From contig DAIDJM010000003.1 of assembly GCA_027451405.1 (NCBI GenBank), positions 1-64,000 on the forward strand: 64,000 bases of DNA, in the 5' to 3' direction. Below, in pieces: positions 1 through 64,000 of the stretch (positions within the stretch are counted from its first letter, which is position 1; every line of letters starts with the position of its first letter). The notes under the pieces are model-generated. The model did not search any database. It saw nothing but the letters and a program-made list of their open reading frames with translations, and was not told where the DNA came from. This DNA is from Acetobacteraceae bacterium. GTDB taxonomy: Bacteria; Pseudomonadota; Alphaproteobacteria; Acetobacterales; Acetobacteraceae. Made by a program: the position numbers and the translations under genes.

Positions 1-48
1 GATGCGCGCTTAGGGTCGGGGTGGGTTTGGCTTCGGGGGGATGCCGCT

Positions 49-588
49 TTGTCATTCAGGGTTGGGGTCAGGGTTGGGGCGGGAGCGCGGCGCGGCGCGG
101 ATTTTCGGGGCGTGCTCGCGGGCCTCGTGGCGGTTTGCGGCGTGGCTGGGCTTGGCGGTTGCGGGCCTCAGACGGCGCGGGATGCCAGCCAGCCGACCGC
201 CCTGTGCGGGTCGCCGAGCCAATTGCGGTTTCATGGCGTGCATTTCGTGATGATGGCCTCGCCGCTGGTGACGCCGGCGGAGGCGCGCACGGTGGGGGAT
301 GGGTGCGCGATCGTCAGTTTCGGTCTCGATTCCGGCGGCAGGATGACCGATCCGGCGGTGGAACTGGAGCGGCCGGTGGATGCGGGGGTGAGTGCGGCGG
401 CGGTGGCGGTGTTGTCGCGGAATATCTATGCGGCGAATGGGGAAAATCTGTTCGGGAACCAGGTTCCGACCGGTGCCGCCGCGCGCTTTGCCGTGACGGT
501 GGGGTTTGCGCATGAGGACGGGCATCTGTCGGTCGCGTTCCGGACGCCGTACGGGCCGCACCCGGTGCCGGTGAACGGCGGATCGTAG
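49..588 (+). CDS. TonB-C-like lipoprotein, copy 1
   Basis: Predicted periplasmic lipoprotein of about 179 residues. A hydrophobic segment ends in a lipobox-like LGGC, followed by a domain with the pattern VSFGLDSGGRMTDPAVE...AAVAVLSRN...GAAARFAVTVGFAHE. This looks like the C-terminal domain of TonB-type energy transducers (inference from pattern only). The start is uncertain: TTG at 49 or the in-frame GTG at 112, which leaves a short signal peptide. A closely similar copy lies about 1460 bp downstream (1530-2060), so this is a local tandem duplication. No function is known. Confidence 0.6.
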   Translation: MSFRVGVRVGAGARRGADFRGVLAGLVAVCGVAGLGGCGPQTARDASQPTALCGSPSQLRFHGVHFVMMASPLVTPAEARTVGDGCAIVSFGLDSGGRMTDPAVELERPVDAGVSAAAVAVLSRNIYAANGENLFGNQVPTGAAARFAVTVGFAHEDGHLSVAFRTPYGPHPVPVNGGS

Positions 589-630
589 CCGGGGGTCGGG
601 CGGCGCGGCGCTATCGGGTGTGAGGCTCGG

Positions 631-706
631 GTGGCCCGGTTTGTTGCGAGCGTGGCGCCGGGCGCCGTTGGTGGGTGTGGGAAGGGGCGGAAAGCGGGTT
701 TGGGTA
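631..706 (+). repeat. Repeat R1, internally deleted copy
   Basis: Begins with the same bases as the copies at about 1245 and 2093 (gtggcccggtttgttgcgag) and ends with the same ggcggaaagcggg block. The central hairpin present in the other two copies is missing. It sits just after copy 1 of the lipoprotein gene, as the full copy at 2093 sits after copy 2. The rest of 589-760 shows nothing else. Confidence 0.6.
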
Positions 707-760
707 GGGTGTTTGCTGGGGGTTGGGGGTGATTGGCGGATGGCGGTTCGCTGATCCGGC

Positions 761-1231
761 CTACGGGGTGCGGGCGGGTTTGGGTTGCCAGAGTTCGATT
801 TTGGTGCCGTCGGGGTCGGTGATCCAGGCGAATTTGCCGGTGGGGTCGGTGTCGTCGCGTTTGAGGATGGGCACGTGGTTTTGTTTCAGGCGCGCGATGA
901 TGGCGTCGAGGTCGTCCACCGCGAAATCGATCATGAAGTCGCGGGTCGAGGGGGCGAAATAATGCGTGGTCGCGGGGAAGGGGTTCCAGGCGACCGCGGG
1001 CGGTTGGTTCGGGGCGCTGGTGGGGAGGGCGGCGCCGCCCCAGGGCTGAACGGGGAGGCCGAGCACGTCGCGATACCAGGCGGCGAGGGCCTTGGGGTTG
1101 GGGCTTTTGACGAAGATGCCGCCGATGGCGGTGATGTGGCCGGGGGGTGGTGGGCCGGCTTGTGTGGGTGGGGTGTAGGCGAGCGCGGCGGCGAGGAGGG
1201 CGGCGGCGCGGCCGGTTGGTGGGTGGAGCAT
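761..1231 (-). CDS. VOC (glyoxalase/bleomycin-resistance) family protein, probably exported
   Basis: A single VOC domain: GHITAIGGIFVKSPNPKALAAWYRDVLGLPV at the start and KFAWITDPDGTKIELWQP at the end, the usual beta-alpha-beta-beta-beta signature with the terminal metal-site Glu. I chose the ATG at 1231 because it is followed by an Ala-rich hydrophobic stretch that could be a signal peptide. The open frame continues to 1291 but reads into repeat R1. It is oriented opposite to the two duplicated lipoprotein genes that flank it. The substrate is unknown. Confidence 0.75.
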   Translation of the reverse strand: MLHPPTGRAAALLAAALAYTPPTQAGPPPPGHITAIGGIFVKSPNPKALAAWYRDVLGLPVQPWGGAALPTSAPNQPPAVAWNPFPATTHYFAPSTRDFMIDFAVDDLDAIIARLKQNHVPILKRDDTDPTGKFAWITDPDGTKIELWQPKPARTP

Positions 1232-1244
1232 GGGTGGGTTTGGG

Positions 1245-1420
1245 GTGTCCCGGTTTGTTCCGAGCGTGGCACCGGGCTGCGCCCGCCTCAAGACCGCTGC
1301 GCGCCGCCTTTGGCGGGGGCCTTTGGCCCGTCTTGAGCCGGGTGTCGCCCGGTGCCGTGTGGGGGTGTGGGCCGGGGCGGAAAGCGGGCGTTTTGGAGCC
1401 GAACGGAAAGCGGGGTTTGG
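1245..1420 (+). repeat. Repeat R1, full copy with long hairpin
   Basis: About 175 bp, strongly similar to 2093-2265. The middle is an imperfect inverted repeat with arms of about 26 bp: gcaccgggctgcgcccgcct pairs with the later gccgggtgtcgcccggtgc. A smaller GC stem (gcgccgcc...ggcggggg) lies inside. This resembles a REP or attenuator-like intergenic element. Confidence 0.65.
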
Positions 1421-1529
1421 GTCGGGCTGGGTGAGGGGAGGCGGGGGCTTGGGGGATCGGTTTGTGTTCGTGACGGAGCGGCGTCTAGGGCCGTTGCGGT
1501 TTTGGCGGGGGGATGGTGGTTTGGGGCGG

Positions 1530-2060
1530 ATGGGGAGCGGGGGGTGGCGGCGCGCCGGCGGTTTTTGGCGAGCGGCTGCGGTTCTGGGGGCCGTGTGCGG
1601 ACTGGGCAGCGTGGGTGGTTGCGGGCCTCAGATGGCGCGGGATGCCGGGCATCCGACGGCGTTGTGCGGGTCGCCGAGCCGGCTTCGGTTTCATGGTGTC
1701 CATGTGGTGATGATGGCGTCGCCGGAGGTGACGCCGGATGAGGCGCGCACGGTGGGGGATGGGTGCGCGATCGTCAGTTTCGGTCTCGATTCCACGGGCC
1801 GGATCACGGATCCGGCAGTGGAGCTGGAGCGGCCGGCGAATGTTGGGGTGGGGGCGGCGGCGGTTTCCGTGTTGTCGCGGAATGTCTATGCGGCGAATGG
1901 CGAAAATCTGTTCGGCAACCAGGTTCCGACCGGGGCCGCGGCGCGGTTCGCGGTGACAGTCGGGTTTGCCCATGAAGACGGGCATCTGGCGGTCGCGTTC
2001 CGGACGCCGTTTTCGGCGCATCCGGTGGCGGCGGATCGGGGGTTTTCGAGCCAGGATTAG
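1530..2060 (+). CDS. TonB-C-like lipoprotein, copy 2
   Basis: Paralogue of the gene at 49-588, with the same lipobox region (SVGGCGPQ) and the same C-terminal domain (VSFGLDSTGRITDPAVELE...LFGNQVPTGAAARFAVTVGF). Only scattered residues differ, and the C-terminus is seven residues longer. The ATG at 1530 gives a short basic N-terminus, a hydrophobic segment and the lipobox Cys. The upstream part of the open frame (from 1230) lies in repeat R1 and is unlikely to be coding. The near identity suggests recent duplication. Confidence 0.65.
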   Translation: MGSGGWRRAGGFWRAAAVLGAVCGLGSVGGCGPQMARDAGHPTALCGSPSRLRFHGVHVVMMASPEVTPDEARTVGDGCAIVSFGLDSTGRITDPAVELERPANVGVGAAAVSVLSRNVYAANGENLFGNQVPTGAAARFAVTVGFAHEDGHLAVAFRTPFSAHPVAADRGFSSQD

Positions 2061-2092
2061 GGCGGCGGCGAGACGCTTGGGGTTTCGGGCTT

Positions 2093-2265
2093 GGGTGGCC
2101 CGGTTTGTTGCGAGCGTGGCGCCGGGCGGCACCCGGTTCAAGACCGCTTCGCGCCGCCTCCGGCGGGGGCCTTCGGCCCGTCTTGAGCCGGGGGCCGCCC
2201 GGTGCCGCGTGTGAGTGTGGGCCGGGGTGGAAAGCGGGCGTTTTCGAGCCGAACGGAACGCCATT
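2093..2265 (+). repeat. Repeat R1, full copy with long hairpin
   Basis: Third copy. Arms gcgccgggcggcacccggtt and gagccgggggccgcccggtg form a long stem, and ctccggcgggggccttcgg lies in the loop region. Its right end marks the edge of the lower-GC restriction-modification island. The stretch 2266-2448 has no gene I can recognise. Confidence 0.65.
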
Positions 2266-2448
2266 ATTGGGCGCCGACTCAGGAGCTGACTTGGCCGCGG
2301 CAAGTCGATGTGTGCTCACAACGGACCCGCGCTCTCCGGAGGGCGGAACCCAGCCCAGAGTGTGGGGATTAATCCAGGGCGCCGAAAACAAGAGGGCCGA
2401 ATCGGGATCGGTGGATACCAGTCATACTCCCAAGCATCATCACAACTA

Positions 2449-2470
2449 GACGTCTTGACGTCAAGACGTC
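2449..2470. promoter_or_regulatory. Perfect 22-bp palindrome, likely operator of the R-M controller
   Basis: A perfect palindrome built from three GACGTC steps: gacgtcttgac followed by its exact reverse complement. It ends 16 bases before the start of the ribbon-helix-helix gene at 2487. Ribbon-helix-helix proteins bind such symmetric repeats as dimers or tetramers, so autoregulation is the natural inference. A CATACT hexamer at about 2433 could be the -10 box, which would place the palindrome over the transcript start. Confidence 0.65.
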
Positions 2471-2486
2471 ATTCTGCGAGAGTGCC

Positions 2487-2672
2487 ATGGCTGATGGTAA
2501 ACAGGTCCAGAACATCGTGATTTCGCTCCGATTGAGAGCGGACATCGCGACCGCCTTTCGCACCGAAGCTGCTCGCCGAAATACCCGCCTAGTTAGGATT
2601 TTTGAAGAGATGTGGGAGTTATATTGTTCTGAGCCACGGGGCGAAGGTTCGAATTCCTGGAAAGCACGATGA
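2487..2672 (+). CDS. Small ribbon-helix-helix protein, putative R-M controller
   Basis: A 61-residue protein with a short beta segment (NIVISLRLRADI) followed by two helices (ATAFRTEAARRNTRLVRIFEEMWELY). This is the Arc/CopG-type ribbon-helix-helix layout. Its stop overlaps the methyltransferase start (ATGA at 2669-2672), so the two are translationally coupled. A perfect palindrome lies just upstream. Known R-M controller (C) proteins are usually helix-turn-helix, so a ribbon-helix-helix protein in that role would be unusual. Base composition is clearly less GC-rich than the flanking genes. The regulatory role is inferred from position. Confidence 0.65.
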   Translation: MADGKQVQNIVISLRLRADIATAFRTEAARRNTRLVRIFEEMWELYCSEPRGEGSNSWKAR

Positions 2673-3622
2673 CAGCTCAACCGCACCACGCGCTTGCTTT
2701 TGGTTATGATTGCGTTCGCTTTGAGCGGTCTATCCTGATTCACGCCGATGCCTTCGATTGGCTTTCGCATCTTCCACGAGAGAGCCTGGACGGCATGGTT
2801 TTGGATCCCCCTTACGGCGTCGAGGAATACGAACTAGATCAGATTGAGAAAATGTTGTCGGGTGGACCAGGTATTTGGCGCATTCCCCCTTCATTCGACG
2901 GGTGCACAAGGTCGCCGCTGCCCCGCTTTACAGCTTTGGACGAAAAGCAGAGAGCTGCTCTCAAGAGATTTTTTCGAGACTTCGCGGTCGCGGCCCTTCC
3001 TGCATTGAAGCCAGGCGCCCATGTTTTGATGGCTGGGAATGCATTCTTAAGCCAACTGGTTTTCAGTGCCATGGTCGAAGGGGGATTTGAGTTTAGGACA
3101 GAGGTCATTCGACTCGTCCAGACCCTCCGCGGAGGCGACAAGCCGAAGCTCGGAGAAAAAGAGTTCCCTGAAGTAGCTTCCCTCCCAAGAGGCGGCTACG
3201 AGCCCTGGGGTCTATTCCGAAAGCCGCTCCCATTAAAGATGACTGTGCGAGAGTGCTTAGCGTTGTATGGGACCGGCGGTCTACGTCACAAGCCGGACGG
3301 AAATCCGTTCAATGACGTTATCCAAAGTGAACGTACTCCAAAACGAGAAAAGGAAATCGCCGATCATCCTTCTCTCAAACCACAGAGCCTCATGCGGCAA
3401 CTTGTTCGTGCCATTCTGCCAACCGGACGAGGTATACTTGCTGATCCATTTGCAGGGGCTGGGTCCACTCTAGCGGCTGCTGAGGCGATTGGATACTCTT
3501 GTGTTGGTGTGGAGCGTCACAAAGACTACTTCGAAATGGCAAAGGCCTCCATTCCTAAACTGCGGGCTCTGCGGACTGGCGAGGGTCTCTCCTCGGCTCC
3601 GCAGCCATCGCTTTCCTTGTGA
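2669..3622 (+). CDS. Beta-class DNA methyltransferase (probably N6-adenine) of a type II R-M system
   Basis: A 317-residue site-specific DNA methyltransferase. The catalytic motif IV (DPPY, residues 46-49) is near the N-terminus and the AdoMet motif I (DPFAGAGS, about 259-266) near the C-terminus. This order defines the beta class, and DPPY favours adenine-N6 over cytosine-N4. SLKPQSLMRQLVRAILP before motif I is typical of the family. The gene overlaps the upstream controller by four bases and abuts the convergent nuclease gene, so that the two stops form TGATCA. It would protect host DNA from the nuclease at 3623-4369. The target site cannot be read from sequence. Confidence 0.9.
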   Translation: MTAQPHHALAFGYDCVRFERSILIHADAFDWLSHLPRESLDGMVLDPPYGVEEYELDQIEKMLSGGPGIWRIPPSFDGCTRSPLPRFTALDEKQRAALKRFFRDFAVAALPALKPGAHVLMAGNAFLSQLVFSAMVEGGFEFRTEVIRLVQTLRGGDKPKLGEKEFPEVASLPRGGYEPWGLFRKPLPLKMTVRECLALYGTGGLRHKPDGNPFNDVIQSERTPKREKEIADHPSLKPQSLMRQLVRAILPTGRGILADPFAGAGSTLAAAEAIGYSCVGVERHKDYFEMAKASIPKLRALRTGEGLSSAPQPSLSL

Positions 3623-4369
3623 TCAGTACTCGGCCTGAGCAAGCGTCGCCTCGGAGGCTGTGGGGTCTCGGTAAATCCAGTTGCTGATCATTTTTTGGTA
3701 GCCACTTTTGGTTACCGATGCGGTGATAGTTCTCCGACTAGTTTCTGAGCGGCCGGCAAACAACCAATCTGTCTTCTGGAGTTGCGCTCCCACTACCATC
3801 ACAAATCTGAAAGGGGCTGGAACTACACCCTTTGCCTCGTCAGTTGGCCTTCCGCTCGAGAAGCAAAACACCATCAGCCACGCATCCTCGGCATTGTGCC
3901 CCTGCCATGACTTCAAGTATCGGCTAGCCTTAACCTCGATTCCCTCGGTTCCGTGTTGCAAGCAGTTCCCTGGGTATTTGTTGGCTGGGATCAGGTCTGG
4001 ATGCCCGTTGTGGTAGGCGTTTTTTACGATAGTGGAGCAGTGCTTCGGGATAGTGGAGGTAATAAACTCCCCTACCATGGATGAGAAATTCGCTGGCATC
4101 AGCATTGTTTCTAGACGGGGAATTGCTCTCGTACGAAGCTGCGTGTTGATAAAAGTCAGAAACTCTGTGAATTCTTTCATCGCTGAAGCGATATCATCGA
4201 CCGTTACACCATACGGAATTTCGGCACTCCTATTAAATCCCGAAGAGTCGGGTTCGATCGCTTTGCAGGCCGCTTCTTCAAGGCGTGGTCGAGCCGAGTG
4301 TGGCGGGGCAGAGCGTTTGATCCGAGTGAACAAGCTAGGATTTTCCCAAGACCCAACGCGTTTGCGCAT
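3623..4369 (-). CDS. Putative PD-(D/E)xK type II restriction endonuclease
   Basis: A 248-residue protein I do not recognise by overall family. It contains HPD (Asp125), then IEVKAS (Glu145, Lys147) twenty residues later: the D-x(n)-E-x-K pattern of PD-(D/E)xK nucleases. The ATG at 4369 is supported by GGAGAA eight bases upstream. The open frame continues to 5359 but that part lies antisense to crtC. Together with the convergent methyltransferase this makes a compact R-M module. It shares the low GC of that island, suggesting joint transfer. The nuclease assignment rests on motif plus context. Confidence 0.7.
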   Translation of the reverse strand: MRKRVGSWENPSLFTRIKRSAPPHSARPRLEEAACKAIEPDSSGFNRSAEIPYGVTVDDIASAMKEFTEFLTFINTQLRTRAIPRLETMLMPANFSSMVGEFITSTIPKHCSTIVKNAYHNGHPDLIPANKYPGNCLQHGTEGIEVKASRYLKSWQGHNAEDAWLMVFCFSSGRPTDEAKGVVPAPFRFVMVVGAQLQKTDWLFAGRSETSRRTITASVTKSGYQKMISNWIYRDPTASEATLAQAEY

Positions 4370-4391
4370 TCGAGTTTCTCCAATGATGAAC

Positions 4392-4455
4392 GGGGTCTGG
4401 GGCCTTTCGGCCCCAGTGGGGTGCAGGGGCGACGCCCCTGCCCGCCGGAGGCGCC
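4392..4455. repeat. Repeat R2 (double GC hairpin)
   Basis: Two adjacent stems, tctggggcctttcggcccca and then caggggcgacgcccctg, followed by cccgccggaggcg. Related copies lie at 14096, 34149, 56541, 59780 and 59893. This one sits between the starts of the nuclease gene and the 3' end of crtC, and marks the right edge of the R-M island. Confidence 0.65.
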
Positions 4456-4467
4456 TTGCAGCGCGCA

Positions 4468-5685
4468 CTAATTCAGGGGCCAGCGGGGGGCTTTGAAGGG
4501 GAGCATTAGGCGCATCCAGGGGGTGTCGAAGCGGTGCAGGTTTAGCATTTCGTGCATTGCGGTGACGGGTTCGCCGAGCAGGTGGGTGCGTAAGACCGAG
4601 CGGGCGTAGAAGGGGGCGTCTTCCAGGGTTTCCTGGATCGTGGCGCGCTGGCCTTCGGTGGTCGCGGTGCTGCGGGGGAGGCGCCAGAAGGTTTTGCTCA
4701 GGGTTTGTTCGGGGGGTGGGGGGAAGTCGGTGGCTGCGCCGTCGGGCGCGTAGCGGAGGGCGGTGGTGGCTTTCGTGCCGTCGGTTTTTGTCACGTAATA
4801 GAGGACGGCGGTGCCGCCGTCGGCGAGGGGGGCGCGGCACCAGTGCCATTCGTGGAAGTCGGCTTCCAGGGGGCGGTGGCCCCAGTTGGTGTCGAAATAG
4901 GCCTGGCCTTGCCAGTGGCGGGCGGGGCTTTCGAGCGTGACTTCGACATGGGCGGTGGGGGCGATCGGGGACCAGAAATGGTGGCCGGCGCCGTCCAGGT
5001 TGACGATGTGGGTGGCGAGCCCCGTGGGGCGGAGGCGGATTTCGCCGCGCAGGCGCGTGGGGATCGGGGCGGTGGTTTCGTCGAAGCGGATGGTGAGTTC
5101 GTTGCCGTCCCAGTGGAGCGCGCTCGGGCCGATTTGGAATGTGTCTTCGGTGCGCTGGATGAGGCGGCTTGGGCGTTCGGTCATGGACCAGCGTTTGCCG
5201 GCGCTTCCGTAGAGCACGACGTTGATGGCGCAATGGTCGGCGGGGTCGGCGGGGCCGCGTTTGCGGGCCCAGGCGTACCAGGGGGAGAAGACGGAGCCGA
5301 CGAAGGCGATGATGGTGAGGCCGTGGGCGCCGTCTTCGCTGAGCGCGTCGACGTACCACCAGGCGTAGCCGTGGTTTTCTACCGGGCGGTCGAAGCGAGG
5401 TCTTCCATCAGGTGCGAGGCTGCCAATCGGCCCGAAAGGGCGGCCATCGGGACGCCTGCTCCCGGGTGGGTGCTGCCGCCCGCCAGATAGAGGCGCGGGA
5501 TTTTGGTCGCCGAGCCCGGGCGTTTGAAGGCGGCTGTCGTCCCGTGGACCGCCTGGCCGTAGAGGGCTCCGCCCGTCGCCGGGAAGAGGCTGTGGAATTG
5601 TTGCGGGCCCGTCAGCGTGGGGGTTTGTTCCGGGGTCAGGATCACGCCGCAGCGTTGCAGATGCTGGAAGGTTCTCGTCTGACAT
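4468..5685 (-). CDS. crtC: Carotenoid 1,2-hydratase (hydroxyneurosporene synthase) CrtC
   Basis: Adds water to the psi end of neurosporene/lycopene to give 1-hydroxy carotenoids in the spheroidene/spirilloxanthin pathway. Family signatures are GYAWWYVDALSEDG, GLTIIAFVGSVFSPWYAWAR, FDTNWGHRPLE and FHEWHWCRAP. Homology begins near base 5410. The only ATG/GTG/TTG in frame upstream is at 5685, about 300 bases inside crtD, and the residues in between (PGDGRSPLRPGG...) look like shadow translation. True initiation is therefore probably near 5427, where the frame has an ATT, or depends on coupling to crtD, whose stop (5379) lies just downstream. The product is then about 319 residues. Confidence 0.9.
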   Translation of the reverse strand: MSDENLPASATLRRDPDPGTNPHADGPATIPQPLPGDGRSPLRPGGPRDDSRLQTPGLGDQNPAPLSGGRQHPPGSRRPDGRPFGPIGSLAPDGRPRFDRPVENHGYAWWYVDALSEDGAHGLTIIAFVGSVFSPWYAWARKRGPADPADHCAINVVLYGSAGKRWSMTERPSRLIQRTEDTFQIGPSALHWDGNELTIRFDETTAPIPTRLRGEIRLRPTGLATHIVNLDGAGHHFWSPIAPTAHVEVTLESPARHWQGQAYFDTNWGHRPLEADFHEWHWCRAPLADGGTAVLYYVTKTDGTKATTALRYAPDGAATDFPPPPEQTLSKTFWRLPRSTATTEGQRATIQETLEDAPFYARSVLRTHLLGEPVTAMHEMLNLHRFDTPWMRLMLPFKAPRWPLN

Positions 5686-6935
5686 TCTGTGATCTCCGCG
5701 GGCGGGAGGGGGGAGGTGTCGGCTTGGGCGGGGGCGTTGACGAGCAGGAAGAGGCGTTCGGGGCCGGGTGGGGCCTCGCCGCGTTCGTTGCGGTCCTGCG
5801 CGCAGATATAGATGGTGGGGTTGCCGGTGGGGGCGCGGTGGTGGGTGAAGATGTCGGTGAATTCGCGGGCGTAATCGTCGCCGAAGATGACGGTGTGGTG
5901 GGCGAGCGGGTAGGTGGTTTCGGCGCGGAAGACCCAGGTGAGGGCGGAGAGGGAGCGGTCGGCGGCGCGGAGTCTTGGCACTGCGGCGGCGACTTGTGGG
6001 CCGAAGAGGCCGGCGGTGAGCGCGGCGGGGTCGGCGTTGAGGATGATGGCGTCGGCGTCGATGCGTTCGCCGGTGGCGAGCGTGGCGTGGGTGGCGCGGC
6101 CGTTTGTGAGACCGATTTCGGTGACGTGGGATTGGGTGCGGATGGTGGCGCCGTGGTTCGTCGCGAGGCGGGCGAGCATTTCGGCGACGCGGAACATGCC
6201 GCCTTCGACCAGCCAGACGCCGGCGCGCTCGACGTGCGCAATGAGCATGAGGGTGGCGGGGGCGAGGTAGGGGGAGCTGCCGTTGTAGGTGGCGTAGCGG
6301 CCGAAGAGTTGGCGGAGGCGGGGGTCGCGGAAATACGCGCCGAGGCTGCGCCAGAGGGTGGAGAAGGCGGCGATGGCGAGCATGTCGGCGACGCCGGCGC
6401 GGCGGACGAGGGCGAAGGGTGAGCCGGGCTGGGAGGATTTGAGGAAGGGGGTTTCGAGACTGTCGTAGATGCGCTGGGCGCGGGCGCAGAAGGCGCGGTA
6501 GCCGCGGGCTTCGGCGGGTCCGGCGAAGGCGGCGATGGCGTCGGCGGATTCCTCGATATCGGCGAAGAGGTCGAGCCGGTCGCTTTCGTTCCAGGCGTGG
6601 CGGGCGAGGAGGTGGGCGGGGCGGAGGGTGAGCTCGGCGTCGAGGCTGGCGCCGGCGTCGGCGAGGAGCGCGTCGAAGACCCAGCGCATGGTGAAGACGG
6701 TGGGGCCGGCGTCGGTGGGGTGGAGGCCGCCGGCGCTGCCGGAGGTCGTTTGGCCGGCGCCGCCGGCACTAGTTGGGCCGCCGCTGCCGGCGGGGACCTG
6801 GCGCATTTTGCCGCCGATGGTGGGGGCGCGCTCGAGGATCGTGACGTCGGCGCCCTGCCGGGCGAGGTCAAGGCCTGCGGTGAGGCCGCCGATGCCGGCG
6901 CCGATGATGAGGATGCGGGGCTGGGTGGCGGGCAT
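5379..6935 (-). CDS. crtD: Methoxyneurosporene dehydrogenase / 1-hydroxycarotenoid 3,4-desaturase CrtD
   Basis: FAD-dependent carotenoid desaturase. An N-terminal Rossmann motif (ILIIGAGIGGLTAGLDLARQG, then LERAPTIGGKMR) is followed by DAGPTVFTMRWVFDALLADAG. The C-terminal LYLAGGSTHPGAGVPMAALSGRLAA is typical of CrtI/CrtD enzymes. It introduces the 3,4 double bond after CrtC and CrtF chemistry. A Gly/Ser/Thr-rich insert of about 25 residues (GSGGPTSAGGAGQTTSGSAG) breaks the usual spacing between GGKMR and AGPT. It is divergent from crtE across a PpsR-box intergenic region and overlaps the 5' part of the crtC frame, so crtDC is an operon. The length of 518 is typical plus the insert. Confidence 0.95.
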   Translation of the reverse strand: MPATQPRILIIGAGIGGLTAGLDLARQGADVTILERAPTIGGKMRQVPAGSGGPTSAGGAGQTTSGSAGGLHPTDAGPTVFTMRWVFDALLADAGASLDAELTLRPAHLLARHAWNESDRLDLFADIEESADAIAAFAGPAEARGYRAFCARAQRIYDSLETPFLKSSQPGSPFALVRRAGVADMLAIAAFSTLWRSLGAYFRDPRLRQLFGRYATYNGSSPYLAPATLMLIAHVERAGVWLVEGGMFRVAEMLARLATNHGATIRTQSHVTEIGLTNGRATHATLATGERIDADAIILNADPAALTAGLFGPQVAAAVPRLRAADRSLSALTWVFRAETTYPLAHHTVIFGDDYAREFTDIFTHHRAPTGNPTIYICAQDRNERGEAPPGPERLFLLVNAPAQADTSPLPPAEITECQTRTFQHLQRCGVILTPEQTPTLTGPQQFHSLFPATGGALYGQAVHGTTAAFKRPGSATKIPRLYLAGGSTHPGAGVPMAALSGRLAASHLMEDLASTAR

Positions 6936-6952
6936 CCCTGAGCATTTTGCGG

Positions 6953-6981
6953 TTGACAGCGACTGTCAAGCGGACGTGACA
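6953..6981. promoter_or_regulatory. crtD-crtE intergenic control region with PpsR/CrtJ box
   Basis: TGTCAAGCGGACGTGACA at 6964-6981 matches the PpsR/CrtJ consensus TGT-N12-ACA. It overlaps a second inverted repeat, TTGACAGCGACTGTCAA (6953-6969), whose left arm could serve as a -35 hexamer. The region lies between the divergent crtD (start 6935) and crtE (start 7020). Oxygen- and light-dependent repression of both operons is inferred from the known role of PpsR at such sites. Confidence 0.7.
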
Positions 6982-7019
6982 TAGGGCGCGACAAGAACAA
7001 TTGACGGGGGTCACGCCCA

Positions 7020-7889
7020 ATGGACGCCAGGTTGCGGATCGAGCGGACGCTTGTCGAGGCGTTGTCGTTGGCGGAGCGGCCGGGGGCGCCGCCGAAGCTG
7101 GCCGAGGCCATGCATTATGCGGTGTTTCCGGGGGGTGCGCGGATCCGGCCGCGGCTGACCATGGCGGTGGCGGCGGCGTGTGGCGCCGAGGATAGCCGGG
7201 CGGCGGCGGCGGCGGGGGCGGCGATCGAGCTGCTGCACTGCGCGTCGCTCGTGCATGACGACATGCCCTGTTTCGATGACGCGGATATGCGGCGGGGCAA
7301 GCCGTCGGTGCATCGCGCCTATGGCGAGCCGCTGGCGCTGCTGACCGGCGATGCGCTGATCGTTCTTGCGTTCCAGGCGCTGGCGATGGGGGCCGCCAAG
7401 GTGCCGGGCCGGCTTGCTGCCATGGTGGCGGCGGTGGCCGGCGCGGTGGGGGTGCCGCGGGGCATCGTGGCGGGCCAGGCCTGGGAGTGTGAGCCGGCGA
7501 TCGATCTGGCCTCGTATCAGCAGGCCAAGACCGGGGCGCTGTTCGCGGCGGCGACCGAGGCGGGGGCGGCGGCGGCCGGGATGATGGGCGCACCCTGGCG
7601 GGCGCTCGGGGATTATCTCGGCGAGGCCTATCAGGTGGCCGATGATCTGAAGGACGCTGTTTCGACGCCGGAAGAGCTGGGCAAGCCGGTGGGGCAGGAC
7701 GCGGCGCATGACCGGCCGAACGCGGTGCTGCAGCTCGGTGTCGCCGGCGCGGTGGCGCGGTTGCGGGTGCTGGCGGAGAAGGCGGCGGATTCGATTCCGG
7801 CTTGTCCGGGGCAGGCGTCTCTGAAGGCGCTGATCGAGCTCGAGAGCCGGCGGTTGATGCCGAAGGAGTTGCCGGCGGCGGCGGCGTGA
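7020..7889 (+). CDS. crtE: Geranylgeranyl diphosphate synthase CrtE
   Basis: Trans-isoprenyl diphosphate synthase that supplies GGPP for carotenoids and for the bacteriochlorophyll tail. The first aspartate-rich motif is seen in LVHDDMPCFDDADMRRGKPS (DDxxxxD type) and the second in YQVADDLKDA. Lys/Arg diphosphate-binding residues are present in FPGGARIRPRL. The length of 289 is normal. It is the first gene of the rightward crtEF-bchCXYZ-puf superoperon. A hairpin element (7895-8034) follows its stop and separates it from crtF. Confidence 0.95.
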   Translation: MDARLRIERTLVEALSLAERPGAPPKLAEAMHYAVFPGGARIRPRLTMAVAAACGAEDSRAAAAAGAAIELLHCASLVHDDMPCFDDADMRRGKPSVHRAYGEPLALLTGDALIVLAFQALAMGAAKVPGRLAAMVAAVAGAVGVPRGIVAGQAWECEPAIDLASYQQAKTGALFAAATEAGAAAAGMMGAPWRALGDYLGEAYQVADDLKDAVSTPEELGKPVGQDAAHDRPNAVLQLGVAGAVARLRVLAEKAADSIPACPGQASLKALIELESRRLMPKELPAAAA

Positions 7890-7894
7890 GGTTT

Positions 7895-8034
7895 GTTCTT
7901 TTTTTGAAAAAAAAGAACCAAAAAAACTTTTGTTGGTTGGCAGGGGCGCCCAAGCGTGAGTGCATATGCGACAGGCGTTGAGGCCACTCGGGTAAAGGAT
8001 AAAAGTTTTTTGGTTCTTTTTTTCAAAAAAGAAC
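7895..8034. repeat. Element E1: paired AT-rich hairpins between crtE and crtF
   Basis: Left hairpin 7895-7918 (gttctttttttg and its complement, then caaaaaaacttt) and right hairpin 8013-8034 in inverted orientation surround about 80 bases of unrelated sequence. The same hairpin occurs at 20887, 26579, 51157 and 63374. Here both ends are the A type. The element contains the start region of crtF. Confidence 0.8.
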
Positions 8035-9125
8035 AAATCCTTGCCTGGCGCGACCGCACGCTGTCCGATCCGCGCTTCCAGCGCTGGGCGACGCAGTTTC
8101 CGCTGACGCGCTTCGTCGCGCGGCGGCGGGCGCGGGCGTTGTTCGATATCGCGGCGGGGTTTGTTTATACGCAGGTGCTGGTGGCGTGCATGCGCACCGG
8201 CCTGATCGCGAAACTGCGCGAGGGACCGGCGAGCGTCGAGTCGCTGGCGCCGCTGCTCGGATTGTCGGTTGCGGCGACGGAACGGCTGGTGCGGGCGGCG
8301 GCGGCCTTGAAGCTGGTCGAGTCGCGCGGGGCCGAACGCTGGGGTCTGGGCACGCTCGGCGCGGCTTTGCTCGGCAATGCCGGCGTGCAGGCGATGATCG
8401 CGCATCATGCGGTGCTTTATGAGGATCTGCGCGATCCCGTGGCGCTGCTCGAGCGGGACGGGGGCGGGACGGGGCTCGCGGGCTATTGGCCTTATGCGCG
8501 GGCGGCGGCGCCGTCGGCGCTGCGGGCGGAGGATGTGGCGGCCTATTCGGCGCTGATGGCGGCCTCGAACGGCATGGTCGCGGACCAGGTGCTGGGCGCG
8601 TATCCGGTGCGGCGGCACCGTCGGCTGCTCGATGTCGGGGGCGGCGAGGGCGCGTTCCTGACCGCGGCGGCGGCGCGGGCGCCGGATCTGCAGCTGATGC
8701 TGCTCGATCTGCCGGCGGTGGTGGAGCGGGCGCGGGCGCGACTCGGGGAAGCCGGGCTGCTCGGGCGGGCGACGCTCGCGGGCGGGGATTTTTTCGCCGA
8801 TCCATGGCCGGCGGGGGCCGATCTCATCACCTTCGTCCGGGTCATTCACGACCATGACGACGAGGCGGTGATGCGGCTGCTGCGCGCGGCGCGGGCGGCC
8901 ATTGCGTCGGGCGGGACACTGCTCATCGCGGAGCCCATGGCGGGCGGCGGCGAGGCGGCGATCGGCGACGCGTATTTCGGTTTTTACCTGCTGGCGATGG
9001 GGTCGGGCCGGGCGCGGACCCCGGAACAGCTCATGAAAATGGTGACGGAGGCGGGGTTTTCGGCGCCGCGTCTGGTGCCGACGGCGGCGCCGATGCTGGC
9101 GCGGGTGCTTCTGGCGCGTGGCTGA
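7956..9125 (+). CDS. crtF: Hydroxyneurosporene O-methyltransferase CrtF
   Basis: AdoMet-dependent methylation of the 1-hydroxy group of carotenoids. A family N-terminal block (LAWRDRTLSDPRFQRWATQFPLTRFVARRRARALFD) is followed by a winged-helix dimerisation region, the AdoMet site (LLDVGGGEGAFLTAAAA) and a FVRVIHDHDD block. The residues before LAWRD (including SFLVLFFKKEQ) are encoded by repeat element E1 and are not family sequence. Start candidates are GTG 7956 or TTG 8010, the latter preceded by AAAGGA at 7995. The native start seems to have been replaced by the insertion. Its position after crtE and before bchC is canonical. Confidence 0.93.
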   Translation: MSAYATGVEATRVKDKSFLVLFFKKEQILAWRDRTLSDPRFQRWATQFPLTRFVARRRARALFDIAAGFVYTQVLVACMRTGLIAKLREGPASVESLAPLLGLSVAATERLVRAAAALKLVESRGAERWGLGTLGAALLGNAGVQAMIAHHAVLYEDLRDPVALLERDGGGTGLAGYWPYARAAAPSALRAEDVAAYSALMAASNGMVADQVLGAYPVRRHRRLLDVGGGEGAFLTAAAARAPDLQLMLLDLPAVVERARARLGEAGLLGRATLAGGDFFADPWPAGADLITFVRVIHDHDDEAVMRLLRAARAAIASGGTLLIAEPMAGGGEAAIGDAYFGFYLLAMGSGRARTPEQLMKMVTEAGFSAPRLVPTAAPMLARVLLARG

Positions 9126-9161
9126 TGGCCTACCGCCGGGTAACCTCGGCGTAAGTTTGGA

Positions 9162-9193
9162 TTGACAGTCCGGTGTGTAAGGTTACTGTGACA
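9162..9193 (+). promoter_or_regulatory. bchC promoter region with PpsR/CrtJ box
   Basis: TGTAAGGTTACTGTGACA at 9176-9193 is a TGT-N12-ACA box. A -35-like TTGACA (9162-9167) lies 16 bases before TACTGT (9184-9189), so the box would overlap the -10 region. This is the arrangement expected for PpsR repression of bchC in the superoperon. The transcription start is inferred. Confidence 0.7.
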
Positions 9194-9240
9194 GTCAGGC
9201 GATCGGAATCGAACGGCGCCGAAGGGGAGGCAACCGGCTG

Positions 9241-10173
9241 ATGGAAGCGACTGCGGTCGTGCTGCGCGCGCCGGAGCGGATCGAGCTGAGCCGCCTGGCA
9301 CTGGATGCGCCCGGGACCGGCGACCTGGTGGTCGACGTGGCCTGGAGCGGGATCAGCACCGGGACCGAGAAGCTGCTCTATTCCGGCCGGATGCCGCCTT
9401 TCCCGGGCATGGGATATCCGCTGGTGCCGGGCTACGAATCGGTGGGCCGGGTGCGCGAGGCGGGAGCCGAGACGCGGCATCGGGCAGGCGATTTCGTGTT
9501 CGTGCCGGGGGCGCGTTGTTTCGGCGCGGTGCGCGGCTTGTTCGGGGGCGCGGCCTCCTGCCTCGTGGTGCCGGATGGGCGCGTGGCGTCGCTCGATGCG
9601 GGGCTGGGCGAGCGCGGCATTCTCGTGGCGCTGGCGGCGACCGCCTATCACGCCTACCGCGATGGTGCGCCACCGGAACTGATCGTCGGGCATGGCGTGC
9701 TCGGGCGGCTGCTGGCGCGACTCGCGGTGCTGCATGGCGGGGCGCCCACGGTTTGGGAGCGCGATCCGGTGCGGGCCGGCGGCGCGGATGGGTATGCGGT
9801 GCTCGATCCCGAGGCCGACTCGCGGCGCGATTATGCGCGCATCTGCGATGTCAGCGGCGATCCGGGTCTGCTGGATGGATTGATCGCGCGCAGCGCGCGG
9901 GGCGCGGAAATCGTGCTTGCCGGCTTCTACAGCGACCGGCTGGGCTTCGCATTTCCGCCGGCCTTCATGCGGGAGGTGCGGATCCGCATCGCCGCGGAAT
10001 GGGAGCGCGCCGACCTCGATGCGGTGGCGCGGCTGGTGGATGGCGGGCGGCTTTCGCTCGACGGTTTGATTACGCACATGCAACCGGCGGGAGCGGCGGA
10101 TACGGCCTACCGCACCGCGTTCGGTGACGCATCCTGCGTGAAAATGGTGCTTGATTGGAGGGGCTGCGCATGA
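9241..10173 (+). CDS. bchC: 3-hydroxyethyl bacteriochlorophyllide a dehydrogenase BchC
   Basis: Oxidises the C3 hydroxyethyl group to acetyl in bacteriochlorophyll a synthesis. It is a zinc-less medium-chain dehydrogenase-like protein of 310 residues: SGISTGTEKLLYSGRMPPFPGMGYPLVPGYESVGRV at the N-terminus, then ELIVGHGVLGRLLARL as the cofactor loop. AGGAGGCAACCGGCTG-type spacing places GGGAGG just upstream of the ATG. The 3' end overlaps bchX by four bases (ATGA), so the two are coupled. Confidence 0.95.
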   Translation: MEATAVVLRAPERIELSRLALDAPGTGDLVVDVAWSGISTGTEKLLYSGRMPPFPGMGYPLVPGYESVGRVREAGAETRHRAGDFVFVPGARCFGAVRGLFGGAASCLVVPDGRVASLDAGLGERGILVALAATAYHAYRDGAPPELIVGHGVLGRLLARLAVLHGGAPTVWERDPVRAGGADGYAVLDPEADSRRDYARICDVSGDPGLLDGLIARSARGAEIVLAGFYSDRLGFAFPPAFMREVRIRIAAEWERADLDAVARLVDGGRLSLDGLITHMQPAGAADTAYRTAFGDASCVKMVLDWRGCA

Positions 10174-11144
10174 ACGCGTCTACGGGACCGATCGAGCCGG
10201 GTGGTGCAGGGGCAAGTGAGCCGGGCATGCGCAAGCGCGACACGCAGGTGATCGCGATCTACGGCAAGGGCGGCATCGGCAAGAGCTTCACGCTCGCCAA
10301 TCTCAGCTACATGATGGCGCAGCAGGGTCGGCGCGTGCTGCTGATCGGCTGCGATCCGAAGAGCGACACCACGTCGCTTCTGTTCGGCGGGCGCAGCTGC
10401 CCGACCATCATCGAGACCTCGTCGCGCAAGAAGGCGGCGGGCGAGAAGGTCGAGATCGGCGATGTATGCTTCAAGCGCGACGGCGTGTTCGCGATGGAGC
10501 TGGGCGGACCCGAAGTCGGCCGCGGCTGCGGCGGGCGCGGCATCATCCACGGGTTCGAGCTTTTGGAAAAACTCGGGTTCCATTCGTGGGATTTCGATTA
10601 CGTTCTGCTCGACTTCCTGGGTGACGTGGTGTGCGGCGGATTCGGATTGCCGATCGCACGCGACATGTGCCAGAAGGTGATCGTGGTCGGTTCGAACGAC
10701 CTGCAGTCGTTGTATGTCGCGAACAACGTCTGTTCCGCGGTCGAATACTTCAAGAAATTGGGCGGCAATGTCGGCGTGGCCGGCATGGTCGTCAACAAGG
10801 ACGACGGCACCGGGGAGGCGCAAGCGTTTGCGAGCGCCGCGGGCATCCCGGTGTTGGCGGCGATTCCGGCGGATGACGACATCCGCCGGAAGAGCGCCTC
10901 CTATGAAATCATCGGCAAGCCGGGTTCGCGTTGGGCGCCGATGTTCGAGCAGCTGGCGACACAGGTCGCCGAGGCACCGCCGCTACGGCCGGCGCCGCTC
11001 TCCCACGAGAAGCTGCTCGACCTCTTCAAGGGCGATGCGGTCGGGCGCGATGTGGTGCTGCAGCCGGCGTCGCTCGAGGACATGTGGGTCGAGGCAGCGC
11101 CGGTGCGCGCCTCGCTCGAAGTGATCTACGAGGGAGCCGGCTGA
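10170..11144 (+). CDS. bchX: Chlorophyllide a reductase iron protein BchX
   Basis: NifH-like ATPase that passes electrons to BchYZ for reduction of ring B of chlorophyllide a. P-loop YGKGGIGKSFT (about residues 31-41), switch GCDPKSD, and the two [4Fe-4S] ligand Cys in GRGCGGRG and DVVCGGFG. I took the ATG at 10170 (GGAGGGG seven bases upstream, ATGA overlap with bchC) rather than a TTG at 10155. The product has 324 residues. It is followed without a gap by bchY. Confidence 0.96.
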   Translation: MNASTGPIEPGGAGASEPGMRKRDTQVIAIYGKGGIGKSFTLANLSYMMAQQGRRVLLIGCDPKSDTTSLLFGGRSCPTIIETSSRKKAAGEKVEIGDVCFKRDGVFAMELGGPEVGRGCGGRGIIHGFELLEKLGFHSWDFDYVLLDFLGDVVCGGFGLPIARDMCQKVIVVGSNDLQSLYVANNVCSAVEYFKKLGGNVGVAGMVVNKDDGTGEAQAFASAAGIPVLAAIPADDDIRRKSASYEIIGKPGSRWAPMFEQLATQVAEAPPLRPAPLSHEKLLDLFKGDAVGRDVVLQPASLEDMWVEAAPVRASLEVIYEGAG

Positions 11145-12644
11145 ATGAGCGCCGCGCCGACCCCGGCGGCCGCTTCGGGGGGGTGTCATGGCGGCCGCGA
11201 GACGATGCTCGAGGCCGCGCGCGCGGCCGGCAAGAGCGAGGCGCTCGACCGGTATGCCACGGACTATCCGAAAGGTCCGCATGACCAGCCGCAATCGATG
11301 TGCCCGGCCTTCGGGTCGTTGCGCGTGGGTTTGCGCATGCGGCGGGTGGCGACGATCCTCTCGGGCTCGGCCTGTTGCGTCTATGGACTGACCTTCACCT
11401 CCCATTTCTATGGTGCCAAGCGCAGCGTCGGCTACGTGCCGTTCAATTCCGAAAGCCTGGTGCGCGGGCAGCTCTACGAGGACATCCGTGAGGCGGTGTT
11501 CAAGACCGCGAAGCCGGAGGATTACGACGCCGTCGTGGTGATCAATCTCTGCGTGCCGACCGCGTCGGGCGTGCCGCTCGACCTGTTGCCGAAGCAGATC
11601 GACGGCGTGCGGGTGATCGGCATCGACGTGCCGGGGTTCGGCGTGCCGACGCATGCGGAGGCGAAGGACGTGCTGTCGGGCGCGATGCTCAAGGCGGCGC
11701 GTCTCGAGGCCGAGGCAGGGCCGGTGGCGCGGCCGCGCGGCGCGCGCGATCTGCCGAGTGTCACGCTGCTCGGGGAATTGTTTCCGGCTGATCCGGCCGG
11801 CGTCGCGGCGATGCTGGCGCCCATGGAGCTGTGTGTCGGGCCGCAGGTGCCGGCGCGCGAATGGCGCGACATGTATGCGGCGCTCGATTGCGTCGCGGTC
11901 GGCGCCACGCATCCTTTCTATGTGGCGAGCGTGCGCGAATTCCACGAGGCGGGGCGGCCGGTGGTCGGTTCCGCGCCGGTCGGGCTCGAGGGCACGGCGG
12001 CGTGGCTCGAGGCGATCGGGCGGGCGGCGAACGTGCCGGCCGACAAGATCGACGCGGCGAAGGCGCGGACGCTGTCGGCGATCCGCACGGCGCTGGAGGC
12101 CAATCCGGTGCGGGCGCGGGTGACGGTTTCGGGCTACGAAGGATCGGAGCTGCTCGTCGCCCGGCTGCTGATCGAGGCCGGCGCGGAAGTGCCTTATGTG
12201 GGCACCGCCTGCCCCAAGACGGAATGGAACGCGGCCGATCTCGCCTGGCTCCAGGCGCATGGCGCGTTCGTGCAGTTTCGTGCGTCGCTGGAACAGGACA
12301 TGCACGCGATGCGCGATGCGCGGCCGGACCTGGCGCTGGGCACAACGCCGCTGGTGCAGGAAGCCAAGCAGCTCGGCGTTCCGGCCGCGTATTTCACCAA
12401 CATCGTCTCGGCGCGGCCGCTTTTCGGGGCGGCGGGCGTGGGGGCGATGGCGCAGATCGTCGCCGCGCAGACCCGAGGGGCCGCGCGGTTCGGCGAGATG
12501 CGCGAATTCTTCGAGGGTGTCGGGGTCCGTGACGTCGCCGGCTATGGCTGGCAGGGGGTCCCCGATCCGCATCCGGAGAGCCGCGCCAAATTCCGCAAGA
12601 TGCGGGAAGCGCGCGTGAAGGCCGAAGCGGCGGTGGGGACCTGA
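11145..12644 (+). CDS. bchY: Chlorophyllide a reductase subunit BchY
   Basis: NifD/BchN-like catalytic subunit, 499 residues. Conserved Cys-containing blocks [27 protein letters not shown] and [20 protein letters not shown] supply cluster ligands shared with BchZ. The ATG follows the bchX stop directly (tga-atg), and the stop overlaps the bchZ start by one base. It forms the heterotetramer with BchZ that receives electrons from BchX. Confidence 0.96.
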
Positions 12645-14086
12645 TGCTCGTTCTCGATCACGACCGGGCCGGCGGCTATTGGGGCGCGGTCTACGCATTC
12701 TGCGCGATGCGGGGCCTGCGGGTGATGATCGACGGTCCGGTGGGCTGCGAGAATCTGCCGGTGACCGCGGTGCTGCATTACACCGACGGGCTGCCGCCGC
12801 ATGAATTGCCGGTGGTGGTCACGGGTCTGGCCGAGGAGCAGCTCTCGAGCGAGGGCACCGAAGGGTCGATGCGGCGCGCCAACGACGTCTCCGATCCGGA
12901 GATGCCGGGCGTGGTGGTGACGGGCAGCATCGCCGAGATGATCGGCGGGGGCGTGACGCCCGAGGGATCGAACCTGATGCGGTTCATTCCGCGCACCATC
13001 GACGAGGATCAGTGGCAGACCGCGGACCGGGCGATCTTCTGGCTGTGGAACGAGTTCGGGGCGAAGCGGGCGAAGCCGAAGGCGCGGCCGGCCGGCGCCA
13101 AGCCGCGGGTGAACATCATCGGGCCGATCTACGGCACCTTCAACATGCCGTCCGATCTCGCCGAGATCCGCCGCCTCGTCGAGGGGATCGGCTGCGAGGT
13201 CAATCTGACCTTCCCGCTCGGGTCGCATCTCGAGGACGTGCCGAAGCTCGTCGATGCGGACGTGAATATCTGCCTCTATCGCGAGTTCGGCCGGCAATTG
13301 TGCGAGGAGCTGGGCAAGCCCTACCTGCAGGCGCCGATCGGGATCTTCGCCACGACGAGCTTCCTGCGCAAGCTCGGCGAACTCACGGGGCTCGATCCGG
13401 AGCCGTTCATCGCCGCGGAGAAGCAGACCACGATCAAGCCGATCTGGGATCTGTGGCGCTCGGTGACGCAGGATTTCTTCGCGACCGCGAGTTTCGGCAT
13501 CGTCGCGACCGAGACCTATGCGCGGGGGATGCGGCAGTTTCTCGAGAGCGAGCTCGGGATTTCCTGCAATTTCGCGATCGCCCGCAAGCCGGGGGCGAAG
13601 ACAGACAATGCCGGCGTGCGGGCGCAGGTGAAGGCCGCGCCCCCGCTGGTATTGTTCGGCTCGTTCAACGAGCGGATGTATGCGGCCGAGGCCGGCGGGC
13701 GCTCGGTGTTCATCCCGGCGTCCTTCCCCGGCGCCATCATCCGCCGCGCCACGGGCACGCCGTTCATGGGCTATGCCGGGGCGACCTACATCGTTCAGGA
13801 ATACTGCAACGCGCTGTTCGACGCGCTGTTCCACATCCTGCCGCTCGGCACGGAGCTCGATCGGATCGAGCCGACGCCCGCGCGCGGCCGGCATGAATGG
13901 GACGACGCGGCGGCGGCGATGTTGCAGGAGCGGGTCGAGAGCGAGCCGTTTCTGGTGCGCATCTCGGCTGCCAAGCGCTATCGCGACCGCATCGAGAAGG
14001 ATGCGCGCGAAGCGGAGGAGGCGCGTGTCACCGCCGAGCGAGTTGCCCGTTCGCTCGCGGCCCTGCTCGCCGAGAGGGTCACATGA
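12644..14086 (+). CDS. bchZ: Chlorophyllide a reductase subunit BchZ
   Basis: NifK/BchB-like subunit, 480 residues. It begins with [15 protein letters not shown] and the Cys ligand block [19 protein letters not shown], then [18 protein letters not shown]-terminal region with PVDAL-like folds and [16 protein letters not shown], resembling the light-independent protochlorophyllide reductase C-terminus, is also present. It overlaps bchY by one base. It is the last bch gene before the puf genes; no pufQ fits in the 210-base gap that follows. Confidence 0.96.
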
Positions 14087-14095
14087 ACAAGAACG

Positions 14096-14185
14096 GGGTC
14101 TGGGGCCATGCTTGATATGGCACGCCTTTGGCGTGACGCCCCAGCGGAGTGCGGAGGCGGAGCCTCTGCCCGCCGCAGGCGCATC
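14096..14185. repeat. Repeat R2-like element upstream of pufB
   Basis: Begins ggggtctggggcc and continues with gcggaggcggagcctctgcccgccgcaggcgc, a diverged and internally expanded version of the R2 hairpin pair seen at 4392 and 59893. It fills most of the bchZ-pufB gap. The remaining bases to 14296 hold a ggccc/gggcc stem and the AGGAGGG ribosome site (14283-14289). I see no pufQ. Confidence 0.55.
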
Positions 14186-14296
14186 TGTTGCGCCTACGGA
14201 CCAGCAATCACCGGCAGTTTCGAATTGCGCCGGCGATCCCTGCTGCGTGGGACAAACGCGGCTCTGGCCCGCGGGCCAAGAAAGGAGGGTGGTTGA

Positions 14297-14521
14297 ATGG
14301 CTTTGGATGTTGATAGGTCGAGCTCCACATCGGGGCTGACCGAGGAGGAAGCGAAGGCGTTTCACAGCATCTTCATGACAAGCTTCCTCGGCTTCACCGG
14401 AATCGCGGTTGTCGCGCACTTCCTGGTGTGGACGTGGCGGCCTTGGCTGCAGACGCCCACGGCGTCGACGCAACAGTCGATGCTGCATGCGCTTCATCAC
14501 GTAACGGCCCTGCTGGGCTAG
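14297..14521 (+). CDS. pufB: LH1 antenna beta subunit PufB
   Basis: A 74-residue inner-membrane polypeptide of the core light-harvesting ring. It has the canonical beta pattern [21 protein letters not shown], one membrane span and the bacteriochlorophyll-ligand His in [13 protein letters not shown] strong AGGAGGG lies 7 bases upstream. After WRPWL, where many LH1 beta chains end or nearly end, about 22 more residues follow ([20 protein letters not shown]...), with further His residues. Confidence 0.95.
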
Positions 14522-14533
14522 GAGGGCTCACCA

Positions 14534-14728
14534 ATGTGGAAAGTCTGGCTACTCTTCGATCCGCGGAGAGCCCTGGTTGCGCTGTTCGTCTTCCTGTTCG
14601 TACTGGCGCTGCTGATTCACTTCATTCTGCTCAGCACCGACCGGTTCAACTGGCTCGACGGACCGCACGCGCATGCCATGGCGCCGACGGCGGCCCAGCA
14701 GATTCAGCCGCTGCCAGCGTCAAAGTAG
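14534..14728 (+). CDS. pufA: LH1 antenna alpha subunit PufA
   Basis: A 64-residue core antenna alpha chain. It starts [40 protein letters not shown], with the N-terminal W-DPRR motif, one membrane span and the bacteriochlorophyll-binding His in [17 protein letters not shown] at 14521-14527 overlaps the pufB stop. A stable hairpin follows the gene before pufL. Confidence 0.96.
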
Positions 14729-14745
14729 GCGGCAACGGCTGCGCG

Positions 14746-14782
14746 GCCGGGGACGATCAGGCAAGGCCTGGCCGTCTCCGGC
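14746..14782 (+). promoter_or_regulatory. pufA-pufL intercistronic hairpin
   Basis: gccggggacg pairs with cgtctccggc (one mismatch), and an inner caggc/gcctg stem extends it. In other purple bacteria hairpins at this position slow 3'-to-5' decay and give the excess of pufBA over pufLM transcripts. The same role is inferred here. Confidence 0.6.
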
Positions 14783-14826
14783 TCGCGGGGCCGCGGTCCG
14801 CGTCGTGAAGGTTTGGGAGAATTGCC

Positions 14827-15654
14827 ATGTCGATGCTGAGCTTCGAGAAGAAGTATCGGGTACGTGGCGGAACGCTGATCGGCGGCGATCTGTTCGACTT
14901 CTGGGTCGGGCCCTTCTATGTCGGCTTCTTCGGCGTCACCACGATTTTCTTCGCGGTGCTCGGCACCGCGTTGCTTGTGTACGGCGCCGCCATCGGCGGC
15001 ACCGCGGATATCTGGAAGATCAGCATCGCGCCGCCTGACCTGAAATACGGGCTGGGACTGGCACCGCTCGCGCATGGCGGGCTGTGGCAGCTGATCACGA
15101 TCTGTGCGACGGGCGCGTTCTGCTCCTGGGCGGCGCGCCAGGCGGAGATCGCGCGCAAGCTCGGCATGGGGCTGCATGTTCCGGTGGCGTTCAGTTTCGC
15201 CATTCTGGCCTATGTAACGCTCGAGATCATCCGGCCGTTCCTGCTCGGCGCCTGGGGAAATGGTTTTCCTTATGGCATTCTGAGCCATCTCGACTGGGTC
15301 TCGAATGTCGGGCACCAGTTCCTGCACTTCCACTACAATCCGGCGCATATGCTGGCGATCACGTTCTTCTTCACGAACGCGCTGGCACTGGCGCTGCACG
15401 GATCGCTCGTCCTGGGGGCGGCCAATCCCGGGCCCGGCGAGGTGGTGAAAGGGGCCGGACACGAGAACCAGTATTATCTGGATGCGATCGGCTGGTCGAT
15501 TGGGCCGCTCGGCATCCACCGGCTCGGCATCTTCCTGGCTTGCGGTGCGGCGTTCTTCAGCGCGGTCTGCATCCTGCTCAGCGGTCCGTTCTGGACCCGC
15601 GGCTGGCCGGAATGGTGGAACTGGTGGCTCAACCTGCCGGTCTACACGAAGTGA
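14827..15654 (+). CDS. pufL: Photosynthetic reaction centre L subunit PufL
   Basis: Five-helix membrane subunit of 275 residues that binds the special pair, bacteriopheophytin, QA/QB sites and non-haem iron together with Puf[32 protein letters not shown] is the classical L N-terminus. [33 protein letters not shown] carries special-pair and iron ligand His residues. [10 protein letters not shown] follows in helix E. A GGGAGA ribosome site precedes the ATG. Confidence 0.98.
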
Positions 15655-15663
15655 AATGAACGC

Positions 15664-15685
15664 GCCCGGCGCGCAGGCGCCGGGC
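15664..15685 (+). promoter_or_regulatory. Perfect hairpin between pufL and pufM
   Basis: gcccggcgc and gcgccgggc form a perfect 9-bp GC stem with a 4-base loop, ten bases after the pufL stop. There is no T-run, so an mRNA-stability or pausing role is more likely than termination. Confidence 0.5.
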
Positions 15686-15704
15686 ATCTCACGGGGATTG
15701 CGCC

Positions 15705-16697
15705 ATGGCCGCGTATCAAAACATCTTCACCCGGGTCCAGATACGAGGACCCATGCACACGGTGCCGCTCAAGCGCGGCAACGAGGACCGGTTCGGCAAG
15801 CCGTTCTTCTCGCACCTGCTCGGCCGGTTCGGCGATCCGCAAGTGGGTCCGCTCTATATCGGCCGGGTGGGGATCGCGTCGGTGGCCTGCGGGGCGATCG
15901 CGATCGTCATCATCGGGCTGAACATGGCGGCCTCGGTCGGGTTCAGCCCGACGCGGTTCGTCCATGAGCTGCCCTGGCTCGCGCTCGAGCCGCCGCCGCC
16001 GCAATACGGGCTGCACTTCCCGCCGCTGGCGCAGGGCGGGTGGTGGCTGATGGCCGGCTTCTTCCTCACCACCTCGATCCTGCTCTGGTGGGTGCGGATG
16101 TATCGCCGGGCGCGGGCGCTGGGCCTGGGCACGCACACGCCCTGGGCTTTCGCGTCGGCCATCTGGCTCTATCTGGTGCTCGGCTTCATCCGGCCGATCC
16201 TGATGGGGAGTTTCGCCGAGGCGCCGCCGTTCGGGGTTTTCCCGCACCTCGATTGGACCGCCTCCTTCTCAGTCCGCTACGGGAACCTATTCTACAATCC
16301 GTTCCACATGCTCTCGATCGCCTTCCTCTACGGTTCCGCGGTGCTGTTCGCCATGCATGGCGCGACGGTGCTGGCGACCACGCGCTACGGCGCGGAGCGG
16401 GAGGTGGAGCAGATCGTCGACCGGGGCACGGCCTTCGAGCGCGGCGGTCTGTTCTGGCGCTGGACCATGGGGTTCAACGCGACGGCGGAGAGCATCCATC
16501 GCTGGGCCTGGTGGTTCGCGGTGCTGGTGACGCTGACGGGGGGTATCGGCATCCTGCTGACCGGCACGGTGGTCGATAACTGGTTCATCTGGGGCGTGAA
16601 GCACGGCATCGCGCCGGACTACCCCTACTCGTTCGTCCCTGGAGGCGTTCAGGACCCGTCGCTGACTTGGCACGGATACACGGGAGCGACACCATGA
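15705..16697 (+). CDS. pufM: Photosynthetic reaction centre M subunit PufM
   Basis: Membrane subunit of 330 residues, partner of PufL. N-terminal [13 protein letters not shown], then five predicted spans. [25 protein letters not shown] carries the special-pair ligand and iron-ligand His residues, and [16 protein letters not shown] is helix E. The C-terminus ([21 protein letters not shown]) is long, as in species that have a bound tetraheme cytochrome. It overlaps pufC by four bases. Confidence 0.98.
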
Positions 16698-17761
16698 GCT
16701 TCGTATTGCGGCTGGCGGGCGCCGCCATTGTCACGGCCGCGGCGGGCCTGACCTTCACCTTCACGCATCCGCCGGTGACCACGATCCAGCGCGGCTACCG
16801 GGGCCTCGGACTCCAGGTGAACTACCTGCCGTCCTATGTGCAGAAATTGCGGGAGATCAACAAAGTTCCCGATCCGGAGCCGCCGATCGATCCGGCGGGG
16901 TCGCCCTCCTCGGACACCTACCAGAACGTCAAGGTGCTCGGGAAGGTGGACAGTCTCGAGTTCCTGCGGGTGATGGCCTCGATCAAGGACTGGGTGGCGC
17001 CGGTGCAGGGCTGCACCTACTGCCACCATCCGGACAATCCGGCCTGGGACGTGAAATACACGAAGATCGTCGCGCGGCGGATGCTGCAGATGGTCGAGCA
17101 CATCAACACGGACTGGGCGGTGCATGTCGGCAAGGTGGGGGTGACGTGCTATACCTGCCATCGCGGGCATCCGGTGCCGTCGCGCATCTGGTTCAACGCG
17201 CCGCCGCCGGCGCCGGCGCAGCTCGGCGGCATGGCGGAAGCGAATCAGGGCAAGAACATTCCGAACGTGACGGCGGGATATTCGTCGCTGCCCTATGATC
17301 CGCTCTCGCTCTATCTCGAGAAGGGCTACAACATCCGGGTGCAGGCGGCGGTCGCGTTGCCGGGGACCGACAGCAACTCGCTCAAGCACGCCGAGTGGAC
17401 CTATGCGCTGATGATGTATATCGCGCAGTCGCTCGGGGTGAACTGCGATTACTGCCACAACACGCGGGCGTTCCGGGACTGGGCGCAGAGCTCGCCGCAG
17501 CGGGTGAGGGCCTGGTATGGGATCCGCATGGTGCGGGACCTCAACAACAACTTCCTCGACAAGCTGCATGACGTGTTTCCGGCCTACCGGCTCGGGCCGA
17601 TGGGCGACTCGCCGAAGATCGGCTGTGCCACCTGCCACAAGGGCGTCTACAAGCCGCTCTACGGCATCAGCATGCTGGGGACCTATCCCGAGCTCGCGGC
17701 CAACGGTCTCGTGAACACGACGGCGGATATCGGGCACGTGATGCCCGTGCCGAAGGAGTAG
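16694..17761 (+). CDS. pufC: Reaction-centre tetraheme cytochrome c subunit PufC
   Basis: Re-reduces the photo-oxidised special pair from the periplasmic side. Four CxxCH haem sites are visible: CTYCH (107-111), CYTCH (152-156), CDYCH (251-255) and CATCH (311-315). Methionine-rich helices precede each. The N-terminal hydrophobic stretch ([19 protein letters not shown]) has no lipobox Cys, so it is probably a membrane anchor rather than a lipid-anchored form. The ATG at 16694 overlaps the pufM stop (ATGA). It is the last gene before an intrinsic terminator. The length of 355 is normal. Confidence 0.97.
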
Positions 17762-17812
17762 GGCCCAAGGCCGGCGCGTTCGCCGGCCCCCACGGCTTGG
17801 AACGACCCCAAA

Positions 17813-17839
17813 GGGCCCGCTTGCGGGCCCTTCTTTTTT
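17813..17839 (+). terminator. Intrinsic terminator of the puf operon
   Basis: gggcccgc-tt-gcgggccc followed by ttctttttt, a classic GC stem with a U-run, 52 bases after the pufC stop. A weaker ggccggcg/cgccggcc stem precedes it. Confidence 0.85.
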
Positions 17840-18151
17840 GCGCCGCAGCAAATTTGTTTTGCGGTGCAGCAATCTATTCTCAATTTTATTATCGCCGCCG
17901 CAAGTGAGGCTTGCGCAACGGGTGCCGCTGCAAATATGCGACAGGCCATGCCGGGCGGACATTTCTGGCTTGCGGCACATGGGGCTCACGGTTAGATACC
18001 CGGCACTTCGCGTCCCGGGTGCTTTGCCCGGCCCCGGGATGAGAAGGTTTGTGCCGTGTGCTTGCGGGCGGCACGAGAGGAGAGTGGCGGCGCGGAATTG
18101 CAACACGGATCGGGCGGCCCGCTTGTGCCGGCCGGATTGGGGGAAGAAACG

Positions 18152-19597
18152 ATGGGGCGGAGCAAGAAGACGGGTTGGTGGGTGCGTTCGAGCCTACTCG
18201 CGCTGACGGCCGCGGGGGCGATCGGTATTGATGCGGCGACGCCGGCGCGGGCGGTTCCCGCGTTCGCGCAGCAGACGGGCTATGCCTGCGCGCAATGCCA
18301 TATCGGCGCGCTCGGTCCTCAGCTCACGCCGTTCGGGCGCATGTTCAAGATGCGCGGCTATTCGATCCGCGGCGGCGACCAGTGGTATTCGCATGTACCG
18401 GTCGCGGTGTGGATGCAGTTCGGCTTCGAGCACTACAACAAGGATCTGCCCGCCGGGTCATACGCCCATTATTACAACGCCAACGATAATGCCGGGCTCG
18501 ACGCGGTGAGTATCTTCATCGCGGGTGGCTGGCAGAACGATGCCGGCGTCGGCTTCGGCGCGTTCATCCAGACGACCTACGACAACACCGCCAAGACGAT
18601 CGCGGAAGACAACACCGACATCAAGGTGACCGATCAGATCACGCTGAACGGCAAGGACACGATCATCGGTGTGTCGCTGAACAACGGGCCTGGCGTGGCC
18701 GATCCCTATAACGACAACGGCATCTGGGGTTATCCCTATATCGGTCCCTTCATCGGGCTGGGCGGCAATGCCTCGCTTGCACTCGATGGCGGCGTGCTCC
18801 AGAGCAACACGGTCGGCGTGACCGGCTATATCTGGTACGACCAGAGCATCTATCTCGAGGCGGGCCTTTATACGTCGGAATCGCCGTGGCAGCTGCAGCA
18901 TACCGGCGAGGCCTACGGGCTGGGCAGCAACACCGGCGTCGAGCCGTATGTGCAGTTCGACAAGGCCTGGTTCTGGGGTCCGAACAATGCCCATGCCGGC
19001 TTCACGTTCTGGAACGGAAGGTTCAATCCGGTCAATCCGGCTGCCAAGTTCGGCACGATCGGCAATTACGGTCACAATACCTATACCGATTTGTGGTTCC
19101 AGCACGGGTATCAGTTCCTGAGCGACAACGACGTGCATGAGGTGGCCAATGACGGCTATCTCGGCATCGAGTGGCAGGATCTGAAAGGCTTCACGAACCC
19201 GAACAGCCCGCTCTACGGCAGTTCGAAGAACAGCAACATGCTGTATCACTGGCATGAGGGCGTGAATTATTTCTACCAGAACACCTATGGCTTCAACATC
19301 GCCTACGACAAAGTCTGGGGTAATAAGAACCAGCTTCTCTATAATAACGGTCTGAACGACGGCACGGGCAGCATCAAGGGCTCGCCGGATACCACTTTCT
19401 GGCTGTTCGAAGTGGATTGGGTGCCGTTCGGCAAGGAAGACCATTTCTGGCCGCTGCGTCCGTTCATCAATTGGCGGCTTGGTCTGCAGTACTATCTGTA
19501 CACGCAGTTCAATGGGGCGGGCCGCAACTATGACGGGTTCGGCCGGAATGCGTCCGACAACAATACCCTGTTCCTCTACCTCTGGACCGTTTTCTGA
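18152..19597 (+). CDS. Cyc2-like monoheme outer-membrane porin-cytochrome
   Basis: A 481-residue protein with a signal peptide (cleavage near PARA-VPAFA, residue 34) and then one haem c site, CAQCH (46-50), in the block FAQQTGYACAQCH...LTPFGRMFKMRGY. The remainder is about 410 residues rich in alternating aromatic/Gly segments ending in ...LYLWTVF, as expected for an outer-membrane beta-barrel with a terminal Phe. The layout of an N-terminal haem plug fused to a barrel is that of Cyc2-type iron oxidases, but also of broader uncharacterised porin-cytochromes. GGGGGAAG precedes the ATG at 18152. It lies next after the puf terminator and 11 bases before a soluble cytochrome c gene, suggesting electron input to the photosystem. 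Confidence 0.75.
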   Translation: MGRSKKTGWWVRSSLLALTAAGAIGIDAATPARAVPAFAQQTGYACAQCHIGALGPQLTPFGRMFKMRGYSIRGGDQWYSHVPVAVWMQFGFEHYNKDLPAGSYAHYYNANDNAGLDAVSIFIAGGWQNDAGVGFGAFIQTTYDNTAKTIAEDNTDIKVTDQITLNGKDTIIGVSLNNGPGVADPYNDNGIWGYPYIGPFIGLGGNASLALDGGVLQSNTVGVTGYIWYDQSIYLEAGLYTSESPWQLQHTGEAYGLGSNTGVEPYVQFDKAWFWGPNNAHAGFTFWNGRFNPVNPAAKFGTIGNYGHNTYTDLWFQHGYQFLSDNDVHEVANDGYLGIEWQDLKGFTNPNSPLYGSSKNSNMLYHWHEGVNYFYQNTYGFNIAYDKVWGNKNQLLYNNGLNDGTGSIKGSPDTTFWLFEVDWVPFGKEDHFWPLRPFINWRLGLQYYLYTQFNGAGRNYDGFGRNASDNNTLFLYLWTVF

Positions 19598-19608
19598 AGG
19601 GAGTCGCC

Positions 19609-19998
19609 ATGTCTGTTCGTAACCTCCTGGCGGGGCTTGCGCTCTCCGCCACCATCGCCGCCCCGGCGCTCGCGGCGGAGCCGCTCGCCGGCGATCCGCA
19701 GCACGGGCTGGAGATCTACAAGCACATCTGCTCGCTCTGCCATTCGAACAAGAAGGGCGTGATCGTGATCGGCCCACCGCTCTACGGCGCCTATGGCCGT
19801 AAGGTCGCGAGCTACCCGGGCTACCACTACTCCGAGGCGCTCAAGGCGAAGGACTGGACCTGGGACGTTCCCCACCTCCTGATCTGGGAAGCCGGCGCGC
19901 GGAAGATGGTGCCGGGCACCAAGATGTCGTTCCCGGGCCTGAAGAACCCGAAGGACCGGCAGGACATCATCGCGTATCTGCAGACGCTGCACGACTAA
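19609..19998 (+). CDS. Soluble class I cytochrome c (c2-like)
   Basis: A 129-residue periplasmic cytochrome with a signal peptide ending near ALA-AEP (22). The haem site is CSLCH (41-45) and the probable sixth ligand is Met106 in GTKMSFPGLKNPKDRQDIIAYLQTL, the typical C-terminal helix of cytochrome c2/mitochondrial-type c. GAAGGGA lies just upstream and overlaps the end of the porin-cytochrome gene, so the two are co-transcribed. A carrier between the outer-membrane protein and PufC, or the normal cyclic donor to the reaction centre, fits the context. Confidence 0.88.
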   Translation: MSVRNLLAGLALSATIAAPALAAEPLAGDPQHGLEIYKHICSLCHSNKKGVIVIGPPLYGAYGRKVASYPGYHYSEALKAKDWTWDVPHLLIWEAGARKMVPGTKMSFPGLKNPKDRQDIIAYLQTLHD

Positions 19999-20154
19999 GT
20001 CCCCGACGGACCGGGGGGTGCCGCGGCGAAACCGGGAGGCGGCCGGAGCGTCTCCCGGAGACGGCCAGAACCGCGTATGATCGCGGGGACCGGCCGGCTC
20101 CGGGCCGGCCGCCGCCGCAGACGCGGCGGCGGAGTTAGACGGAGGACAACGTTC

Positions 20155-20586
20155 ATGAACGCCAAGATTGCGGTGCTCGCAGCCACCTTCAGCCTTGCTG
20201 CGACCGGTGCGTTCGCGCAGACCAAAACCTATCTCGTGCATTTCGACGGCTCATGCCTCGGCATGCGCCTCAAGATCTTCAATGGCTACAATGTGCACGG
20301 GAACACGATCGGCTGCGGCGAAACCAAGCGGCTCTATGTCGGCACCATCAAGCAGGGTGACGTCGCCGACGTGAACAACGTGAATTCGGCCGAAGACCTG
20401 GTGAAGCTCAATTACGTCATCGGTCTGCGGAATCATACCTGGGTGCTGTATGAGACGCTGGACGGCAAGACCGAGGAAATCGGGAATGGCTTCTGGACCA
20501 AGCAAGGACCGGAAGTGACCGTCGAGAGCGTTCCCGGCGTGACGCCGCCTCCCGGCGCTGCTCCCGCTCAGCCTCAGAAGAAATAA
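20155..20586 (+). CDS. Small exported protein of unknown function
   Basis: 143 residues that I do not recognise. A signal peptide (MNAKIAVLAATFSLAATGAFA-QTK) is followed by a mature beta-rich domain with two Cys (34 and 54: GSCLGMRLK, TIGCGETK) that could form a disulfide. The C-terminal tail is Pro/Ala-rich (GVTPPPGAAPAQPQKK). The ATG is backed by GGAGGA at 20141-20146. It lies 156 bases after the cytochrome c gene, in a gap with GC hairpins (for example the gccgccgccg/cggcggcgg stem near 20110-20132), and may be the third gene of the same unit. It has no haem site. Confidence 0.7.
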   Translation: MNAKIAVLAATFSLAATGAFAQTKTYLVHFDGSCLGMRLKIFNGYNVHGNTIGCGETKRLYVGTIKQGDVADVNNVNSAEDLVKLNYVIGLRNHTWVLYETLDGKTEEIGNGFWTKQGPEVTVESVPGVTPPPGAAPAQPQKK

Positions 20587-20594
20587 GCGCACGC

Positions 20595-20621
20595 GGGGCC
20601 GGGCCTCCTCAGGTCCGGCCT
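20595..20621 (+). terminator. Possible terminator after the porin-cytochrome unit
   Basis: ggccgggcc-tcctca-ggtccggcc makes a strong stem with one mismatch, right after the stop at 20586. There is no clear T-run, so it may act with Rho or only stabilise the 3' end. Confidence 0.45.
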
Positions 20622-20647
20622 CTGCCGACTCCAAGATACCCGCGCTT

Positions 20648-20875
20648 GCGTGTTTGAGAACCGGTTATGGCGGCCGTCCGACGGCGATTTCCTGCGCTCC
20701 GGTGCTCACGGGCATTAAGCCCGCTCCGCTCCGGTGCTCGCAAATCACCGCCAGCCGACTCACCATAACCGGCTCTCAAACACGCTCTCTGTAACCGGTT
20801 CTGGCGGCCGTCTGATTGCGATTTCCTGCGCTCCGGTGCTCACGGGCATTAAGCCCGCGCTCTGGCCGCGCGGCA
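20648..20875. repeat. Repeat R3, one full copy plus a truncated second copy
   Basis: 20648-20785 is a palindromic element whose ends are gcgtgtttgagaaccggtta and its near-complement ending tctcaaacacgc. It contains two copies of the word gctccggtgctc. A truncated second copy follows at about 20791-20875 (taaccggttctggcggccgt...ggcattaagcccg). A full copy also lies at 31306-31449. It occupies most of the gap before the large repeat protein. Confidence 0.75.
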
Positions 20876-20886
20876 TTTTAGATTCG

Positions 20887-20921
20887 CAAAAGTTTTTTGG
20901 TTCTTTTTTTCAAAAAAGAAC
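20887..20921. repeat. Element E2: single AT-rich hairpin
   Basis: aaaagttttttggttc followed by a T-run and its complement (stem 20900-20921), identical in form to the A hairpin of elements E1, E3, E4 and E5. No partner hairpin is visible here. Bases 20922-21042 hold no gene that I can see. Confidence 0.75.
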
Positions 20922-21042
20922 CTCTTTCTTCCTAACCTCCACCACAGCCCCCGCGCCGCCGTGACTGTCTCGACCATAAGTTAACGAACCAAGCCCCTAT
21001 ACAGCTTGCGCGCGAGACGCTTTTCCGGCATTTAACCATTGC

Positions 21043-24000
21043 GTGGCCATAACGGGCCCTCCCCGCACGACGGTCGAGGTGCCCGTGAGTTCCTATGCCT
21101 GGCTCGCAATCGGAGGTGGCGCGTGGTCGCTGGCTTCCAACTGGAACGACTTAACCGACGGGATCGACCCGTCGCTGACCGTGCCGGGTGCCTCGGACAG
21201 CGTGGCGATCGCGGGGCCGAGCGGCACCGCCATCGGCACGATCACCGGGGCGGGACAGGCGGCGAGCGCGGCGTTCAGCGGGAATACCGCGCTGGCGGGG
21301 AGCTTCGCGCTGGCGCAATGGGCGCTGGGGTCGGGCGGGACCGGGGGGCTGCTGGATATCGGCGCGGCCGCGTTGTTGCAGTCGGGCACGGGCACGATCG
21401 CCTCGGGCAGCGCGATCGTGGGTGGGACGGGAGCCTCGCTGTCGGTGGCGGGCACGCTGACCGTCGGCGCCGGGCTGAGCGGATTGGGGGCGGCGAGCGC
21501 GGCGCTCGATGCGACCGGCGGGGCCGTGGTTTCCGTCCAATCGCTGGTGCTCGATGGGAGTTCGGCGTCGCTCTTCGTGGATGCGAACTCGGTGCTCGAT
21601 GTCGGGGGCAGCGGGCAGGCCGCGGCTTCGGGCGCGCTGACGGTGGAGAGCGGGGGCACGCTGTCCGGGTTCGGCAATGCCGACGCTTACGGGACCCTGG
21701 TCAATGACGGCACGATCCGCGCGAGCGGCGGCGCGCTGATGATCGGCGCCGCCGGCGGCAGCGGGACGCTCGCGATCGCCGCCGGCGCCCTATTGGTGTG
21801 CAACGGGCGGACCGGGCCCGGACAGACCGTGGACTTCCTGGGCGCCGGGGGCACGCTGGCCTTTTCCACCGAGGCCGATGCGCCGCAGGGCATGCTGGCC
21901 GGGTTCGCGGCGGGTGACGCGATCGACGTGCTCGGCAGTCCGATCAGCGCCGCCTCCTGGTCGCAGACCAGCGCCTCGGGCGGTGTGCTGACGCTGTTCT
22001 ATGGCAACCAGGTGGCCGACAGCCTGACGCTGCTCGGCAATTACGGGGGCCAGGATTTCCTGGTCGGCGGCGATGGCGCCAACGGCAGTCTGATCACGCT
22101 GGCGGCGGCGGGCAGCGGCGGCGGGACGCTGAGCGGCGGCACCTCGACGCCGGACGCCTACGCCTGGATCGGCACCGGTTCGGCGGCCTGGGACAACCGG
22201 CTCGAATGGCAGGATCTGTCGAGCGGGGCCAATCCGGCGGCGGTCGCGCCCGGGCACAACGATCTCGTCACGATCGCGGCGCCGGCCACGCAGTTCATCG
22301 TCGTGAGCGGGCCGGGCGACGCGGCCTCGCTCGCCGTGAGCGGGGAGCTGGCGCTGGCCGGAAGCTTCGCGGTGGGGACGCTCGCGATCGGCAGCGGCAG
22401 CGCGCCGGGGGTGGTCGATCTGCTGCCGGGGACGGTTTTGACGGCGGCGCAAGGGACGCTGGCGAACGGGGCTCTGTCCGCGGTCGGGAGCGGCACGACG
22501 CTGTCGGTCGCGGGGACATGGGCTCTCGGCGGCGGGCCGGCGGGCGTGGGGCTGCCGGCGACGACGCTATCGGCGCTGTCGGGGGCGACGATCGCGCTCG
22601 GCGGGCTCGTGCTCGGCGGCGGTTCGGGCAACACGGTCGTGACCGATACGACCGGACGGATCGAAATCGGCACGCTCGGCGGCGCGGCGGCGGGGGCGGT
22701 GACGGTCGATCCGGGGGCGACCTTGGCGGGCAACGGGTCGGTGAACCCGTTCGGCAACGTCGTGGATAACGGCACCATCGCGGCCTCGGGCGGGACGCTG
22801 ACGCTGGGGCGCGTCGGCGGCACCGGGGCGCTATCGATCGGGGCCGGGGCGACGCTGTCGCTCGAGGCGCAGACGGCGGTGCCGATCGCGTTCGCGGGGG
22901 CGGACGGCACGTTGCGGATCGCCGGCGAGCTGGCGGCGCCGACCGGGACATTGAGCGGGTTCGCGGTGGGCGACGCGATCGATGTCGTGGGCGATCCGAT
23001 CACCTACGCGCAGTTCGTGGCCGGCAGCGTGACCGGCACCGGGACGCTGGTGCTGAGCTACGACACCACCATCGTCGCGCGGATCCCGGTCTCCGGCAGT
23101 TTCACCGGCAATTTTTTCGCCGTCACGCCGGATGGGGCGGGGGGCACCGATTTGGTGCTGACCCGCGGCGGCGGCAGCGGGGGCAGCGGCGGGCAGGGCA
23201 ATGCCGACCTGCTTTCCTGGACCAATCCGGTGAGCGGCAAGTGGTCGCAGGCGAGCAACTGGACCGATCTCACGACCGGGCAGCCGGCGACGGCGCCGCC
23301 GGGCAGCCTCAACGCGGTGCTGATCACCGGGCCGTCGAACGGGACGTTTCAGACGGTGGGCGGGCCCGCGAATTGCGCGAGCCTGACGCTGATCGGCGAC
23401 AATGTGCTCGCGCAGGGCTACGCGGTGGGCACGCTGACGGTGGGCAGCGGGAGCACGGCCGGGGTCGTCGCGCTTTCGGGCACGCTCGCGAGCCAGAGCG
23501 CGTCGATTCTCGACGGCACCTTGGCGCTCACCGGGATCGGGGACGTCTGGACCGATGCCGGCACGCTGACGCTGGGTAGCGGCGCGGCGGGACAGGGCAC
23601 TGCCAGCACGCTGGTTTCGCTGACCCGGTCGGCGAGCGTGCAGACGGCCGGGCTCGTGCTCGGGGGTGGGCTCGGCGACACGATCACCGTGGATCCGACC
23701 GCCGTCTTCGAGGTGGGAACGGTGGGCGGCGCGGCAGCCGGGGCGGTCACGATCGACCCGGGCATCCTGGTGGCCGGCAACGGCAGCCTTAATCCCTTCG
23801 GGTCGGTGGTCGATAACGGCACGCTGACGGCGCAGGGAGGAACGCTGGCACTCGGCGCGACGAGCGGCGCAGGGACGATCACGATCGCGGCGGAGGCGAC
23901 GCTCGCGCTGGGCGGCGGCGAGTCGGTGGGGATCGGTTTCGCGGGGGCCGGGGCGACGCTCTGGCTCGGCGCCGGGACGCCGGCCGGGGTGATCGACGGG

Positions 24001-26571
24001 TTCGCGCCCGGCGACCAGATCGTGCTGGCCGGAAGCCTGCTCACCGGCGTGAGCTACGCGCCGGGCAGCGGCGGGATCGGCACGCTCACGCTCAGCTATG
24101 GCGGCCAGGCGGTGGGTTCGTTGTTGCTGGCCGGGAACTATGCCGGGGACGTGTTCTCGCTGCTGCCGGACGGGAGCGGAACGGCGATCGTGGTGAATGG
24201 CGGAGGCGGAGGCCCCTCGGGCGGGACCGCGACGCCGGACCAATATGTCTGGACCGGGGCGGCGGCGGACGGGCTCTGGAACGATGCCGGGAACTGGCAG
24301 GATCGGAGCGCGGGGCTCGATCCGGCGGCGGTGGCGCCGGGGCTGAACGATCTGGTCACCATCGTCGGCCCCGCCTCGGGGCTGCTCGCGATCGCGGGGC
24401 CGGCGGACGCGGCCTCGCTCACGCTTGTGGGCGGGGTGGCGCTGGCGGGCGCCTATGCGGTGGGGGCGCTCAGCGTCGCGGGGACGCTGGTGCTGGGCCC
24501 GGCCGGAACGCTGACCGCCGCGAGCGGCGTCCTTGCGGGGAGCGTGCTGGGCGAGGGGGGCACGCTCAGCCTTTCCGGGACCGCGACGCTCGGGCCGACG
24601 GGCGCGCTCGATGCGATGTCGGGCGCATGGCTCGAGATGGGGTCGCTGACGCTGGACGGGGGCGTGGTCGCGACCGACGCTGCGGGATCGGTGGAGATCG
24701 GCACGGGCGGCGGGCCGGTGGCCGGGGCGATCACGGTCGATCCGGGGGCGGAACTGGCCGGTAACGGACGGGTCGGGCTCGGCGGGCGGATCGTCGATGA
24801 CGGGATGATCGCGGCCTCGGGGGGCACGCTCTCGCTCGGCGCGGTGAGCGGGAGCGGGACGCTCGAGATCGGCGTGGGGGCGACGCTGGCGCTCGAGGCG
24901 GGCGCGGCCGGGGTGGTGATCGATTTCGCGGGGCCCGGAACGCTCGCGATCGCGCCGGGGGCGATGCCGCAGGCCGCGATCGCCGATTTCACCGCCGGCG
25001 ACGCGATCGTGCTGCCGCTCAGTGGTATTACGGGGACGCAATATACGCAGACGGCGCCCGGCCTCGGCACGCTCGCGTTGCTGGCCGGCAATCAGGTGGC
25101 CGGCACGCTGACGCTGCTCGGCGTCGGCAGCGGCCAGAGTTTCACCATCACGACCGGGCCCGGCTCGACCGTGTTGACAACAGAGCCCGCAACGAACGGG
25201 ACCGGAGGCACCATGGGACAGCAGGGAAATTATCAATCGGGACCGGAGGATGCCGGCACTTTCGTGGCCAGCCTGCCCTATTACCAGCAATATTGGGTGG
25301 GGCACGTTCTGGGGATGGGCAGTTCGAGCGGGGCGCTCGAGGCCTATCTGCAGGTCTCGCCGGACGGCGTGACCTGGGGCGCGTATCAGCCATTCTACGG
25401 CAATGTCGGGATCGATGCCGCGGCCTCGGCCTATCAGAAGATCGTGGTGCCGTCGGGCTATATCGCGATGCTGGCGCAGGGCAGCGAGCCGCTCACGATC
25501 GTGGACTGGAATGCGTTGCCGGCGGTGCTGGTGGGCAATGCCGGGATCGATTCGATTTTCGGCGCGACCGGCGACACGATCGTGGGCGGCACCGGCCCGG
25601 GCGATCTGCTGTGGGCGGACGGCGCGACCGGCACCATTATCGGTTCTGCCAACGATACGATCATCACGGGGCAGGGCAATGACAGCGTGCAGAGCTCCAC
25701 GGGGCGCAGCCTGATTTTCGTGGGCTCCGGACAGGATTCGGTGCAGAGCAACGGCAGCGACACGGTGATCTGCACGTCCAACGAGGTCAGCGCCTCGACC
25801 GTGACGGCGGCAGGCAGCGACGTGATCTGGGGCCCCAATCTCGGCCAGCTCACTTTCGTGGGCGGCGCCGGCGCCAGCACGGTCGTGGGCGGCAGCGGCA
25901 CGACGATTTTTCACGGCGGCAGCGGATCGGGCGGTGTTTTCTGGGGGTATCGCGCGGCGCTCGCGGAATATATCGGCGGCAGCGGGTCGGCGACCGTGGT
26001 CGGCGGCACCGGCGCGCTCGACGTGGTGGGCGGGGCCGGCAACATCACGGTATTCGGCGGCACCGGTTACGCCGACATTCAAGGTGCCGCGGGTGGAAGC
26101 CAGTATATCGTGGGCACGGGTCCGAGCGCGGTCGATGCCGCGTCGGGCAACGCGGTGTGGCTCGTGGGCGGCGCCAACAACACGCTCGTCGCGAGCGGCG
26201 GCAATGTCGTGCTGTCGGGCGGCGCCTCCTACGGCAACAACGAATACACGATCGGCGACGGACCCTGCACCGTGATCGGCGGCCATGGCAGCGATACCAT
26301 CAATACCGGGGGTGGTCCGGCCACCATTTTCGGCGGCAGCGGCAGCGCGCTCATCGCGTTTACCAACGGCGTGCCGCATGGCGCCGATCTGATCGCGAAC
26401 TTCAACGTGAATCTCGATAAGATCGGGCTATACGGCTATTCGGGCGGGGCCGCCGCGGTGCTGGCGACGCAGCACGTATCGGGCGGGAATACGTATCTGA
26501 CGTTGCAGGACGGGACGCAGCTGACCTTGCTTGGGGTGAGCGGGTTGAACGCGACGAATTTTGTGACGTGA
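21043..26571 (+). CDS. Giant Gly/Ala-rich repeat protein with RTX-like C-terminus (putative secreted adhesin)
   Basis: Up to 1842 residues, beginning at GTG 21043, or more likely at GTG 21085 (GAGG six bases upstream). Four modules of about 350 residues start near bases 21091, 22158, 23206 and 24238. Each opens with a W-rich block (YAWxGxGxxxWxxxxNWxDLT) and continues as short Gly/Thr beta-strand repeats ending in DxIDVxGSPI- and LTLLGNYxGQxF-like segments, suggesting a beta-solenoid. After a linker (about 25200-25530) come GG-rich RTX/haemolysin-like repeats (GGSGSATVVGGTGALDVVGG). The C-terminus (LTLQDGTQLTLLGVSGLNATNFVT) resembles type I secretion substrates. There is no signal peptide. 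No secretion genes lie nearby. Surface adhesion is an inference. Confidence 0.8.
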   Translation: MAITGPPRTTVEVPVSSYAWLAIGGGAWSLASNWNDLTDGIDPSLTVPGASDSVAIAGPSGTAIGTITGAGQAASAAFSGNTALAGSFALAQWALGSGGTGGLLDIGAAALLQSGTGTIASGSAIVGGTGASLSVAGTLTVGAGLSGLGAASAALDATGGAVVSVQSLVLDGSSASLFVDANSVLDVGGSGQAAASGALTVESGGTLSGFGNADAYGTLVNDGTIRASGGALMIGAAGGSGTLAIAAGALLVCNGRTGPGQTVDFLGAGGTLAFSTEADAPQGMLAGFAAGDAIDVLGSPISAASWSQTSASGGVLTLFYGNQVADSLTLLGNYGGQDFLVGGDGANGSLITLAAAGSGGGTLSGGTSTPDAYAWIGTGSAAWDNRLEWQDLSSGANPAAVAPGHNDLVTIAAPATQFIVVSGPGDAASLAVSGELALAGSFAVGTLAIGSGSAPGVVDLLPGTVLTAAQGTLANGALSAVGSGTTLSVAGTWALGGGPAGVGLPATTLSALSGATIALGGLVLGGGSGNTVVTDTTGRIEIGTLGGAAAGAVTVDPGATLAGNGSVNPFGNVVDNGTIAASGGTLTLGRVGGTGALSIGAGATLSLEAQTAVPIAFAGADGTLRIAGELAAPTGTLSGFAVGDAIDVVGDPITYAQFVAGSVTGTGTLVLSYDTTIVARIPVSGSFTGNFFAVTPDGAGGTDLVLTRGGGSGGSGGQGNADLLSWTNPVSGKWSQASNWTDLTTGQPATAPPGSLNAVLITGPSNGTFQTVGGPANCASLTLIGDNVLAQGYAVGTLTVGSGSTAGVVALSGTLASQSASILDGTLALTGIGDVWTDAGTLTLGSGAAGQGTASTLVSLTRSASVQTAGLVLGGGLGDTITVDPTAVFEVGTVGGAAAGAVTIDPGILVAGNGSLNPFGSVVDNGTLTAQGGTLALGATSGAGTITIAAEATLALGGGESVGIGFAGAGATLWLGAGTPAGVIDGFAPGDQIVLAGSLLTGVSYAPGSGGIGTLTLSYGGQAVGSLLLAGNYAGDVFSLLPDGSGTAIVVNGGGGGPSGGTATPDQYVWTGAAADGLWNDAGNWQDRSAGLDPAAVAPGLNDLVTIVGPASGLLAIAGPADAASLTLVGGVALAGAYAVGALSVAGTLVLGPAGTLTAASGVLAGSVLGEGGTLSLSGTATLGPTGALDAMSGAWLEMGSLTLDGGVVATDAAGSVEIGTGGGPVAGAITVDPGAELAGNGRVGLGGRIVDDGMIAASGGTLSLGAVSGSGTLEIGVGATLALEAGAAGVVIDFAGPGTLAIAPGAMPQAAIADFTAGDAIVLPLSGITGTQYTQTAPGLGTLALLAGNQVAGTLTLLGVGSGQSFTITTGPGSTVLTTEPATNGTGGTMGQQGNYQSGPEDAGTFVASLPYYQQYWVGHVLGMGSSSGALEAYLQVSPDGVTWGAYQPFYGNVGIDAAASAYQKIVVPSGYIAMLAQGSEPLTIVDWNALPAVLVGNAGIDSIFGATGDTIVGGTGPGDLLWADGATGTIIGSANDTIITGQGNDSVQSSTGRSLIFVGSGQDSVQSNGSDTVICTSNEVSASTVTAAGSDVIWGPNLGQLTFVGGAGASTVVGGSGTTIFHGGSGSGGVFWGYRAALAEYIGGSGSATVVGGTGALDVVGGAGNITVFGGTGYADIQGAAGGSQYIVGTGPSAVDAASGNAVWLVGGANNTLVASGGNVVLSGGASYGNNEYTIGDGPCTVIGGHGSDTINTGGGPATIFGGSGSALIAFTNGVPHGADLIANFNVNLDKIGLYGYSGGAAAVLATQHVSGGNTYLTLQDGTQLTLLGVSGLNATNFVT

Positions 26572-26578
26572 CAAAGAT

Positions 26579-26696
26579 GTTCTTTTTTTGAAAAAAAGAA
26601 CCAAAAAAACTTTCACTCGTATCGGACGAGGCGGTTGAAAGGCTTCGTCCTATACGAGACGAAGTCTTTTTGCTTCTTTTTCTTCAGAAAAAGAAG
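26579..26696. repeat. Element E3: A hairpin, central stem, B hairpin
   Basis: A hairpin at 26579-26601 (gttctttttttg type) and B hairpin at 26673-26696 (cttctttttcttcag type) flank a central stem (cgtatcggacg pairing with cgtcctatacg). It lies between convergent genes, and the order is inverted relative to E4 and E5. Its shape and site suggest a two-way transcription terminator. Confidence 0.8.
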
Positions 26697-26703
26697 AAAA
26701 CCT

Positions 26704-27171
26704 TCAGTTCAATTCCACCAGTGCTTCGACCTCGACCGCCGCGTCCAAAGGCAGCGAAGGCACGCCGACGGTGGAACGCGCATGGCGGCCGGCATCGCCG
26801 AAGATGTCGACCGCGAGATCGGACGCGCCGTTCATGACTTTCGGGTGGTCGGCGAAGCCGGGGGTGCAGGCGATGAAGCCGCCGAGGCGGAGGATGCGGC
26901 GGACGCGGTCGAGGTCGCCATCGCAGGCGGTTTGCAGGTGCGCGAGCAGGTTCAGCAGGCAGAGGCGGGCGGCGAACTGGCCGTCCTCGATCGTGACGGT
27001 GTCGCCGAGTTTGCCGGCGACCGCGAGCTTGCCGTTCTCCATGGGGAGCTGGCCGGAAAGGACGACGAGGTTCCCGGCATGGGTGAAGGGGACGTAGGTC
27101 GCGACCGGGGGCTGGGCTTTCGGCAGCGTGAGGCCGAGCTCGATCAGGCGGCGGGCGATGCGTCCGGACAT
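26704..27171 (-). CDS. RidA/YjgF-family protein
   Basis: 155 residues with the long-form RidA fold: LTLPKAQPPVATYVPFTHAGNLVVLSGQLPMENGK at the start, ARLCLLNLLAHLQTACDGDLDRVRRILRLGGFIACTPGF in the middle, and RSTVGVPSLPLDAAVEVEALVEL at the end. RidA proteins hydrolyse reactive enamines/imines; this YER057c/DUF1_3-like branch is less well studied and the typical catalytic Arg is not obvious in the SVGVP...LP segment. I took the ATG at 27171; a TTG at 27207 is less likely. It is monocistronic, convergent with the large repeat protein. Confidence 0.85.
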   Translation of the reverse strand: MSGRIARRLIELGLTLPKAQPPVATYVPFTHAGNLVVLSGQLPMENGKLAVAGKLGDTVTIEDGQFAARLCLLNLLAHLQTACDGDLDRVRRILRLGGFIACTPGFADHPKVMNGASDLAVDIFGDAGRHARSTVGVPSLPLDAAVEVEALVELN

Positions 27172-27232
27172 GGACGGCTTCGTTGCATCGCCCCAGGCGT
27201 TTGGCAAGCGCGGCGCAGGCCGCAGGCGTTTC

Positions 27233-27505
27233 TCAACCCCGTCGCATCCGATTCTTCTGCGCGATCGCCGCCGCGATCAGCGCGTAGGCGAGCAGCCTGA
27301 GCCAGTAGATCTGCGGCGCGTCGTTGCCCCATCCCGGAACGATGTGCGAGGCGACCCGCACGGCGCCGTCGAGCGCGAAGGAGGCGGCGAAGAGCGCGAA
27401 GAGCGGGTCGCGCGTGCGGCGCCAGAAGCGCAGGAACAGGATCGTGATGACGGCCGAGAGGGCGAACAGGGTGCCGGCCAGCAGGTCGTTTGCGCGCTCG
27501 ATCAT
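27233..27505 (-). CDS. Small membrane protein, DUF5985-like (1)
   Basis: 90 residues with three predicted membrane spans (LLAGTLFALSAVITILFLRFW; PLFALFAASFALDGAVRVA; YWLRLLAYALIAAAIAQKN). The pattern fits the DUF5985 family of small membrane proteins of unknown role. Nine bases separate it from the upstream paralogue, so it is the third gene of an operon with that paralogue and the winged-helix gene. Confidence 0.7.
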   Translation of the reverse strand: MIERANDLLAGTLFALSAVITILFLRFWRRTRDPLFALFAASFALDGAVRVASHIVPGWGNDAPQIYWLRLLAYALIAAAIAQKNRMRRG

Positions 27506-27514
27506 GACGGATCC

Positions 27515-27775
27515 CTATTCATCGGCGTCCCAGATCAGGCCGAACACCAGGATCGAGAGGGAAATGGCCGCGAGTAGGCCGCGATATGGCGAGAGGTCGA
27601 TTTGGGTGAAGACCAGCTTGTCCAGGACGAGCAGCAGATTGTCGGCGGCGAGACCGGCGAAGCAGAGCGTGCTCCAGAGCAGGATGCGCGAGCGCGAGGT
27701 TCGCCAGGCGGAGAACAGGAGCCGGGCGCAAATCGTGGCGGTCAGGGCGCAAAGCAGATAGTCGAGGGCGGCCAT
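27515..27775 (-). CDS. Small membrane protein, DUF5985-like (2)
   Basis: 86 residues, paralogous in layout to the next gene: LDYLLCALTATICARLLFSAWRTSRSRILLWSTLCFAGLAADNLLLVLDKLV, then LLAAISLSILVFGLIWDADE. It has three predicted spans with Arg-rich cytoplasmic loops. Its ATG overlaps the stop of the upstream regulator gene (TGATG), so it is translationally coupled. Function unknown. Confidence 0.7.
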   Translation of the reverse strand: MAALDYLLCALTATICARLLFSAWRTSRSRILLWSTLCFAGLAADNLLLVLDKLVFTQIDLSPYRGLLAAISLSILVFGLIWDADE

Positions 27776-28152
27776 CAACGCGGTTTCCGGAAGCGGAACG
27801 CTTCCGCGAAACTGATCGCGCCGCGTGGCCGCTGGTGGATGAGGTTCGTCACCGGAATGAGGTGCTGACGGTAGAACGCGGCCAGATTTGTCACGGTTTC
27901 GTGAAGCTCGGGCGGGTCGCATGCGTAGCGGTAGGCGCCGTCCCGCTCGGCGAGGAAGCCGTCCGCGGCGAGGCGGGCGAGCATCTCGGCCACGTCGGAT
28001 TCGCGCGCATAGAGACGCGCGGTGGTTTCCGCGACGGTCCAGCTCTTTTCGGGATTTTCGTAGAGCAGAAGGAGCGCTTCGAGTTGCGTCACCGAAAGGA
28101 TGTGGCGCAGCAGGAAGGCGCGCAGCTGCTTGGGTATGGTTTCGCCGGCCAC
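27775..28152 (-). CDS. Winged-helix (MarR-like) transcriptional regulator
   Basis: About 125 residues. LRAFLLRHILSVTQLEALLLLYENPEKSWTVAETTARLYARESDVAEMLARLAADGFLAERDGAYRYAC is a winged-helix DNA-binding domain with a wing-like turn. A C-terminal helix (LIHQRPRGAISFAEAFRFRKPR) follows. The start is uncertain: GTG at 28152 begins just before the domain, but the frame is open to 28254. It overlaps the first DUF5985-like gene and probably controls that operon, or its product responds to the membrane proteins; both are inferences. Confidence 0.65.
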   Translation of the reverse strand: MAGETIPKQLRAFLLRHILSVTQLEALLLLYENPEKSWTVAETTARLYARESDVAEMLARLAADGFLAERDGAYRYACDPPELHETVTNLAAFYRQHLIPVTNLIHQRPRGAISFAEAFRFRKPR

Positions 28153-28238
28153 GGGGCGATCAGGCGCGGGAGCGACGCGGGGACACGCGGGCGAGGATGG
28201 CCAGGCGCGCCGCGCTGTCAATGCGTGTTGCCGGGATT

Positions 28239-28961
28239 TTAGATGTTGGCGCACCGGAATGGATGGCGGTGCGGCGGGCCGGCGGCGAAGGCGAGATGGG
28301 GCGTTTCGCCGGCGGCGCCGATGGCGACGAGAGAGGCGCTGCTCGTGCCGAATGATTGCGATTCAGGAATATTGAGCGCGGCGCCGGCGGGCCCTTCGCG
28401 GTCGGCGAGGAGGCTGGGCCAGGCGCGCCAGTCGGGCGGCGCCGGAGGCTCGGCGGCGGCGAAGCGGGGATGGTGGCGGGCGATCCTGGGGTCGGCCGGA
28501 TCGTCGGGGTCGCCGGCGGTGATCATGTGCAGCCCGGGAGCGAGGGGCAGGAGGGCCGGGCGGCGAGCGCCGGTGTGGGAGACGCACCAGGCGGTCTCGC
28601 GGTCGGCGAGGACCAGGTTGAAGGGGCGGTAGGCGGCGAGGTCGCGGTCGGCGAGCGCCTTCGCGGCGGCTTCGGCGGTCGGGTGGGAGAGCGCGAGCAG
28701 CGGGAGCGTGCCGCGGCTCGATTTGCCGGGGGCGGGGCCGAGACTGCCGGCGCGATTGAGGATCGCGGCGATCTGGCCGTCGGTGCGCAGCGCGAGCCAG
28801 GTGCCGCCTGCCAGCGTGTCGCGGGGGGCGATGACGGTCGGCTGGCCGGGCCAGTGAAAGCCCGGTGGCTCCCAGGGACGGCTGAGGATTTCGTCGCGGT
28901 TGGCGGCGGCGAGCAGCGGCCAGGCGGTCCCGGGGCGGTGAAGCAGGATCAGCGTGCACAC
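28239..28961 (-). CDS. NRDE/TANGO2 family protein
   Basis: 240 residues starting MCTLILLHRP, with the family NRDE signature (LLAAANRDEILSRPWEPP) and GGTWLALRTDGQIAAILNRAG. TANGO2-type proteins are Ntn-hydrolase-like, with Cys2 as possible nucleophile, and have been linked to haem and lipid handling in other organisms. The exact role in bacteria is unsettled. It is next to a lipid-kinase gene on the same strand, 20 bases away, so the two probably share a transcript. Confidence 0.85.
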   Translation of the reverse strand: MCTLILLHRPGTAWPLLAAANRDEILSRPWEPPGFHWPGQPTVIAPRDTLAGGTWLALRTDGQIAAILNRAGSLGPAPGKSSRGTLPLLALSHPTAEAAAKALADRDLAAYRPFNLVLADRETAWCVSHTGARRPALLPLAPGLHMITAGDPDDPADPRIARHHPRFAAAEPPAPPDWRAWPSLLADREGPAGAALNIPESQSFGTSSASLVAIGAAGETPHLAFAAGPPHRHPFRCANI

Positions 28962-28981
28962 GCGCCGGAAGATAGGCGCGA

Positions 28982-29905
28982 TCAGGGGGCGATCACGGTG
29001 AGCGCGCCGGGGCGGAGGCGAAAACGGAGCGGCGGGGCGAGCAGGTGGGGTTCGCCGTCGAGCAGGACGTGGAGCGCGGAGACGTTGCTTTCGAGGACGA
29101 TTTCGCGGCCCCGCAAGGTGGCGATGCGGTCGCTGCTCGTGGTGCGGCCGCGCGCCAGGTCGGGGAGCATGCCGAGCAGCCGGCCGCGCACGATGTAGGC
29201 GGCGAGGCGGCCGCCATCGAGGCGGCTGCGGCCGAAGGCACGGCCGGTGCGGTCGTCGAGCGGGTTGACCGTGATGGTGAGCGACGGCGTGCGGATGGGG
29301 ACGCGGCGGCCGTCGATCGTGAGGCGGGCGCGGAGCTGGGGTTCGCGGCGCAGCGCCCGGAGCGCGGCGCGGCCGAAACGGACCCAGGCGCGCGGGCCGT
29401 TGCCGAGGGCGCGGCCCTGTTCGCGATGGCGCGCCAGGCGGGCGGGGGTGCCGAGCATGGCGGCGCAGAGAAAGGGCGCGTCGCCCAGCATGCCGACATC
29501 GATGCGGCGGCGGCGTCCCTCGGTGATGACCGCCAGCGCGGCTTCCTGGTTGCCGATCGGCAGGCCGAGATCGCGGGCGAGCAGGTCCATGGTGCCGGCG
29601 GGCACGATGCCGAGCGCGGTGTCGGCGCCGGCGAGCGCGCGGGCGGCACAGGCGATGGTGCCGTCCCCGCCGGCGACCGCCACGATGTCGGCACCGCTGG
29701 CGGCGGCTTCGGCGATGCGCTCGGGCAGCGGGCGGGGCGCGATCTCGACCAGGTCGAAGCCGGCCTCACGGACAAGTGTTTGCGTCGCGGCGGCGGTTTC
29801 GGGACGGGCGAGCAGGGCGCCGGCCTTCTCATTCAGAACCAGCGCGAGGCGTTTGCGGGGTGCAAGTGAATGCGGCGTTTCGCCGCCGCGCAAGCTTGTT
29901 GCCAT
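28982..29905 (-). CDS. Diacylglycerol/sphingosine kinase-like lipid kinase
   Basis: 307 residues of the DAGK catalytic family: LALVLNEKAGAL at the N-terminus, the nucleotide loop VAVAGGDGTIACAARALAG and LGIVPAGTMDLLARDLGLP, followed by the second beta domain (TITVNPLDDRTGRAFGRSRLDGGRLAAYIVRGRLLGML). AGGATCGG lies upstream of the ATG. It phosphorylates a lipid alcohol using ATP; the substrate cannot be told from sequence. It is upstream of the TANGO2-like gene. Confidence 0.88.
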   Translation of the reverse strand: MATSLRGGETPHSLAPRKRLALVLNEKAGALLARPETAAATQTLVREAGFDLVEIAPRPLPERIAEAAASGADIVAVAGGDGTIACAARALAGADTALGIVPAGTMDLLARDLGLPIGNQEAALAVITEGRRRRIDVGMLGDAPFLCAAMLGTPARLARHREQGRALGNGPRAWVRFGRAALRALRREPQLRARLTIDGRRVPIRTPSLTITVNPLDDRTGRAFGRSRLDGGRLAAYIVRGRLLGMLPDLARGRTTSSDRIATLRGREIVLESNVSALHVLLDGEPHLLAPPLRFRLRPGALTVIAP

Positions 29906-29966
29906 TTCCGATCCTTGAGGGTCGCGTCATGGACAAAACGCGGGACCGGGAAGAAGGTGCCGCCCA

Positions 29967-31280
29967 ATGCGCGCCCCCGTCGTTAGTGGCGCGGACAAAT
30001 CAGCCACGGATCGCCAGACCATGGATCTCTTCTCGGGCCCGTTCTTCGAACAGGCGCGCCGGCAGTTCCACGTGATCGCCGACTATCTCGAAATACCCGA
30101 CGACGAACGCGACCGGCTGCTGCTGCCCAAGCGCGCGGTGGCCGTCGCCTGCCCGATCCATCGCGATGACGGGACGACCGCAGTGTTCATGGGCTACCGC
30201 GTCCAGCACCATCTGACGATGGGGCCGACCAAGGGGGGAACGCGGTATGCGCCCGACCTGCATATGGGGGAGGTGGCCGCGCTCGCGATTTCGATGAGCT
30301 GGAAATGCGCGCTGGCCGGATTGCCGTATGGGGGCGCGAAAGGCGGGGTCGCGGTCGATCCGCATGCGCTCTCCAAGCGCGAGCTCGAGGCGGTATCGCG
30401 GCGCTACATGCAGGAGCTGATCCCGTTCGTGGGCGCCAAGGTCGATGTGATGGCGCCGGACATGGGGACCAACGAGCAGACCATGGCCTGGTACATGGAT
30501 ACCTACTCCATGTATCACGGGCAGACCGTGACCGAGATCGTGACCGGCAAGCCGGTGGGGGCGGGCGGCACGGTGGGGCGGCGCGAGGCGACGGGACGCG
30601 GCGTCGTGCATCTCGTGGGGCGCGCGATGGAGCGGCTGCAGCTCTCGCCCGGCCATGCGACCGCGATCGTGCAGGGTTTCGGCAATGTCGGCAGTGTCAC
30701 GGCGCAGACCCTGGTGCAGCAGGGCGTGAAGGTGATCGGGGTTTCGGATCACACTTCCTGCTATTTCGACAAGAACGGGCTCGATATTCCGGCGATGATC
30801 AAGCACGCCGATCTGCATGGGTGCCTGCGCGGGTTTTCGAGCGAGCTCGAATTCGACCCGCATGAGCTGCTGATCCAGAAATGCGACATTCTCGTGCCGG
30901 CGGCGATGGAGCGGGTGATCACCGAGAAGAACGCGCCGCACCTGAAATGCCGGATTCTGGCGGAAGGCGCGAACGGGCCGACGACGCCGGAAGCGGATCG
31001 GATATTGGCCGAGCGGAACGGGGAGGTCTTCGTGATCCCCGATATTCTCTGCAACGCCGGCGGCGTGGTGGTGAGCTATTTCGAGTGGGTGCAGGATCTG
31101 CAGCAATTGTTCTGGACCGAGCCGGAGGTGCGGGACCGTCTCAATCGGATCCTCGAGCGGGCGTTTCAGGCGGTGATGCACCGGGCGGAGCGGGATCACG
31201 TGCCGCACCGGACGGCGGCGATGGCGATCGGGGTGGAGAAGGTACGGCGGGCCAAGCAGACGCGGGGGTTGTTTCCGTAG
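29967..31280 (+). CDS. Glu/Leu/Phe/Val-type glutamate dehydrogenase
   Basis: 437 residues. The substrate domain carries GYRVQHHLTMGPTKGGTRYAPD and the catalytic Lys block MSWKCALAGLPYGGAKGGV. DVMAPDMGTNEQTMAWYMDTYS holds the catalytic Asp. The Rossmann domain has VQGFGNVGSVTAQTLVQQG. It interconverts glutamate and 2-oxoglutarate plus ammonium. The start could be the ATG at 29967 or 30021. It stands alone, followed by repeat R3. glnA and glnB lie further along the window. Confidence 0.92.
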   Translation: MRAPVVSGADKSATDRQTMDLFSGPFFEQARRQFHVIADYLEIPDDERDRLLLPKRAVAVACPIHRDDGTTAVFMGYRVQHHLTMGPTKGGTRYAPDLHMGEVAALAISMSWKCALAGLPYGGAKGGVAVDPHALSKRELEAVSRRYMQELIPFVGAKVDVMAPDMGTNEQTMAWYMDTYSMYHGQTVTEIVTGKPVGAGGTVGRREATGRGVVHLVGRAMERLQLSPGHATAIVQGFGNVGSVTAQTLVQQGVKVIGVSDHTSCYFDKNGLDIPAMIKHADLHGCLRGFSSELEFDPHELLIQKCDILVPAAMERVITEKNAPHLKCRILAEGANGPTTPEADRILAERNGEVFVIPDILCNAGGVVVSYFEWVQDLQQLFWTEPEVRDRLNRILERAFQAVMHRAERDHVPHRTAAMAIGVEKVRRAKQTRGLFP

Positions 31281-31305
31281 AGCGGAGGGCGGTGGGTGGA
31301 GGCTT

Positions 31306-31449
31306 AGAGCGTGTTTGAGAACCGCTTCTGGCGGCCGTCTGACGGCGATTTTCTGCGCTCCGGTGCTCACGGGCATTGAGCCCGCTCCGCTCCGGTGCTC
31401 GAAAATCACCGCCAGCCGACAAACCAGAACCGGTTCTCAAACACGCTCT
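31306..31449. repeat. Repeat R3, full 144-bp palindromic copy
   Basis: Ends agagcgtgtttgagaaccg and its complement (cggttctcaaacacgctct) give terminal inverted repeats of over 20 bp. Inside are ctccggtgctcacgggcatt and a second gctccggtgctc. It is nearly identical to 20648-20785. It lies between the convergent glutamate dehydrogenase and SDR genes. Confidence 0.8.
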
Positions 31450-31482
31450 TAGAGCGGGCGTTTTGCTCTGTCTTGCTGTCTC

Positions 31483-32517
31483 CTAAACCAGACCTTCGGC
31501 GATCAGGCTTTCCGCAGTAGCAACAATCGTTTCGTCGTTCGGGCGGGGTTTCCAGCCGAGCTGGCTCCTGGCTTTCGCGGCGGAGACGGGGCGGTATTTG
31601 CCGAGTTCGAAGAGGCGGTCGCGGACCAGCGGATCGAACAGCGCGAAGAGGCGGACGAGGAAATCGGGAATCCGCAGGGTCGGGACGCGCCTCGCCTTGC
31701 TGCCCAGCCGTGCCTTGAGGGTCGCGGCGACGTCTTCCATCCAGGCGAAATCGCCGGCGCCGATGAAACGTTCGCCGGCGATGCCTTCCGCTTCCATGGC
31801 GCGCACATGCAGATCGGCGATGTCGCGCACATCGACGAGCGGCCAGCCCATGCGGGGAATGCCCGGGACCGAGCCGTCGAGCAGTTTTTTCACGATCTCG
31901 ATCGAGGTCGAGAAATCGCGCCCGAGCACCGGGCCGAGCACCGCGGCGGGATGGACCGTGACGAGTTCGAGCACGCCGCCCTCGCGCGCGATCCAGTCGC
32001 GGGCCGCGCGTTCCGCGATGGTCTTGCTGCGTTCGTAGGCGCTGCTGTCGGCGCGGTTGGTCTCGTCGGTCCAGTCGGTTTCGGTGAAGGGCTCGTTCCG
32101 AGAGCCGTGGCCGTAACAGATGCAGGCGGTGGAGGCGGTGAGCACGACGCGGCGGGCGCCGGCGTCGCGCGCGGCGCGCAGCACGCGCAGTGCGCCGTCG
32201 CGCGCCGGACGCACGAGTTCGTCGTCGTCTTTCGGATTTTGCGAGGGCAGGGGCGAGGCGACGTGCTGCACATAGGTGCAGCCGGCGGCGGCTTCTGCCC
32301 AGCCGGCGTCGCCGTTGAGATCGGCGGCGAAGAGGCGCAGCCGGTCGCCCGGGTCGGTGAGTTTGCCGACCATGGCGCGGACGTCCGGCTCGCGGGCGAG
32401 CGAGCGGACGGTGGCGTTGACGCGATAGCCGCGCTCGAGCAGGGCGGCGATGATGAAGGCGGCGATGTAGCCGGATCCGCCGGTGACGAGCACCGTCTGG
32501 TTGGCACTCTCGCTCAT
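31483..32517 (-). CDS. NAD(P)-dependent epimerase / dihydroflavonol-reductase-like SDR
   Basis: 344-residue extended short-chain dehydrogenase. Cofactor motif TVLVTGGSGYIAAFIIAALLERGY, catalytic YERSK with upstream Ser/Thr (LTASTACICYG), and VHPAAVLGPVLG after the active site. Charged residue positions after the first strand (VRSLAREPDV) resemble NADPH-using dihydroflavonol reductase relatives. The ATG at 32517 is preceded by GGGAGGG. The substrate is unknown. Confidence 0.85.
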   Translation of the reverse strand: MSESANQTVLVTGGSGYIAAFIIAALLERGYRVNATVRSLAREPDVRAMVGKLTDPGDRLRLFAADLNGDAGWAEAAAGCTYVQHVASPLPSQNPKDDDELVRPARDGALRVLRAARDAGARRVVLTASTACICYGHGSRNEPFTETDWTDETNRADSSAYERSKTIAERAARDWIAREGGVLELVTVHPAAVLGPVLGRDFSTSIEIVKKLLDGSVPGIPRMGWPLVDVRDIADLHVRAMEAEGIAGERFIGAGDFAWMEDVAATLKARLGSKARRVPTLRIPDFLVRLFALFDPLVRDRLFELGKYRPVSAAKARSQLGWKPRPNDETIVATAESLIAEGLV

Positions 32518-32596
32518 GGGCGAACCCTCCCTGCGGCGTTGGGTTGACGCCATTAACCTGCCCTGGTGGCCGCCGCCAGCCGCGAGCCGGCCCCGC

Positions 32597-33037
32597 ATGG
32601 AGGCTTTCGATGCCCGACGATCGGCCGCCCGTGTCAGCCACGTGCTGGAGACCGCGCTCTATGTCGGCGATCTGGCGGCTTCGCGGGATTTCTATCGCGG
32701 GCTGATGGGGTTCGAGCTGTTTCTTGAGGATCCGCGCATGTGCGCGCTCGGCGTGCCGGGCGGCGGCGTGCTGCTCCTGTTTCGCAAGGGCGGCTCGGCC
32801 CAGCCCTCGGCCTCGCCGTTCGGCACCATTCCGGCGCATGACGGCGCGGGCAGGCTGCATCTCGCCTTTGCCGTTCCGCGCGGCGAACTGGCGGCCTGGG
32901 AGGCGCATCTCGCGCGCCGGGGGATCGCCGTCGAGAGCCGCATCACCTGGGCGCGGGGCGGCACGAGCCTGTATTTCCGGGATCCGGACGGGCACTCGGT
33001 CGAGGTGGCGACGCCGGGCCTCTGGCCCCATTACTGA
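32597..33037 (+). CDS. VOC family protein
   Basis: 146 residues with one VOC module: VSHVLETALYVGDLAASRDFYRGLMGFELFLED, a central LHLAFAVPRGELAAWEAHLARRGI, and SLYFRDPDGHSVEVATPGLW with the metal-ligand Glu near the end. The ATG at 32597 was chosen over earlier starts because the domain begins at once. It is divergent from the SDR gene, 79 bases apart. Not related closely to the VOC gene at 761-1231. Confidence 0.85.
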   Translation: MEAFDARRSAARVSHVLETALYVGDLAASRDFYRGLMGFELFLEDPRMCALGVPGGGVLLLFRKGGSAQPSASPFGTIPAHDGAGRLHLAFAVPRGELAAWEAHLARRGIAVESRITWARGGTSLYFRDPDGHSVEVATPGLWPHY

Positions 33038-33048
33038 CGGGGGCCCCG

Positions 33049-33399
33049 TCAGGCGAGAAGCGCGAAGCCGAGGATGGCGTTCACCGCCTGGTTCATCGCG
33101 TCCACGATCGCATTGACGACGACCTGCGCTTCGTAGGCGCTGAGCGATTCCATGGTTTCGACGAGCGTGGATATGGCGTCCTCTTCGGAGGCGATGAGGT
33201 CCTTCGCGGTCGCGTCGGTGAAGATTCCGGCCTGCCGCTTGGCGACGATGGCGGTGATCGCTGCGGCGATGTCGCCGAGATGGGGCAGCACGAAATTGTC
33301 GAAATCCCCGGCGAGGTTGCGTCCGCCGGCCACGAGGGCGGCGAGCCCAGACCGGCCGCCGGCTTCGAGGGCTTGCAGGATCGTATCGGCGGTGTTCAT
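33049..33399 (-). CDS. Small Ala-rich helical protein, unknown function
   Basis: 116 residues, nearly all predicted helix (TILQALEAGGRSGLAALVAGGRNL...AKDLIASEEDAISTLVETMESLSAYEAQVVVNAIVDAMNQAVNAILGFALL). No signal peptide or motif that I recognise. The start at 33399 lies 13 bases after the stop of the lipoprotein gene, so the pair is an operon. The low-complexity ends make a phage-like or regulatory role impossible to judge. Confidence 0.6.
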   Translation of the reverse strand: MNTADTILQALEAGGRSGLAALVAGGRNLAGDFDNFVLPHLGDIAAAITAIVAKRQAGIFTDATAKDLIASEEDAISTLVETMESLSAYEAQVVVNAIVDAMNQAVNAILGFALLA

Positions 33400-33412
33400 G
33401 CCCCGGCTCCGT

Positions 33413-34087
33413 TCATCCGTGGGTGGCCGCTTGCTCGCGGCCTTCGCGATAGATGATCGCCTCGAGTTCGGTCGCGAGCGCCTGGGTGGCGGGTCCGTGC
33501 GCCTGGCCGGGCAGTGGTTCGAAGAGCGCGGCGCAGCGGATCGCGACACCCGGATCGAAAGCCACGGGTTTCGACGCGCCGGCCTGCAGCGCGGCGGCGA
33601 ACTGGCCGTCCGGGATCGGCAACTGGCATTGCTGGATCAGGTCGAAGCCGATGCCCGAGGCTGGCGGCGATCCGTCGGCCACGCGTTTCTGCATGCGCGC
33701 GAAGATGTCGGGCAGGGTTTCGCAGCGGTTCAGCCGGGGCGCCGTATCGTTCGTCGCGAGGATGGGGAAGCTCGTGCGCAACTGCCCGGAAATGCGCCCG
33801 GCGAGCGCGTCGCAGCTCGTCAGTCCGGGATCGATGCTGAGCTCGATCGCCGCCATGGCCTCGATCTCGCCGCGCCATGCGGCGAGCTTCGCTTGCACCG
33901 GGGGGTTGCGCGGGTCGGCGGCCGGCGTGCCCGCGGCGGCGCGCATCTGTCCCTCCCAGGCGGTGAGGTCGGCCAGCATGTCGGCGGCGCGGCTCTGCAG
34001 ATCGGCGCTGTAGGGGCTGACCCATTGCGCGTGCTGGCAGGCGGCGAGGGTGGCGAGCAGGAGCGGCGCGAGGCGGGCGAGGGTCAT
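33413..34087 (-). CDS. Putative lipoprotein of unknown function
   Basis: 224 residues. The N-terminus MTLARLAPLLLATLAACQHA ends in a lipobox (LAAC, Cys17). The mature part has four further Cys (SCDAL, NRCETL, QQCQLP, IRCAALF), perhaps two disulfides, and long helices (LTAWEGQMRAA; VQAKLAAWRGEIEAMAAIEL). No family is recognised. The ATG at 34087 gives the signal sequence directly. It is upstream gene of a two-gene unit with 33049-33399. Confidence 0.65.
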   Translation of the reverse strand: MTLARLAPLLLATLAACQHAQWVSPYSADLQSRAADMLADLTAWEGQMRAAAGTPAADPRNPPVQAKLAAWRGEIEAMAAIELSIDPGLTSCDALAGRISGQLRTSFPILATNDTAPRLNRCETLPDIFARMQKRVADGSPPASGIGFDLIQQCQLPIPDGQFAAALQAGASKPVAFDPGVAIRCAALFEPLPGQAHGPATQALATELEAIIYREGREQAATHG

Positions 34088-34148
34088 GCGGTTTCTATTT
34101 TCGCGCGAATGTCTCGGTTGGGCAATCTCCGAAAAATTTCGAAGTGCC

Positions 34149-34215
34149 GGCGTCTGGGGCCGTCGGCCCCAGCCTGTCCCGGGCAGGGCTCGGGCCGCCG
34201 GCGGCATGCCTCAAC
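34149..34215. repeat. Repeat R2-like hairpin upstream of the lipoprotein operon
   Basis: ctggggccgtcggccccag is a perfect stem, followed by tcccgggcagggctcgggcc. It is a diverged member of the R2 group and lies between the 5' end of the lipoprotein gene and the 3' end of the SLGxxC operon. Confidence 0.5.
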
Positions 34216-34230
34216 CCCAACGTCCCCGCT

Positions 34231-35751
34231 TCAGGATTGGCCGGTGAGGCGAGCGGCGGCGGCGAGCGCGGCTGTCCAGGCGGCTGGGCTCGCGCCTTCG
34301 CCCGTGTCGTCGAGCCCGGCCTGCAGCAGGCGAGGGCCGAGGCGCCGCGCCTCGCCGGGCGGTAGAGATCCATCCTGAACGAGCCAGAGCAGGGTCGCGT
34401 CGCCATGGAGGCGCAGGGTCGCGAGGATGGCCTCGGCCTCCTCGCGCAGCAGCACCTCACGGCGGCGCAGCAGGAAGATGGTTTCGCCTTGCGCGATCGT
34501 CTCAAGCAGGCGGCGGGCCAGGAACGGCAGGGTCCGGGCGGCCTGGCGGAGGACGGCGGCGGCCATGTCTGGGCCGAGCGGGACGCCGGTCGGCGCCGTG
34601 ACATCGTAATGCGGTTCGCTGAACCAGGCGCGGTCGTCGCCGTCGCGGCTGGTGAAGTCGAGCGTGTCGGGGCGGCCGAGCAGGCGGAAGCCGTCGCAGA
34701 GCCCGTGCACCAGGCCGAACGTCGTGGTGCCGGCGAGATGCAGAAGCCCGAGCCGCGCGACGCCGGCAGCATTTTGCAGGTGGGCGAAGTCGCAGGTGTG
34801 GCCGAGGGATTCGAAACGCGACAGGAAGGCGCGGGGATTGTCGGCGGGCAGGCGGAGCGTGGCCGGGGGCGCGGGCGGCGCGGCGAGAATGCGCAGCGCG
34901 CTCAGCATGAAGGCGAAATTCCGTCCATCGTGGTAGCGGAGGAAGTCGCGCTCCGGTGCGGCATCGAAATTGTCGAAGGTGATTTCCCAGTCCTGCCGGT
35001 TGGGATCGGGGGGCGGAAGCGCGAAGGCCAGCGGCGTTCGGCGGTCGATGGCGACGAGCCCGAGCTGGCGCCCATTGGCGCCGACCAGGATGCGCTGGCG
35101 GGGCAATCTCTGCGCGTCGATGGCCGGATTGAGGTCGAGCAGAAGCAGATGCGGGCCGGGCTCGGGGGGGGCGGGGATGCGCAGCGTCGCGCGGCGGCCG
35201 AGCGCCCAGGCGTAGTTGCGTTCGCCCGCGCCCCAGCCTTCGGCCAGGCATCCCCTGTCGGCGCCGGCGGCGCCGAAGGCGAAGGCGGCGAGCAGCCGGT
35301 TCGGCCCGGCCGGGGCGGGCCGGGCGGGCACGCGCAGAAGGGTCGCCGCGAACAGCCGGATGGCGAGCGGGCGCGGGTCGGCGCCGCCGCCATGATCGGC
35401 GGGGCGTGCGGCGTCCGGATGGTGGAGCGTGAGCGCGAGGCTGGGGCCGTGGGCGAGGCGGGCGGGGACGTCGAACTGGATGGTGGCGTTGCCGGTGATG
35501 TCGGCGGCGAAGAGCGTCGTGCGGCCGGCCGCGATGCGCAGGCGCTGCCGGGGGATGGCGGGCGGCAGCAGGCAGGGACCCAGTCCCATTTCGACGACGA
35601 GGTCGCCCTCGCCGTCGGGGACCGGGAGGGTGAGGCGCGAGAGGGCGCCGAGGCTCCAGGACCAGCCGCGCTCGGTGCTCCAGCCCGGGGCGAGATGGGG
35701 CGTGCCGTTCTGCCCGGCGCCGAAGCCGAGGGGGCCGGCGAGGCGGATCAT
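34231..35751 (-). CDS. SLGxxC-motif multidomain protein A
   Basis: 506 residues. Two N-terminal beta-sandwich-like modules each open with a W-rich line (WSTERGWSWSLGALSRLTLPVP; WGAGERNYAWALGRRATLRIPAP) and end with HPDAARP or DNFDAAPERDFLRYHDGRNF. The C-terminal domain holds RFESLGHTCDFAHLQ, which resembles the Cys motif of putative papain-like peptidases (DUF1796 type), followed by AWFSEPHYDV with a candidate His. It overlaps the upstream paralogue by four bases (ATGA). No signal peptide is seen. Two of its paralogues and an ACP are in the same operon. Function unknown. Confidence 0.65.
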   Translation of the reverse strand: MIRLAGPLGFGAGQNGTPHLAPGWSTERGWSWSLGALSRLTLPVPDGEGDLVVEMGLGPCLLPPAIPRQRLRIAAGRTTLFAADITGNATIQFDVPARLAHGPSLALTLHHPDAARPADHGGGADPRPLAIRLFAATLLRVPARPAPAGPNRLLAAFAFGAAGADRGCLAEGWGAGERNYAWALGRRATLRIPAPPEPGPHLLLLDLNPAIDAQRLPRQRILVGANGRQLGLVAIDRRTPLAFALPPPDPNRQDWEITFDNFDAAPERDFLRYHDGRNFAFMLSALRILAAPPAPPATLRLPADNPRAFLSRFESLGHTCDFAHLQNAAGVARLGLLHLAGTTTFGLVHGLCDGFRLLGRPDTLDFTSRDGDDRAWFSEPHYDVTAPTGVPLGPDMAAAVLRQAARTLPFLARRLLETIAQGETIFLLRRREVLLREEAEAILATLRLHGDATLLWLVQDGSLPPGEARRLGPRLLQAGLDDTGEGASPAAWTAALAAAARLTGQS

Positions 35752-37253
35752 GCCTTCGCCGCCGCTTCGAGGGTGCGCAGCCAGCATTCCGGTGTCGAAC
35801 CGGTGCGGGCCGCGTCGTGGTCGAGCCCGCCGGCGAGCAGGTGCGGTCCGAGCCGGATGACCTCGCCGGGCGGGATCGTGCTGTCCTGCGTGAGCCACAG
35901 CAGGGTGGCATCGCCGTAAAGACGCAGCGCGGCCTCGATGGCATCGACCTCGGGACGGCGGAGATTGGGGGTGGGGCGGAGCAGGTAGATGCGGTGCGCG
36001 GCGCCGAGATCCTCGAAGAAGCGCTGCACGAGGAACGGGAGGACGCGCGCCAGCTGGCGCGCGACGCGCGGCGCGTTCTCGATCGTGCGCGGGAAGTTGG
36101 ACTGGCCTTCCAGCATGTAGGCGGTTTCCCGGAAGCGCCAGTTGGGCGAGTCGGCGGCGCCGAACGGATAGAGGTGGGCGGGATTGCCGAGCCCGAAGAA
36201 GCCCGCGGCCAGGCCGCGCACCAGGCCGAAAGGCGGGATCAGGGTCATGTGCAGCAGCGTCAGCCGCTCGGCGCCGAGGCTGCGTTGCAGGCGGCCGAAA
36301 TCGCAGGTGCAGCCGAGCGATTCGAAGCGCTGGACCAGTTCTGCGGGCGGAATGTCGCCGCTGCTGGGTGGCCGGACCGGAGGGGACGCATCGCCGAGGC
36401 GGATCAGCCGGAGCGTGATCAGGCGGAAGACGAAATTGCGGCCGTCTGCGTAATGTCCGAACTCGCGCGGGCGCGCGCCGTCGAGATGGTCGAAGGCGAG
36501 CCGCCAGGTGCGGCGGCCGGGCGCTGGCGGCGGCAGATCGAAGCCGAGCACCGCGTGCAGGCGCACCGGGAGTGTCGCGAGCAGCCGGTCATCGAGGCCG
36601 ATCGTGAGGCGCTGTCCTTGCGGCAGCGTCTCGTGCTTCCACGGGTCGAGCTCGATCAGGAGGCGGAACGGCCCGGGCTCGTCCGGCACCGGAACCGTCA
36701 GCGTGCTGCGATGGCCGAGCGCCCAGCTATGCTCATCCTCCGGCGTGCCCCAGCCTTCCTCGAGGCAAGCCGGACCCGCATCGGCGCCGCCGAAACGATG
36801 CTCGGCGACCAGGCGGTTGGGCCCGGTGGCGGCGGGTGCTGCCGGCGCGCGCAGGAAGCGCGCGTGCCAGAACCGGAAGGCGAGCGGGCGGGCGTCGGGA
36901 TCGCCGAAATCGCTCGGGCGCATGGCATCGGGATGCTCGAGGGCGAGCGAGAGCGTGGGGCCGGCGGCGAGTTCGGGCGGGATCGCGAGGCGGAGGGTGG
37001 TTTCGCCGTAAAGACGATGGTCGGCGAGCAGGTGGCCGGCTGCCCTGACACGCAGGCGCTGCGAGGGGACGTGCGGCGGACGGATGCAGGGAGCGAGGCG
37101 AAGTTCGAGATGCAGGTCGCCGGGGCCGGGGAGCGTGGCGAGCGTGAGCGTGCTGGCGTGCCCGAGGGACCAGGAAAAATCGCGCTCGGTGGACCAGGCG
37201 GGACCGAGGCTGGCGCCGGCGCCGAACGGGATCGGATCGCCGACCCGGATCAT
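35748..37253 (-). CDS. SLGxxC-motif multidomain protein B
   Basis: 501 residues, same architecture as protein A: two beta modules (WSTERDFSWSLGHASTLTLA; WGTPEDEHSWALGHRSTLTVPVP, ending in GARPREFGHYADGRNFVF) and a C-terminal domain with RFESLGCTCDFGRLQ. Where proteins A and C have a His after the W-F motif, B reads NWRFRETAYM with no His, so it may be catalytically altered. It starts 58 bases downstream of the ACP stop and is coupled to protein A. Confidence 0.65.
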   Translation of the reverse strand: MIRVGDPIPFGAGASLGPAWSTERDFSWSLGHASTLTLATLPGPGDLHLELRLAPCIRPPHVPSQRLRVRAAGHLLADHRLYGETTLRLAIPPELAAGPTLSLALEHPDAMRPSDFGDPDARPLAFRFWHARFLRAPAAPAATGPNRLVAEHRFGGADAGPACLEEGWGTPEDEHSWALGHRSTLTVPVPDEPGPFRLLIELDPWKHETLPQGQRLTIGLDDRLLATLPVRLHAVLGFDLPPPAPGRRTWRLAFDHLDGARPREFGHYADGRNFVFRLITLRLIRLGDASPPVRPPSSGDIPPAELVQRFESLGCTCDFGRLQRSLGAERLTLLHMTLIPPFGLVRGLAAGFFGLGNPAHLYPFGAADSPNWRFRETAYMLEGQSNFPRTIENAPRVARQLARVLPFLVQRFFEDLGAAHRIYLLRPTPNLRRPEVDAIEAALRLYGDATLLWLTQDSTIPPGEVIRLGPHLLAGGLDHDAARTGSTPECWLRTLEAAAKA

Positions 37254-37311
37254 GCCGGGTTCACGCCCGCAGCCGCGCCGCGAGCCCGCCTGCCGGAGCC
37301 GCGCCCGCGCT

Positions 37312-37557
37312 TCACGTCGCGAGGCGGCCGGCGACGATCCGGACGAGGTCGCCGACCGAGCGCAGCGAATCGACTTCGCGGGAGCGCAGGGTGATGCCGA
37401 ATTCCTCTTCGGTGCGCAGGATGATCTCGACCATCTTCACCGAATCCCAGCCGGGGATGTCGCGGGCCGTGGTCGCTTCGGTCACCGGCGCGTCCGGCGC
37501 GCCGAGCGTTTCGCGGACGATCGCGGCGATGCGGTCTTCGATCCGTTCCGCCGTCAT
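37312..37557 (-). CDS. Acyl carrier protein within the SLGxxC operon
   Basis: 81 residues, normal ACP length. The phosphopantetheine-attachment Ser is in IPGWDSVKMVEIILRTEEEFGI (DSxxMxE in place of the common DSLxxVE). An N-terminal helix (IEDRIAAIVRETLGAP) and a final VGDLVRIVAGRLA helix complete the four-helix bundle. Its ATG overlaps the stop of protein C. No ketosynthase or other fatty-acid gene is nearby, so it is probably a dedicated carrier for the flanking proteins rather than for bulk lipid synthesis. Confidence 0.9.
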   Translation of the reverse strand: MTAERIEDRIAAIVRETLGAPDAPVTEATTARDIPGWDSVKMVEIILRTEEEFGITLRSREVDSLRSVGDLVRIVAGRLAT

Positions 37558-38726
37558 GCGCCGAAACCTTCCTCGCGCCAGAAACGGTAGGCGTTCGCGA
37601 GCAGGCTGATCCAGGCGGTGAATTTCGCGTTGCCCACGTCCCAGGCGGGGGCGAGTTTGTCGATGCTGCCCATGTAGAGGTCAGGGCGCAGTTTTTCGAC
37701 CGTGCCGGGCGGGCGCGTGGAGTCGCGGCGGACGAAGAGCAGCGCGTTCGGGCCGTAGCTGCGGAGCGTGGCGAGCAGCGGCAGGACCAGGGCTTCCGAC
37801 AGCCGGTCCGGGTGCTGGAAGACGAAGATCTTTTCGCCGGATTCAAGAGTCTCGAGGAATTTCCTCAAGTAGAGCTGATGCTTGCGAACCTGCTCCTGCT
37901 TCACCTCGTCCGCGGTCGTGTTGCCGACATAACGGTCGGTGTGGGATTGGAAGCCCCAGGCGAGGTTGCGGATCATGTATTCGCGCCGCTCCTCCGAGTC
38001 GATAAACACCCGTAACATGTCCGGATCGTCGGCCTGGGGGAAGCCGAAATCGAGGCCGCGCAGCAGATTGTGCGGCGCGATGCCGGCGAACCGCAGAAGG
38101 CCCATCGGCTCGACGCCGAGCTTGCGCTGCACCACGCCGAACTCGCAATTATGGCCGAGACTCTCGAAGCGCAGCGCCAGATCCGGAATGGCGAGGCCGG
38201 TCAGGCGCTGCACGAGCTCGGTGCTGCGCGGGCCGAGATCCTCGGGCAGCAGCGGAAGCGGGGGCAGCGAGCGCGCGACGGTCGGCCGTTCCGGAGGCAC
38301 GCGGATGACGAGGATTTCATGCAGCGCGATGCCGAGATGGCGCTCGTCGGTGCTGATGCGTTCCTTCTGCGGGCAGATCGCGTCGGGATGGTGGAAGCGA
38401 ATGTCGAGCGCGTCGGGGTTGCCGAACCGCGCGGCATCAAGCCGGTAGCCCAGCCCCGCTTCGGCCTCGATACGTTCCTCGCCGAGCGCGATGCCGTTGA
38501 CTTCGACGCCGAGCCGTTGTCCGTCGAACAGCGGGCGCCACGTGTAGGGGGTGAGGAGAATTTGCAGCAGGAGGTCGCCCTGACCCGGCGCGAGCGGGAT
38601 GTGCAGCCGGGATTCGGGGGCGATGGACCAGGTGTGGTCGGTCTCGAGCGGGCCCCAGCCCTCGCGCAGGCAGGGACCACCGTTGCGGGACTGTTTGAAG
38701 ACGAACTCGGCCGCGGTCTCGAACAC
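37554..38726 (-). CDS. SLGxxC-motif multidomain protein C
   Basis: About 390 residues, first gene of the four-gene operon. It has one N-terminal beta module (CLREGWGPLETDHTWSIAPESRLHIPLAPG...FHHPDAICP) rather than two. The C-terminal domain carries RFESLGHNCEFGVVQRKLGVEPMGLLRFAG (Cys194) and WGFQSHT (His262), then VFQHPDRLSEALVLPLLATLRSYG. The start is GTG 38726, with no clear ribosome site. It lies head-to-head, 9 bases from the histone-deacetylase-like gene. It overlaps the ACP gene by four bases. Confidence 0.65.
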   Translation of the reverse strand: MFETAAEFVFKQSRNGGPCLREGWGPLETDHTWSIAPESRLHIPLAPGQGDLLLQILLTPYTWRPLFDGQRLGVEVNGIALGEERIEAEAGLGYRLDAARFGNPDALDIRFHHPDAICPQKERISTDERHLGIALHEILVIRVPPERPTVARSLPPLPLLPEDLGPRSTELVQRLTGLAIPDLALRFESLGHNCEFGVVQRKLGVEPMGLLRFAGIAPHNLLRGLDFGFPQADDPDMLRVFIDSEERREYMIRNLAWGFQSHTDRYVGNTTADEVKQEQVRKHQLYLRKFLETLESGEKIFVFQHPDRLSEALVLPLLATLRSYGPNALLFVRRDSTRPPGTVEKLRPDLYMGSIDKLAPAWDVGNAKFTAWISLLANAYRFWREEGFGA

Positions 38727-38735
38727 GGCGCGGTG

Positions 38736-39869
38736 ATGCCATGGGGGGCGGGTTTCCGCCAGGGCGCGGCGGCGCCGGTGTTCATCGGCAGCGAGATCTA
38801 CCGCCATAGCCGCTATGGGCGCGGGCACCCTTTGGCGGTGCCGCGGGTGTCGACCATGATGGATCTGTGCCGGGCGCTCGGCTGGCTGCCCGACGCGCTC
38901 TATCGCGAGGCGCCGGCGGCGACCGCCGAGGCGCTGGCGCGCTTTCACGACGCCGATTACCTGGCGGCGCTGCTGCGCGCCGAGGCAAGGCAATCCGTTC
39001 CGGAGGAGGACCAGAAGCGCTACGGGCTCGGGGTTGCGGGCAATCCGGTCTATCCGGAGATGTTCCGGCGGCCGGCGACCGGCGCCGGGGGCGTGCTCCT
39101 GGCGTCCGCCCTGATCCGGGCGGGCGGCGCGGCCTTCGTGCCGGGCGGCGGCACCCATCATGGAAGGCGGGCGCGGGCCTCGGGATTCTGTTTCCTGAAC
39201 GATCCGGTGCTCGGCATCCTGGCATGGCTCGATGCCGGTTTGTCGCGGATCGTGTATCTCGACATCGACGCGCATCACGGGGACGGCGTGCAGGACGCGT
39301 TCCATGGCGATGCGCGGGTGCTGACGCTTTCGGTGCATGAGGCCGGGCGCTGGCCGCGCACGGGAGAGGCGGCGGACCGCGCCGGCGGGTCGGCGCGGAA
39401 CTTTCCTGTGCCGAAAGGATTTCACGATGCGGAGATGCGGCATCTCCTGGAGGCGGCGATCCTGCCGCTGATCGAGGCGCATCGGCCGGAGGCGGTCTTC
39501 CTGCAATGCGGCGCCGATGCGCTCGAGGAAGATCCGCTGTCGCATCTCGCCCTTTCCAACAACGCGCATGTCGCGGTGGTGCGGGCGGTGCGGCCGCTCG
39601 CGCCGCGGCTGCTCGTGACCGGGGGCGGCGGCTATAATCCCTGGAGCGTCGCGCGCTGCTGGACCCGCGTCTGGGCGGAACTCGCGGGGTTCGCGGTGCC
39701 GGAGCGTCTGCCGCCGGCCGCCGAGGCGGTGTTGCGGGGGCTTTCCTTCGCGCACCGTCTGGGGCGCGACCCGCCGGATTTCTGGTTTACGACGTTGCGC
39801 GATAAGCCGCGTTCGGGCGATGTGCGGCCCGCCATCGTGGCCGTGGCGAAGCAGGCTTTGGAGGCGTGA
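38736..39869 (+). CDS. Histone deacetylase / acetoin-utilisation (AcuC)-like amidohydrolase
   Basis: About 377 residues of the arginase-deacetylase superfamily. GSEIYRHSRYGRGHPLAVPR at the start, the charge-relay GGGTHHGRRARASGFCFLND, and zinc ligands in VYLDIDAHHGDGVQ and later QCGADALEEDPLSHL, then LVTGGGGYNPWSVAR. All expected catalytic residues are present. It removes acyl groups from an amine: Lys, polyamine or a small metabolite. The ATG at 38736 or GTG at 38733 are the likely starts. It is divergent from the SLGxxC-ACP operon, so an acyl-related link is tempting but unproven. Confidence 0.85.
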   Translation: MPWGAGFRQGAAAPVFIGSEIYRHSRYGRGHPLAVPRVSTMMDLCRALGWLPDALYREAPAATAEALARFHDADYLAALLRAEARQSVPEEDQKRYGLGVAGNPVYPEMFRRPATGAGGVLLASALIRAGGAAFVPGGGTHHGRRARASGFCFLNDPVLGILAWLDAGLSRIVYLDIDAHHGDGVQDAFHGDARVLTLSVHEAGRWPRTGEAADRAGGSARNFPVPKGFHDAEMRHLLEAAILPLIEAHRPEAVFLQCGADALEEDPLSHLALSNNAHVAVVRAVRPLAPRLLVTGGGGYNPWSVARCWTRVWAELAGFAVPERLPPAAEAVLRGLSFAHRLGRDPPDFWFTTLRDKPRSGDVRPAIVAVAKQALEA

Positions 39870-40321
39870 TGAGGAAGTGGGTTTGGTTGCTCTGCGTTCT
39901 GGCTGGCCCCGCTCTGGCGGCCGAGGGGCCCCAGCCGGAGCTGCCGACCGCGAAACTCACGGTCGTGAGCGCGGGGGGCGTGCGGCACGTGTTCACGGTC
40001 GAGCTCGCGTCGACGCCGCAGGAGCAGGAAATCGGCGAAATGTTCCGGACATCGATCCCGGCCGACCGCGGCATGTTCTTCGATTGGGGCGAGCCGCGCG
40101 AGCAGGCGATGTGGATGAAGAATTGTCCGGTGCCGGAGGACATGGTGTTCATCGGCGCGGACGGCCGGATCGCGCATATCGCCGAAAATACGGTGCCGGA
40201 GAGCGAGGCGACGATCTCGAGCGGCGGGCCGGTGCGGGCCACCCTGGAGCTGCAGGGCGGGATCACGGCAAAACTCGGCATCGCGGTGGGGGATCGGGTG
40301 GAGGGCGTGATCTTCAAATAG
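39869..40321 (+). CDS. Exported DUF192 family protein
   Basis: 150 residues. The signal peptide (VWLLCVLAGPALA-AEGP) is followed by the DUF192 domain: FTVELASTPQEQEIGEMFRTSIPADRGMFFDWGEPREQAMWMKNCPVPEDMVFIGADGRI and VRATLELQGGITAKLGIAVGDRV. MWMKNC is the hallmark. The ATG overlaps the stop of the deacetylase gene (TGATG), so the two are coupled. The role of DUF192 is not established. Confidence 0.88.
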   Translation: MRKWVWLLCVLAGPALAAEGPQPELPTAKLTVVSAGGVRHVFTVELASTPQEQEIGEMFRTSIPADRGMFFDWGEPREQAMWMKNCPVPEDMVFIGADGRIAHIAENTVPESEATISSGGPVRATLELQGGITAKLGIAVGDRVEGVIFK

Positions 40322-40384
40322 CAGCCGGCGGTTGCCTCCGCCCGCGGCGGTTCGTAGCTTACGCGGGACGAAAGGCGGGATTGC

Positions 40385-41734
40385 ATGAAGCCGCAGGCAG
40401 TGGGCAAGACGCCGCGACGCATTTCGGCGGCCGAGGCGGCGGCCCTCGTGCAAAGCGGACACTGGGTGGATTACGGCGTCTCGCTCGGGCAACCGGACGC
40501 GTTCGATGCGGCGCTGGCGGCGCGGATCGGCGAATTGCAGCAGGTCAAGGTGCGGTCGTGCCTTTCGTTGCGGCCGCGCGCCGTGGTCGAGGCCGATCCG
40601 GAAGGGCGGCATGTCTTCTGGCTGAGCTGGCATTTCTCGGGCTGGGACCGGCGGCAGCACGATGCCGGCCTGTGTCACTATATTCCGGTCAATCTCGGCG
40701 AGGTGCCGGATTACTATCGCCGGTTCAACGCCCCGGTGGACGTTGCGGTATTGAAATGCCGGCCGGCGGACGAGAACGGCTTCTTCAATTTCGGCGGCAC
40801 GCATCTCTGGCACCGGGCGATCGTCGAATGTGCGCGGGTCGTGGTCGTGGAAGAGGATCCGGCCTTGCCGGCGGCCGAGGGAGAGGCGGCCGGCGTGCAT
40901 CGGAGCGAGGTGGATTACGTGATCGCGGGCGCCGGACTCGATTTGCCGGAATTGAAAAACCCGCCGGCCAACAGCGTGGAACATACGATCGGGCGGCGCA
41001 TCGCGGCCGAGATCGAGAACGGCGCCTGCCTGCAGATCGGCATCGGCGAGCTGCCGAATGCGGTTTGCGCGGAACTGCTCGCGAGCGGTGTCGGCGAGCT
41101 CGGCGTGCATACCGAGATGCTGACCGACGGCATCGCCGATCTCTACCGGGCGGGGCGCGTGACGGGGGCGCACAAGACCGTGCAGCCGGGCAAGATCGTG
41201 TATAGTTTCGCGCTGGGATCGCGGAAGCTTTACGAGACGATCGACGGGAATCCGGATTTCTGCGCCATGGCGGTGGAGCGGACCAATATGCCGCACATCA
41301 TCATGCGGAATTCGCGTGTCGTCTCCATCAACAATACGACGCAGGTCGATCTGCAGGGACAGGCGGCTTCCGAGTCGGACGGTTGCCGGCATATCAGCGG
41401 CACCGGCGGACAGTTGCAGTTCGTGCGCGGGGCCTATGCCTCGCACGGCGGCAAGGCGTTCATCTGCATGGCCTCGACCTATGAGCGCCCGGGCATCCGG
41501 CGCAGCCGGATCGTGGCCGAGCTCACGCCGGGGAACATCGTGACGACGCCGAGATCCGACATGATGTATGTGGTGACCGAGTACGGCATGGTGAATCTGA
41601 AGGGCAAATCCGTGCCCGAGCGCGCCCAGGCGCTCATTTCGATCGCGCATCCGGATTTTCGGGAGGCGCTCGAGCGGGAGGCTCGGGAACGGCGTTTGAT
41701 CCCCCGGCATTGGAGCGGTGCGAGGTTGGGTTGA
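40385..41734 (+). CDS. Acetyl-CoA hydrolase / 4-hydroxybutyrate CoA-transferase family protein
   Basis: 449 residues of the Cat1/4-HB CoA-transferase family. ADENGFFNFGG, CLQIGIGELPNAVCAELL and the active-site Glu block GVHTEMLTDGIADLYRAG. The C-terminal SGTGGQLQFVRGAYASHGGKAFI and YGMVNLKGKSVPERAQALI are also typical. It moves CoA between short-chain acids. It is 63 bases after DUF192. The last few codons run into a small R2-like stem (41735-41765). Confidence 0.88.
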   Translation: MKPQAVGKTPRRISAAEAAALVQSGHWVDYGVSLGQPDAFDAALAARIGELQQVKVRSCLSLRPRAVVEADPEGRHVFWLSWHFSGWDRRQHDAGLCHYIPVNLGEVPDYYRRFNAPVDVAVLKCRPADENGFFNFGGTHLWHRAIVECARVVVVEEDPALPAAEGEAAGVHRSEVDYVIAGAGLDLPELKNPPANSVEHTIGRRIAAEIENGACLQIGIGELPNAVCAELLASGVGELGVHTEMLTDGIADLYRAGRVTGAHKTVQPGKIVYSFALGSRKLYETIDGNPDFCAMAVERTNMPHIIMRNSRVVSINNTTQVDLQGQAASESDGCRHISGTGGQLQFVRGAYASHGGKAFICMASTYERPGIRRSRIVAELTPGNIVTTPRSDMMYVVTEYGMVNLKGKSVPERAQALISIAHPDFREALEREARERRLIPRHWSGARLG

Positions 41735-41774
41735 GGCGGCGCCTCTGCCCGCCGGAGGCCGATGGGCGCCGGGG

Positions 41775-43187
41775 TCAGGGGTTGGAGGGCGCGGCGGGTG
41801 GAAGACCCGACAGCGCCACGCCGTAGACCCCGAGCGCCCAGGGAATGCTGGGGATCGGTTTGCCGCTCGGGTCCAGAGTCTGCTCGCCGATCACTGATGC
41901 GAACATGAAATTGTCGCGTCCGACGAAATCGGTGCGGTAGGCACGCAGCACATGCCGGGCGTCGATCCGGTGGTTCGCCAGATTATGCCGCACCCCGTTG
42001 CCCTGGCGATGCTCGAAGATGGTGTAGGCGTGATCGACGCGCATGGGCACGCCGCTCATCCGCTCGAGAAGTTTTTGGCCCTCCTTGAGCGCTGCGCCGA
42101 TGCGGCTACGCCGGTCCGGCCCCGGCGGGAGCGGCGCAACCGCGATGATCGTGCGGATATCGTCGTCTCGTGAGTGCATCCGGCAGGCATCGTCGCCGGG
42201 TTCGAGCTTCAGCCAGGCGGGCAGCACGAGCGTGGCGCCGGAGCGCGGTTCACTCCAGATCGCGAAGTCGTTGTGCATGGATTTGCTGTCCAGTCTCACG
42301 CCGGTGATGCCGGTCGCCAGCTCTTGCAGATAGTCGGGCTGCGACGCGGTCGAGACCAGTTTCGCGAGCGGCAGGATGCGGCGGCGGTAGAGCGTGAAGG
42401 CGCCGCAGCGAACGCCGCTGTCGCGGGTCTGCGGCGCCGCGGTCGCGAACGCGCTGGTGGCGCCCTGGGATGTGTCCGGCATGTCGGGCGGCGCGTGGAG
42501 CAGGTCGGGCAGGTAGTGCGCGCGCACGGCCCAGCCGACGCCGACCGCGCCACGCTCCAACCCGCCCGATCCGATGCCGATGACGGTGCCGCTCGGATCG
42601 ATGATCGGCGCGCCGGAATTGCCGGGCAGCAGATTGCCGTCGAGGCGGAGGATGTCGGTGGAGAGCGCGGGAAAGCCGGCGCGGGTGATGTCCTGGCGTT
42701 CGGCGTCGGGCAGCACGTCGGCGAGATGCGGCGCTTCTGCGTTGCCGAAGGTGAGTTCGAGCGGATGCGTGTCGCGCGTCGGCTGGCCGAGCGCGTAGCC
42801 GAAGACGTCGACTTCGGTGCCGGGCGGGGGCGGGCTGGGGGCGACGGCGAGGGAGGGCGTCGGCGGTGCGCCATCGACCGCGAGGAGCACGAGATCGGCG
42901 GGGACGAGCACATGCGCGACCCGGGCGGGCCGCTCGTCGATGCCCTGGTAATCGACCGCGATCGTTTGGCAGCCGACGACGACGTGGAGGTCGGTGACGA
43001 TTTGGCCGGCGCTGGGCCAGGCGAAGCCTGATCCGGCGCGGCTTGTTTCGTCACCGGAGCAGTGGGACGCGACGACGCGGACGATGGCGGGCGCGATTTT
43101 GGCGAGGGTCGCGGTCGAGGGGCCGTCCGCCGCGCGGGCCGGCAGGGTGGCGAGAAGGGTTGCCGCGAGCAGCGGACTCAGCCGCAT
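41775..43187 (-). CDS. Periplasmic trypsin-like serine protease
   Basis: 470 residues. The signal peptide is MRLSPLLAATLLATLPARAADG. The S1-type triad is visible as His68 (VTDLHVVVGC), Asp98 (VPADLVLLAV) and Ser191 (GNLLPGNSGAPIID). Cys pairs flank the His. A C-terminal region of about 230 residues (CGAFTLYRRRILPLAKLV...) is not a PDZ domain that I recognise. The start overlaps the end of the upstream membrane-protein gene by ten bases, so they are co-translated. Confidence 0.82.
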   Translation of the reverse strand: MRLSPLLAATLLATLPARAADGPSTATLAKIAPAIVRVVASHCSGDETSRAGSGFAWPSAGQIVTDLHVVVGCQTIAVDYQGIDERPARVAHVLVPADLVLLAVDGAPPTPSLAVAPSPPPPGTEVDVFGYALGQPTRDTHPLELTFGNAEAPHLADVLPDAERQDITRAGFPALSTDILRLDGNLLPGNSGAPIIDPSGTVIGIGSGGLERGAVGVGWAVRAHYLPDLLHAPPDMPDTSQGATSAFATAAPQTRDSGVRCGAFTLYRRRILPLAKLVSTASQPDYLQELATGITGVRLDSKSMHNDFAIWSEPRSGATLVLPAWLKLEPGDDACRMHSRDDDIRTIIAVAPLPPGPDRRSRIGAALKEGQKLLERMSGVPMRVDHAYTIFEHRQGNGVRHNLANHRIDARHVLRAYRTDFVGRDNFMFASVIGEQTLDPSGKPIPSIPWALGVYGVALSGLPPAAPSNP

Positions 43188-43774
43188 AGCGGCTTCAGGC
43201 CGGCGGCCAAGCTGGCCGGGGGATCCGCGGCGGCGGCGGCGGCGGCCGCGAGCGCCGCGTAGGCGCCGCCCGATCCGCTGAGGATGCGCAGTTGCACGGC
43301 GGCAGGCATGTGCGCGAGGCGCGCGCACAACCCGGCCTGATCGGCGAAGAGCGCGTTCGAGCTGGCATCGGCGGCCGGTTTGGCGGCGATCGTCGCGTTG
43401 TCGGGTTTCAGGCCCAGGCGCTGGAACGCCACGAAGGCGCGCGCCTGTTCCTGCGAATAGCCGGCTTGTTGCCAGGCGCGAACATCGCTCGCGATCGAGG
43501 GGGCGAGCCATGCGCCGGAGCGGATCGAGAGCCCGAGCAGGACGCCGGCGGCGCAGAACGCGCCGAACGCGCCGATGCGCCAGGAGCGGTCGGGCGCCCC
43601 GGCCGGTGCGGCGAGACCGAGAAAGCCGGCGAGCAGCGCCGAGAGGGTGGCGACGACCCCGCCCACGATTTGGGCGACCGAGAGGCCGAGCAGGAGGCCG
43701 ACCAGCAGGCCGAGGCCGGCGCCGGCGGCGATTTCGGCGGCCAACGGGGGGCGAGGGGCTTGCGATGCCGACAC
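43178..43774 (-). CDS. Membrane protein of unknown function
   Basis: 198 residues with three predicted spans (GLGLLVGLLLGLSVAQIVGGVVATLSALLAGFLGLA; IGAFGAFCAAGVLLGLSI), then a soluble tail (SDVRAWQQAGYSQEQARAFVAFQRLGL) ending in an Ala-rich stretch. It overlaps the protease start, and lies 82 bases after the RND gene, so it may be a late member of that transcription unit. No family recognised. Confidence 0.6.
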   Translation of the reverse strand: MSASQAPRPPLAAEIAAGAGLGLLVGLLLGLSVAQIVGGVVATLSALLAGFLGLAAPAGAPDRSWRIGAFGAFCAAGVLLGLSIRSGAWLAPSIASDVRAWQQAGYSQEQARAFVAFQRLGLKPDNATIAAKPAADASSNALFADQAGLCARLAHMPAAVQLRILSGSGGAYAALAAAAAAAADPPASLAAGLKPLCG

Positions 43775-43856
43775 GAATTCCGGCCCGGCGACGAGGGAGC
43801 CGAGAGTTTGGGCGAGGCGAGACGGACCGGCAAGGGGCGATGCCGGCGGCCGGGTC

Positions 43857-46196
43857 TCAATCGGTGACGGCGGCCACCGGATCCCGATGACGCTGGGGCG
43901 CGATGAGGTCCATCACGCCGATGATCGCCGGCAGCACGATGATGGCGCCGAGCATGTTCATGAGGAACATAAAGGTGAGCAGCAGGCCCATATCCTTCTG
44001 AAACTGCAATGGTGAGAACGCCCAGGTGGCGACGCCGATCGAGAGGGATAGGCCGGTGAAGATCACGGCGCTGCCGGTTTCACGCAAAGTTTGCACGTAG
44101 GCGGCATCGAGACTGTAGCCGCGCCGGATATAGTGGCTGAGGCGGGAGAATTTGTAGATGCCGTAATCGACGCCGATGCCGACGCCGAGCGCGGTGACGG
44201 GGAGGGTCGACAGTTTGAGGCCGATGCCGAGCACCGCCATGGCGGCGTTCGCGAGGACGGAAACGGCGGCGAGCGGCAGCACGATGCAGATCGCGGCACG
44301 CACCGAGCGGAACACGGCGAGGCAGATGACGATGATCATGCCGTAGACGAGGCTCAGCATGGGCACCTGCGCGGCCTCGACGACCTCGTTGGTGGCGCCG
44401 ATCACGCCGGCGGTGCCGGCTGCGAGATTGAGCTGGATATGGGCGTTGGACGGCGTGCGCTTGAACTGTTCGACCGTCTGCAGAATGCGCTCGATCGTGC
44501 CGGCCTTGTGGTCGGTGAGGAAGATGATCAGCGGCATGACGCTGCAATCGGTGTTCGCGAGGCCAGTGGAGACTTCGAACACCGATCCGTCGCGGCCGAG
44601 CACGCGCTGGTCGTGCGGCAGGTAGTCGAATTTCGGATTGCCCTCGTTGAAGAGCATGTTGGCCCCGCGCATCAGATGGCCCATGAAGAGCGTGCTGCGC
44701 ACGCCGGGCACGCCCTGGAGGCGGTAATCGAGATCGTCGATGCGCTTGACGGTGTCGTAATCGAGGCAGGCGTTGGCAGGGCCTTCGGCGATCACCTGCA
44801 GGACGTCGACGCCGATCGAGTAATGGTCCTGGAAGAAGGCGGCATCGCGGTTGTAGCGGCTGTTGGGGCGGAGTTCCGGCACGCCGATATGGACGTCGCC
44901 CACCACCGGCTGGCCGAGCAGGCCGGCGGCGAGGCCGACCACGATGGCCACACCCGCGCAGATCGCGAACGCGTATTTCGGCGCGATCAGCACGGCCAGC
45001 GCCCGCCAGAAGCCTTCGAAACCCTCGGCGCCGCGGCGCGCCTTTTCGGCGTTGGCCGGCGATATGTGCGCGAAGCTCGCCAAGACCGGCAAGACCAGGA
45101 GATTGGTGATGAAGAGGACGGAAATGCCGATCGCCGCGGTGAGTGCCAGTTCGCGGATCACCGGGACGGGAATGGTTGTGACGGTCACGAAGGTGAGGAC
45201 CGCGAGGGCGAGTGCGACTGCGCCGGGCTCGAGGAGGCGCTCGAAACTGATGCGCGCGGCTTCCAGCGAGCCGCGGCCTTCGCCGATCAGGCGCACGTTC
45301 GAGAGCGCGATCTGCACGCCGTGCGAGACGCCGATTGCCAGGATCAGGAACGGGATCAGCACCGAGATCGGATCGATTCCATAACCGAGCGCCGTGACGA
45401 TGCCGAGCTGCCACATCACGGCGATCACCGAGCAGGCCAGGGCTGCGACCGTGAGATAAAGCGAGCGGGAGACGAGGTAGAGAAGCACGGCCGCGACCGC
45501 GAGGGCGGCGGCGAAGAAGATGACGATATATTGGGCGCCCTGCTCGATGTCGCCGACCGCCTGGGCGAAGCCCAAGATATGCACCGAGAAGTCGGGCGTG
45601 TCGTATTTTTTCCGGATCACGTTGTCAAGTTCGCGCGCGAAGGCGGCGTAGTCGAGCTTGGCGCCGGTATGCGGGTCGAAATCGTTGAGCTTGGCGCTGA
45701 CGACGGCGCTCTTGAAATCGTTGGCGACCAGGCGGCCGAGGATGCCGGCTTTATAGATGTTGGCTTTCACCGCCGCGAAGCCGGCTTCATTCGGCGCGAA
45801 GGTCTCGGGGATCACCGGGCCGCCGGAGAAACCGCCTTCGACGACCTCGGCGAAGCGCGTGTCGGGCGTGTAGAGGCTGCTCACATGGATGCGGTCGACG
45901 CCGGGGAGGAAGAACACGTCGTCGGTGAGATGCTTGAGCGCATCGAAGAATTTCGGCTGGAAGATGGTGCCGTGCTTGGCTTGGAGCGCGACCAGAAGAA
46001 TATTGCCGCCGCCGAATTGCTGCTGCGTGCGCTTGTAGGTTTCGATATAGGCGTTGTGCGAGGGGAGCAGCTTGTCGAAGGACGCGTCGGGGTGGACGCG
46101 GGCGGCGAAGGTGCCGAGCACGATCGAGACGATCGCGAACAGGATCAGAATCTTCCGGCGATGGCCGAACAGGGCGCGCTCTATGGAAGCGATCAT
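43857..46196 (-). CDS. RND/MMPL-type transporter
   Basis: 779 residues with twelve predicted spans in two halves. Each half has a large periplasmic loop after span 1 and an MMPL-type core (SVLIPFLILAIGVSHGVQI; VTALGVGIGVDYGIYKFSRL). Charged residues in span 4 and 10 are present as in proton-driven RND exporters. It overlaps the end of the YCF48-like gene by four bases. The DUF1302-YCF48-RND trio is a known conserved arrangement, probably for moving hydrophobic compounds or lipids across the envelope. Confidence 0.88.
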   Translation of the reverse strand: MIASIERALFGHRRKILILFAIVSIVLGTFAARVHPDASFDKLLPSHNAYIETYKRTQQQFGGGNILLVALQAKHGTIFQPKFFDALKHLTDDVFFLPGVDRIHVSSLYTPDTRFAEVVEGGFSGGPVIPETFAPNEAGFAAVKANIYKAGILGRLVANDFKSAVVSAKLNDFDPHTGAKLDYAAFARELDNVIRKKYDTPDFSVHILGFAQAVGDIEQGAQYIVIFFAAALAVAAVLLYLVSRSLYLTVAALACSVIAVMWQLGIVTALGYGIDPISVLIPFLILAIGVSHGVQIALSNVRLIGEGRGSLEAARISFERLLEPGAVALALAVLTFVTVTTIPVPVIRELALTAAIGISVLFITNLLVLPVLASFAHISPANAEKARRGAEGFEGFWRALAVLIAPKYAFAICAGVAIVVGLAAGLLGQPVVGDVHIGVPELRPNSRYNRDAAFFQDHYSIGVDVLQVIAEGPANACLDYDTVKRIDDLDYRLQGVPGVRSTLFMGHLMRGANMLFNEGNPKFDYLPHDQRVLGRDGSVFEVSTGLANTDCSVMPLIIFLTDHKAGTIERILQTVEQFKRTPSNAHIQLNLAAGTAGVIGATNEVVEAAQVPMLSLVYGMIIVICLAVFRSVRAAICIVLPLAAVSVLANAAMAVLGIGLKLSTLPVTALGVGIGVDYGIYKFSRLSHYIRRGYSLDAAYVQTLRETGSAVIFTGLSLSIGVATWAFSPLQFQKDMGLLLTFMFLMNMLGAIIVLPAIIGVMDLIAPQRHRDPVAAVTD

Positions 46197-47179
46197 TTCG
46201 TCTGGCCCTCCGGGATCGGCAACAGGTGAAACCCGTCGGTGCCGACGGCGAGCAGCTTGCCGTCGGCGGTCTCTGCGGCGCCCGACAGGGTGGCGTCGGT
46301 GCCGGTGGGGATGAGCGTGATGGCGTCGGTCGCGGGATCGAAAATCATCGCGAGTCCGTTTCCGCCGACCATCGCCAGGCGGCCATCGGCAAGGTTGGTG
46401 CCACCGAAGATCGAGCGATCGTCGGGCGTCTTGAGACGCTTCCAGCCGGCGACGCCGCGCACGGCCCGGAACAGGCTGCCACGCAGGCCGAAACTGTAGA
46501 GCCTGTCCTGGGAATCGAGCAGGCAGCCGAACTGCGAGCCGTCATAGGGCACCGGGATTTTCACCCACTTTCCCGCCTGGCGCAGAAATGCATGGCCGGC
46601 TTCGCCGGTGACGAGAAGCTCGTCGCCGCGCGCGAGCGCGCAGTTCAAATGATAATCGTCGTCGAGATCGGGGATTTTGCCTTCCGTCCAATGCGCGCCG
46701 GCATCGGTCGTCTCCAGGGTGAGATCGTAGGCGCCGCTCGCGAAAAGATGGGCGGGGCCGAGGGAGGCGATCGTGAAGAGGGCTTGATCGGATTTCGGCG
46801 CGGCATGCTGCGGCGTCCAGTGTTCGCCGGCATCGGTCGTGTGGAAGACCAGTTCGTCCTGGCCGACCGCCCAGCCTTCGCGCGGCGAGGTGAACAGCAC
46901 CGCCTCGAGCAGTTCATCGGTGGGCGCCCGGTGCAGCGCCCAGCTGCGCCCGTTATCGTCCGACAGCAGCACGTGGCCGCGATCGCCGACCAGCACCAGC
47001 CGGTTGCCGGCGCGGGCGGCGGCGGTCAGCAGATCGTGCTCGGCGCGCCAGAGCGGATTGTCGGTCGTTCTGGCCTCGATGGCGGCACCGCAGAGGAGCG
47101 CTGCGACCCCCATCGCAGCACCCCGTGCCGATCGCGAGACCCATGCGCGCTTGTGTTCCCCCCGAGCGCTCCGCGGCAC
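46193..47179 (-). CDS. Exported YCF48/BNR-type beta-propeller protein
   Basis: 328 residues. The N-terminal signal-like segment (GAAMGVAALLCGAAIEA) is followed by propeller blades with the BNR signature: LLSDDNGRSWALHR, FHTTDAGEHWTPQHA, LETTDAGAHWTEGKI. This resembles YCF48/Hcf136, but here it belongs with the RND and DUF1302 genes, not with the photosynthesis cluster. The start directly abuts the DUF1302 stop. It may be a periplasmic adaptor of the exporter. Confidence 0.82.
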   Translation of the reverse strand: MPRSARGEHKRAWVSRSARGAAMGVAALLCGAAIEARTTDNPLWRAEHDLLTAAARAGNRLVLVGDRGHVLLSDDNGRSWALHRAPTDELLEAVLFTSPREGWAVGQDELVFHTTDAGEHWTPQHAAPKSDQALFTIASLGPAHLFASGAYDLTLETTDAGAHWTEGKIPDLDDDYHLNCALARGDELLVTGEAGHAFLRQAGKWVKIPVPYDGSQFGCLLDSQDRLYSFGLRGSLFRAVRGVAGWKRLKTPDDRSIFGGTNLADGRLAMVGGNGLAMIFDPATDAITLIPTGTDATLSGAAETADGKLLAVGTDGFHLLPIPEGQTK

Positions 47180-49117
47180 TCAGAACTCGTACGACAAGGC
47201 GGCCGAGACGAAGTCGCGGTCGATCAGACCGTAGAATTTGCCGCCGGCGAAGACCGGGAAATGGTTCGTGTATTGCACGTTCAAATTCCAGGCTTCCAGA
47301 TAGTTGAAGGTGACGCCGACGCTCGCCGCGGCGGTGTTGGCAACCCAGACATTGACGCCGTAGGGCGCTGTGCCGAGGAAGTCGTGTTGCAGCGAGATCT
47401 GCGGCTTCATGTCGATGCCGTAGGGCAGGACGTTCGGCATGTCGACGATGAGCTGCACCGTGTAGGCGCCCGACGTCTGGTTGACGAGACCCTTCTTGCT
47501 GAGGGCCGTGCCGTTGTTGACGGTCGCCGCCTCGCGGAAAGCCGAGTTGGTGTCGGTGGTGTAGGGCGCGTTGAAAATGCCGCGTTGGCCCGGGAAATCG
47601 TGGACGTAATCGAAGCCGATCTCGCCTACCAGCGCGATGCTGTTGATCGAGAGCTCGGGGATCGTGTTCCAGAGTTTCGTGCCGGTCACCTGGAACTGGC
47701 TAACGGGATAGCGTTTCCAGCCGTCGATGATGCTGTTGAACGGGTGGATGCCGCCCGCGGCGAGAATGGTCGGATCGCTTTTGGCCTGGGAACAGATGGA
47801 GGTGACGAAAGGCGTCGCGAGCGCCGAGTTGGCGAGCTCGCAGGCGGCGGGCGCGCCGGCGGCGAGGGCGAGGTCGGAGGCGGCGAGCTGGATGGGCTGG
47901 TTCAGGCGGTTGGAGTATTCGCCCTGCACGGCGATGCCGCCCGGAGCCGTGAAATTGAAGCTGAAGCCGACGAGGTGGATGTCCTTCGGGTAGTCCGCGA
48001 AGAAGCCGGCGGTCGAGTCGTAGGTTTTGCTCGCATACTGAATGCCCGGTCCGAGCAGCGCCGAAATCGGGTTCGGCAGCACTTGCGTGTTGGGCAGGCC
48101 GAAGAAACCCGGGGAGATGTCCGGCGAGCCGGTGCGGTAGGAGCCGAACGGCAGACGGCTGTCGTAATTTTCGAAGTAGAACCCGAACTCGGCATCGCCC
48201 CAGGCCGGCACGGCCTTGTGCAAGGCCAGGCCGAACTCGTCCATGCCGGTGGGTTGCCGATCGTTGCGGCGCGGATAGGCGCCGCCGAAGGCGAGATTGT
48301 TGGCGAGGCTGACGGCGTAGATGCTTTTATACGCGTCCGGCAGATAGCTGTAGAGCAGGCCGTAGCGTCCGCCGTCCGTCAGGGTGTCGTTGGTGCCAAA
48401 AAACGAACCTGTGGGTTCGAGACGATCGCGTGTCCAGACGGGCTGCCAGAAGGCTTCGAAGCTCAGATCGGGCACGATCTCGGTTTTCACGTCCACGGCG
48501 GGGATCGGCAGAAAGCCGTAGCGCAGCTCCGAGCCGGGGGTGCGAAGCTGGGTGATGTCGAGCGGGTTGATCGAATTGATGCCGAACTGGATGAACGTGC
48601 TTTCGCCCCAGTTGAGCGCCTGGTTGCCGACGCGGATGTCGAAGGCATGGCCGAAGATTTCTGGACTGAAATAAACATAGGCGTCGAGCAGGCGGAGATC
48701 GGCGCCGATGTCACGCACCGCAGCGCGGTCGAGCGGGAAGGGAGCGCCCTGCACGTTGCTGTCGATGACGGGATCGTAGAAGCCGTAGGCCCGTACGAAC
48801 AGCCCGTAATCCTGGCGCTTGATCGAGAGTTCGGTCGTGACCTGCTGCTCGGCGGCGACCGGGCCGCCCTGGCGGTAATTCAGCGTGCCGTTGTCGGCAT
48901 TCGGCAGCAGGAAATTGCCGCCGTTGGCCATGCCCACGAAATTATAGTCGATGGGTGACGTCCGAAGATCGACGCCCGAGGTGATGGTGGTGTCCAGGCT
49001 GACCTGCCAGCCATCGACTTGCGTCTCGTAGGCGCGCGCGGCGCCGCCGGCGAGCGCGGCAAGCGCGGCGCTGGTCAATAAACCGTAACGAACACTCGAT
49101 GCGGCAGCGCTCCTCAC
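47180..49117 (-). CDS. DUF1302 outer-membrane protein
   Basis: 645 residues. The signal peptide ends near AARA-YETQ. The rest is barrel-like and carries DUF1302 hallmarks: VRAYGFYDPVIDSN, LLDAYVYFSPEIFGHAFDIRVGNQALNWGES, INSINPLDITQLRTPGSELR. It ends DFVSAALSYEF with terminal Phe. It is the first gene of the DUF1302-YCF48-RND operon. A near-palindrome at 49184-49201 lies upstream. Confidence 0.88.
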   Translation of the reverse strand: MRSAAASSVRYGLLTSAALAALAGGAARAYETQVDGWQVSLDTTITSGVDLRTSPIDYNFVGMANGGNFLLPNADNGTLNYRQGGPVAAEQQVTTELSIKRQDYGLFVRAYGFYDPVIDSNVQGAPFPLDRAAVRDIGADLRLLDAYVYFSPEIFGHAFDIRVGNQALNWGESTFIQFGINSINPLDITQLRTPGSELRYGFLPIPAVDVKTEIVPDLSFEAFWQPVWTRDRLEPTGSFFGTNDTLTDGGRYGLLYSYLPDAYKSIYAVSLANNLAFGGAYPRRNDRQPTGMDEFGLALHKAVPAWGDAEFGFYFENYDSRLPFGSYRTGSPDISPGFFGLPNTQVLPNPISALLGPGIQYASKTYDSTAGFFADYPKDIHLVGFSFNFTAPGGIAVQGEYSNRLNQPIQLAASDLALAAGAPAACELANSALATPFVTSICSQAKSDPTILAAGGIHPFNSIIDGWKRYPVSQFQVTGTKLWNTIPELSINSIALVGEIGFDYVHDFPGQRGIFNAPYTTDTNSAFREAATVNNGTALSKKGLVNQTSGAYTVQLIVDMPNVLPYGIDMKPQISLQHDFLGTAPYGVNVWVANTAAASVGVTFNYLEAWNLNVQYTNHFPVFAGGKFYGLIDRDFVSAALSYEF

Positions 49118-49183
49118 CGGCTCGATCCTCCCCCAGGGCCTGCGGCGTCTATGGCCAGCATGGCATGGCTGTGTCTTCGAGCC

Positions 49184-49201
49184 TTAGGGTGTACACACTA
49201 A
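49184..49201. promoter_or_regulatory. 18-bp imperfect palindrome upstream of the DUF1302 operon
   Basis: TTAGGGTGTACACACTAA is symmetric except for one base-pair position and is centred on GTGTACAC. It lies 67 bases before the DUF1302 start, in the gap to the convergent-oriented alcohol dehydrogenase gene. An operator for a TetR-like or similar regulator is possible; no such regulator is nearby. Confidence 0.4.
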
Positions 49202-49272
49202 TTGCGTCAAGCGAGACACAGATGGATGGTGCCCGATAAACACAGAAGCGCCGAAGCGCTCCCGTGTCCGCG

Positions 49273-50280
49273 TCAGACCATCGTCAGAACCATGCGGAAT
49301 CGTGCCTCGTTTCGCATCATCTTCGCGTAAGCTTCGGGCGCTTGTTCGAGCGGCACGGTCTCGATCATCGGCCGCACGCCGGTGAGCGCCGCGAAGCGCA
49401 TCGTGTCCTCGCTTTCGATCGAGGTGCCGGAGGCGTGGCCGCTCACCTCGGCGCTGTTGCCGACCAGCGCCAGGGTGCTGACCTGGACCGGCTCGCCGCT
49501 CACGCCGACGATGACCAGATTGCCGCGCACCGCGAGGCCGCCGACCACGTCGGAGATCGCCTTTCCGCTCGTCGCTGTCGCGAGAATCGTCTTGGCGCCA
49601 CCGAGGCGCTTGAGGGCCGCGCCGGGATTGCCGGCGGTGCTGTCGATATATTCGTGGGCGCCGAGTTCGCGGGCGAGCGCCGCCTTGTCCTGACCGCGGG
49701 CGATCGCGATCGTGCGGTAGCCGAGTTTACGGGCGAACTGCACGCCGAGATGGCCGAGGCCCCCGATGCCGAGGATGGCCACGGTGTCGCCGGGAAGCGC
49801 GCCGCTATGGCGAAGCGCGTTGAACGTCGTGATGCCGGCGCAGAGGAGCGGGGCCGCGTCGGCCGCGGCGAGATCGTCCGGGATCGCGGCGAGCGCGTCG
49901 GCCGGGCAGACCATGTAATCCGCGTAGCCGCCATCGTAGCTGACGCCCGGGACGCGCAGATTGCGGCAATCAACGTGATGGCCGCGCCGGCACGGCTCGC
50001 AGCGATAGCAGGCGCCGCCAAACCAGCCGACGCCGACGCGCTGGCCGGGCTTCCAGCCCACGACCTCCGGGCCGAGCGCGTCGATGCGGCCGGCGATCTC
50101 GTGGCCGGGCACGCGGGGATAGGTGATGCCGGGGAAGGTGCCTTCCACCGCGAAACTGTCGCTGTGGCAGATGCCGCAGGCCTCGACCCGCACCCGCACC
50201 TCGCCGCGACCGGGCTCGGGGACGGGACGCTCCACCAGTTCGAGCGGGCCGTTGCGTTTGGCGACCTGGACTGCGCGCAT
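49273..50280 (-). CDS. Zinc-dependent alcohol dehydrogenase
   Basis: 335 residues, medium-chain family. Catalytic zinc ligands are in [14 protein letters not shown] and [13 protein letters not shown]. The structural zinc site has four Cys in [21 protein letters not shown], and the cofactor loop is [21 protein letters not shown]. It oxidises primary alcohols or reduces aldehydes with NAD(H). It is divergent from clpP, and transcribed alone. Confidence 0.92.
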
Positions 50281-50396
50281 GGGCTGATCTCCCTCGGGGT
50301 GGCGGGCGGCGGAAACCTGGCCATGCGGCGCGTCTCGACAAGCGCCGGGGGCTGGCCCACCTTTCGGGCGACCCTCTATCCGGAGACCAGCCCAGA

Positions 50397-51059
50397 ATGG
50401 AACCGACCTACCGGCGCCTCGAAGACGAGCCGGAGCACGATCCCGATGTCCCCGAGCCGATCGGACCGGAGCCGAAGGAGCCCGACGAGAACCAGACGCT
50501 GGCGAGCCCGATCAACGAGCTCGAAAGCCGGCTGCTCAAGCAGCGCAAGGTGCTGATTTTCGGGGCGATCAACGACCGGGTGGCGCGCGACGTGACCGGG
50601 CGGCTGCTGGCGCTGGCCAGCGCCTCGGCGGACCCGATCGACGTTTATGTGAACTCGCCGGGCGGGCATGTGGAGAGCGGCGACACGATCCATGACATGA
50701 TCCGCTTCGTGGACGCGGAGGCGCCGGTGCGCATGATCGGCACCGGGTGGGTCGCGAGCGCCGGCGCGCTGATCTATCTCGCGGGCCAGAAAAGCCGGCG
50801 CTACTGCCTGCCGAAGACGCGTTTCCTGCTGCACCAGCCGATGGGCGGCGTGCGCGGGCCGGCGGTGGATATCGCGATCGAGGCGCGGGAAATCGTGAAG
50901 ATGCGCGAGCGGCTCAACCGGCTGATCGCGGAGGAGACGGGGCAGACCTACGAGAAGGTCGCGAAGGATACCGACCGGAATTACTGGATGAGCGCGGAAG
51001 AGGCCATCGAGTATGGGATGGTGGGGAAGATCATCAGTTCGGTTAAGGAACTAAGGTAA
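50397..51059 (+). CDS. clpP: ClpP-family serine protease subunit
   Basis: 220 residues. An N-terminal acidic extension (about 40 residues, [20 protein letters not shown]) precedes the ClpP fold. The triad is Ser in [14 protein letters not shown], His in FLLHQPMGG and Asp in [21 protein letters not shown]. The usual QAASMGAxLL around the Ser reads [10 protein letters not shown], so this is probably a secondary ClpP paralogue rather than the housekeeping copy. GGAG precedes the ATG. Element E4 follows. Confidence 0.88.
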
Positions 51060-51065
51060 AAGTAT

Positions 51066-51178
51066 CTTCTTTTTCTGAAGAAAAAGAAGCAAAAAGACTT
51101 TATCCGTATAGGACGAGGTGGTTGAGCCACCTCGTCAAATGCGAAAAAGTTTTTTGGTTCTTTTTTTCAAAAAAGAAC
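51066..51178. repeat. Element E4: B hairpin, central stem, A hairpin
   Basis: B hairpin 51066-51089, perfect central stem (gacgaggtgg-ttgag-ccacctcgtc) and A hairpin 51157-51178, between the convergent clpP and hydrolase-like genes. The right part encodes the last residues of the gene at 51135-52085. E5 has the same order and E3 the reverse. Confidence 0.82.
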
Positions 51179-52085
51179 GAAAACCTTCTTCTTCCTTTTC
51201 TTCGGGCCCCGTGCTCCCACTTAGCGCCGGCGGATCGCTGGCGGGGAAGCCTCGCGAACGCGCGGCGAGGCAGGCGGTCGCAAGATCCTCGATTTCCTGC
51301 GGCGAGGGGTGGGGCAGGGCGCGGGCTTCGTCGAGGGCGCGGAGCGCTGCTTCCGGGTTGCCGCGGGTGAGGGCCGTGCGGGCGACGCCGAGCCAGAAGG
51401 CGGCGCTGCCGCGGCGGGCGGCGCGCCAGGCGCGGCGGAAGGCGGGGGCGTCGAAGCGCTCGTCGAGCATGTCGATGACGAGCTGGGTGAAGACGTTGGC
51501 CTGCTGCAGCATCAGCATTTGCGCGTGGCCGCCGAACGGGACGCGGAGTTCGGTGAGGCGGTGGCGGCGCTGGATGTCGGCGACGTGCCGGGCGTCGACG
51601 CACCAGGGGTCGAACAGGATCCAGCCGTTCGAGACCGGCGGCCGGTCGGCGATGCGGTCGCGGGTGAAATCGAGGCGGGAGGCTTCCTCGCGCCAGCGGG
51701 TTTCGTAGGGGGCTTTCGCGGGGTCGATCGAGAATTGCGGGATCACGAGCGCGAAGGCGTCGATGCCGAGCGCGTCGGCATAGTTGAGCGAGGCATGCGC
51801 GCCCATGCTGCCGGCGTAGGCGACGAGGCGGTGGCCGTTCGTCGCGCGGCGGATGGCGTCGAGGGCGTCGTCGATTTCGGGGTGCAGGAACCAGTCGTTT
51901 TCCGCGGCGAGAATGCCGATCCCGTTCAGGCCGCGATGGCGGAGGAAGCCTTCGGCGGAGAATTCGCCCTCGAGCGTGGGTTCGGGCTTCCAGTATTCGA
52001 AGCAGATCGCGGTCCAGGGTGCGTCGGAACAGCGCAGGTGCCGCACGCAGTAGCGGGGGCCGCGATGGAGGATGTCGAGGGTCAA
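51135..52085 (-). CDS. Alpha/beta-hydrolase-like protein with repeat-encoded C-terminus
   Basis: About 316 residues. LVAYAGSMGAHASLNYADALG gives a nucleophile-elbow-like AGSMG. Later Asp (ILFDPWCVD) and His (VPFGGHAQM) could complete a triad. The C-terminal 80 residues are helical (TPR-like: AAFWLGVARTALTRGNPEAALRALDEARAL). The final segment (EEKEEEGFRSFLKKRTKKLFRI) comes from element E4. I place the start at TTG 52085, which overlaps the psd stop (TTGA); longer starts would overlap psd out of frame. Substrate unknown. Confidence 0.6.
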   Translation of the reverse strand: MTLDILHRGPRYCVRHLRCSDAPWTAICFEYWKPEPTLEGEFSAEGFLRHRGLNGIGILAAENDWFLHPEIDDALDAIRRATNGHRLVAYAGSMGAHASLNYADALGIDAFALVIPQFSIDPAKAPYETRWREEASRLDFTRDRIADRPPVSNGWILFDPWCVDARHVADIQRRHRLTELRVPFGGHAQMLMLQQANVFTQLVIDMLDERFDAPAFRRAWRAARRGSAAFWLGVARTALTRGNPEAALRALDEARALPHPSPQEIEDLATACLAARSRGFPASDPPALSGSTGPEEKEEEGFRSFLKKRTKKLFRI

Positions 52086-52759
52086 GGCTCCCGGCCGAGC
52101 ACCGCGAGAATCGTTTCTCCGCCGATGGTGCGCTGGCCGACCCGGACCCAGGGGCGCAGGCCTTCCGGCAGATAGAGGTCGGTCCGGCTGCCGAACTTGA
52201 TGATGCCGAAACGCTCGGCGGTCGCGACGCGGTCGCCCTCGCGCAGGCCGCAACGGATGCGGCGCGCGACCAGGCCGGCGACCTGGACGACCGCGAGATC
52301 GCCGCCCGAGGGGAGCGCGATCGCGATCGCGTTGCGCTCGTTGGCCTCGCTCGCCGCATCGAGGCTGGCGTCCAGATAGCGGCCGCGCGTGTAGGCGATG
52401 CGCGTGACTTCGCCCGAGGCGGGGATGCGGTTCACGTGGACGTCGAGGATCGAGAGGAAGATGCTGATGCGCCAGCGCGCCTCGTCGCCCAGATCGAGTG
52501 CTGCGGGCGGCGCGGCGCGGGTGACCGAGATCACGCGGCCGTCGGCGGGGGCGACGATCGCGCCGGTCACGGGCGGGAGCGTGCGCTCGGGGTCGCGGAA
52601 GAAATAGAGACAGAAGAGGCAGAAGATCAGCCCGATGGCGACCAGCGCCGGCGAAAGAAAAAGACCCGTGGCGGCCAGGCCGAGGCCACCGGCAAGGAAA
52701 GGGAGGCCGGCGCGGTGCGGGGCGGCGAAGACGAGGCGCAGGGTGGCCAGGAGGGGCAT
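52082..52759 (-). CDS. psd: Phosphatidylserine decarboxylase
   Basis: 225 residues, short (archaeal/alphaproteobacterial) type. Two N-terminal membrane segments (RAGLPFLAGGLGLAATGLFL; LVAIGLIFCLFCLYFFRDPER) and the self-cleavage site FGSRTDLYLPEG (Gly-Ser, giving the pyruvoyl group). VAPADGRVISV and HVNRIPASG are typical. It converts phosphatidylserine to phosphatidylethanolamine. It starts only two bases from the inverted repeat that separates it from glmU. pssA is not in the window next to it. Confidence 0.93.
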   Translation of the reverse strand: MPLLATLRLVFAAPHRAGLPFLAGGLGLAATGLFLSPALVAIGLIFCLFCLYFFRDPERTLPPVTGAIVAPADGRVISVTRAAPPAALDLGDEARWRISIFLSILDVHVNRIPASGEVTRIAYTRGRYLDASLDAASEANERNAIAIALPSGGDLAVVQVAGLVARRIRCGLREGDRVATAERFGIIKFGSRTDLYLPEGLRPWVRVGQRTIGGETILAVLGREP

Positions 52760-52761
52760 GG

Positions 52762-52875
52762 AGCGGGTGTTAGGCGGAGGCATCGGGGCGCGGCAAGCTG
52801 CCTCTGGCGCGCAGGGGCATTGCCCCCTTGCCATCGGCGCTTGCCGCGCCCCGATGCCTCCGCCTAACACCCGCT
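52762..52875. promoter_or_regulatory. 37-bp perfect inverted repeat between divergent psd and glmU
   Basis: Arms 52762-52798 and 52839-52875 are exact reverse complements (37 of 37). The 40-base centre resembles an R2 stem (caggggcattgcccccttg). The arms stop two bases before the psd ATG and one base before the glmU ATG, so both genes have the same upstream sequence. Each arm holds TTGCCG, 18 bases, TAACAC, whose end lies 6-7 bases from the ATG. That would fit mirrored promoters giving leaderless mRNAs (inference). No ribosome site is visible before either gene. Confidence 0.75.
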
Positions 52876-52876
52876 G

Positions 52877-54186
52877 ATGCCCCGCACTGCCATCATCCTG
52901 GCCGCCGGCCTCGGCACACGCATGAAATCGGCCTTGCCCAAGGCGGCGCACCGGCTCGCGGGCCGGGCGATGTTGCAGCACCTCATCGATAGCGCCTTGC
53001 AGGTCTTCGACCGGATCGTCGTCGTGGTCGGTCCGGACATGACGGTGCTCGAGGCCATGGCCGCGCCGCATCCGGTGGTGGTGCAGCATGAGCGGCTGGG
53101 CACGGCGCATGCCGCGCTCGCGGCGGCTTCGCATTTCGGGGAGGGTGAGGCGGCGATTCTGTTCGCCGACAATCCGCTGATCCAGCCGGAGACGTTGCGG
53201 CGGCTGATGGCGGCGCGGGAAGGGGCGGGACTGGCGCTGATGGCGTTCCGGCCGGCCGATCCGGCGCGATATGGGCGCCTGGTGGTCGAAGGCGGGCACG
53301 TTGTTCGCATCGTGGAATGGGCCGATGCGAGCGAGGCGGAGCGGGCGATCCCGGTTTGCAATGGGGGCGCGCTGTGCGGCGAGGCGCCACGCCTGCTGGC
53401 CTGGCTGCGGGAGATCAGGGCCGAGAATGCGAAGGGCGAGTTCTATCTGACCGATCTGGTCGGGCTTGCGGTGCGGGACGGGGCGGAGGTCGTTCCGGTG
53501 GAGGCGCCCGAGGATGAGCTGCGCGGCATCAATTCGCGGGCGGAACTGGCGGCGGCCGAAGCGGTGGTGCAGGGCCGGCTGCGGATGGCGGCGATGGAGC
53601 GCGGGGTTGGGCTGATCGCGCCGGAGACGGTGTTTTTCTCCTGGGATACGGAGATCGCGGCCGATGCGCAGGTGGGGCCGTTCGTGGTGTTCGGACCGGG
53701 CGTGCGGGTCGCGGGGCCCGCGGAGATCCGGGCGTTCAGCCATCTCGAAGGGTGCGTGGTGGAGGCAGGGGCGGTGATCGGGCCCTATGCGCGGCTGCGG
53801 CCCGGAACGGTGGTCGGGGCCGGGGCGCATGTGGGCAATTTCGTGGAGCTGAAGGCCGCCTCGCTCGGGGCGGGGGCCAAGGCCAATCATCTGGCCTATA
53901 TCGGCGATGCGAGCGTCGGACTGGGCACAAATATCGGGGCCGGCACCATCACCTGCAACTATGATGGGTTTACGAAACATCGTACCACGATTGGGGAGTG
54001 CGTTTTCGTGGGCTCGGATTCCGTGCTGGTGGCGCCGGTCGCGATCGGCGACGGGGCGTTCGTGGCCGCGGGCAGCGTGATCACCGAGGACGTGCCGGCG
54101 GATGCGATGGCGTTCGGGCGGGCGCGGCAGGCGAGCAAGCCGGGCATGGGCGCGGCGTTCCGCGAGCGGCGGGGGAAGAAGGGCTG

Positions 54187-54187
<1 letters not shown>
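52877..54187 (+). CDS. glmU: Bifunctional UDP-GlcNAc pyrophosphorylase / GlcN-1-P acetyltransferase GlmU
   Basis: 436 residues. N-terminal nucleotidyltransferase (ILAAGLGTRMKSALPKAAHRLAG; AILFADNPLI, where most GlmU have GDxPL). The C-terminal left-handed beta-helix has hexapeptide repeats (VGPFVVFGPGVRVAG; GAHVGNFVELKAASLGAGAKANHLAYIGDASVG) and acetyl-CoA residues (NIGAGTITCNYDGFTKHRT). It makes UDP-GlcNAc for peptidoglycan and lipopolysaccharide. Its stop overlaps the glmS start by one base. Confidence 0.95.
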
Positions 54188-56013
<1,826 letters not shown>

Positions 56014-56053
56014 CGCCGCTCTGTGTCCCCCGATTGACACGGCGCGGCTTGCG

Positions 56054-56542
56054 TTGCGGGCGCACACCGAGCGGGATTTCGCGCCGCTCTCGGCGATGTG
56101 GGGCGATCCGCGGGTGACGCGGTTCATCGGCGGCAAGCCGTCGACGGCGCCGGAGAGCTGGTCGCGCTTGTTGCGGTATCGTGGGCTTTGGCCGGTGCTG
56201 GGCTACGGCTATTGGTGCGTGCGCGAGAGGCGCAGCGGGCGCTATGTCGGCGATGTGGGTTTTGCCGATTTCCGGCGCGGAATCGTGCCTTCGATCGACG
56301 GAATTCCGGAGGCCGGATGGGCAATCGCGCCCTCTGCGGCAGGGCAGGGGTTTGCGACCGAAGCGCTGCGCGCGGCGCTGGCGTGGCTGGACGGGAATGT
56401 GGCCGCCCCGCGAAGCTTGTGTTTGATCGCGGCGGAGAACGAAGCCTCGGCGCATGTCGCGCGGAAGGCCGGCTATCAACCGTCAGGCGAGGTCACCGCG
56501 GGCGATCAGATGATTCCCCTCTGGTCCCGCATGCGACCCTGA
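56054..56542 (+). CDS. GNAT family N-acetyltransferase
   Basis: At least 162 residues of the RimJ/RimL-like GNAT type: RAHTERDFAPLSAMWGDPRVTRFIGG, GYWCVRERRSGRYVGDVGF, EAGWAIAPSAAGQGFATEALRAALAWLD (acetyl-CoA loop) and NEASAHVARKAGYQ. The TTG at 56054 is the only usual start, but it cuts the family N-terminus: the frame upstream reads IDTARLALR, beginning at an ATT near 56030. True initiation may lie there. It is 40 bases after glmS. Confidence 0.8.
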   Translation: MRAHTERDFAPLSAMWGDPRVTRFIGGKPSTAPESWSRLLRYRGLWPVLGYGYWCVRERRSGRYVGDVGFADFRRGIVPSIDGIPEAGWAIAPSAAGQGFATEALRAALAWLDGNVAAPRSLCLIAAENEASAHVARKAGYQPSGEVTAGDQMIPLWSRMRP

Positions 56543-56608
56543 TGGGGTCTGGGGCCTTTCGACCCCAGCGGGGATGCAAGGGGCAGAGCCCCTTGCCCGC
56601 CGGAGGCG
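56541..56608. repeat. Repeat R2 between GNAT and glnA
   Basis: tctggggcctttcgacccca, then caaggggcagagccccttgc, then cccgccggaggcg. It lies between convergent genes and could stop transcription from both sides. Confidence 0.65.
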
Positions 56609-56612
56609 TACG

Positions 56613-58037
56613 CTAGACCGAGTAATACATCTCGAACTCGACCGGATGCGGCGTGTGCTCGAACCGGTAGACCTCGCTCCATTTCAGATCGATGTAGCTC
56701 TCGATCTGATCGCGGCCGAACACGTCGCCCGCGAGCAGGAATTCGTGGTCGGCGGCCAGCGCACCGAGCGCTTCGCGCAAGCTGCCGCAGACCGTCGGGA
56801 TGCCTTTCAGCTCTTCGGGCGGCAGGTCGTAGAGATCCTTGTCCATCGGGTCGCCCGGATGGATTTTGTTGCGGATGCCGTCGAGGCCCGCCATCAGCAT
56901 CGCCGCGAAGGCGAGGTAGGGGTTGGCGGTGGGGTCGGGGAAGCGCACTTCGACGCGCTTGGCTTTCGGGCTCGTCGCATACGGAATGCGGCAGGATGCC
57001 GAGCGGTTGCGCGCGGAATAGGCGAGCAGCACCGGCGCTTCGAAACCCGGAATCAGGCGCTTGTAGCTGTTGGTCGACGGGTTGGTGAAGGCGTTGAGCG
57101 CCTTCGCGTGCTTGATGATGCCGCCGATGTAATAAAGCGCGGTCTCGGAGAGATCGGCGTAGGCATTGCCGGCGAAGAGCGGCTTGCCGCCTTTCCAGAT
57201 CGACTGGTGCACATGCATGCCGCTGCCGTTATCGCCATAGATCGGCTTCGGCATGAAGGTCGCGGTCTTGCCGTAGCTGTGGGCGACGTTGTGGATGCAG
57301 TATTTATAGATCTGCATATGGTCGGCCATGCGCGTCAGCGGGCCGAATTTCATGCCGAGTTCGTGCTGGCTCTGCGCGACCTCGTGGTGGTGCTTCTCGA
57401 TCACCAAGCCCATCTCGCCCATCGAGGAGAGCATCTCGGCGCGCAGGTCGCTTTCGCTGTCCACCGGCGGGACCGGGAAATAGCCGCCCTTCACGCCGGG
57501 ACGGTGGCCCATGTTCCCCTCGGGATAGTCCTTGAGCGAGGCCTGCGGGCCCTCGGTGCTGTCGAGCTGGTAGATGCCGTAATTGCCGCCGGTGCCGAAG
57601 CGGACATTGTCGAACACGAAGAACTCGGCCTCGGGGCCGAAGAAGGCGGTGTCGCCGATGCCGGAGGCGGCAAGGTAATGCTCGGCCTTCTTGGCGGTGC
57701 CGCGCGGGTCGCGGCTGTAGGGCTGGCCGGTCGAGGGCTCGATGATGTCGCAGAACAGGATCAGGCTCGGTTTGGCCGAGAACGGGTCCATCGTCGCGGT
57801 CGCCGGGTCCGGCATCAGGATCATGTCGCTCTCGTTGATCGCTTTCCAGCCGGCGATCGAGGAGCCGTCGAACATGATACCGTCGCGGAACGTGTCTTCC
57901 TCGATGGTGCTGACATGCTGCGCGGTGTGTTGCCATTTGCCGCGCGGGTCGGTGAACCGCAGGTCGACATATTCGACCGAGTTCTCCCGGAGCAGGTTCA
58001 TGACGTGCTCCGGCGTCGCCTTCTCGTCCTTACTCAT
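56613..58037 (-). CDS. glnA: Glutamine synthetase type I (GlnA)
   Basis: 474 residues. [17 protein letters not shown] at the N-terminus, active-site [18 protein letters not shown] and EAEFFVFD, and [53 protein letters not shown] and the adenylylation-site Tyr segment [12 protein letters not shown] are present. It assimilates ammonium into glutamine. glnB lies 95 bases upstream on the same strand, so this is the usual glnBA operon. Confidence 0.97.
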
Positions 58038-58132
58038 TGTCTGTGCTGTTCCCCCAGGGCTTCAGGCCGTGATCGCGAGCCGGCTTGCGGCTGCGTGCCG
58101 GCGAGTGCTTAGCAAGATCGGGACCAGAGGCG

Positions 58133-58618
<486 letters not shown>

Positions 58619-58620
58619 TC

Positions 58621-59814
58621 ATGAGGATCGCCGTCTTGGCCACGCTGAACCGCCTGCTCGCCGCCTCGGAGACCACGATCTTCACGGTGATGTCCGCGCT
58701 CGCCGCCGAGCATGGGGCGATCAATCTGGGGCAGGGGTTTCCGGATGCCGAAGGGCCAGCCGACATCGTGCGGGCAGCGGCCGACGCGCTGCTCGACGGG
58801 CGGAACCAATATGCGCCGCTGACCGGGCTGCCCGAGCTGCGCCAGGCCGTCGCGGCGGCGAACCGGCGCTTCTGGGGCCTGGAGATCGATCCGGATCGCG
58901 GCGTGCTGGTGACGAGCGGCGCGACCGAGGCGCTGTTCGTCTGTCTCGCCGGGCTGCTCAATCCGGGCGACGAGGTGGTGGTGATCGAGCCGCTGTTCGA
59001 CACCTATCTGCCGGTGATTCGGCTGCTGGGTGCGACACCGAAATCGGTGCGGCTCGCGGCGCCGGACTGGCGGCTTCCGATGGACGAGCTGGCGGCGGCG
59101 TTCGGGCCGCGCACCAAGGCGATTTTGCTCAACACGCCGCACAATCCGACCGGGAAGGTGTTAACGCGCGACGAACTCGGCGTGATCGCGGATTTGCTGC
59201 AGAAGCATGATGCGTTTGCGATCTGCGACGAGGTCTATGAGCATCTGGTGTTCGCGCCGGCGCGGCACCTGCCGCTCATGGCGCTGCCGGGCATGGCGGA
59301 CCGCACGTTGCGCATCGGCAGCGCGGGGAAGACGTTTTCGCTGACGGGGTGGAAGATCGGCTATGTGAGCGGGCCGCCTTCGCTGGTCGAGGTCGTGACA
59401 CGCGCGCATCAAAACGCCGTGTTCTGCACGCCGCCCAATCTGCAGCGGGCGGTGGCTTACGGGCTCGGCAGGGACGACGCGTATTTCTCGGGGCTGGCGG
59501 CCGATCTCGCGGCGAAGCGGGATTGTCTCGCGGCGGGGCTCACACGGGCGGGGTTCCGGGTGCTGCCGACCGAGGGGAGCTATTTCGCGATCGCGGATTT
59601 TTCGGAATTCGGGTTCGCAGGCAGCGATATCGAGTTCGGGCGGTATCTGGCGCGGGAGGTGGGGGTCGCGACGATTCCGCTCTCGCCGTTCTACGTGTCC
59701 GATCCGCCTGCCGGATTGATCCGGTTTGCGTTTTGCAAGCGGATCGAGGTGCTGGAGGAAGCGTGCGGGCGGCTCCGGCAGGCAGGGGCTCTGCCCCTTG
59801 CCATCGGTGCTTGA
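58621..59814 (+). CDS. Class I/II PLP-dependent aminotransferase
   Basis: 397 residues, fold type I. INLGQGFPDAEGPADIVRAA and YAPLTGLPELRQAVA lie at the N-terminus. VTSGATEALFVCLAGLLNPGDEVV is followed by NTPHNPTGKVLTRDEL, ICDEVYEHLVF, and the PLP Lys in GSAGKTFSLTGWKIGY. It resembles methionine/kynurenine-type aminotransferases (YbdL-like). The substrate is not certain. The last residues (GALPLAIGA) are read from an R2-like repeat. It is divergent from glnB. Confidence 0.9.
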   Translation: MRIAVLATLNRLLAASETTIFTVMSALAAEHGAINLGQGFPDAEGPADIVRAAADALLDGRNQYAPLTGLPELRQAVAAANRRFWGLEIDPDRGVLVTSGATEALFVCLAGLLNPGDEVVVIEPLFDTYLPVIRLLGATPKSVRLAAPDWRLPMDELAAAFGPRTKAILLNTPHNPTGKVLTRDELGVIADLLQKHDAFAICDEVYEHLVFAPARHLPLMALPGMADRTLRIGSAGKTFSLTGWKIGYVSGPPSLVEVVTRAHQNAVFCTPPNLQRAVAYGLGRDDAYFSGLAADLAAKRDCLAAGLTRAGFRVLPTEGSYFAIADFSEFGFAGSDIEFGRYLAREVGVATIPLSPFYVSDPPAGLIRFAFCKRIEVLEEACGRLRQAGALPLAIGA

Positions 59815-59960
59815 ACCGATGGCGCACACGATGGCGAGCCCGCTGGGGCCGAAAGGCCCCAGATCCGGCTAAGTCTCAACCTCTCCCGGTGACGGGGTCT
59901 GGGGCCTTTCGGCCCCAGCGGAGGGTGCAGGGGAGGCGGAGCCTCCCCTGCCCGCCGAGG
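59780..59960. repeat. Two inverted R2 repeats
   Basis: Reverse-orientation copy at about 59780-59870 (caggggctctgccccttgc ... tggggccgaaaggccccaga) and a forward copy at 59893-59960 (tctggggcctttcggcccca ... ggggaggcggagcctcccct). They face each other between the convergent aminotransferase and haloperoxidase genes. The first supplies the last codons of the aminotransferase. Confidence 0.7.
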
Positions 59961-59965
59961 GCAAC

Positions 59966-61495
59966 TCACCGCCGGCTTTGTTCCGTCACCGGCTGAAACG
60001 CGTGCGCATACACCCAGTCACCGACCTGGGTACCGGTGGCCACCCCCTCATCGGCGTCGAACTGCCAATGCACGCCGATATAGATGCGGCTTTCCGAGTT
60101 CGCGTACGACGCGGCCGTGAAGGAGGGGAAGCTCATCGGGTGGAAGGGCTGGCGCTGGCCGTAAATATTGTAATTTAGCCCGTTATATTCGTCGGAGACG
60201 AAGGTGAAGGCGGTCTTGTCCGGCCAGAATTTGCGCAGCAGCTCGAAAATCGCGCCGCCGAAGGTCGCGTGTCCCGACACGTAGGAGGGGAAATTCGGCG
60301 TGAAGTTGGGGCCGTGCGTGTTGGTGGCCTGGCCTCCGAGCGGATACCAGTTCGGGTCAGGGACGACCTGGTTGTTGCCGAGCTGGTTGCTCGAGCGGAT
60401 GCCGTTCACCGGACGCCAGAATTGATAGTAATATTTGGCGTCCCAGGCGGCGATCGCGGCGTCGGCCATGCCGGTGGTTATCAGCGCCATGAAGCGGGCG
60501 GTGGTGCTAAGATCGCCCATGCCCTGCCCAAGCGCGACCGTGCGGACGAGCTGGATATACATGCGCGGCGGCGCGCAAAGATTTGGCACGCCGTCATAGG
60601 TCCAGAAAATACCGTCGAACGTCTGCGACGGCGTGCGTGTCGATGGTGTATTGTTCCGTGGGTCGCCACCGATCGCTTTGACCGCGGCGAAGGCGGCGGT
60701 ATAGGCGGGGTCGGTCAGCGCGGGCGGTGGCGGCGGGCGGAACTGGCTGCCGCTCGTCATCGTAAACGGCGTGACCTGTCCCCAGAAGGCGCCGAGCGCG
60801 GTCTGGATGTTGCTCACCGGATCGGGCGACCAGTAGCCGGGGCCGTATTTCCAGGGGAATCCGGCCTGGCCGTAGAGCGGCTCGGGAATTTGCGAATTGT
60901 CGTTGGCGCGCTTGGCGAGGATCGCGGCGGCCGCCTGCTGGCCGAGCGCGATGCCGGCGGCCTTGGCCGCCGGGGACGTGTGGATGAGCGCCGTGTCGAT
61001 CGCGAAGATCGCGTCGAGGCGCGGCTTCTGCGACGGGTAAAGCGCGACCTGGGTGTCGTGGGAGGCCTGGGCGATCGCCCAATCGAGCGAGACGTGACCG
61101 GTGACGGGGGCGACGCCCGCGTAGCTCTGGAATTGCTGCGTCACCGCATTGACCGCCTCGAACATGGCGATGTGGATGATCGCCATTGCCCGGCTGGTGC
61201 GGGTCGGGCCGAATTGCTGTCCGAATGTGTAGGTTTGTCCGGCGGCGGGCGGCGTGTGGTCGATCGCGGTGGTGTCGAGCGCGATCTCGTCCCAGAGCCA
61301 GTAGCGGTCGAGCGTGTCGTAGGCGACCCGTGGCGGACGCATGTCGGAATATTTCGGGAAAATCGTGTGTGCAGGGACGGCGAGAAGACGTTGCAGTTCG
61401 GCGGAACTGGCTGGTGTCAGGTCGGTTGCGGACGCAAGCGGGGCGGCCAGCATGGTGGTGGCCCACAGCGCAGCCGTCAGGACTCGGAAAGGCAC
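59966..61495 (-). CDS. Exported vanadium-dependent haloperoxidase / PAP2-type phosphatase
   Basis: 509 residues with a signal peptide (VPFRVLTAALWATTMLAAPLASA). The vanadate/phosphate site is KYYYQFWRP (Lys about 354, Arg about 361), PSYVSGH (407-409) and SRIYIGVHW (Arg about 470, His about 476), in the order known for bacterial vanadium haloperoxidases and acid phosphatases. The GTG at 61495 has AGGAGG eight bases upstream. Halide oxidation or phosphatase activity cannot be told apart from sequence. It is monocistronic. Confidence 0.85.
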   Translation of the reverse strand: MPFRVLTAALWATTMLAAPLASATDLTPASSAELQRLLAVPAHTIFPKYSDMRPPRVAYDTLDRYWLWDEIALDTTAIDHTPPAAGQTYTFGQQFGPTRTSRAMAIIHIAMFEAVNAVTQQFQSYAGVAPVTGHVSLDWAIAQASHDTQVALYPSQKPRLDAIFAIDTALIHTSPAAKAAGIALGQQAAAAILAKRANDNSQIPEPLYGQAGFPWKYGPGYWSPDPVSNIQTALGAFWGQVTPFTMTSGSQFRPPPPPALTDPAYTAAFAAVKAIGGDPRNNTPSTRTPSQTFDGIFWTYDGVPNLCAPPRMYIQLVRTVALGQGMGDLSTTARFMALITTGMADAAIAAWDAKYYYQFWRPVNGIRSSNQLGNNQVVPDPNWYPLGGQATNTHGPNFTPNFPSYVSGHATFGGAIFELLRKFWPDKTAFTFVSDEYNGLNYNIYGQRQPFHPMSFPSFTAASYANSESRIYIGVHWQFDADEGVATGTQVGDWVYAHAFQPVTEQSRR

Positions 61496-61698
61496 GGTGA
61501 ACGCCTCCTGTTTCGCGTTTTGGTTGTGGCTTTGGTCGATGGTCGCGCAACGGTTGCGGCTTCGGCCGGCCTCGTCAAGCCAGCCCTTCCGGTCTCGCTT
61601 TGAAATGGTTACTCGCGCATGTTCACGATTTCGTGATCGACCGCGCCCGGGCGGCGTTGACCCGGGGAGGGGGGGCGCCCTAAATGCCGCCCCAGCGT

Positions 61699-61775
61699 GG
61701 CGGACGTAGCTCAGTTGGTAGAGCGCCGGTTTGTGGTACCGGTTGTCGCGGGTTCGATCCCCGTCGTTCGCCCCA
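61699..61775 (+). tRNA. tRNA-His (GTG anticodon)
   Basis: The acceptor stem gcggacg pairs with cgttcgc, with an additional G(-1):C73 pair that marks histidine tRNAs. D arm gctcagttggtagagc, anticodon loop tttgtggta (GTG), T arm gcgggttcgatccccgt, and an encoded CCA end. The downstream mobA frame begins 7 bases later. Confidence 0.97.
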
Positions 61776-61782
61776 TTTCCCC

Positions 61783-62355
61783 TTGGTCGCGGCGCTGATC
61801 CTGGCAGGTGGCCGGGCCTCACGGCTCGGCGGCCTGGATAAGCCGCTGCTCATGCTCGATGGCGGGACGCTGCTCGATTCGGTGCTGCGCCGCGTGCGCC
61901 CGCAGGTCGGGCCGGTGGCGCTCAGCGCCAATGGCGATCCGGCGCGGTTCGCGCGCTTCGGTCTTCCGGTGCTGGCCGATCCCAGAGCCGGTCTCGGGCC
62001 GCTCGGGGGGTTACTCGCGGGGCTGCGCTGGGCGGCGGCATCCGGGGAGACGGCGCTGCTGACCGTGCCGGGGGATACGCCCTTCATTCCGGAGGACCTC
62101 GCGTCGCGGCTGGCGCCGCCGCCTTCGGTCGCCGCCGGTGAGGGGGGCGTGCATCATCTGGTGGCGTGCTGGGATGTGGGCTGCGCCGCCGCGCTCGAGG
62201 CCTACCTCACGGGCGGCGGGCGGCGGGTCAGCGCGTTCGGGGAGACCTGTGGAGCGCGGCGCGTGGTGTTCGCGGGCGCGCCCGACCCGTTCTTCAATGT
62301 GAATACGCCGGCGGATCTGGCCTGGGCTCGCGCGACCGTGCGCGGTGTGGGATAG
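61783..62355 (+). CDS. mobA: Molybdenum cofactor guanylyltransferase MobA
   Basis: 190 residues. LVAALILAGGRASRLGGLDKPLLMLDG is the nucleotide-binding LxGG-xxxRxGG-xK motif; GPLGGLLAGLRWA and LTVPGDTPFIPEDL follow, then FFNVNTPADLAWA near the end. It joins GMP to molybdopterin. The start is probably TTG 61783, immediately after the tRNA; any upstream extension would read through the tRNA gene. Confidence 0.88.
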   Translation: MVAALILAGGRASRLGGLDKPLLMLDGGTLLDSVLRRVRPQVGPVALSANGDPARFARFGLPVLADPRAGLGPLGGLLAGLRWAAASGETALLTVPGDTPFIPEDLASRLAPPPSVAAGEGGVHHLVACWDVGCAAALEAYLTGGGRRVSAFGETCGARRVVFAGAPDPFFNVNTPADLAWARATVRGVG

Positions 62356-62382
62356 GGGCGGCCGCCCGCGCCGGAACCTTCA

Positions 62383-63021
62383 ATGCATTGGTCTGTGGTC
62401 AATACGTTTCTCTACGCCCTGGTGGCGCTGGTGGTGATCGTCGATCCGCCGGGGACCGCGGTCGTGTTCGCGGCCATGACACCCAGCGACACGGCGGCGG
62501 AGCGCGCCTCGCAGGCGCGGCGCGCCTGCCTGCTCGCGGCATTCGTGCTGGCGGCGTTTGGGCTCGCGGGGGAGAGCCTGCTCGAGGCGCTCGGGATCGG
62601 TCTGCCGGCGATGCGGATCGCGGGCGGTGCGTTGCTGTTCCTGACCGCGGCCGACATGGTGACCGGACGGCATGCGCTGCGCTCGACCGAGCCGGAGCGG
62701 ATCGCCGCGATCACGACCGAGGAGGATATCGCGATCTTCCCGCTCGGCATTCCGCTGATCGCGGGGCCTGGGGCGATGACCACCATGGTGGTGCTGCATA
62801 GCGAGACGCACGCCTCGCCCTGGAAGATCGCGGCGATCGAGGCCGCGGTGATCGTGACGATCGTTTCGCAATATGTCTGTCTGCTCGGAGCGCGGTGGAT
62901 CGCGCGGCTCCTGGGCGATACCGGGGCATCGGTCGCGGGGCGGGTGCTGGGCGTGCTGCTGGCGGCGCTGGCCGTGCAGATCGGGGTGGACGGCATCCGG
63001 CAGGCCTTCAGGCTGGGCTGA
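62383..63021 (+). CDS. MarC family integral membrane protein
   Basis: 212 residues with six predicted spans. VVNTFLYALVALVVIVDPPGTAVVF at the start, AGESLLEALGIGLPAMRIAGGALLFLTAADMV, FPLGIPLIAGPGAMTTMVVLH. These are MarC hallmarks. Despite the name, no clear role in antibiotic resistance is established. A small gene follows 8 bases later. Confidence 0.9.
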   Translation: MHWSVVNTFLYALVALVVIVDPPGTAVVFAAMTPSDTAAERASQARRACLLAAFVLAAFGLAGESLLEALGIGLPAMRIAGGALLFLTAADMVTGRHALRSTEPERIAAITTEEDIAIFPLGIPLIAGPGAMTTMVVLHSETHASPWKIAAIEAAVIVTIVSQYVCLLGARWIARLLGDTGASVAGRVLGVLLAALAVQIGVDGIRQAFRLG

Positions 63022-63029
63022 GCCTCGGC

Positions 63030-63278
63030 TTGGAACCGGATTACGCAGCGGCGATCCTGGCGCTGGTCGAGGCGCGCGGGCCGGAGAAATCGATCTGCCC
63101 GTCGGAAGCGGCGCGGGCGGTCGCGCCGGATTGGCGGGCGCATCTGAAGGGCGTGCGCGAGGCTGCGCTGCGCTTGGCTCGCGAGGGGCGGATCGAGGTG
63201 CTGCGGAAAGGGCGGACGGTCGAGACTCTGGATGCGGTGCGGGGGGTGATCCGGCTGCGGATTAAACGGGGAGGGTAA
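63030..63278 (+). CDS. DUF3253 family protein
   Basis: 82 residues: AAAILALVEARGPEKSICPSEAARAVAPDWRAHLKGVREAALRLAREGRIEVLRKGRTVETLDAVRGVIRLR. The ICPSEAAR and GRIEVLRKG blocks are the DUF3253 pattern, a small winged-helix-like fold. The start is TTG 63030, eight bases after marC. Element E5 follows the stop. Function unknown. Confidence 0.82.
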   Translation: MEPDYAAAILALVEARGPEKSICPSEAARAVAPDWRAHLKGVREAALRLAREGRIEVLRKGRTVETLDAVRGVIRLRIKRGG

Positions 63279-63282
63279 GGGT

Positions 63283-63395
63283 CTTCTTTTTCTGAAGAAA
63301 AAGAAGCAAAAAGACTTTCATCTTATATGGCGGGGCAGTTCAACGAGCTCGTCAAATACGGGAAAGTTTTTTGGTTCTTTTTTTTAAAAAAGAAC
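63283..63395. repeat. Element E5: B hairpin, centre, A hairpin
   Basis: B hairpin 63283-63306, a degenerate centre (gttcaacgagctcgtcaa) and A hairpin 63374-63395. Same order as E4, again between convergent genes. Confidence 0.82.
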
Positions 63396-63397
63396 AA

Positions 63398-63694
63398 CTA
63401 CCCGCCGGCGATCGCCCCGACGACCATGAAGCATTCCTTCCCATCGATCACGGCCTGCGGCAAGGGCGTATCGGGCGAGCAGTGCGAAAAATCCTGCTCG
63501 CACGCGAAGAAGCGGATGAAGGGGCGGCGGCGCTGACTGAGCGGATCGCGGATCGTTCCTCGGAGCACGGGATGCGCCGCTTCCAGCGCGTCGAGCAGGG
63601 CGCGCTGGGTGGGCGGCTCGGGGATCGGGAGTGCGATCTCGCGGGGGATGCGGGCGAGCGCGCAGAGGCCGGAGGGGAGTTCGACGCGGATCAC
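63398..63694 (-). CDS. MoaD/ThiS-like ubiquitin-fold protein
   Basis: 98 residues ending in a free GG (VVGAIAGG), the tail used for thiocarboxylation or conjugation in the beta-grasp family. [41 protein letters not shown] and [18 protein letters not shown] follow the MoaD layout. It starts at GTG 63694, overlapping the end of the BNR gene (GTGA). Such pairs of MoaD-like and BNR-type genes occur in other genomes; the function of the pair is unknown. Confidence 0.8.
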
Positions 63695-64000
63695 GGCAGG
63701 GTCTGCGCTTCCACCGACAGCACCGGCGGCAGGTCGCGGGTGATGGCCGACCAGGTCTCGCCGGCATCGGCCGAGGCATAGACCTGGCCGCCGGTGGTGC
63801 CGAAATAGACGCCGCAGGAATCGAGACTGTCGACGGCCATCGCGTCGCGTAGCACGTTCACGTAACAATTTTCCTGCGGTAGGCCGTGGCTCAACGGTTG
63901 CCATTCATGGCCGCCGGTGCGGCTGCGCCAGACGCGGAGCGCGCCGTCGAGCGGGAAATGCTCCTGGTCGCTCTTGATGGGCACGACGTAGATCGTTTCC
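63691..64000 (-). CDS. BNR/exo-sialidase-like beta-propeller protein (partial, 5' end outside window)
   Basis: The C-terminal about 100 residues are present and the frame runs off the window end ([31 protein letters not shown]). A BNR blade is visible ([14 protein letters not shown]), preceded by [10 protein letters not shown]. The family is WD40/YVTN/BNR-like glycosyl-hydrolase-type proteins. It is coupled to the MoaD-like gene. Confidence 0.75.

Follow-up and report, generated by a model that had tools for sequence, protein, structure and literature searches.

The Cyc2 proteins of iron oxidisers (Mariprofundus, Acidithiobacillus) carry a signal peptide, one N-terminal CxxCH and a predicted 16-strand barrel, and have a cytochrome c as neighbour (PMC8406198). 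We observed the same combination at the locus described here, the barrel as a low-confidence prediction. A similarity network ties the Cyc2 of A. ferrooxidans to homologues in Acidiphilium, Acidisphaera and Acidocella (PMC10654088). For the Acetobacteraceae, the main text of Degli Esposti et al. 2023 (PMC10715153) describes Cyc2 next to cytochromes with one or two haems, both in acidophilic and in photosynthetic members, and argues for ancestral photoferrotrophy in this family, so the statement of a preliminary description that an iron- or electrode-fed phototrophic route was not known for this group was too strong. Our locus is alike in protein family, bacterial family and the adjoining mono- or dihaem type of cytochrome c, but lies beside pufC, a linkage not given in that main text, in which COX is the acceptor. 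It is located in a stretch of 64,000 nucleotides, analysed as a whole and referred to below as the window, from a host genome of 3.37 Mb in 67 contigs that is of Acetobacteraceae type, as judged by its gene content and relatives, and is the single representative of its own genus in our family sample.

Chlorobium belongs to the green sulfur bacteria, which have a different type of reaction centre. The Cyc2 of its photoferrotrophic members, which belongs to cluster 1, is likewise proposed to supply electrons from Fe(II) to phototrophy (PMC8302410). 'Candidatus Solisferrum', a phototrophic member of the Ferrovaceae, resembles the window host in having Cyc2 (cluster 2) and PufLM in one genome, but the accessible text reports no gene linkage and its authors favour thiosulfate as the phototrophic donor (PMC13390463). 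The PioAB(C) system of purple photoferrotrophs, like the route proposed below, joins entry at the outer membrane and a periplasmic carrier to a purple-type reaction centre, but with a separate porin and a decahaem cytochrome, which are unrelated proteins (PMC6831781). In the openly available full texts searched, the passages on Cyc2 and pufC describe no linkage of the two ('cyc2' denotes cytochrome c2 in the accessible part of PMC6739100). Three things reported below seem to be new, namely the link to pufC, the apparently double origin of this link, and the slot for carriers.

The locus behind pufC

The photosynthesis cluster of the window contained bchC, bchX, bchY, bchZ, pufB, pufL, pufM and pufC, all above the NCBIfam equivalog cut-offs. 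A Cyc2-like gene, a c550 gene and a small two-Cys gene were observed 3' of pufC, in that order and on one strand, giving the following features:

14827-16697, forward strand: pufL (14827-15654) and pufM (15705-16697), reaction-centre subunits (NCBIfam)
16694-17761, forward strand: pufC, tetrahaem reaction-centre cytochrome and proposed electron acceptor (NF040706, 434 bits against a cut-off of 150)
17811-17832, forward strand: terminator-like hairpin followed by a T run, between pufC and the Cyc2-like gene
18152-19597, forward strand: Cyc2-like fused cytochrome-porin, 481 aa, one N-terminal haem c site, predicted 16-strand barrel
19609-19998, forward strand: class I cytochrome of the c550 type, 129 aa, signal peptide, putative periplasmic partner, probably co-transcribed with the preceding gene
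20155-20586, forward strand: small exported two-Cys protein, probably outside the module

The preliminary description had placed a protein with a single N-terminal haem c site, a soluble class I cytochrome c and a small exported two-Cys protein directly behind pufC and a terminator, and each of these elements was recovered. The 390 bp between the end of pufC and the start of the Cyc2-like gene include the hairpin, the 481-aa product has one CxxCH (residues 46-50), and the cytochrome, which starts 11 bp further on, exceeds the Pfam PF00034 cut-off. The terminator-like hairpin would split pufC and the Cyc2-like gene into separate transcripts. No PpsR-type site (TGTN12ACA) was found upstream of the Cyc2-like gene, and PpsR-type control was set aside for that reason. 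The product of 20155-20586 had no Pfam or NCBIfam family match, and its homologues were weak, rare (four other genomes) and unlinked, so we do not count it as part of the module; of the trio first described, only the pair of Cyc2-like and c550 genes is conserved. Further along the same strand (21043-26571) lies a Gly/Ala-rich repetitive open frame of 1842 aa, similar in character to secreted repeat proteins and with no NCBIfam match.

The Cyc2-like protein and its family

By inspection, the signal peptide of the Cyc2-like protein ends in ...TPARA and is followed by AVPAFAQQTGYACAQCHIGALGPQLTPFGRMFKMRGY, which contains the CxxCH. The C-terminus is ...LYLWTVF, and a terminal phenylalanine is usual in outer-membrane barrels. 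AlphaFold, run with a three-row alignment, placed 16 strands behind the N-terminal haem segment at low confidence (mean pLDDT 38, pTM 0.41). The best Foldseek matches in the PDB were nearly all outer-membrane porins (OmpF, OmpC, OccK/OprD and the R. blastica porin), none of them below E 0.001. No solved structure with a sequence match was found, and the viral contigs searched for extra homologues for the structure prediction yielded none. An outer-membrane barrel, as first proposed, is likely rather than proven: the strand number and the porin matches speak for it, but the model is of low confidence.

Cyc2-like homologues were found in 80 of 299 genomes of the family, with E-values down to 1e-147 outside the host genome, and the haem site was retained in every aligned homologue. 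At the level of sequence, the family match of the window protein is far beyond chance. A phylum-wide sample gave matches in 80 of 398 genomes, mostly from one family of small genomes with a canonical AIPAFARQTGAACLSCHFQSFPTL block, which we infer to be Zetaproteobacteria carrying cluster 1 Cyc2. These presumed cluster 1 sequences were the only references to the published clusters in our Cyc2 tree, as a scan of named genomes gave only two loci. The window protein was sister (100/100) to its nearest homologue, found in genome G177 and 52% identical, and both fell inside an Acetobacteraceae group of 31 sequences (support 82/99). This clade lies outside presumed cluster 1, and the branch between the two, whose position is unsure, is about 3.5 changes per site long.

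In the definition of Keffer et al. 2021 (PMC8406198), Cyc2 is exported, at least 365 aa long and has only one CxxCH, near the N-terminus, which also describes the window protein. They further give the motif AXPXFAR[Q/K][T/Y], placed shortly before the haem site. The window protein has AVPAFAQQT at an unchanged distance from CxxCH, with Gln in the place of the Arg of iron-oxidiser Cyc2, and its PQL lies 5 residues behind CxxCH as against about 4 in the published PXL criterion and 4 in presumed cluster 1 (3, 4 or 5 in the wider set). The strict motif was present in 2 of the 31 sequences of the window's clade versus all 14 presumed zetaproteobacterial Cyc2. Sequences without it were screened out by Keffer et al., and most of the window's clade would therefore be absent from their tree. 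Thus the architecture behind the earlier Cyc2-like identification stood, while strict Cyc2 membership was not supported, given the broken motif and the very long branch to presumed cluster 1. The window protein is a member of the wider Cyc2-like (fused cytochrome-porin) family and falls on a branch of Acetobacteraceae sequences most of which lack the published motif.

Most members of the clade have lost the conserved Arg of the Cyc2 motif, which would fit a protein that is no growth-related conduit but a porin capped by haem, acting in transport, sensing or defence against stress, the c550 then serving another pathway. Homologues are also widespread among bacteria of soil and lichens that are not known to oxidise iron, and Keffer et al. 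(PMC8406198) regard the function of distant Cyc2 homologues as uncertain. However, the haem site is present in all aligned homologues and the usual neighbour is a gene for a periplasmic electron carrier, and we consider such a role improbable.

The host genome also contains a second Cyc2-like gene (L053, contig C9, 8912-10886), with AIPLYARQT...CAACHIVFPEL and followed by a dihaem cytochrome c. It lies on a different branch from that of the window and has a counterpart in G177. A Cyc2-like gene was observed on a plasmid filed as Acidithiobacillus ferrooxidans (H1, CP084173.1, 49689-50942), with match figures identical to those of Acidiphilium cryptum plasmid pACRY03 (H2, NC_009469.1, 1384-2637), which would reflect either transfer or a mixed culture.

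pufC neighbourhoods in the family

Among the 299 family genomes, Cyc2-like genes were found in 80, PufM in 96 and both in 29, versus 25.7 expected (Fisher P = 0.40). PufM was absent from 51 of the 80 genomes with a Cyc2-like gene. Because co-occurrence is not significantly above expectation, the family-wide role of the Cyc2-like proteins is not tied to phototrophy, and their general role is not phototrophic. These counts favour respiratory electron entry as an explanation of the window locus, in which electrons from external Fe(II) or another donor would pass through the Cyc2-like protein and c550 to a terminal oxidase, the position beside pufC being incidental or convenient. The conservation of the Cyc2-like/c550 pair away from puf, the separate transcript predicted for the Cyc2-like gene, and the COX acceptor named in the main text of Degli Esposti et al. 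(PMC10715153) favour it as well.

Linkage to the puf operon was not kept in relatives generally. Of the other 28 genomes in which both genes occur, none had a puf operon beside the Cyc2-like gene, although many of these assemblies are too fragmented to be decisive. A lack of conserved linkage had been named beforehand as speaking against the proposal, and as far as a conserved operon is concerned it does. In the well-assembled G061, G142, G152 and G231 the two were about 200 kb to several Mb apart. Any pufC neighbour at all was observed in 1 of the 28 (G177), and there as an orphan copy, so a conserved puf-cyc2 operon was rejected.

In G177, the nearest homologue of the window gene lies tail-to-tail with this second, orphan pufC (452 bits against a cut-off of 150), whose product has four haem sites and is 58% identical to the window PufC. 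No pufLM adjoins it, and a homoserine-dehydrogenase-like frame lies upstream. Behind the Cyc2-like gene and on its strand lies a HiPIP gene, recognisable by the cysteine pattern of its product, and no c550 adjoins. In a tree of PufC sequences, that of the window groups with the one from G079 (100/98), and the G177 orphan nests in its own genus (100/100), a position that argues against mis-binning of the 7.4 kb contig. The Cyc2-like proteins of the two loci are sisters, but their PufCs are not and the genes are oriented differently, so the two pufC neighbourhoods appear to have arisen separately: this Cyc2 branch apparently came to adjoin pufC twice, independently. A shared inherited pufC-cyc2 locus in the host and G177 is unsupported, the PufCs being of different clades and the orientation different. 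By a rough, post hoc estimate that rests on one further case, the chance that a given gene adjoins either of two pufC genes comes to about 0.1% (4 flanking slots among about 3,900 genes). The proposed linkage to pufC itself is thereby borne out in part, through a second, apparently independent neighbourhood in the genome of the nearest homologue. That this homologue adjoins pufC too, with PufCs of different lineages, counts against respiratory entry.

Further reaction-centre genes were observed during the survey. The host genome has a second, divergent operon, pufL-pufM-pufC-puhA-puhB (L101, contig C45, 7217-11298), with no LH1 gene found adjoining and a PufC 41% identical to the first. Similar sets were found in G127, G107 and G205, and a comparable incomplete cluster lies on an integrating conjugative element in Citromicrobium JL354 (PMC3338782). 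In five genomes of the family the PufM match runs through a single in-frame stop codon, TAG or TGA (G142:C1:2502909-2503868; G075:C41; G257:C195; G187:C44; G256:C360).

Soluble carriers and a candidate route to PufC

In 23 of 30 loci of the family, a c550-type gene lay no more than 2.5 kb from the Cyc2-like gene, and a c550 is thus a conserved partner, in agreement with the soluble cytochrome noted earlier. The window c550 falls in the half of the c550 tree that otherwise holds only cyc2-adjacent c550s (25 rows), apart from 20 pufC-adjacent ones, a weak placement with forks of 86/88, 81/89 and 90/75 and a long branch of its own. This grouping suggests that the pair probably came to the spot behind pufC as one unit, and it does not favour, again weakly, the window c550 being the ordinary pufC-adjacent donor of relatives. 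The locus fits the Acetobacteraceae Cyc2-like/c550 pair, in that the genes are close and both fall in the family's own clades (the c550 with the weak placement given above). A second c550-type gene is encoded elsewhere in the host genome.

Of 36 puf loci sampled from relatives, 17 carried c550 and/or HiPIP genes within 3 kb behind pufC, several of the remaining loci ending at contig ends. The c550-like domains in this slot, one or two per locus, lay on the strand of pufC, and the HiPIP genes on the opposite strand. The slot is thus a regular home of soluble carriers that could reduce PufC. The usual presence of carrier genes there is a second point against respiratory entry, which on balance we regard as somewhat unlikely.

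HiPIP was not found in the host genome with PF01355 or with a HiPIP protein query, and was dropped as a candidate carrier there; PF01355 also missed the G177 HiPIP, so the protein query carries the weight. HiPIP genes were observed near Cyc2-like genes in unrelated genomes, namely a Caballeronia plasmid and three genomes of the same class (L055, L063, L064, L074), with tandem HiPIPs in two. HiPIP may be a recurrent Cyc2 partner.

Our leading reading, a tentative one whose chances we see as almost evenly balanced, is that 18152-19998 is a two-gene electron-entry module feeding PufC and the reaction centre, most plausibly from Fe(II). At the cell surface, the Cyc2-like protein, as an outer-membrane porin plugged by one haem c, would take electrons from a donor, and these would be ferried across the periplasm by the soluble c550. 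The main receiver would be the tetrahaem cytochrome PufC, followed by the photo-oxidised reaction centre (special pair). The place behind pufC, together with the orphan pufC and HiPIP neighbourhood in G177, suggests PufC as this receiver. The host genome encodes the RuBisCO large subunit, and with RuBisCO the module would let the cell grow by light on electrons from outside, dissolved Fe(II) being the most plausible donor. The locus hints at such growth, whether on iron or on some other source of electrons outside the cell. Points against the PufC route are that there are only two cases of linkage, with the 27 other genomes carrying both genes unlinked; that Cyc2-like genes are no commoner in phototrophs; and the terminator, the lack of a PpsR-type site near the gene and the lack of an adjoining c550 in G177.

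Electrons could also run outwards through the same proteins, to Fe(III) or some other acceptor outside the cell, for example to relieve over-reduction in light or at low oxygen. According to the main text of PMC10715153, Fe(III) reducers include Acidiphilium and Acidocella, and isoforms of Cyc2/Cyc1 have been implicated in the reduction of ferric iron by acidithiobacilli. Cyc2-like genes were found in Acidocella aromatica and on Acidiphilium plasmids, but these homologues lie on a different branch from the window's, and neighbourhoods with PufC, HiPIP and a high-potential-type c550 better fit supply to an oxidised reaction centre. We therefore consider outward flow quite improbable.

Beyond the module feeding PufC, these loci may point to a dedicated, light-driven electron-uptake chain of purple-type phototrophs, running from the single-haem Cyc2-like protein through c550 or HiPIP to PufC, replacing PioAB or Fox and assembled at least twice independently as this Cyc2 branch came to adjoin a pufC gene. 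We regard this broader proposal as possible, with doubt prevailing. If true, it would add a further route by which external electrons reach purple-type phototrophs, in which one small protein replaces a porin-decahaem complex. Cyc2 function would then extend to a clade in which hardly any member passes the motif filter by which Cyc2 has been defined. For the Acetobacteraceae, the locus would make the published idea of ancestral photoferrotrophy directly testable by knock-out.

Follow-up and report, generated by a model that had tools for sequence, protein, structure and literature searches.

D-alanylation of surface polymers by the Dlt proteins follows a plan in which an AMP ligase (DltA) and a dedicated carrier (DltC) act with a membrane acyltransferase (DltB). 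A different kind of loading enzyme, FkbH, makes glyceryl-ACP in the tetronate and methoxymalonyl-ACP pathways. Here we describe an operon, located in the 64-kb stretch of Acetobacteraceae DNA that was analyzed (hereafter, the window), which encodes an acyl carrier protein (ACP) and three proteins, A, B and C, that share an SLGxxC domain. By analogy, the system appears to resemble the D-alanylation plan, with a soluble DUF1796/DUF1919-like domain as the putative transferase and with FkbH as a second kind of loader. The two plans differ in that no MBOAT-type membrane segment was found in A, B or C (no 19-residue stretch with a mean hydropathy above 1.4), and in that FkbH can stand as the alternative loader in SLGxxC loci. 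No ligase to go with the carrier, as in the Dlt plan, was found in the window; ligase and ACP genes occur together in 12 of 58 other regions. As for FkbH itself, the likeness to glyceryl-ACP loading is that it lies beside an ACP gene in 12 of these 58 regions and in the second cluster of the window genome; the difference is that its partner here is an SLGxxC protein.

The best parallel for the proposed SLGxxC mechanism is WcbI (PF18588). Its crystallographic report (PMC4104973) places the acetyl moiety of bound acetyl-CoA between residues Cys14 and His201; it also states that no activity was demonstrable and that the authors proposed an unknown partner. The likeness lies in a Cys and a His that hold a pantetheine thioester, in the polysaccharide context, and in the fusion of WcbI to SLGxxC in two proteins. 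The differences are that the ligand in the crystal was CoA and not ACP, and that WcbI shows no profile match to SLGxxC (hhalign probability of 0.4 against eight WcbI stretches). DUF1919 proteins occur in capsule and EPS loci, as described in two reports (PMC5901230, PMC3609815). In the open-licence full-text literature we found nothing on DUF1796 and little on DUF1919, and the open-licence literature yielded no description of an SLGxxC-ACP-loader system.

Organization of the operon

The four genes lie on the minus strand in the order C, ACP, B, A, and all of them show the elevated G+C at third codon positions that is typical of coding regions. Coordinates and gene order agree with the original prediction of an operon of three SLGxxC proteins around an ACP. 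Gene C (37554..38726, minus strand, GTG start) encodes one beta-sandwich module followed by an SLGxxC domain (37581..38180; profile match E 1.8e-71). The ACP gene (37312..37557, minus strand; PF00550 E 4.1e-9) overlaps C by 4 bases (ATGA, 37554-37557) and carries the anticipated intact phosphopantetheine site, predicted to be Ser39 of a GWDS motif by translation (codon 37441..37443); the DS motif is present in 31/31 ACP matches of the test set described below. Gene B (35748..37253, minus strand) is in turn overlapped by 4 bases (ATGA, 35748-35751) by gene A (34231..35751, minus strand, ATG start). The ACP had been described as embedded by four-base overlaps, which is true toward C but not toward B, from which it is separated by 58 bases; translational coupling of the ACP is therefore expected on its upstream side only.

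A and B each encode two beta modules upstream of an SLGxxC domain, and the predicted two/two/one distribution of modules in A, B and C was recovered by HMM. The modules of A span residues 9-141 (35329..35727) and 158-289 (34885..35280), and those of B residues 12-135 (36849..37220) and 153-285 (36399..36797); the SLGxxC domains, placed by profile match and alignment, occupy 34246..34824 in A and 35757..36338 in B, all on the minus strand. Simple hydropathy analysis revealed neither a signal peptide nor a membrane stretch in A, B or C, and the three proteins are thus expected to be cytoplasmic.

A histone-deacetylase-like gene (38754..39869, plus strand, start codon provisional; PF00850 E 2e-67) diverges from C and was considered a neighbour and not counted in the system. 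Very little space separates C from this gene (38754-39869), and a similar layout was seen by eye in the L013 locus. Downstream of A, two short minus-strand genes (33049-34207) have no Pfam match, and one of them has a lipoprotein-like start.

The SLGxxC domain is a conserved family

Searches of A, B, C or the domain against Pfam, NCBIfam and PHROGs gave no usable family (a single chance-level match in NCBIfam). Among 249 Acetobacteraceae genomes, at least 74, with the window genome counted, encode the domain, which makes it a conserved family and more than a chance resemblance. A class-wide search of 289 genomes returned the window genome only; few candidates were scored per genome, so this search was poorly sensitive. 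One query against viral contigs gave no SLGxxC relative, and a PDB sequence search with the SLGxxC profile gave nothing credible.

The predicted SLGxxC(D/E)F motif reads SLGHTCDF in A, SLGCTCDF in B and SLGHNCEF in C. Conservation was assessed in 69 independent domains, taken from regions outside the discovery set and longer than 150 residues, where Cys and Gln are invariant (69/69 each) and Glu (68/69), Trp (67/69) and His (64/69) nearly so. All five residues are kept in C, with the Cys at position 194 (codon 38145..38147, minus strand) and the His, in an SHT motif, at position 262 (codon 37941..37943, minus strand), as read from the translation. In A and B, Glu is replaced by Asp, and the conserved His by Pro in A and by Gln in B. 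A following His had been attributed to A and C and denied to B; this is correct for C and B, but A has Pro at the family-conserved position and its other His residues lie elsewhere. Both A and B carry LLH where LLR stands otherwise, which gives them an extra His, a hypothetical substitute for the missing one.

In a tree of 100 SLGxxC domains, A and B group with L137_879, from another genome, with support of 99/94. In this protein Glu is replaced by Ala and His by Asn, and the three thus form a supported clade without the His, indicating that a His-less lineage exists. C groups with the proteins of L012 and L013 (99/88), and then weakly with L137_8061 (92/52). A separate variation was seen at L048 (17482-19764), where a single protein carries three tandem SLGxxC domains, the last of which has Ser instead of Cys; an ACP and a ligase follow it.

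Relationship to DUF1796 and DUF1919

The kinship with DUF1796 (PF08795) put forward in the original prediction was upheld by profile-profile comparison. Alignment of the SLGxxC domain to six DUF1796 proteins by hhalign covered 194 columns at full length (P 2.9e-7, probability 88.7) and matched up the Cys, the His and the late C-terminal Trp of the two families. When other settings or a larger profile were used, the alignments had P 5e-7 (147 columns) and P 7.9e-6 (138 columns). Five column-shuffled controls gave P values of 0.43 or worse. By profile comparison the kinship of the SLGxxC domain with DUF1796 is thus a distant one. None of 31 members scored over the PF08795 gathering cut-off, 30 of them, C included, had no match, and the single match (E 0.005) reached 17.1 bits against a cut-off of 23.

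The closest solved chain to the AF2 model of the C domain (pLDDT 86.4) is 2g6t (Foldseek E 2.4e-3, probability 1.00; VIA Z 8.7 over 167 residues, rmsd 3.9), and the next chain reaches Z 5.5. 2g6t is kin of DUF1919 (PF08942), as shown by a phmmer E of 5e-20 from a DUF1919 protein, and an S.NC motif with a later His can be recognized by eye in DUF1919. There is no sequence-profile match between the two families, although this was a weak test, with only two DUF1919 sequences (hhalign probability 0.1). Papain-like chains are absent among the structure matches listed for the domain, of which 2g6t is the best, and the papain-like site that had been suggested finds no support here.

Both DUF families are rare, with DUF1796 in 1/200 of a phylum sample and DUF1919 in 2/249 of the genomes sampled. 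DUF1796 genes sit in glycan gene clusters: on plasmids of Priestia and Terribacillus (Bacillaceae) they are found among glycosyltransferase, epimerase and pseudaminate genes. A difference from SLGxxC is that no ACP, FkbH or ligase could be detected at seven DUF1796/DUF1919 loci.

SLGxxC genes are linked to carrier and loader genes

A discovery set of 23 loci (L050, with no SLGxxC domain, was left out) served to build search HMMs for ACP, FkbH and ligase; an ACP is present in 15 of these loci, FkbH in 5 and a ligase in 9. The 14 discovery genomes contain 63 PF00550 matches in approximately 59 Mb, and for 14 of the 24 SLGxxC sites or clusters in these genomes one of them is encoded no more than approximately 3 kb away or as part of the SLGxxC protein itself. 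The test set was drawn from additional Acetobacteraceae genomes and comprised 60 regions, chosen blind to their neighbours and in score order among the matches listed, with one region (G717:C193) passed over. It was reduced to 58 because L110 and L125 are the contigs already sampled as L012 and L013. Test regions that share a genome are not mutually independent.

An ACP gene lies within 3 kb of an SLGxxC domain in 31 of the 58 test regions (333,550 bases), as compared to 0.65 regions expected by chance from the genome-wide ACP density, and there were no ACP matches at 3-8 kb (355,570 bases in the same regions). Near and far counts were 13 versus 1 for FkbH, regions and matches alike, and 18 versus 3 regions (20 versus 4 matches) for the AMP-forming ligase. 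Within 5 kb, ACP is accompanied by FkbH in 12 regions and by a ligase in 12, and stands alone in 7; the 27 ACP-free regions, some of them on cut contigs, have a ligase alone (6), FkbH and ligase (1) or none of the three (20). Partner samples checked against Pfam were over the cut-off for 8/8 ligases, 7/7 ACPs and 3/4 FkbH proteins, with the FkbH of L051 below it. A strict typed motif is present in 9/14 FkbH and 11/24 ligase matches of the test set, and the remainder are mostly long, strong matches; the FkbH match of L128 is a 44-residue fragment.

Across all loci there are 20 same-strand pairs of neighbouring SLGxxC and ACP genes, 10 of which, that of the window included, overlap by exactly 4 bases. 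In addition, three genomes encode single-protein adenylation-PCP-SLGxxC fusions. That the ACP belongs to the SLGxxC system, as its place in the operon had suggested, is supported by the 31 linked regions and the three fusions. A regular separation of the ACP from these genes was encountered for the two nearest orthologues of C (L012 and L013, with no ACP in cis) but not for the family overall. At L061, L142, L150 and L162, SLGxxC-ACP-ligase loci also have a nearby gene for a family-5 solute-binding protein, as identified by Pfam.

No loader, FkbH or ligase, was found within the 64-kb window. The only FkbH of the window genome is encoded on contig C2 (G000 C2, approximately 41440-43330), in a second SLGxxC/ACP cluster (L062 8346-12586) where the genes for a TPR-SLGxxC protein, FkbH and an ACP follow each other in this order. 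Eight of the 10 best-scoring partners of the window ACP are FkbH-linked, the best with 52% identity. A tree of 46 ACPs did not settle its placement, so that descent from FkbH-type ACPs is only a hint and was not retained. L012 and L013 both keep a DUF192-like gene near the orthologue of C, and L013 also has a deacetylase-like gene (by eye). C-like and A/B-like proteins are both encoded at L137, with ligase, ACP and C-like gene in one run and an A/B-like gene approximately 6 kb away.

Beta-sandwich modules and glycan context

The AF2 model of C, obtained from seven aligned sequences (pLDDT 82.7, pTM 0.84), displays a jelly-roll domain at residues 1-144 (38295..38726, minus strand). Structure comparison indicated a resemblance to the beta-sandwiches of carbohydrate-binding modules (CBMs) and glycosidases, with VIA Z values of approximately 10 (8.9-10.2), and to BcsB. 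Because Eph receptor domains give matches too, the comparison speaks to the fold and not to the ligand. In the fold sense, therefore, the modeled C domain is in agreement with the original proposal of carbohydrate-binding modules, and the N-terminal modules of A, B and C are predicted to be carbohydrate-binding-like. The beta module is carried by 45 of 96 SLGxxC proteins (a count in which the duplicate contigs L110 and L125 are included) and, by HMM, by eight proteins without SLGxxC; a GT61 protein of the window genome (L008) has it at its end.

Among 61 SLGxxC proteins longer than 260 residues, the most frequent of the TPR models matched 17, and WcbI (2), sulfotransferase (2) and GT61 (1) domains were also found. 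Both WcbI fusions have the architecture WcbI-TPR-SLGxxC. Of the 58 test regions, 6 contain WcbI, and an ACP is present in 5 of these 6: WcbI is part of a fusion in two and a separate gene in four, three of the latter with an ACP. WcbI genes, some with a beta module, were seen beside ACP and SLGxxC genes at L136 (3333-5762), L140 (585-3242) and L158 (2820-3984). The 86 flanking genes are mixed, with no dominant glycan family (WcbI 3, GlcNAc 2-epimerase 3), and glycosyltransferases are adjacent or fused at some SLGxxC loci only; a GDP-mannose dehydratase also occurs at some. Taken together, the CBM-like modules, the WcbI fusions and the glycan neighbours favour a glycan as the acceptor.

Discussion

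We lean toward a reading in which SLGxxC proteins are soluble enzymes of acyltransferase type, which would be supplied with an acyl group by a dedicated ACP and deliver it, most likely to a nascent glycan. A loader, either FkbH or an AMP-forming ligase, would charge the phosphopantetheine of the ACP; the SLGxxC domain, through its conserved Cys and His, would take over the thioester-bound group and transfer it to an acceptor, which attached or neighbouring modules would keep in place. In the window, C would be the probable catalyst, A and B, as His-less paralogues, would probably serve in acceptor binding or in the regulation of C, and the second cluster's FkbH would probably load the ACP in trans. 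This reading draws on the ACP/FkbH/ligase linkage, the 4-base overlaps, both kinds of fusion, the invariant or nearly invariant residues, the DUF1796 genes among glycan genes, the beta module of the GT61 protein and the ligase-ACP-C-like run of L137. Against it stand the facts that activity is known for no relative, that 27/58 regions, L012 and L013, and the DUF1796/DUF1919 loci are ACP-free, that A and B lack the His, that the window has no loader, and that glycosyltransferases accompany only some loci.

The His-less clade of A, B and L137_879, the 5/69 domains without His, and the ACP in 5 of the 6 WcbI-containing regions could also be explained if SLGxxC were a scaffold that binds the ACP or its pantetheine without chemistry and offers the charged carrier to a different transferase, WcbI-like or linked to a glycosyltransferase. 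We consider this unlikely, since near-invariant Cys, Glu and Gln, and a His in 64/69 domains, are more than a scaffold needs, and WcbI is absent from most regions. Editing or unloading of the ACP by a thioesterase or hydrolase would also account for the conserved Cys and His; moreover, release domains usually sit directly after a carrier domain, which is where SLGxxC is found in the adenylation-PCP-SLGxxC fusions. Such a role seems distinctly improbable to us, given that the CBM-like modules and WcbI fusions point to an acceptor and that three copies per operon would seem superfluous for one editing enzyme.

Could C, B and A work without the ACP, which would then be a leftover or serve another process? 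The ACP-free orthologues of C in L012 and L013 and the lack of a loader in cis would fit, but the intact Ser site, the 4-base coupling to C and the family-wide linkage make this very unlikely. As to a papain-like cysteine peptidase, the name that Pfam gives to DUF1796 as a putative function, the remote homology to that family is its basis; the fold of 2g6t, the best of the structure matches listed, at Z 8.7 versus 5.5 for the next chain, and a gene context of loaders and carriers led us to set it aside as extremely improbable. Returning to the acyltransferase reading, we tentatively carry it one step further, to a possible new class of carrier-protein-dependent Cys-His glycan acyltransferases with interchangeable loaders, which would supply glyceryl via FkbH and acyl or aminoacyl groups via AMP ligases, and with WcbI-type capsule proteins perhaps following the same logic.

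SLGxxC is thus a family that is common in the Acetobacteraceae, has no Pfam model, and is statistically tied to dedicated carriers and to two kinds of loader. If the acyltransferase reading is true, a soluble class of transferase would join the ligase-carrier-transferase plan known from D-alanylation, and proteins of the DUF1796/DUF1919 type would gain a testable function. It would also predict that bacterial glycans bear glyceryl or acyl substituents not yet described.
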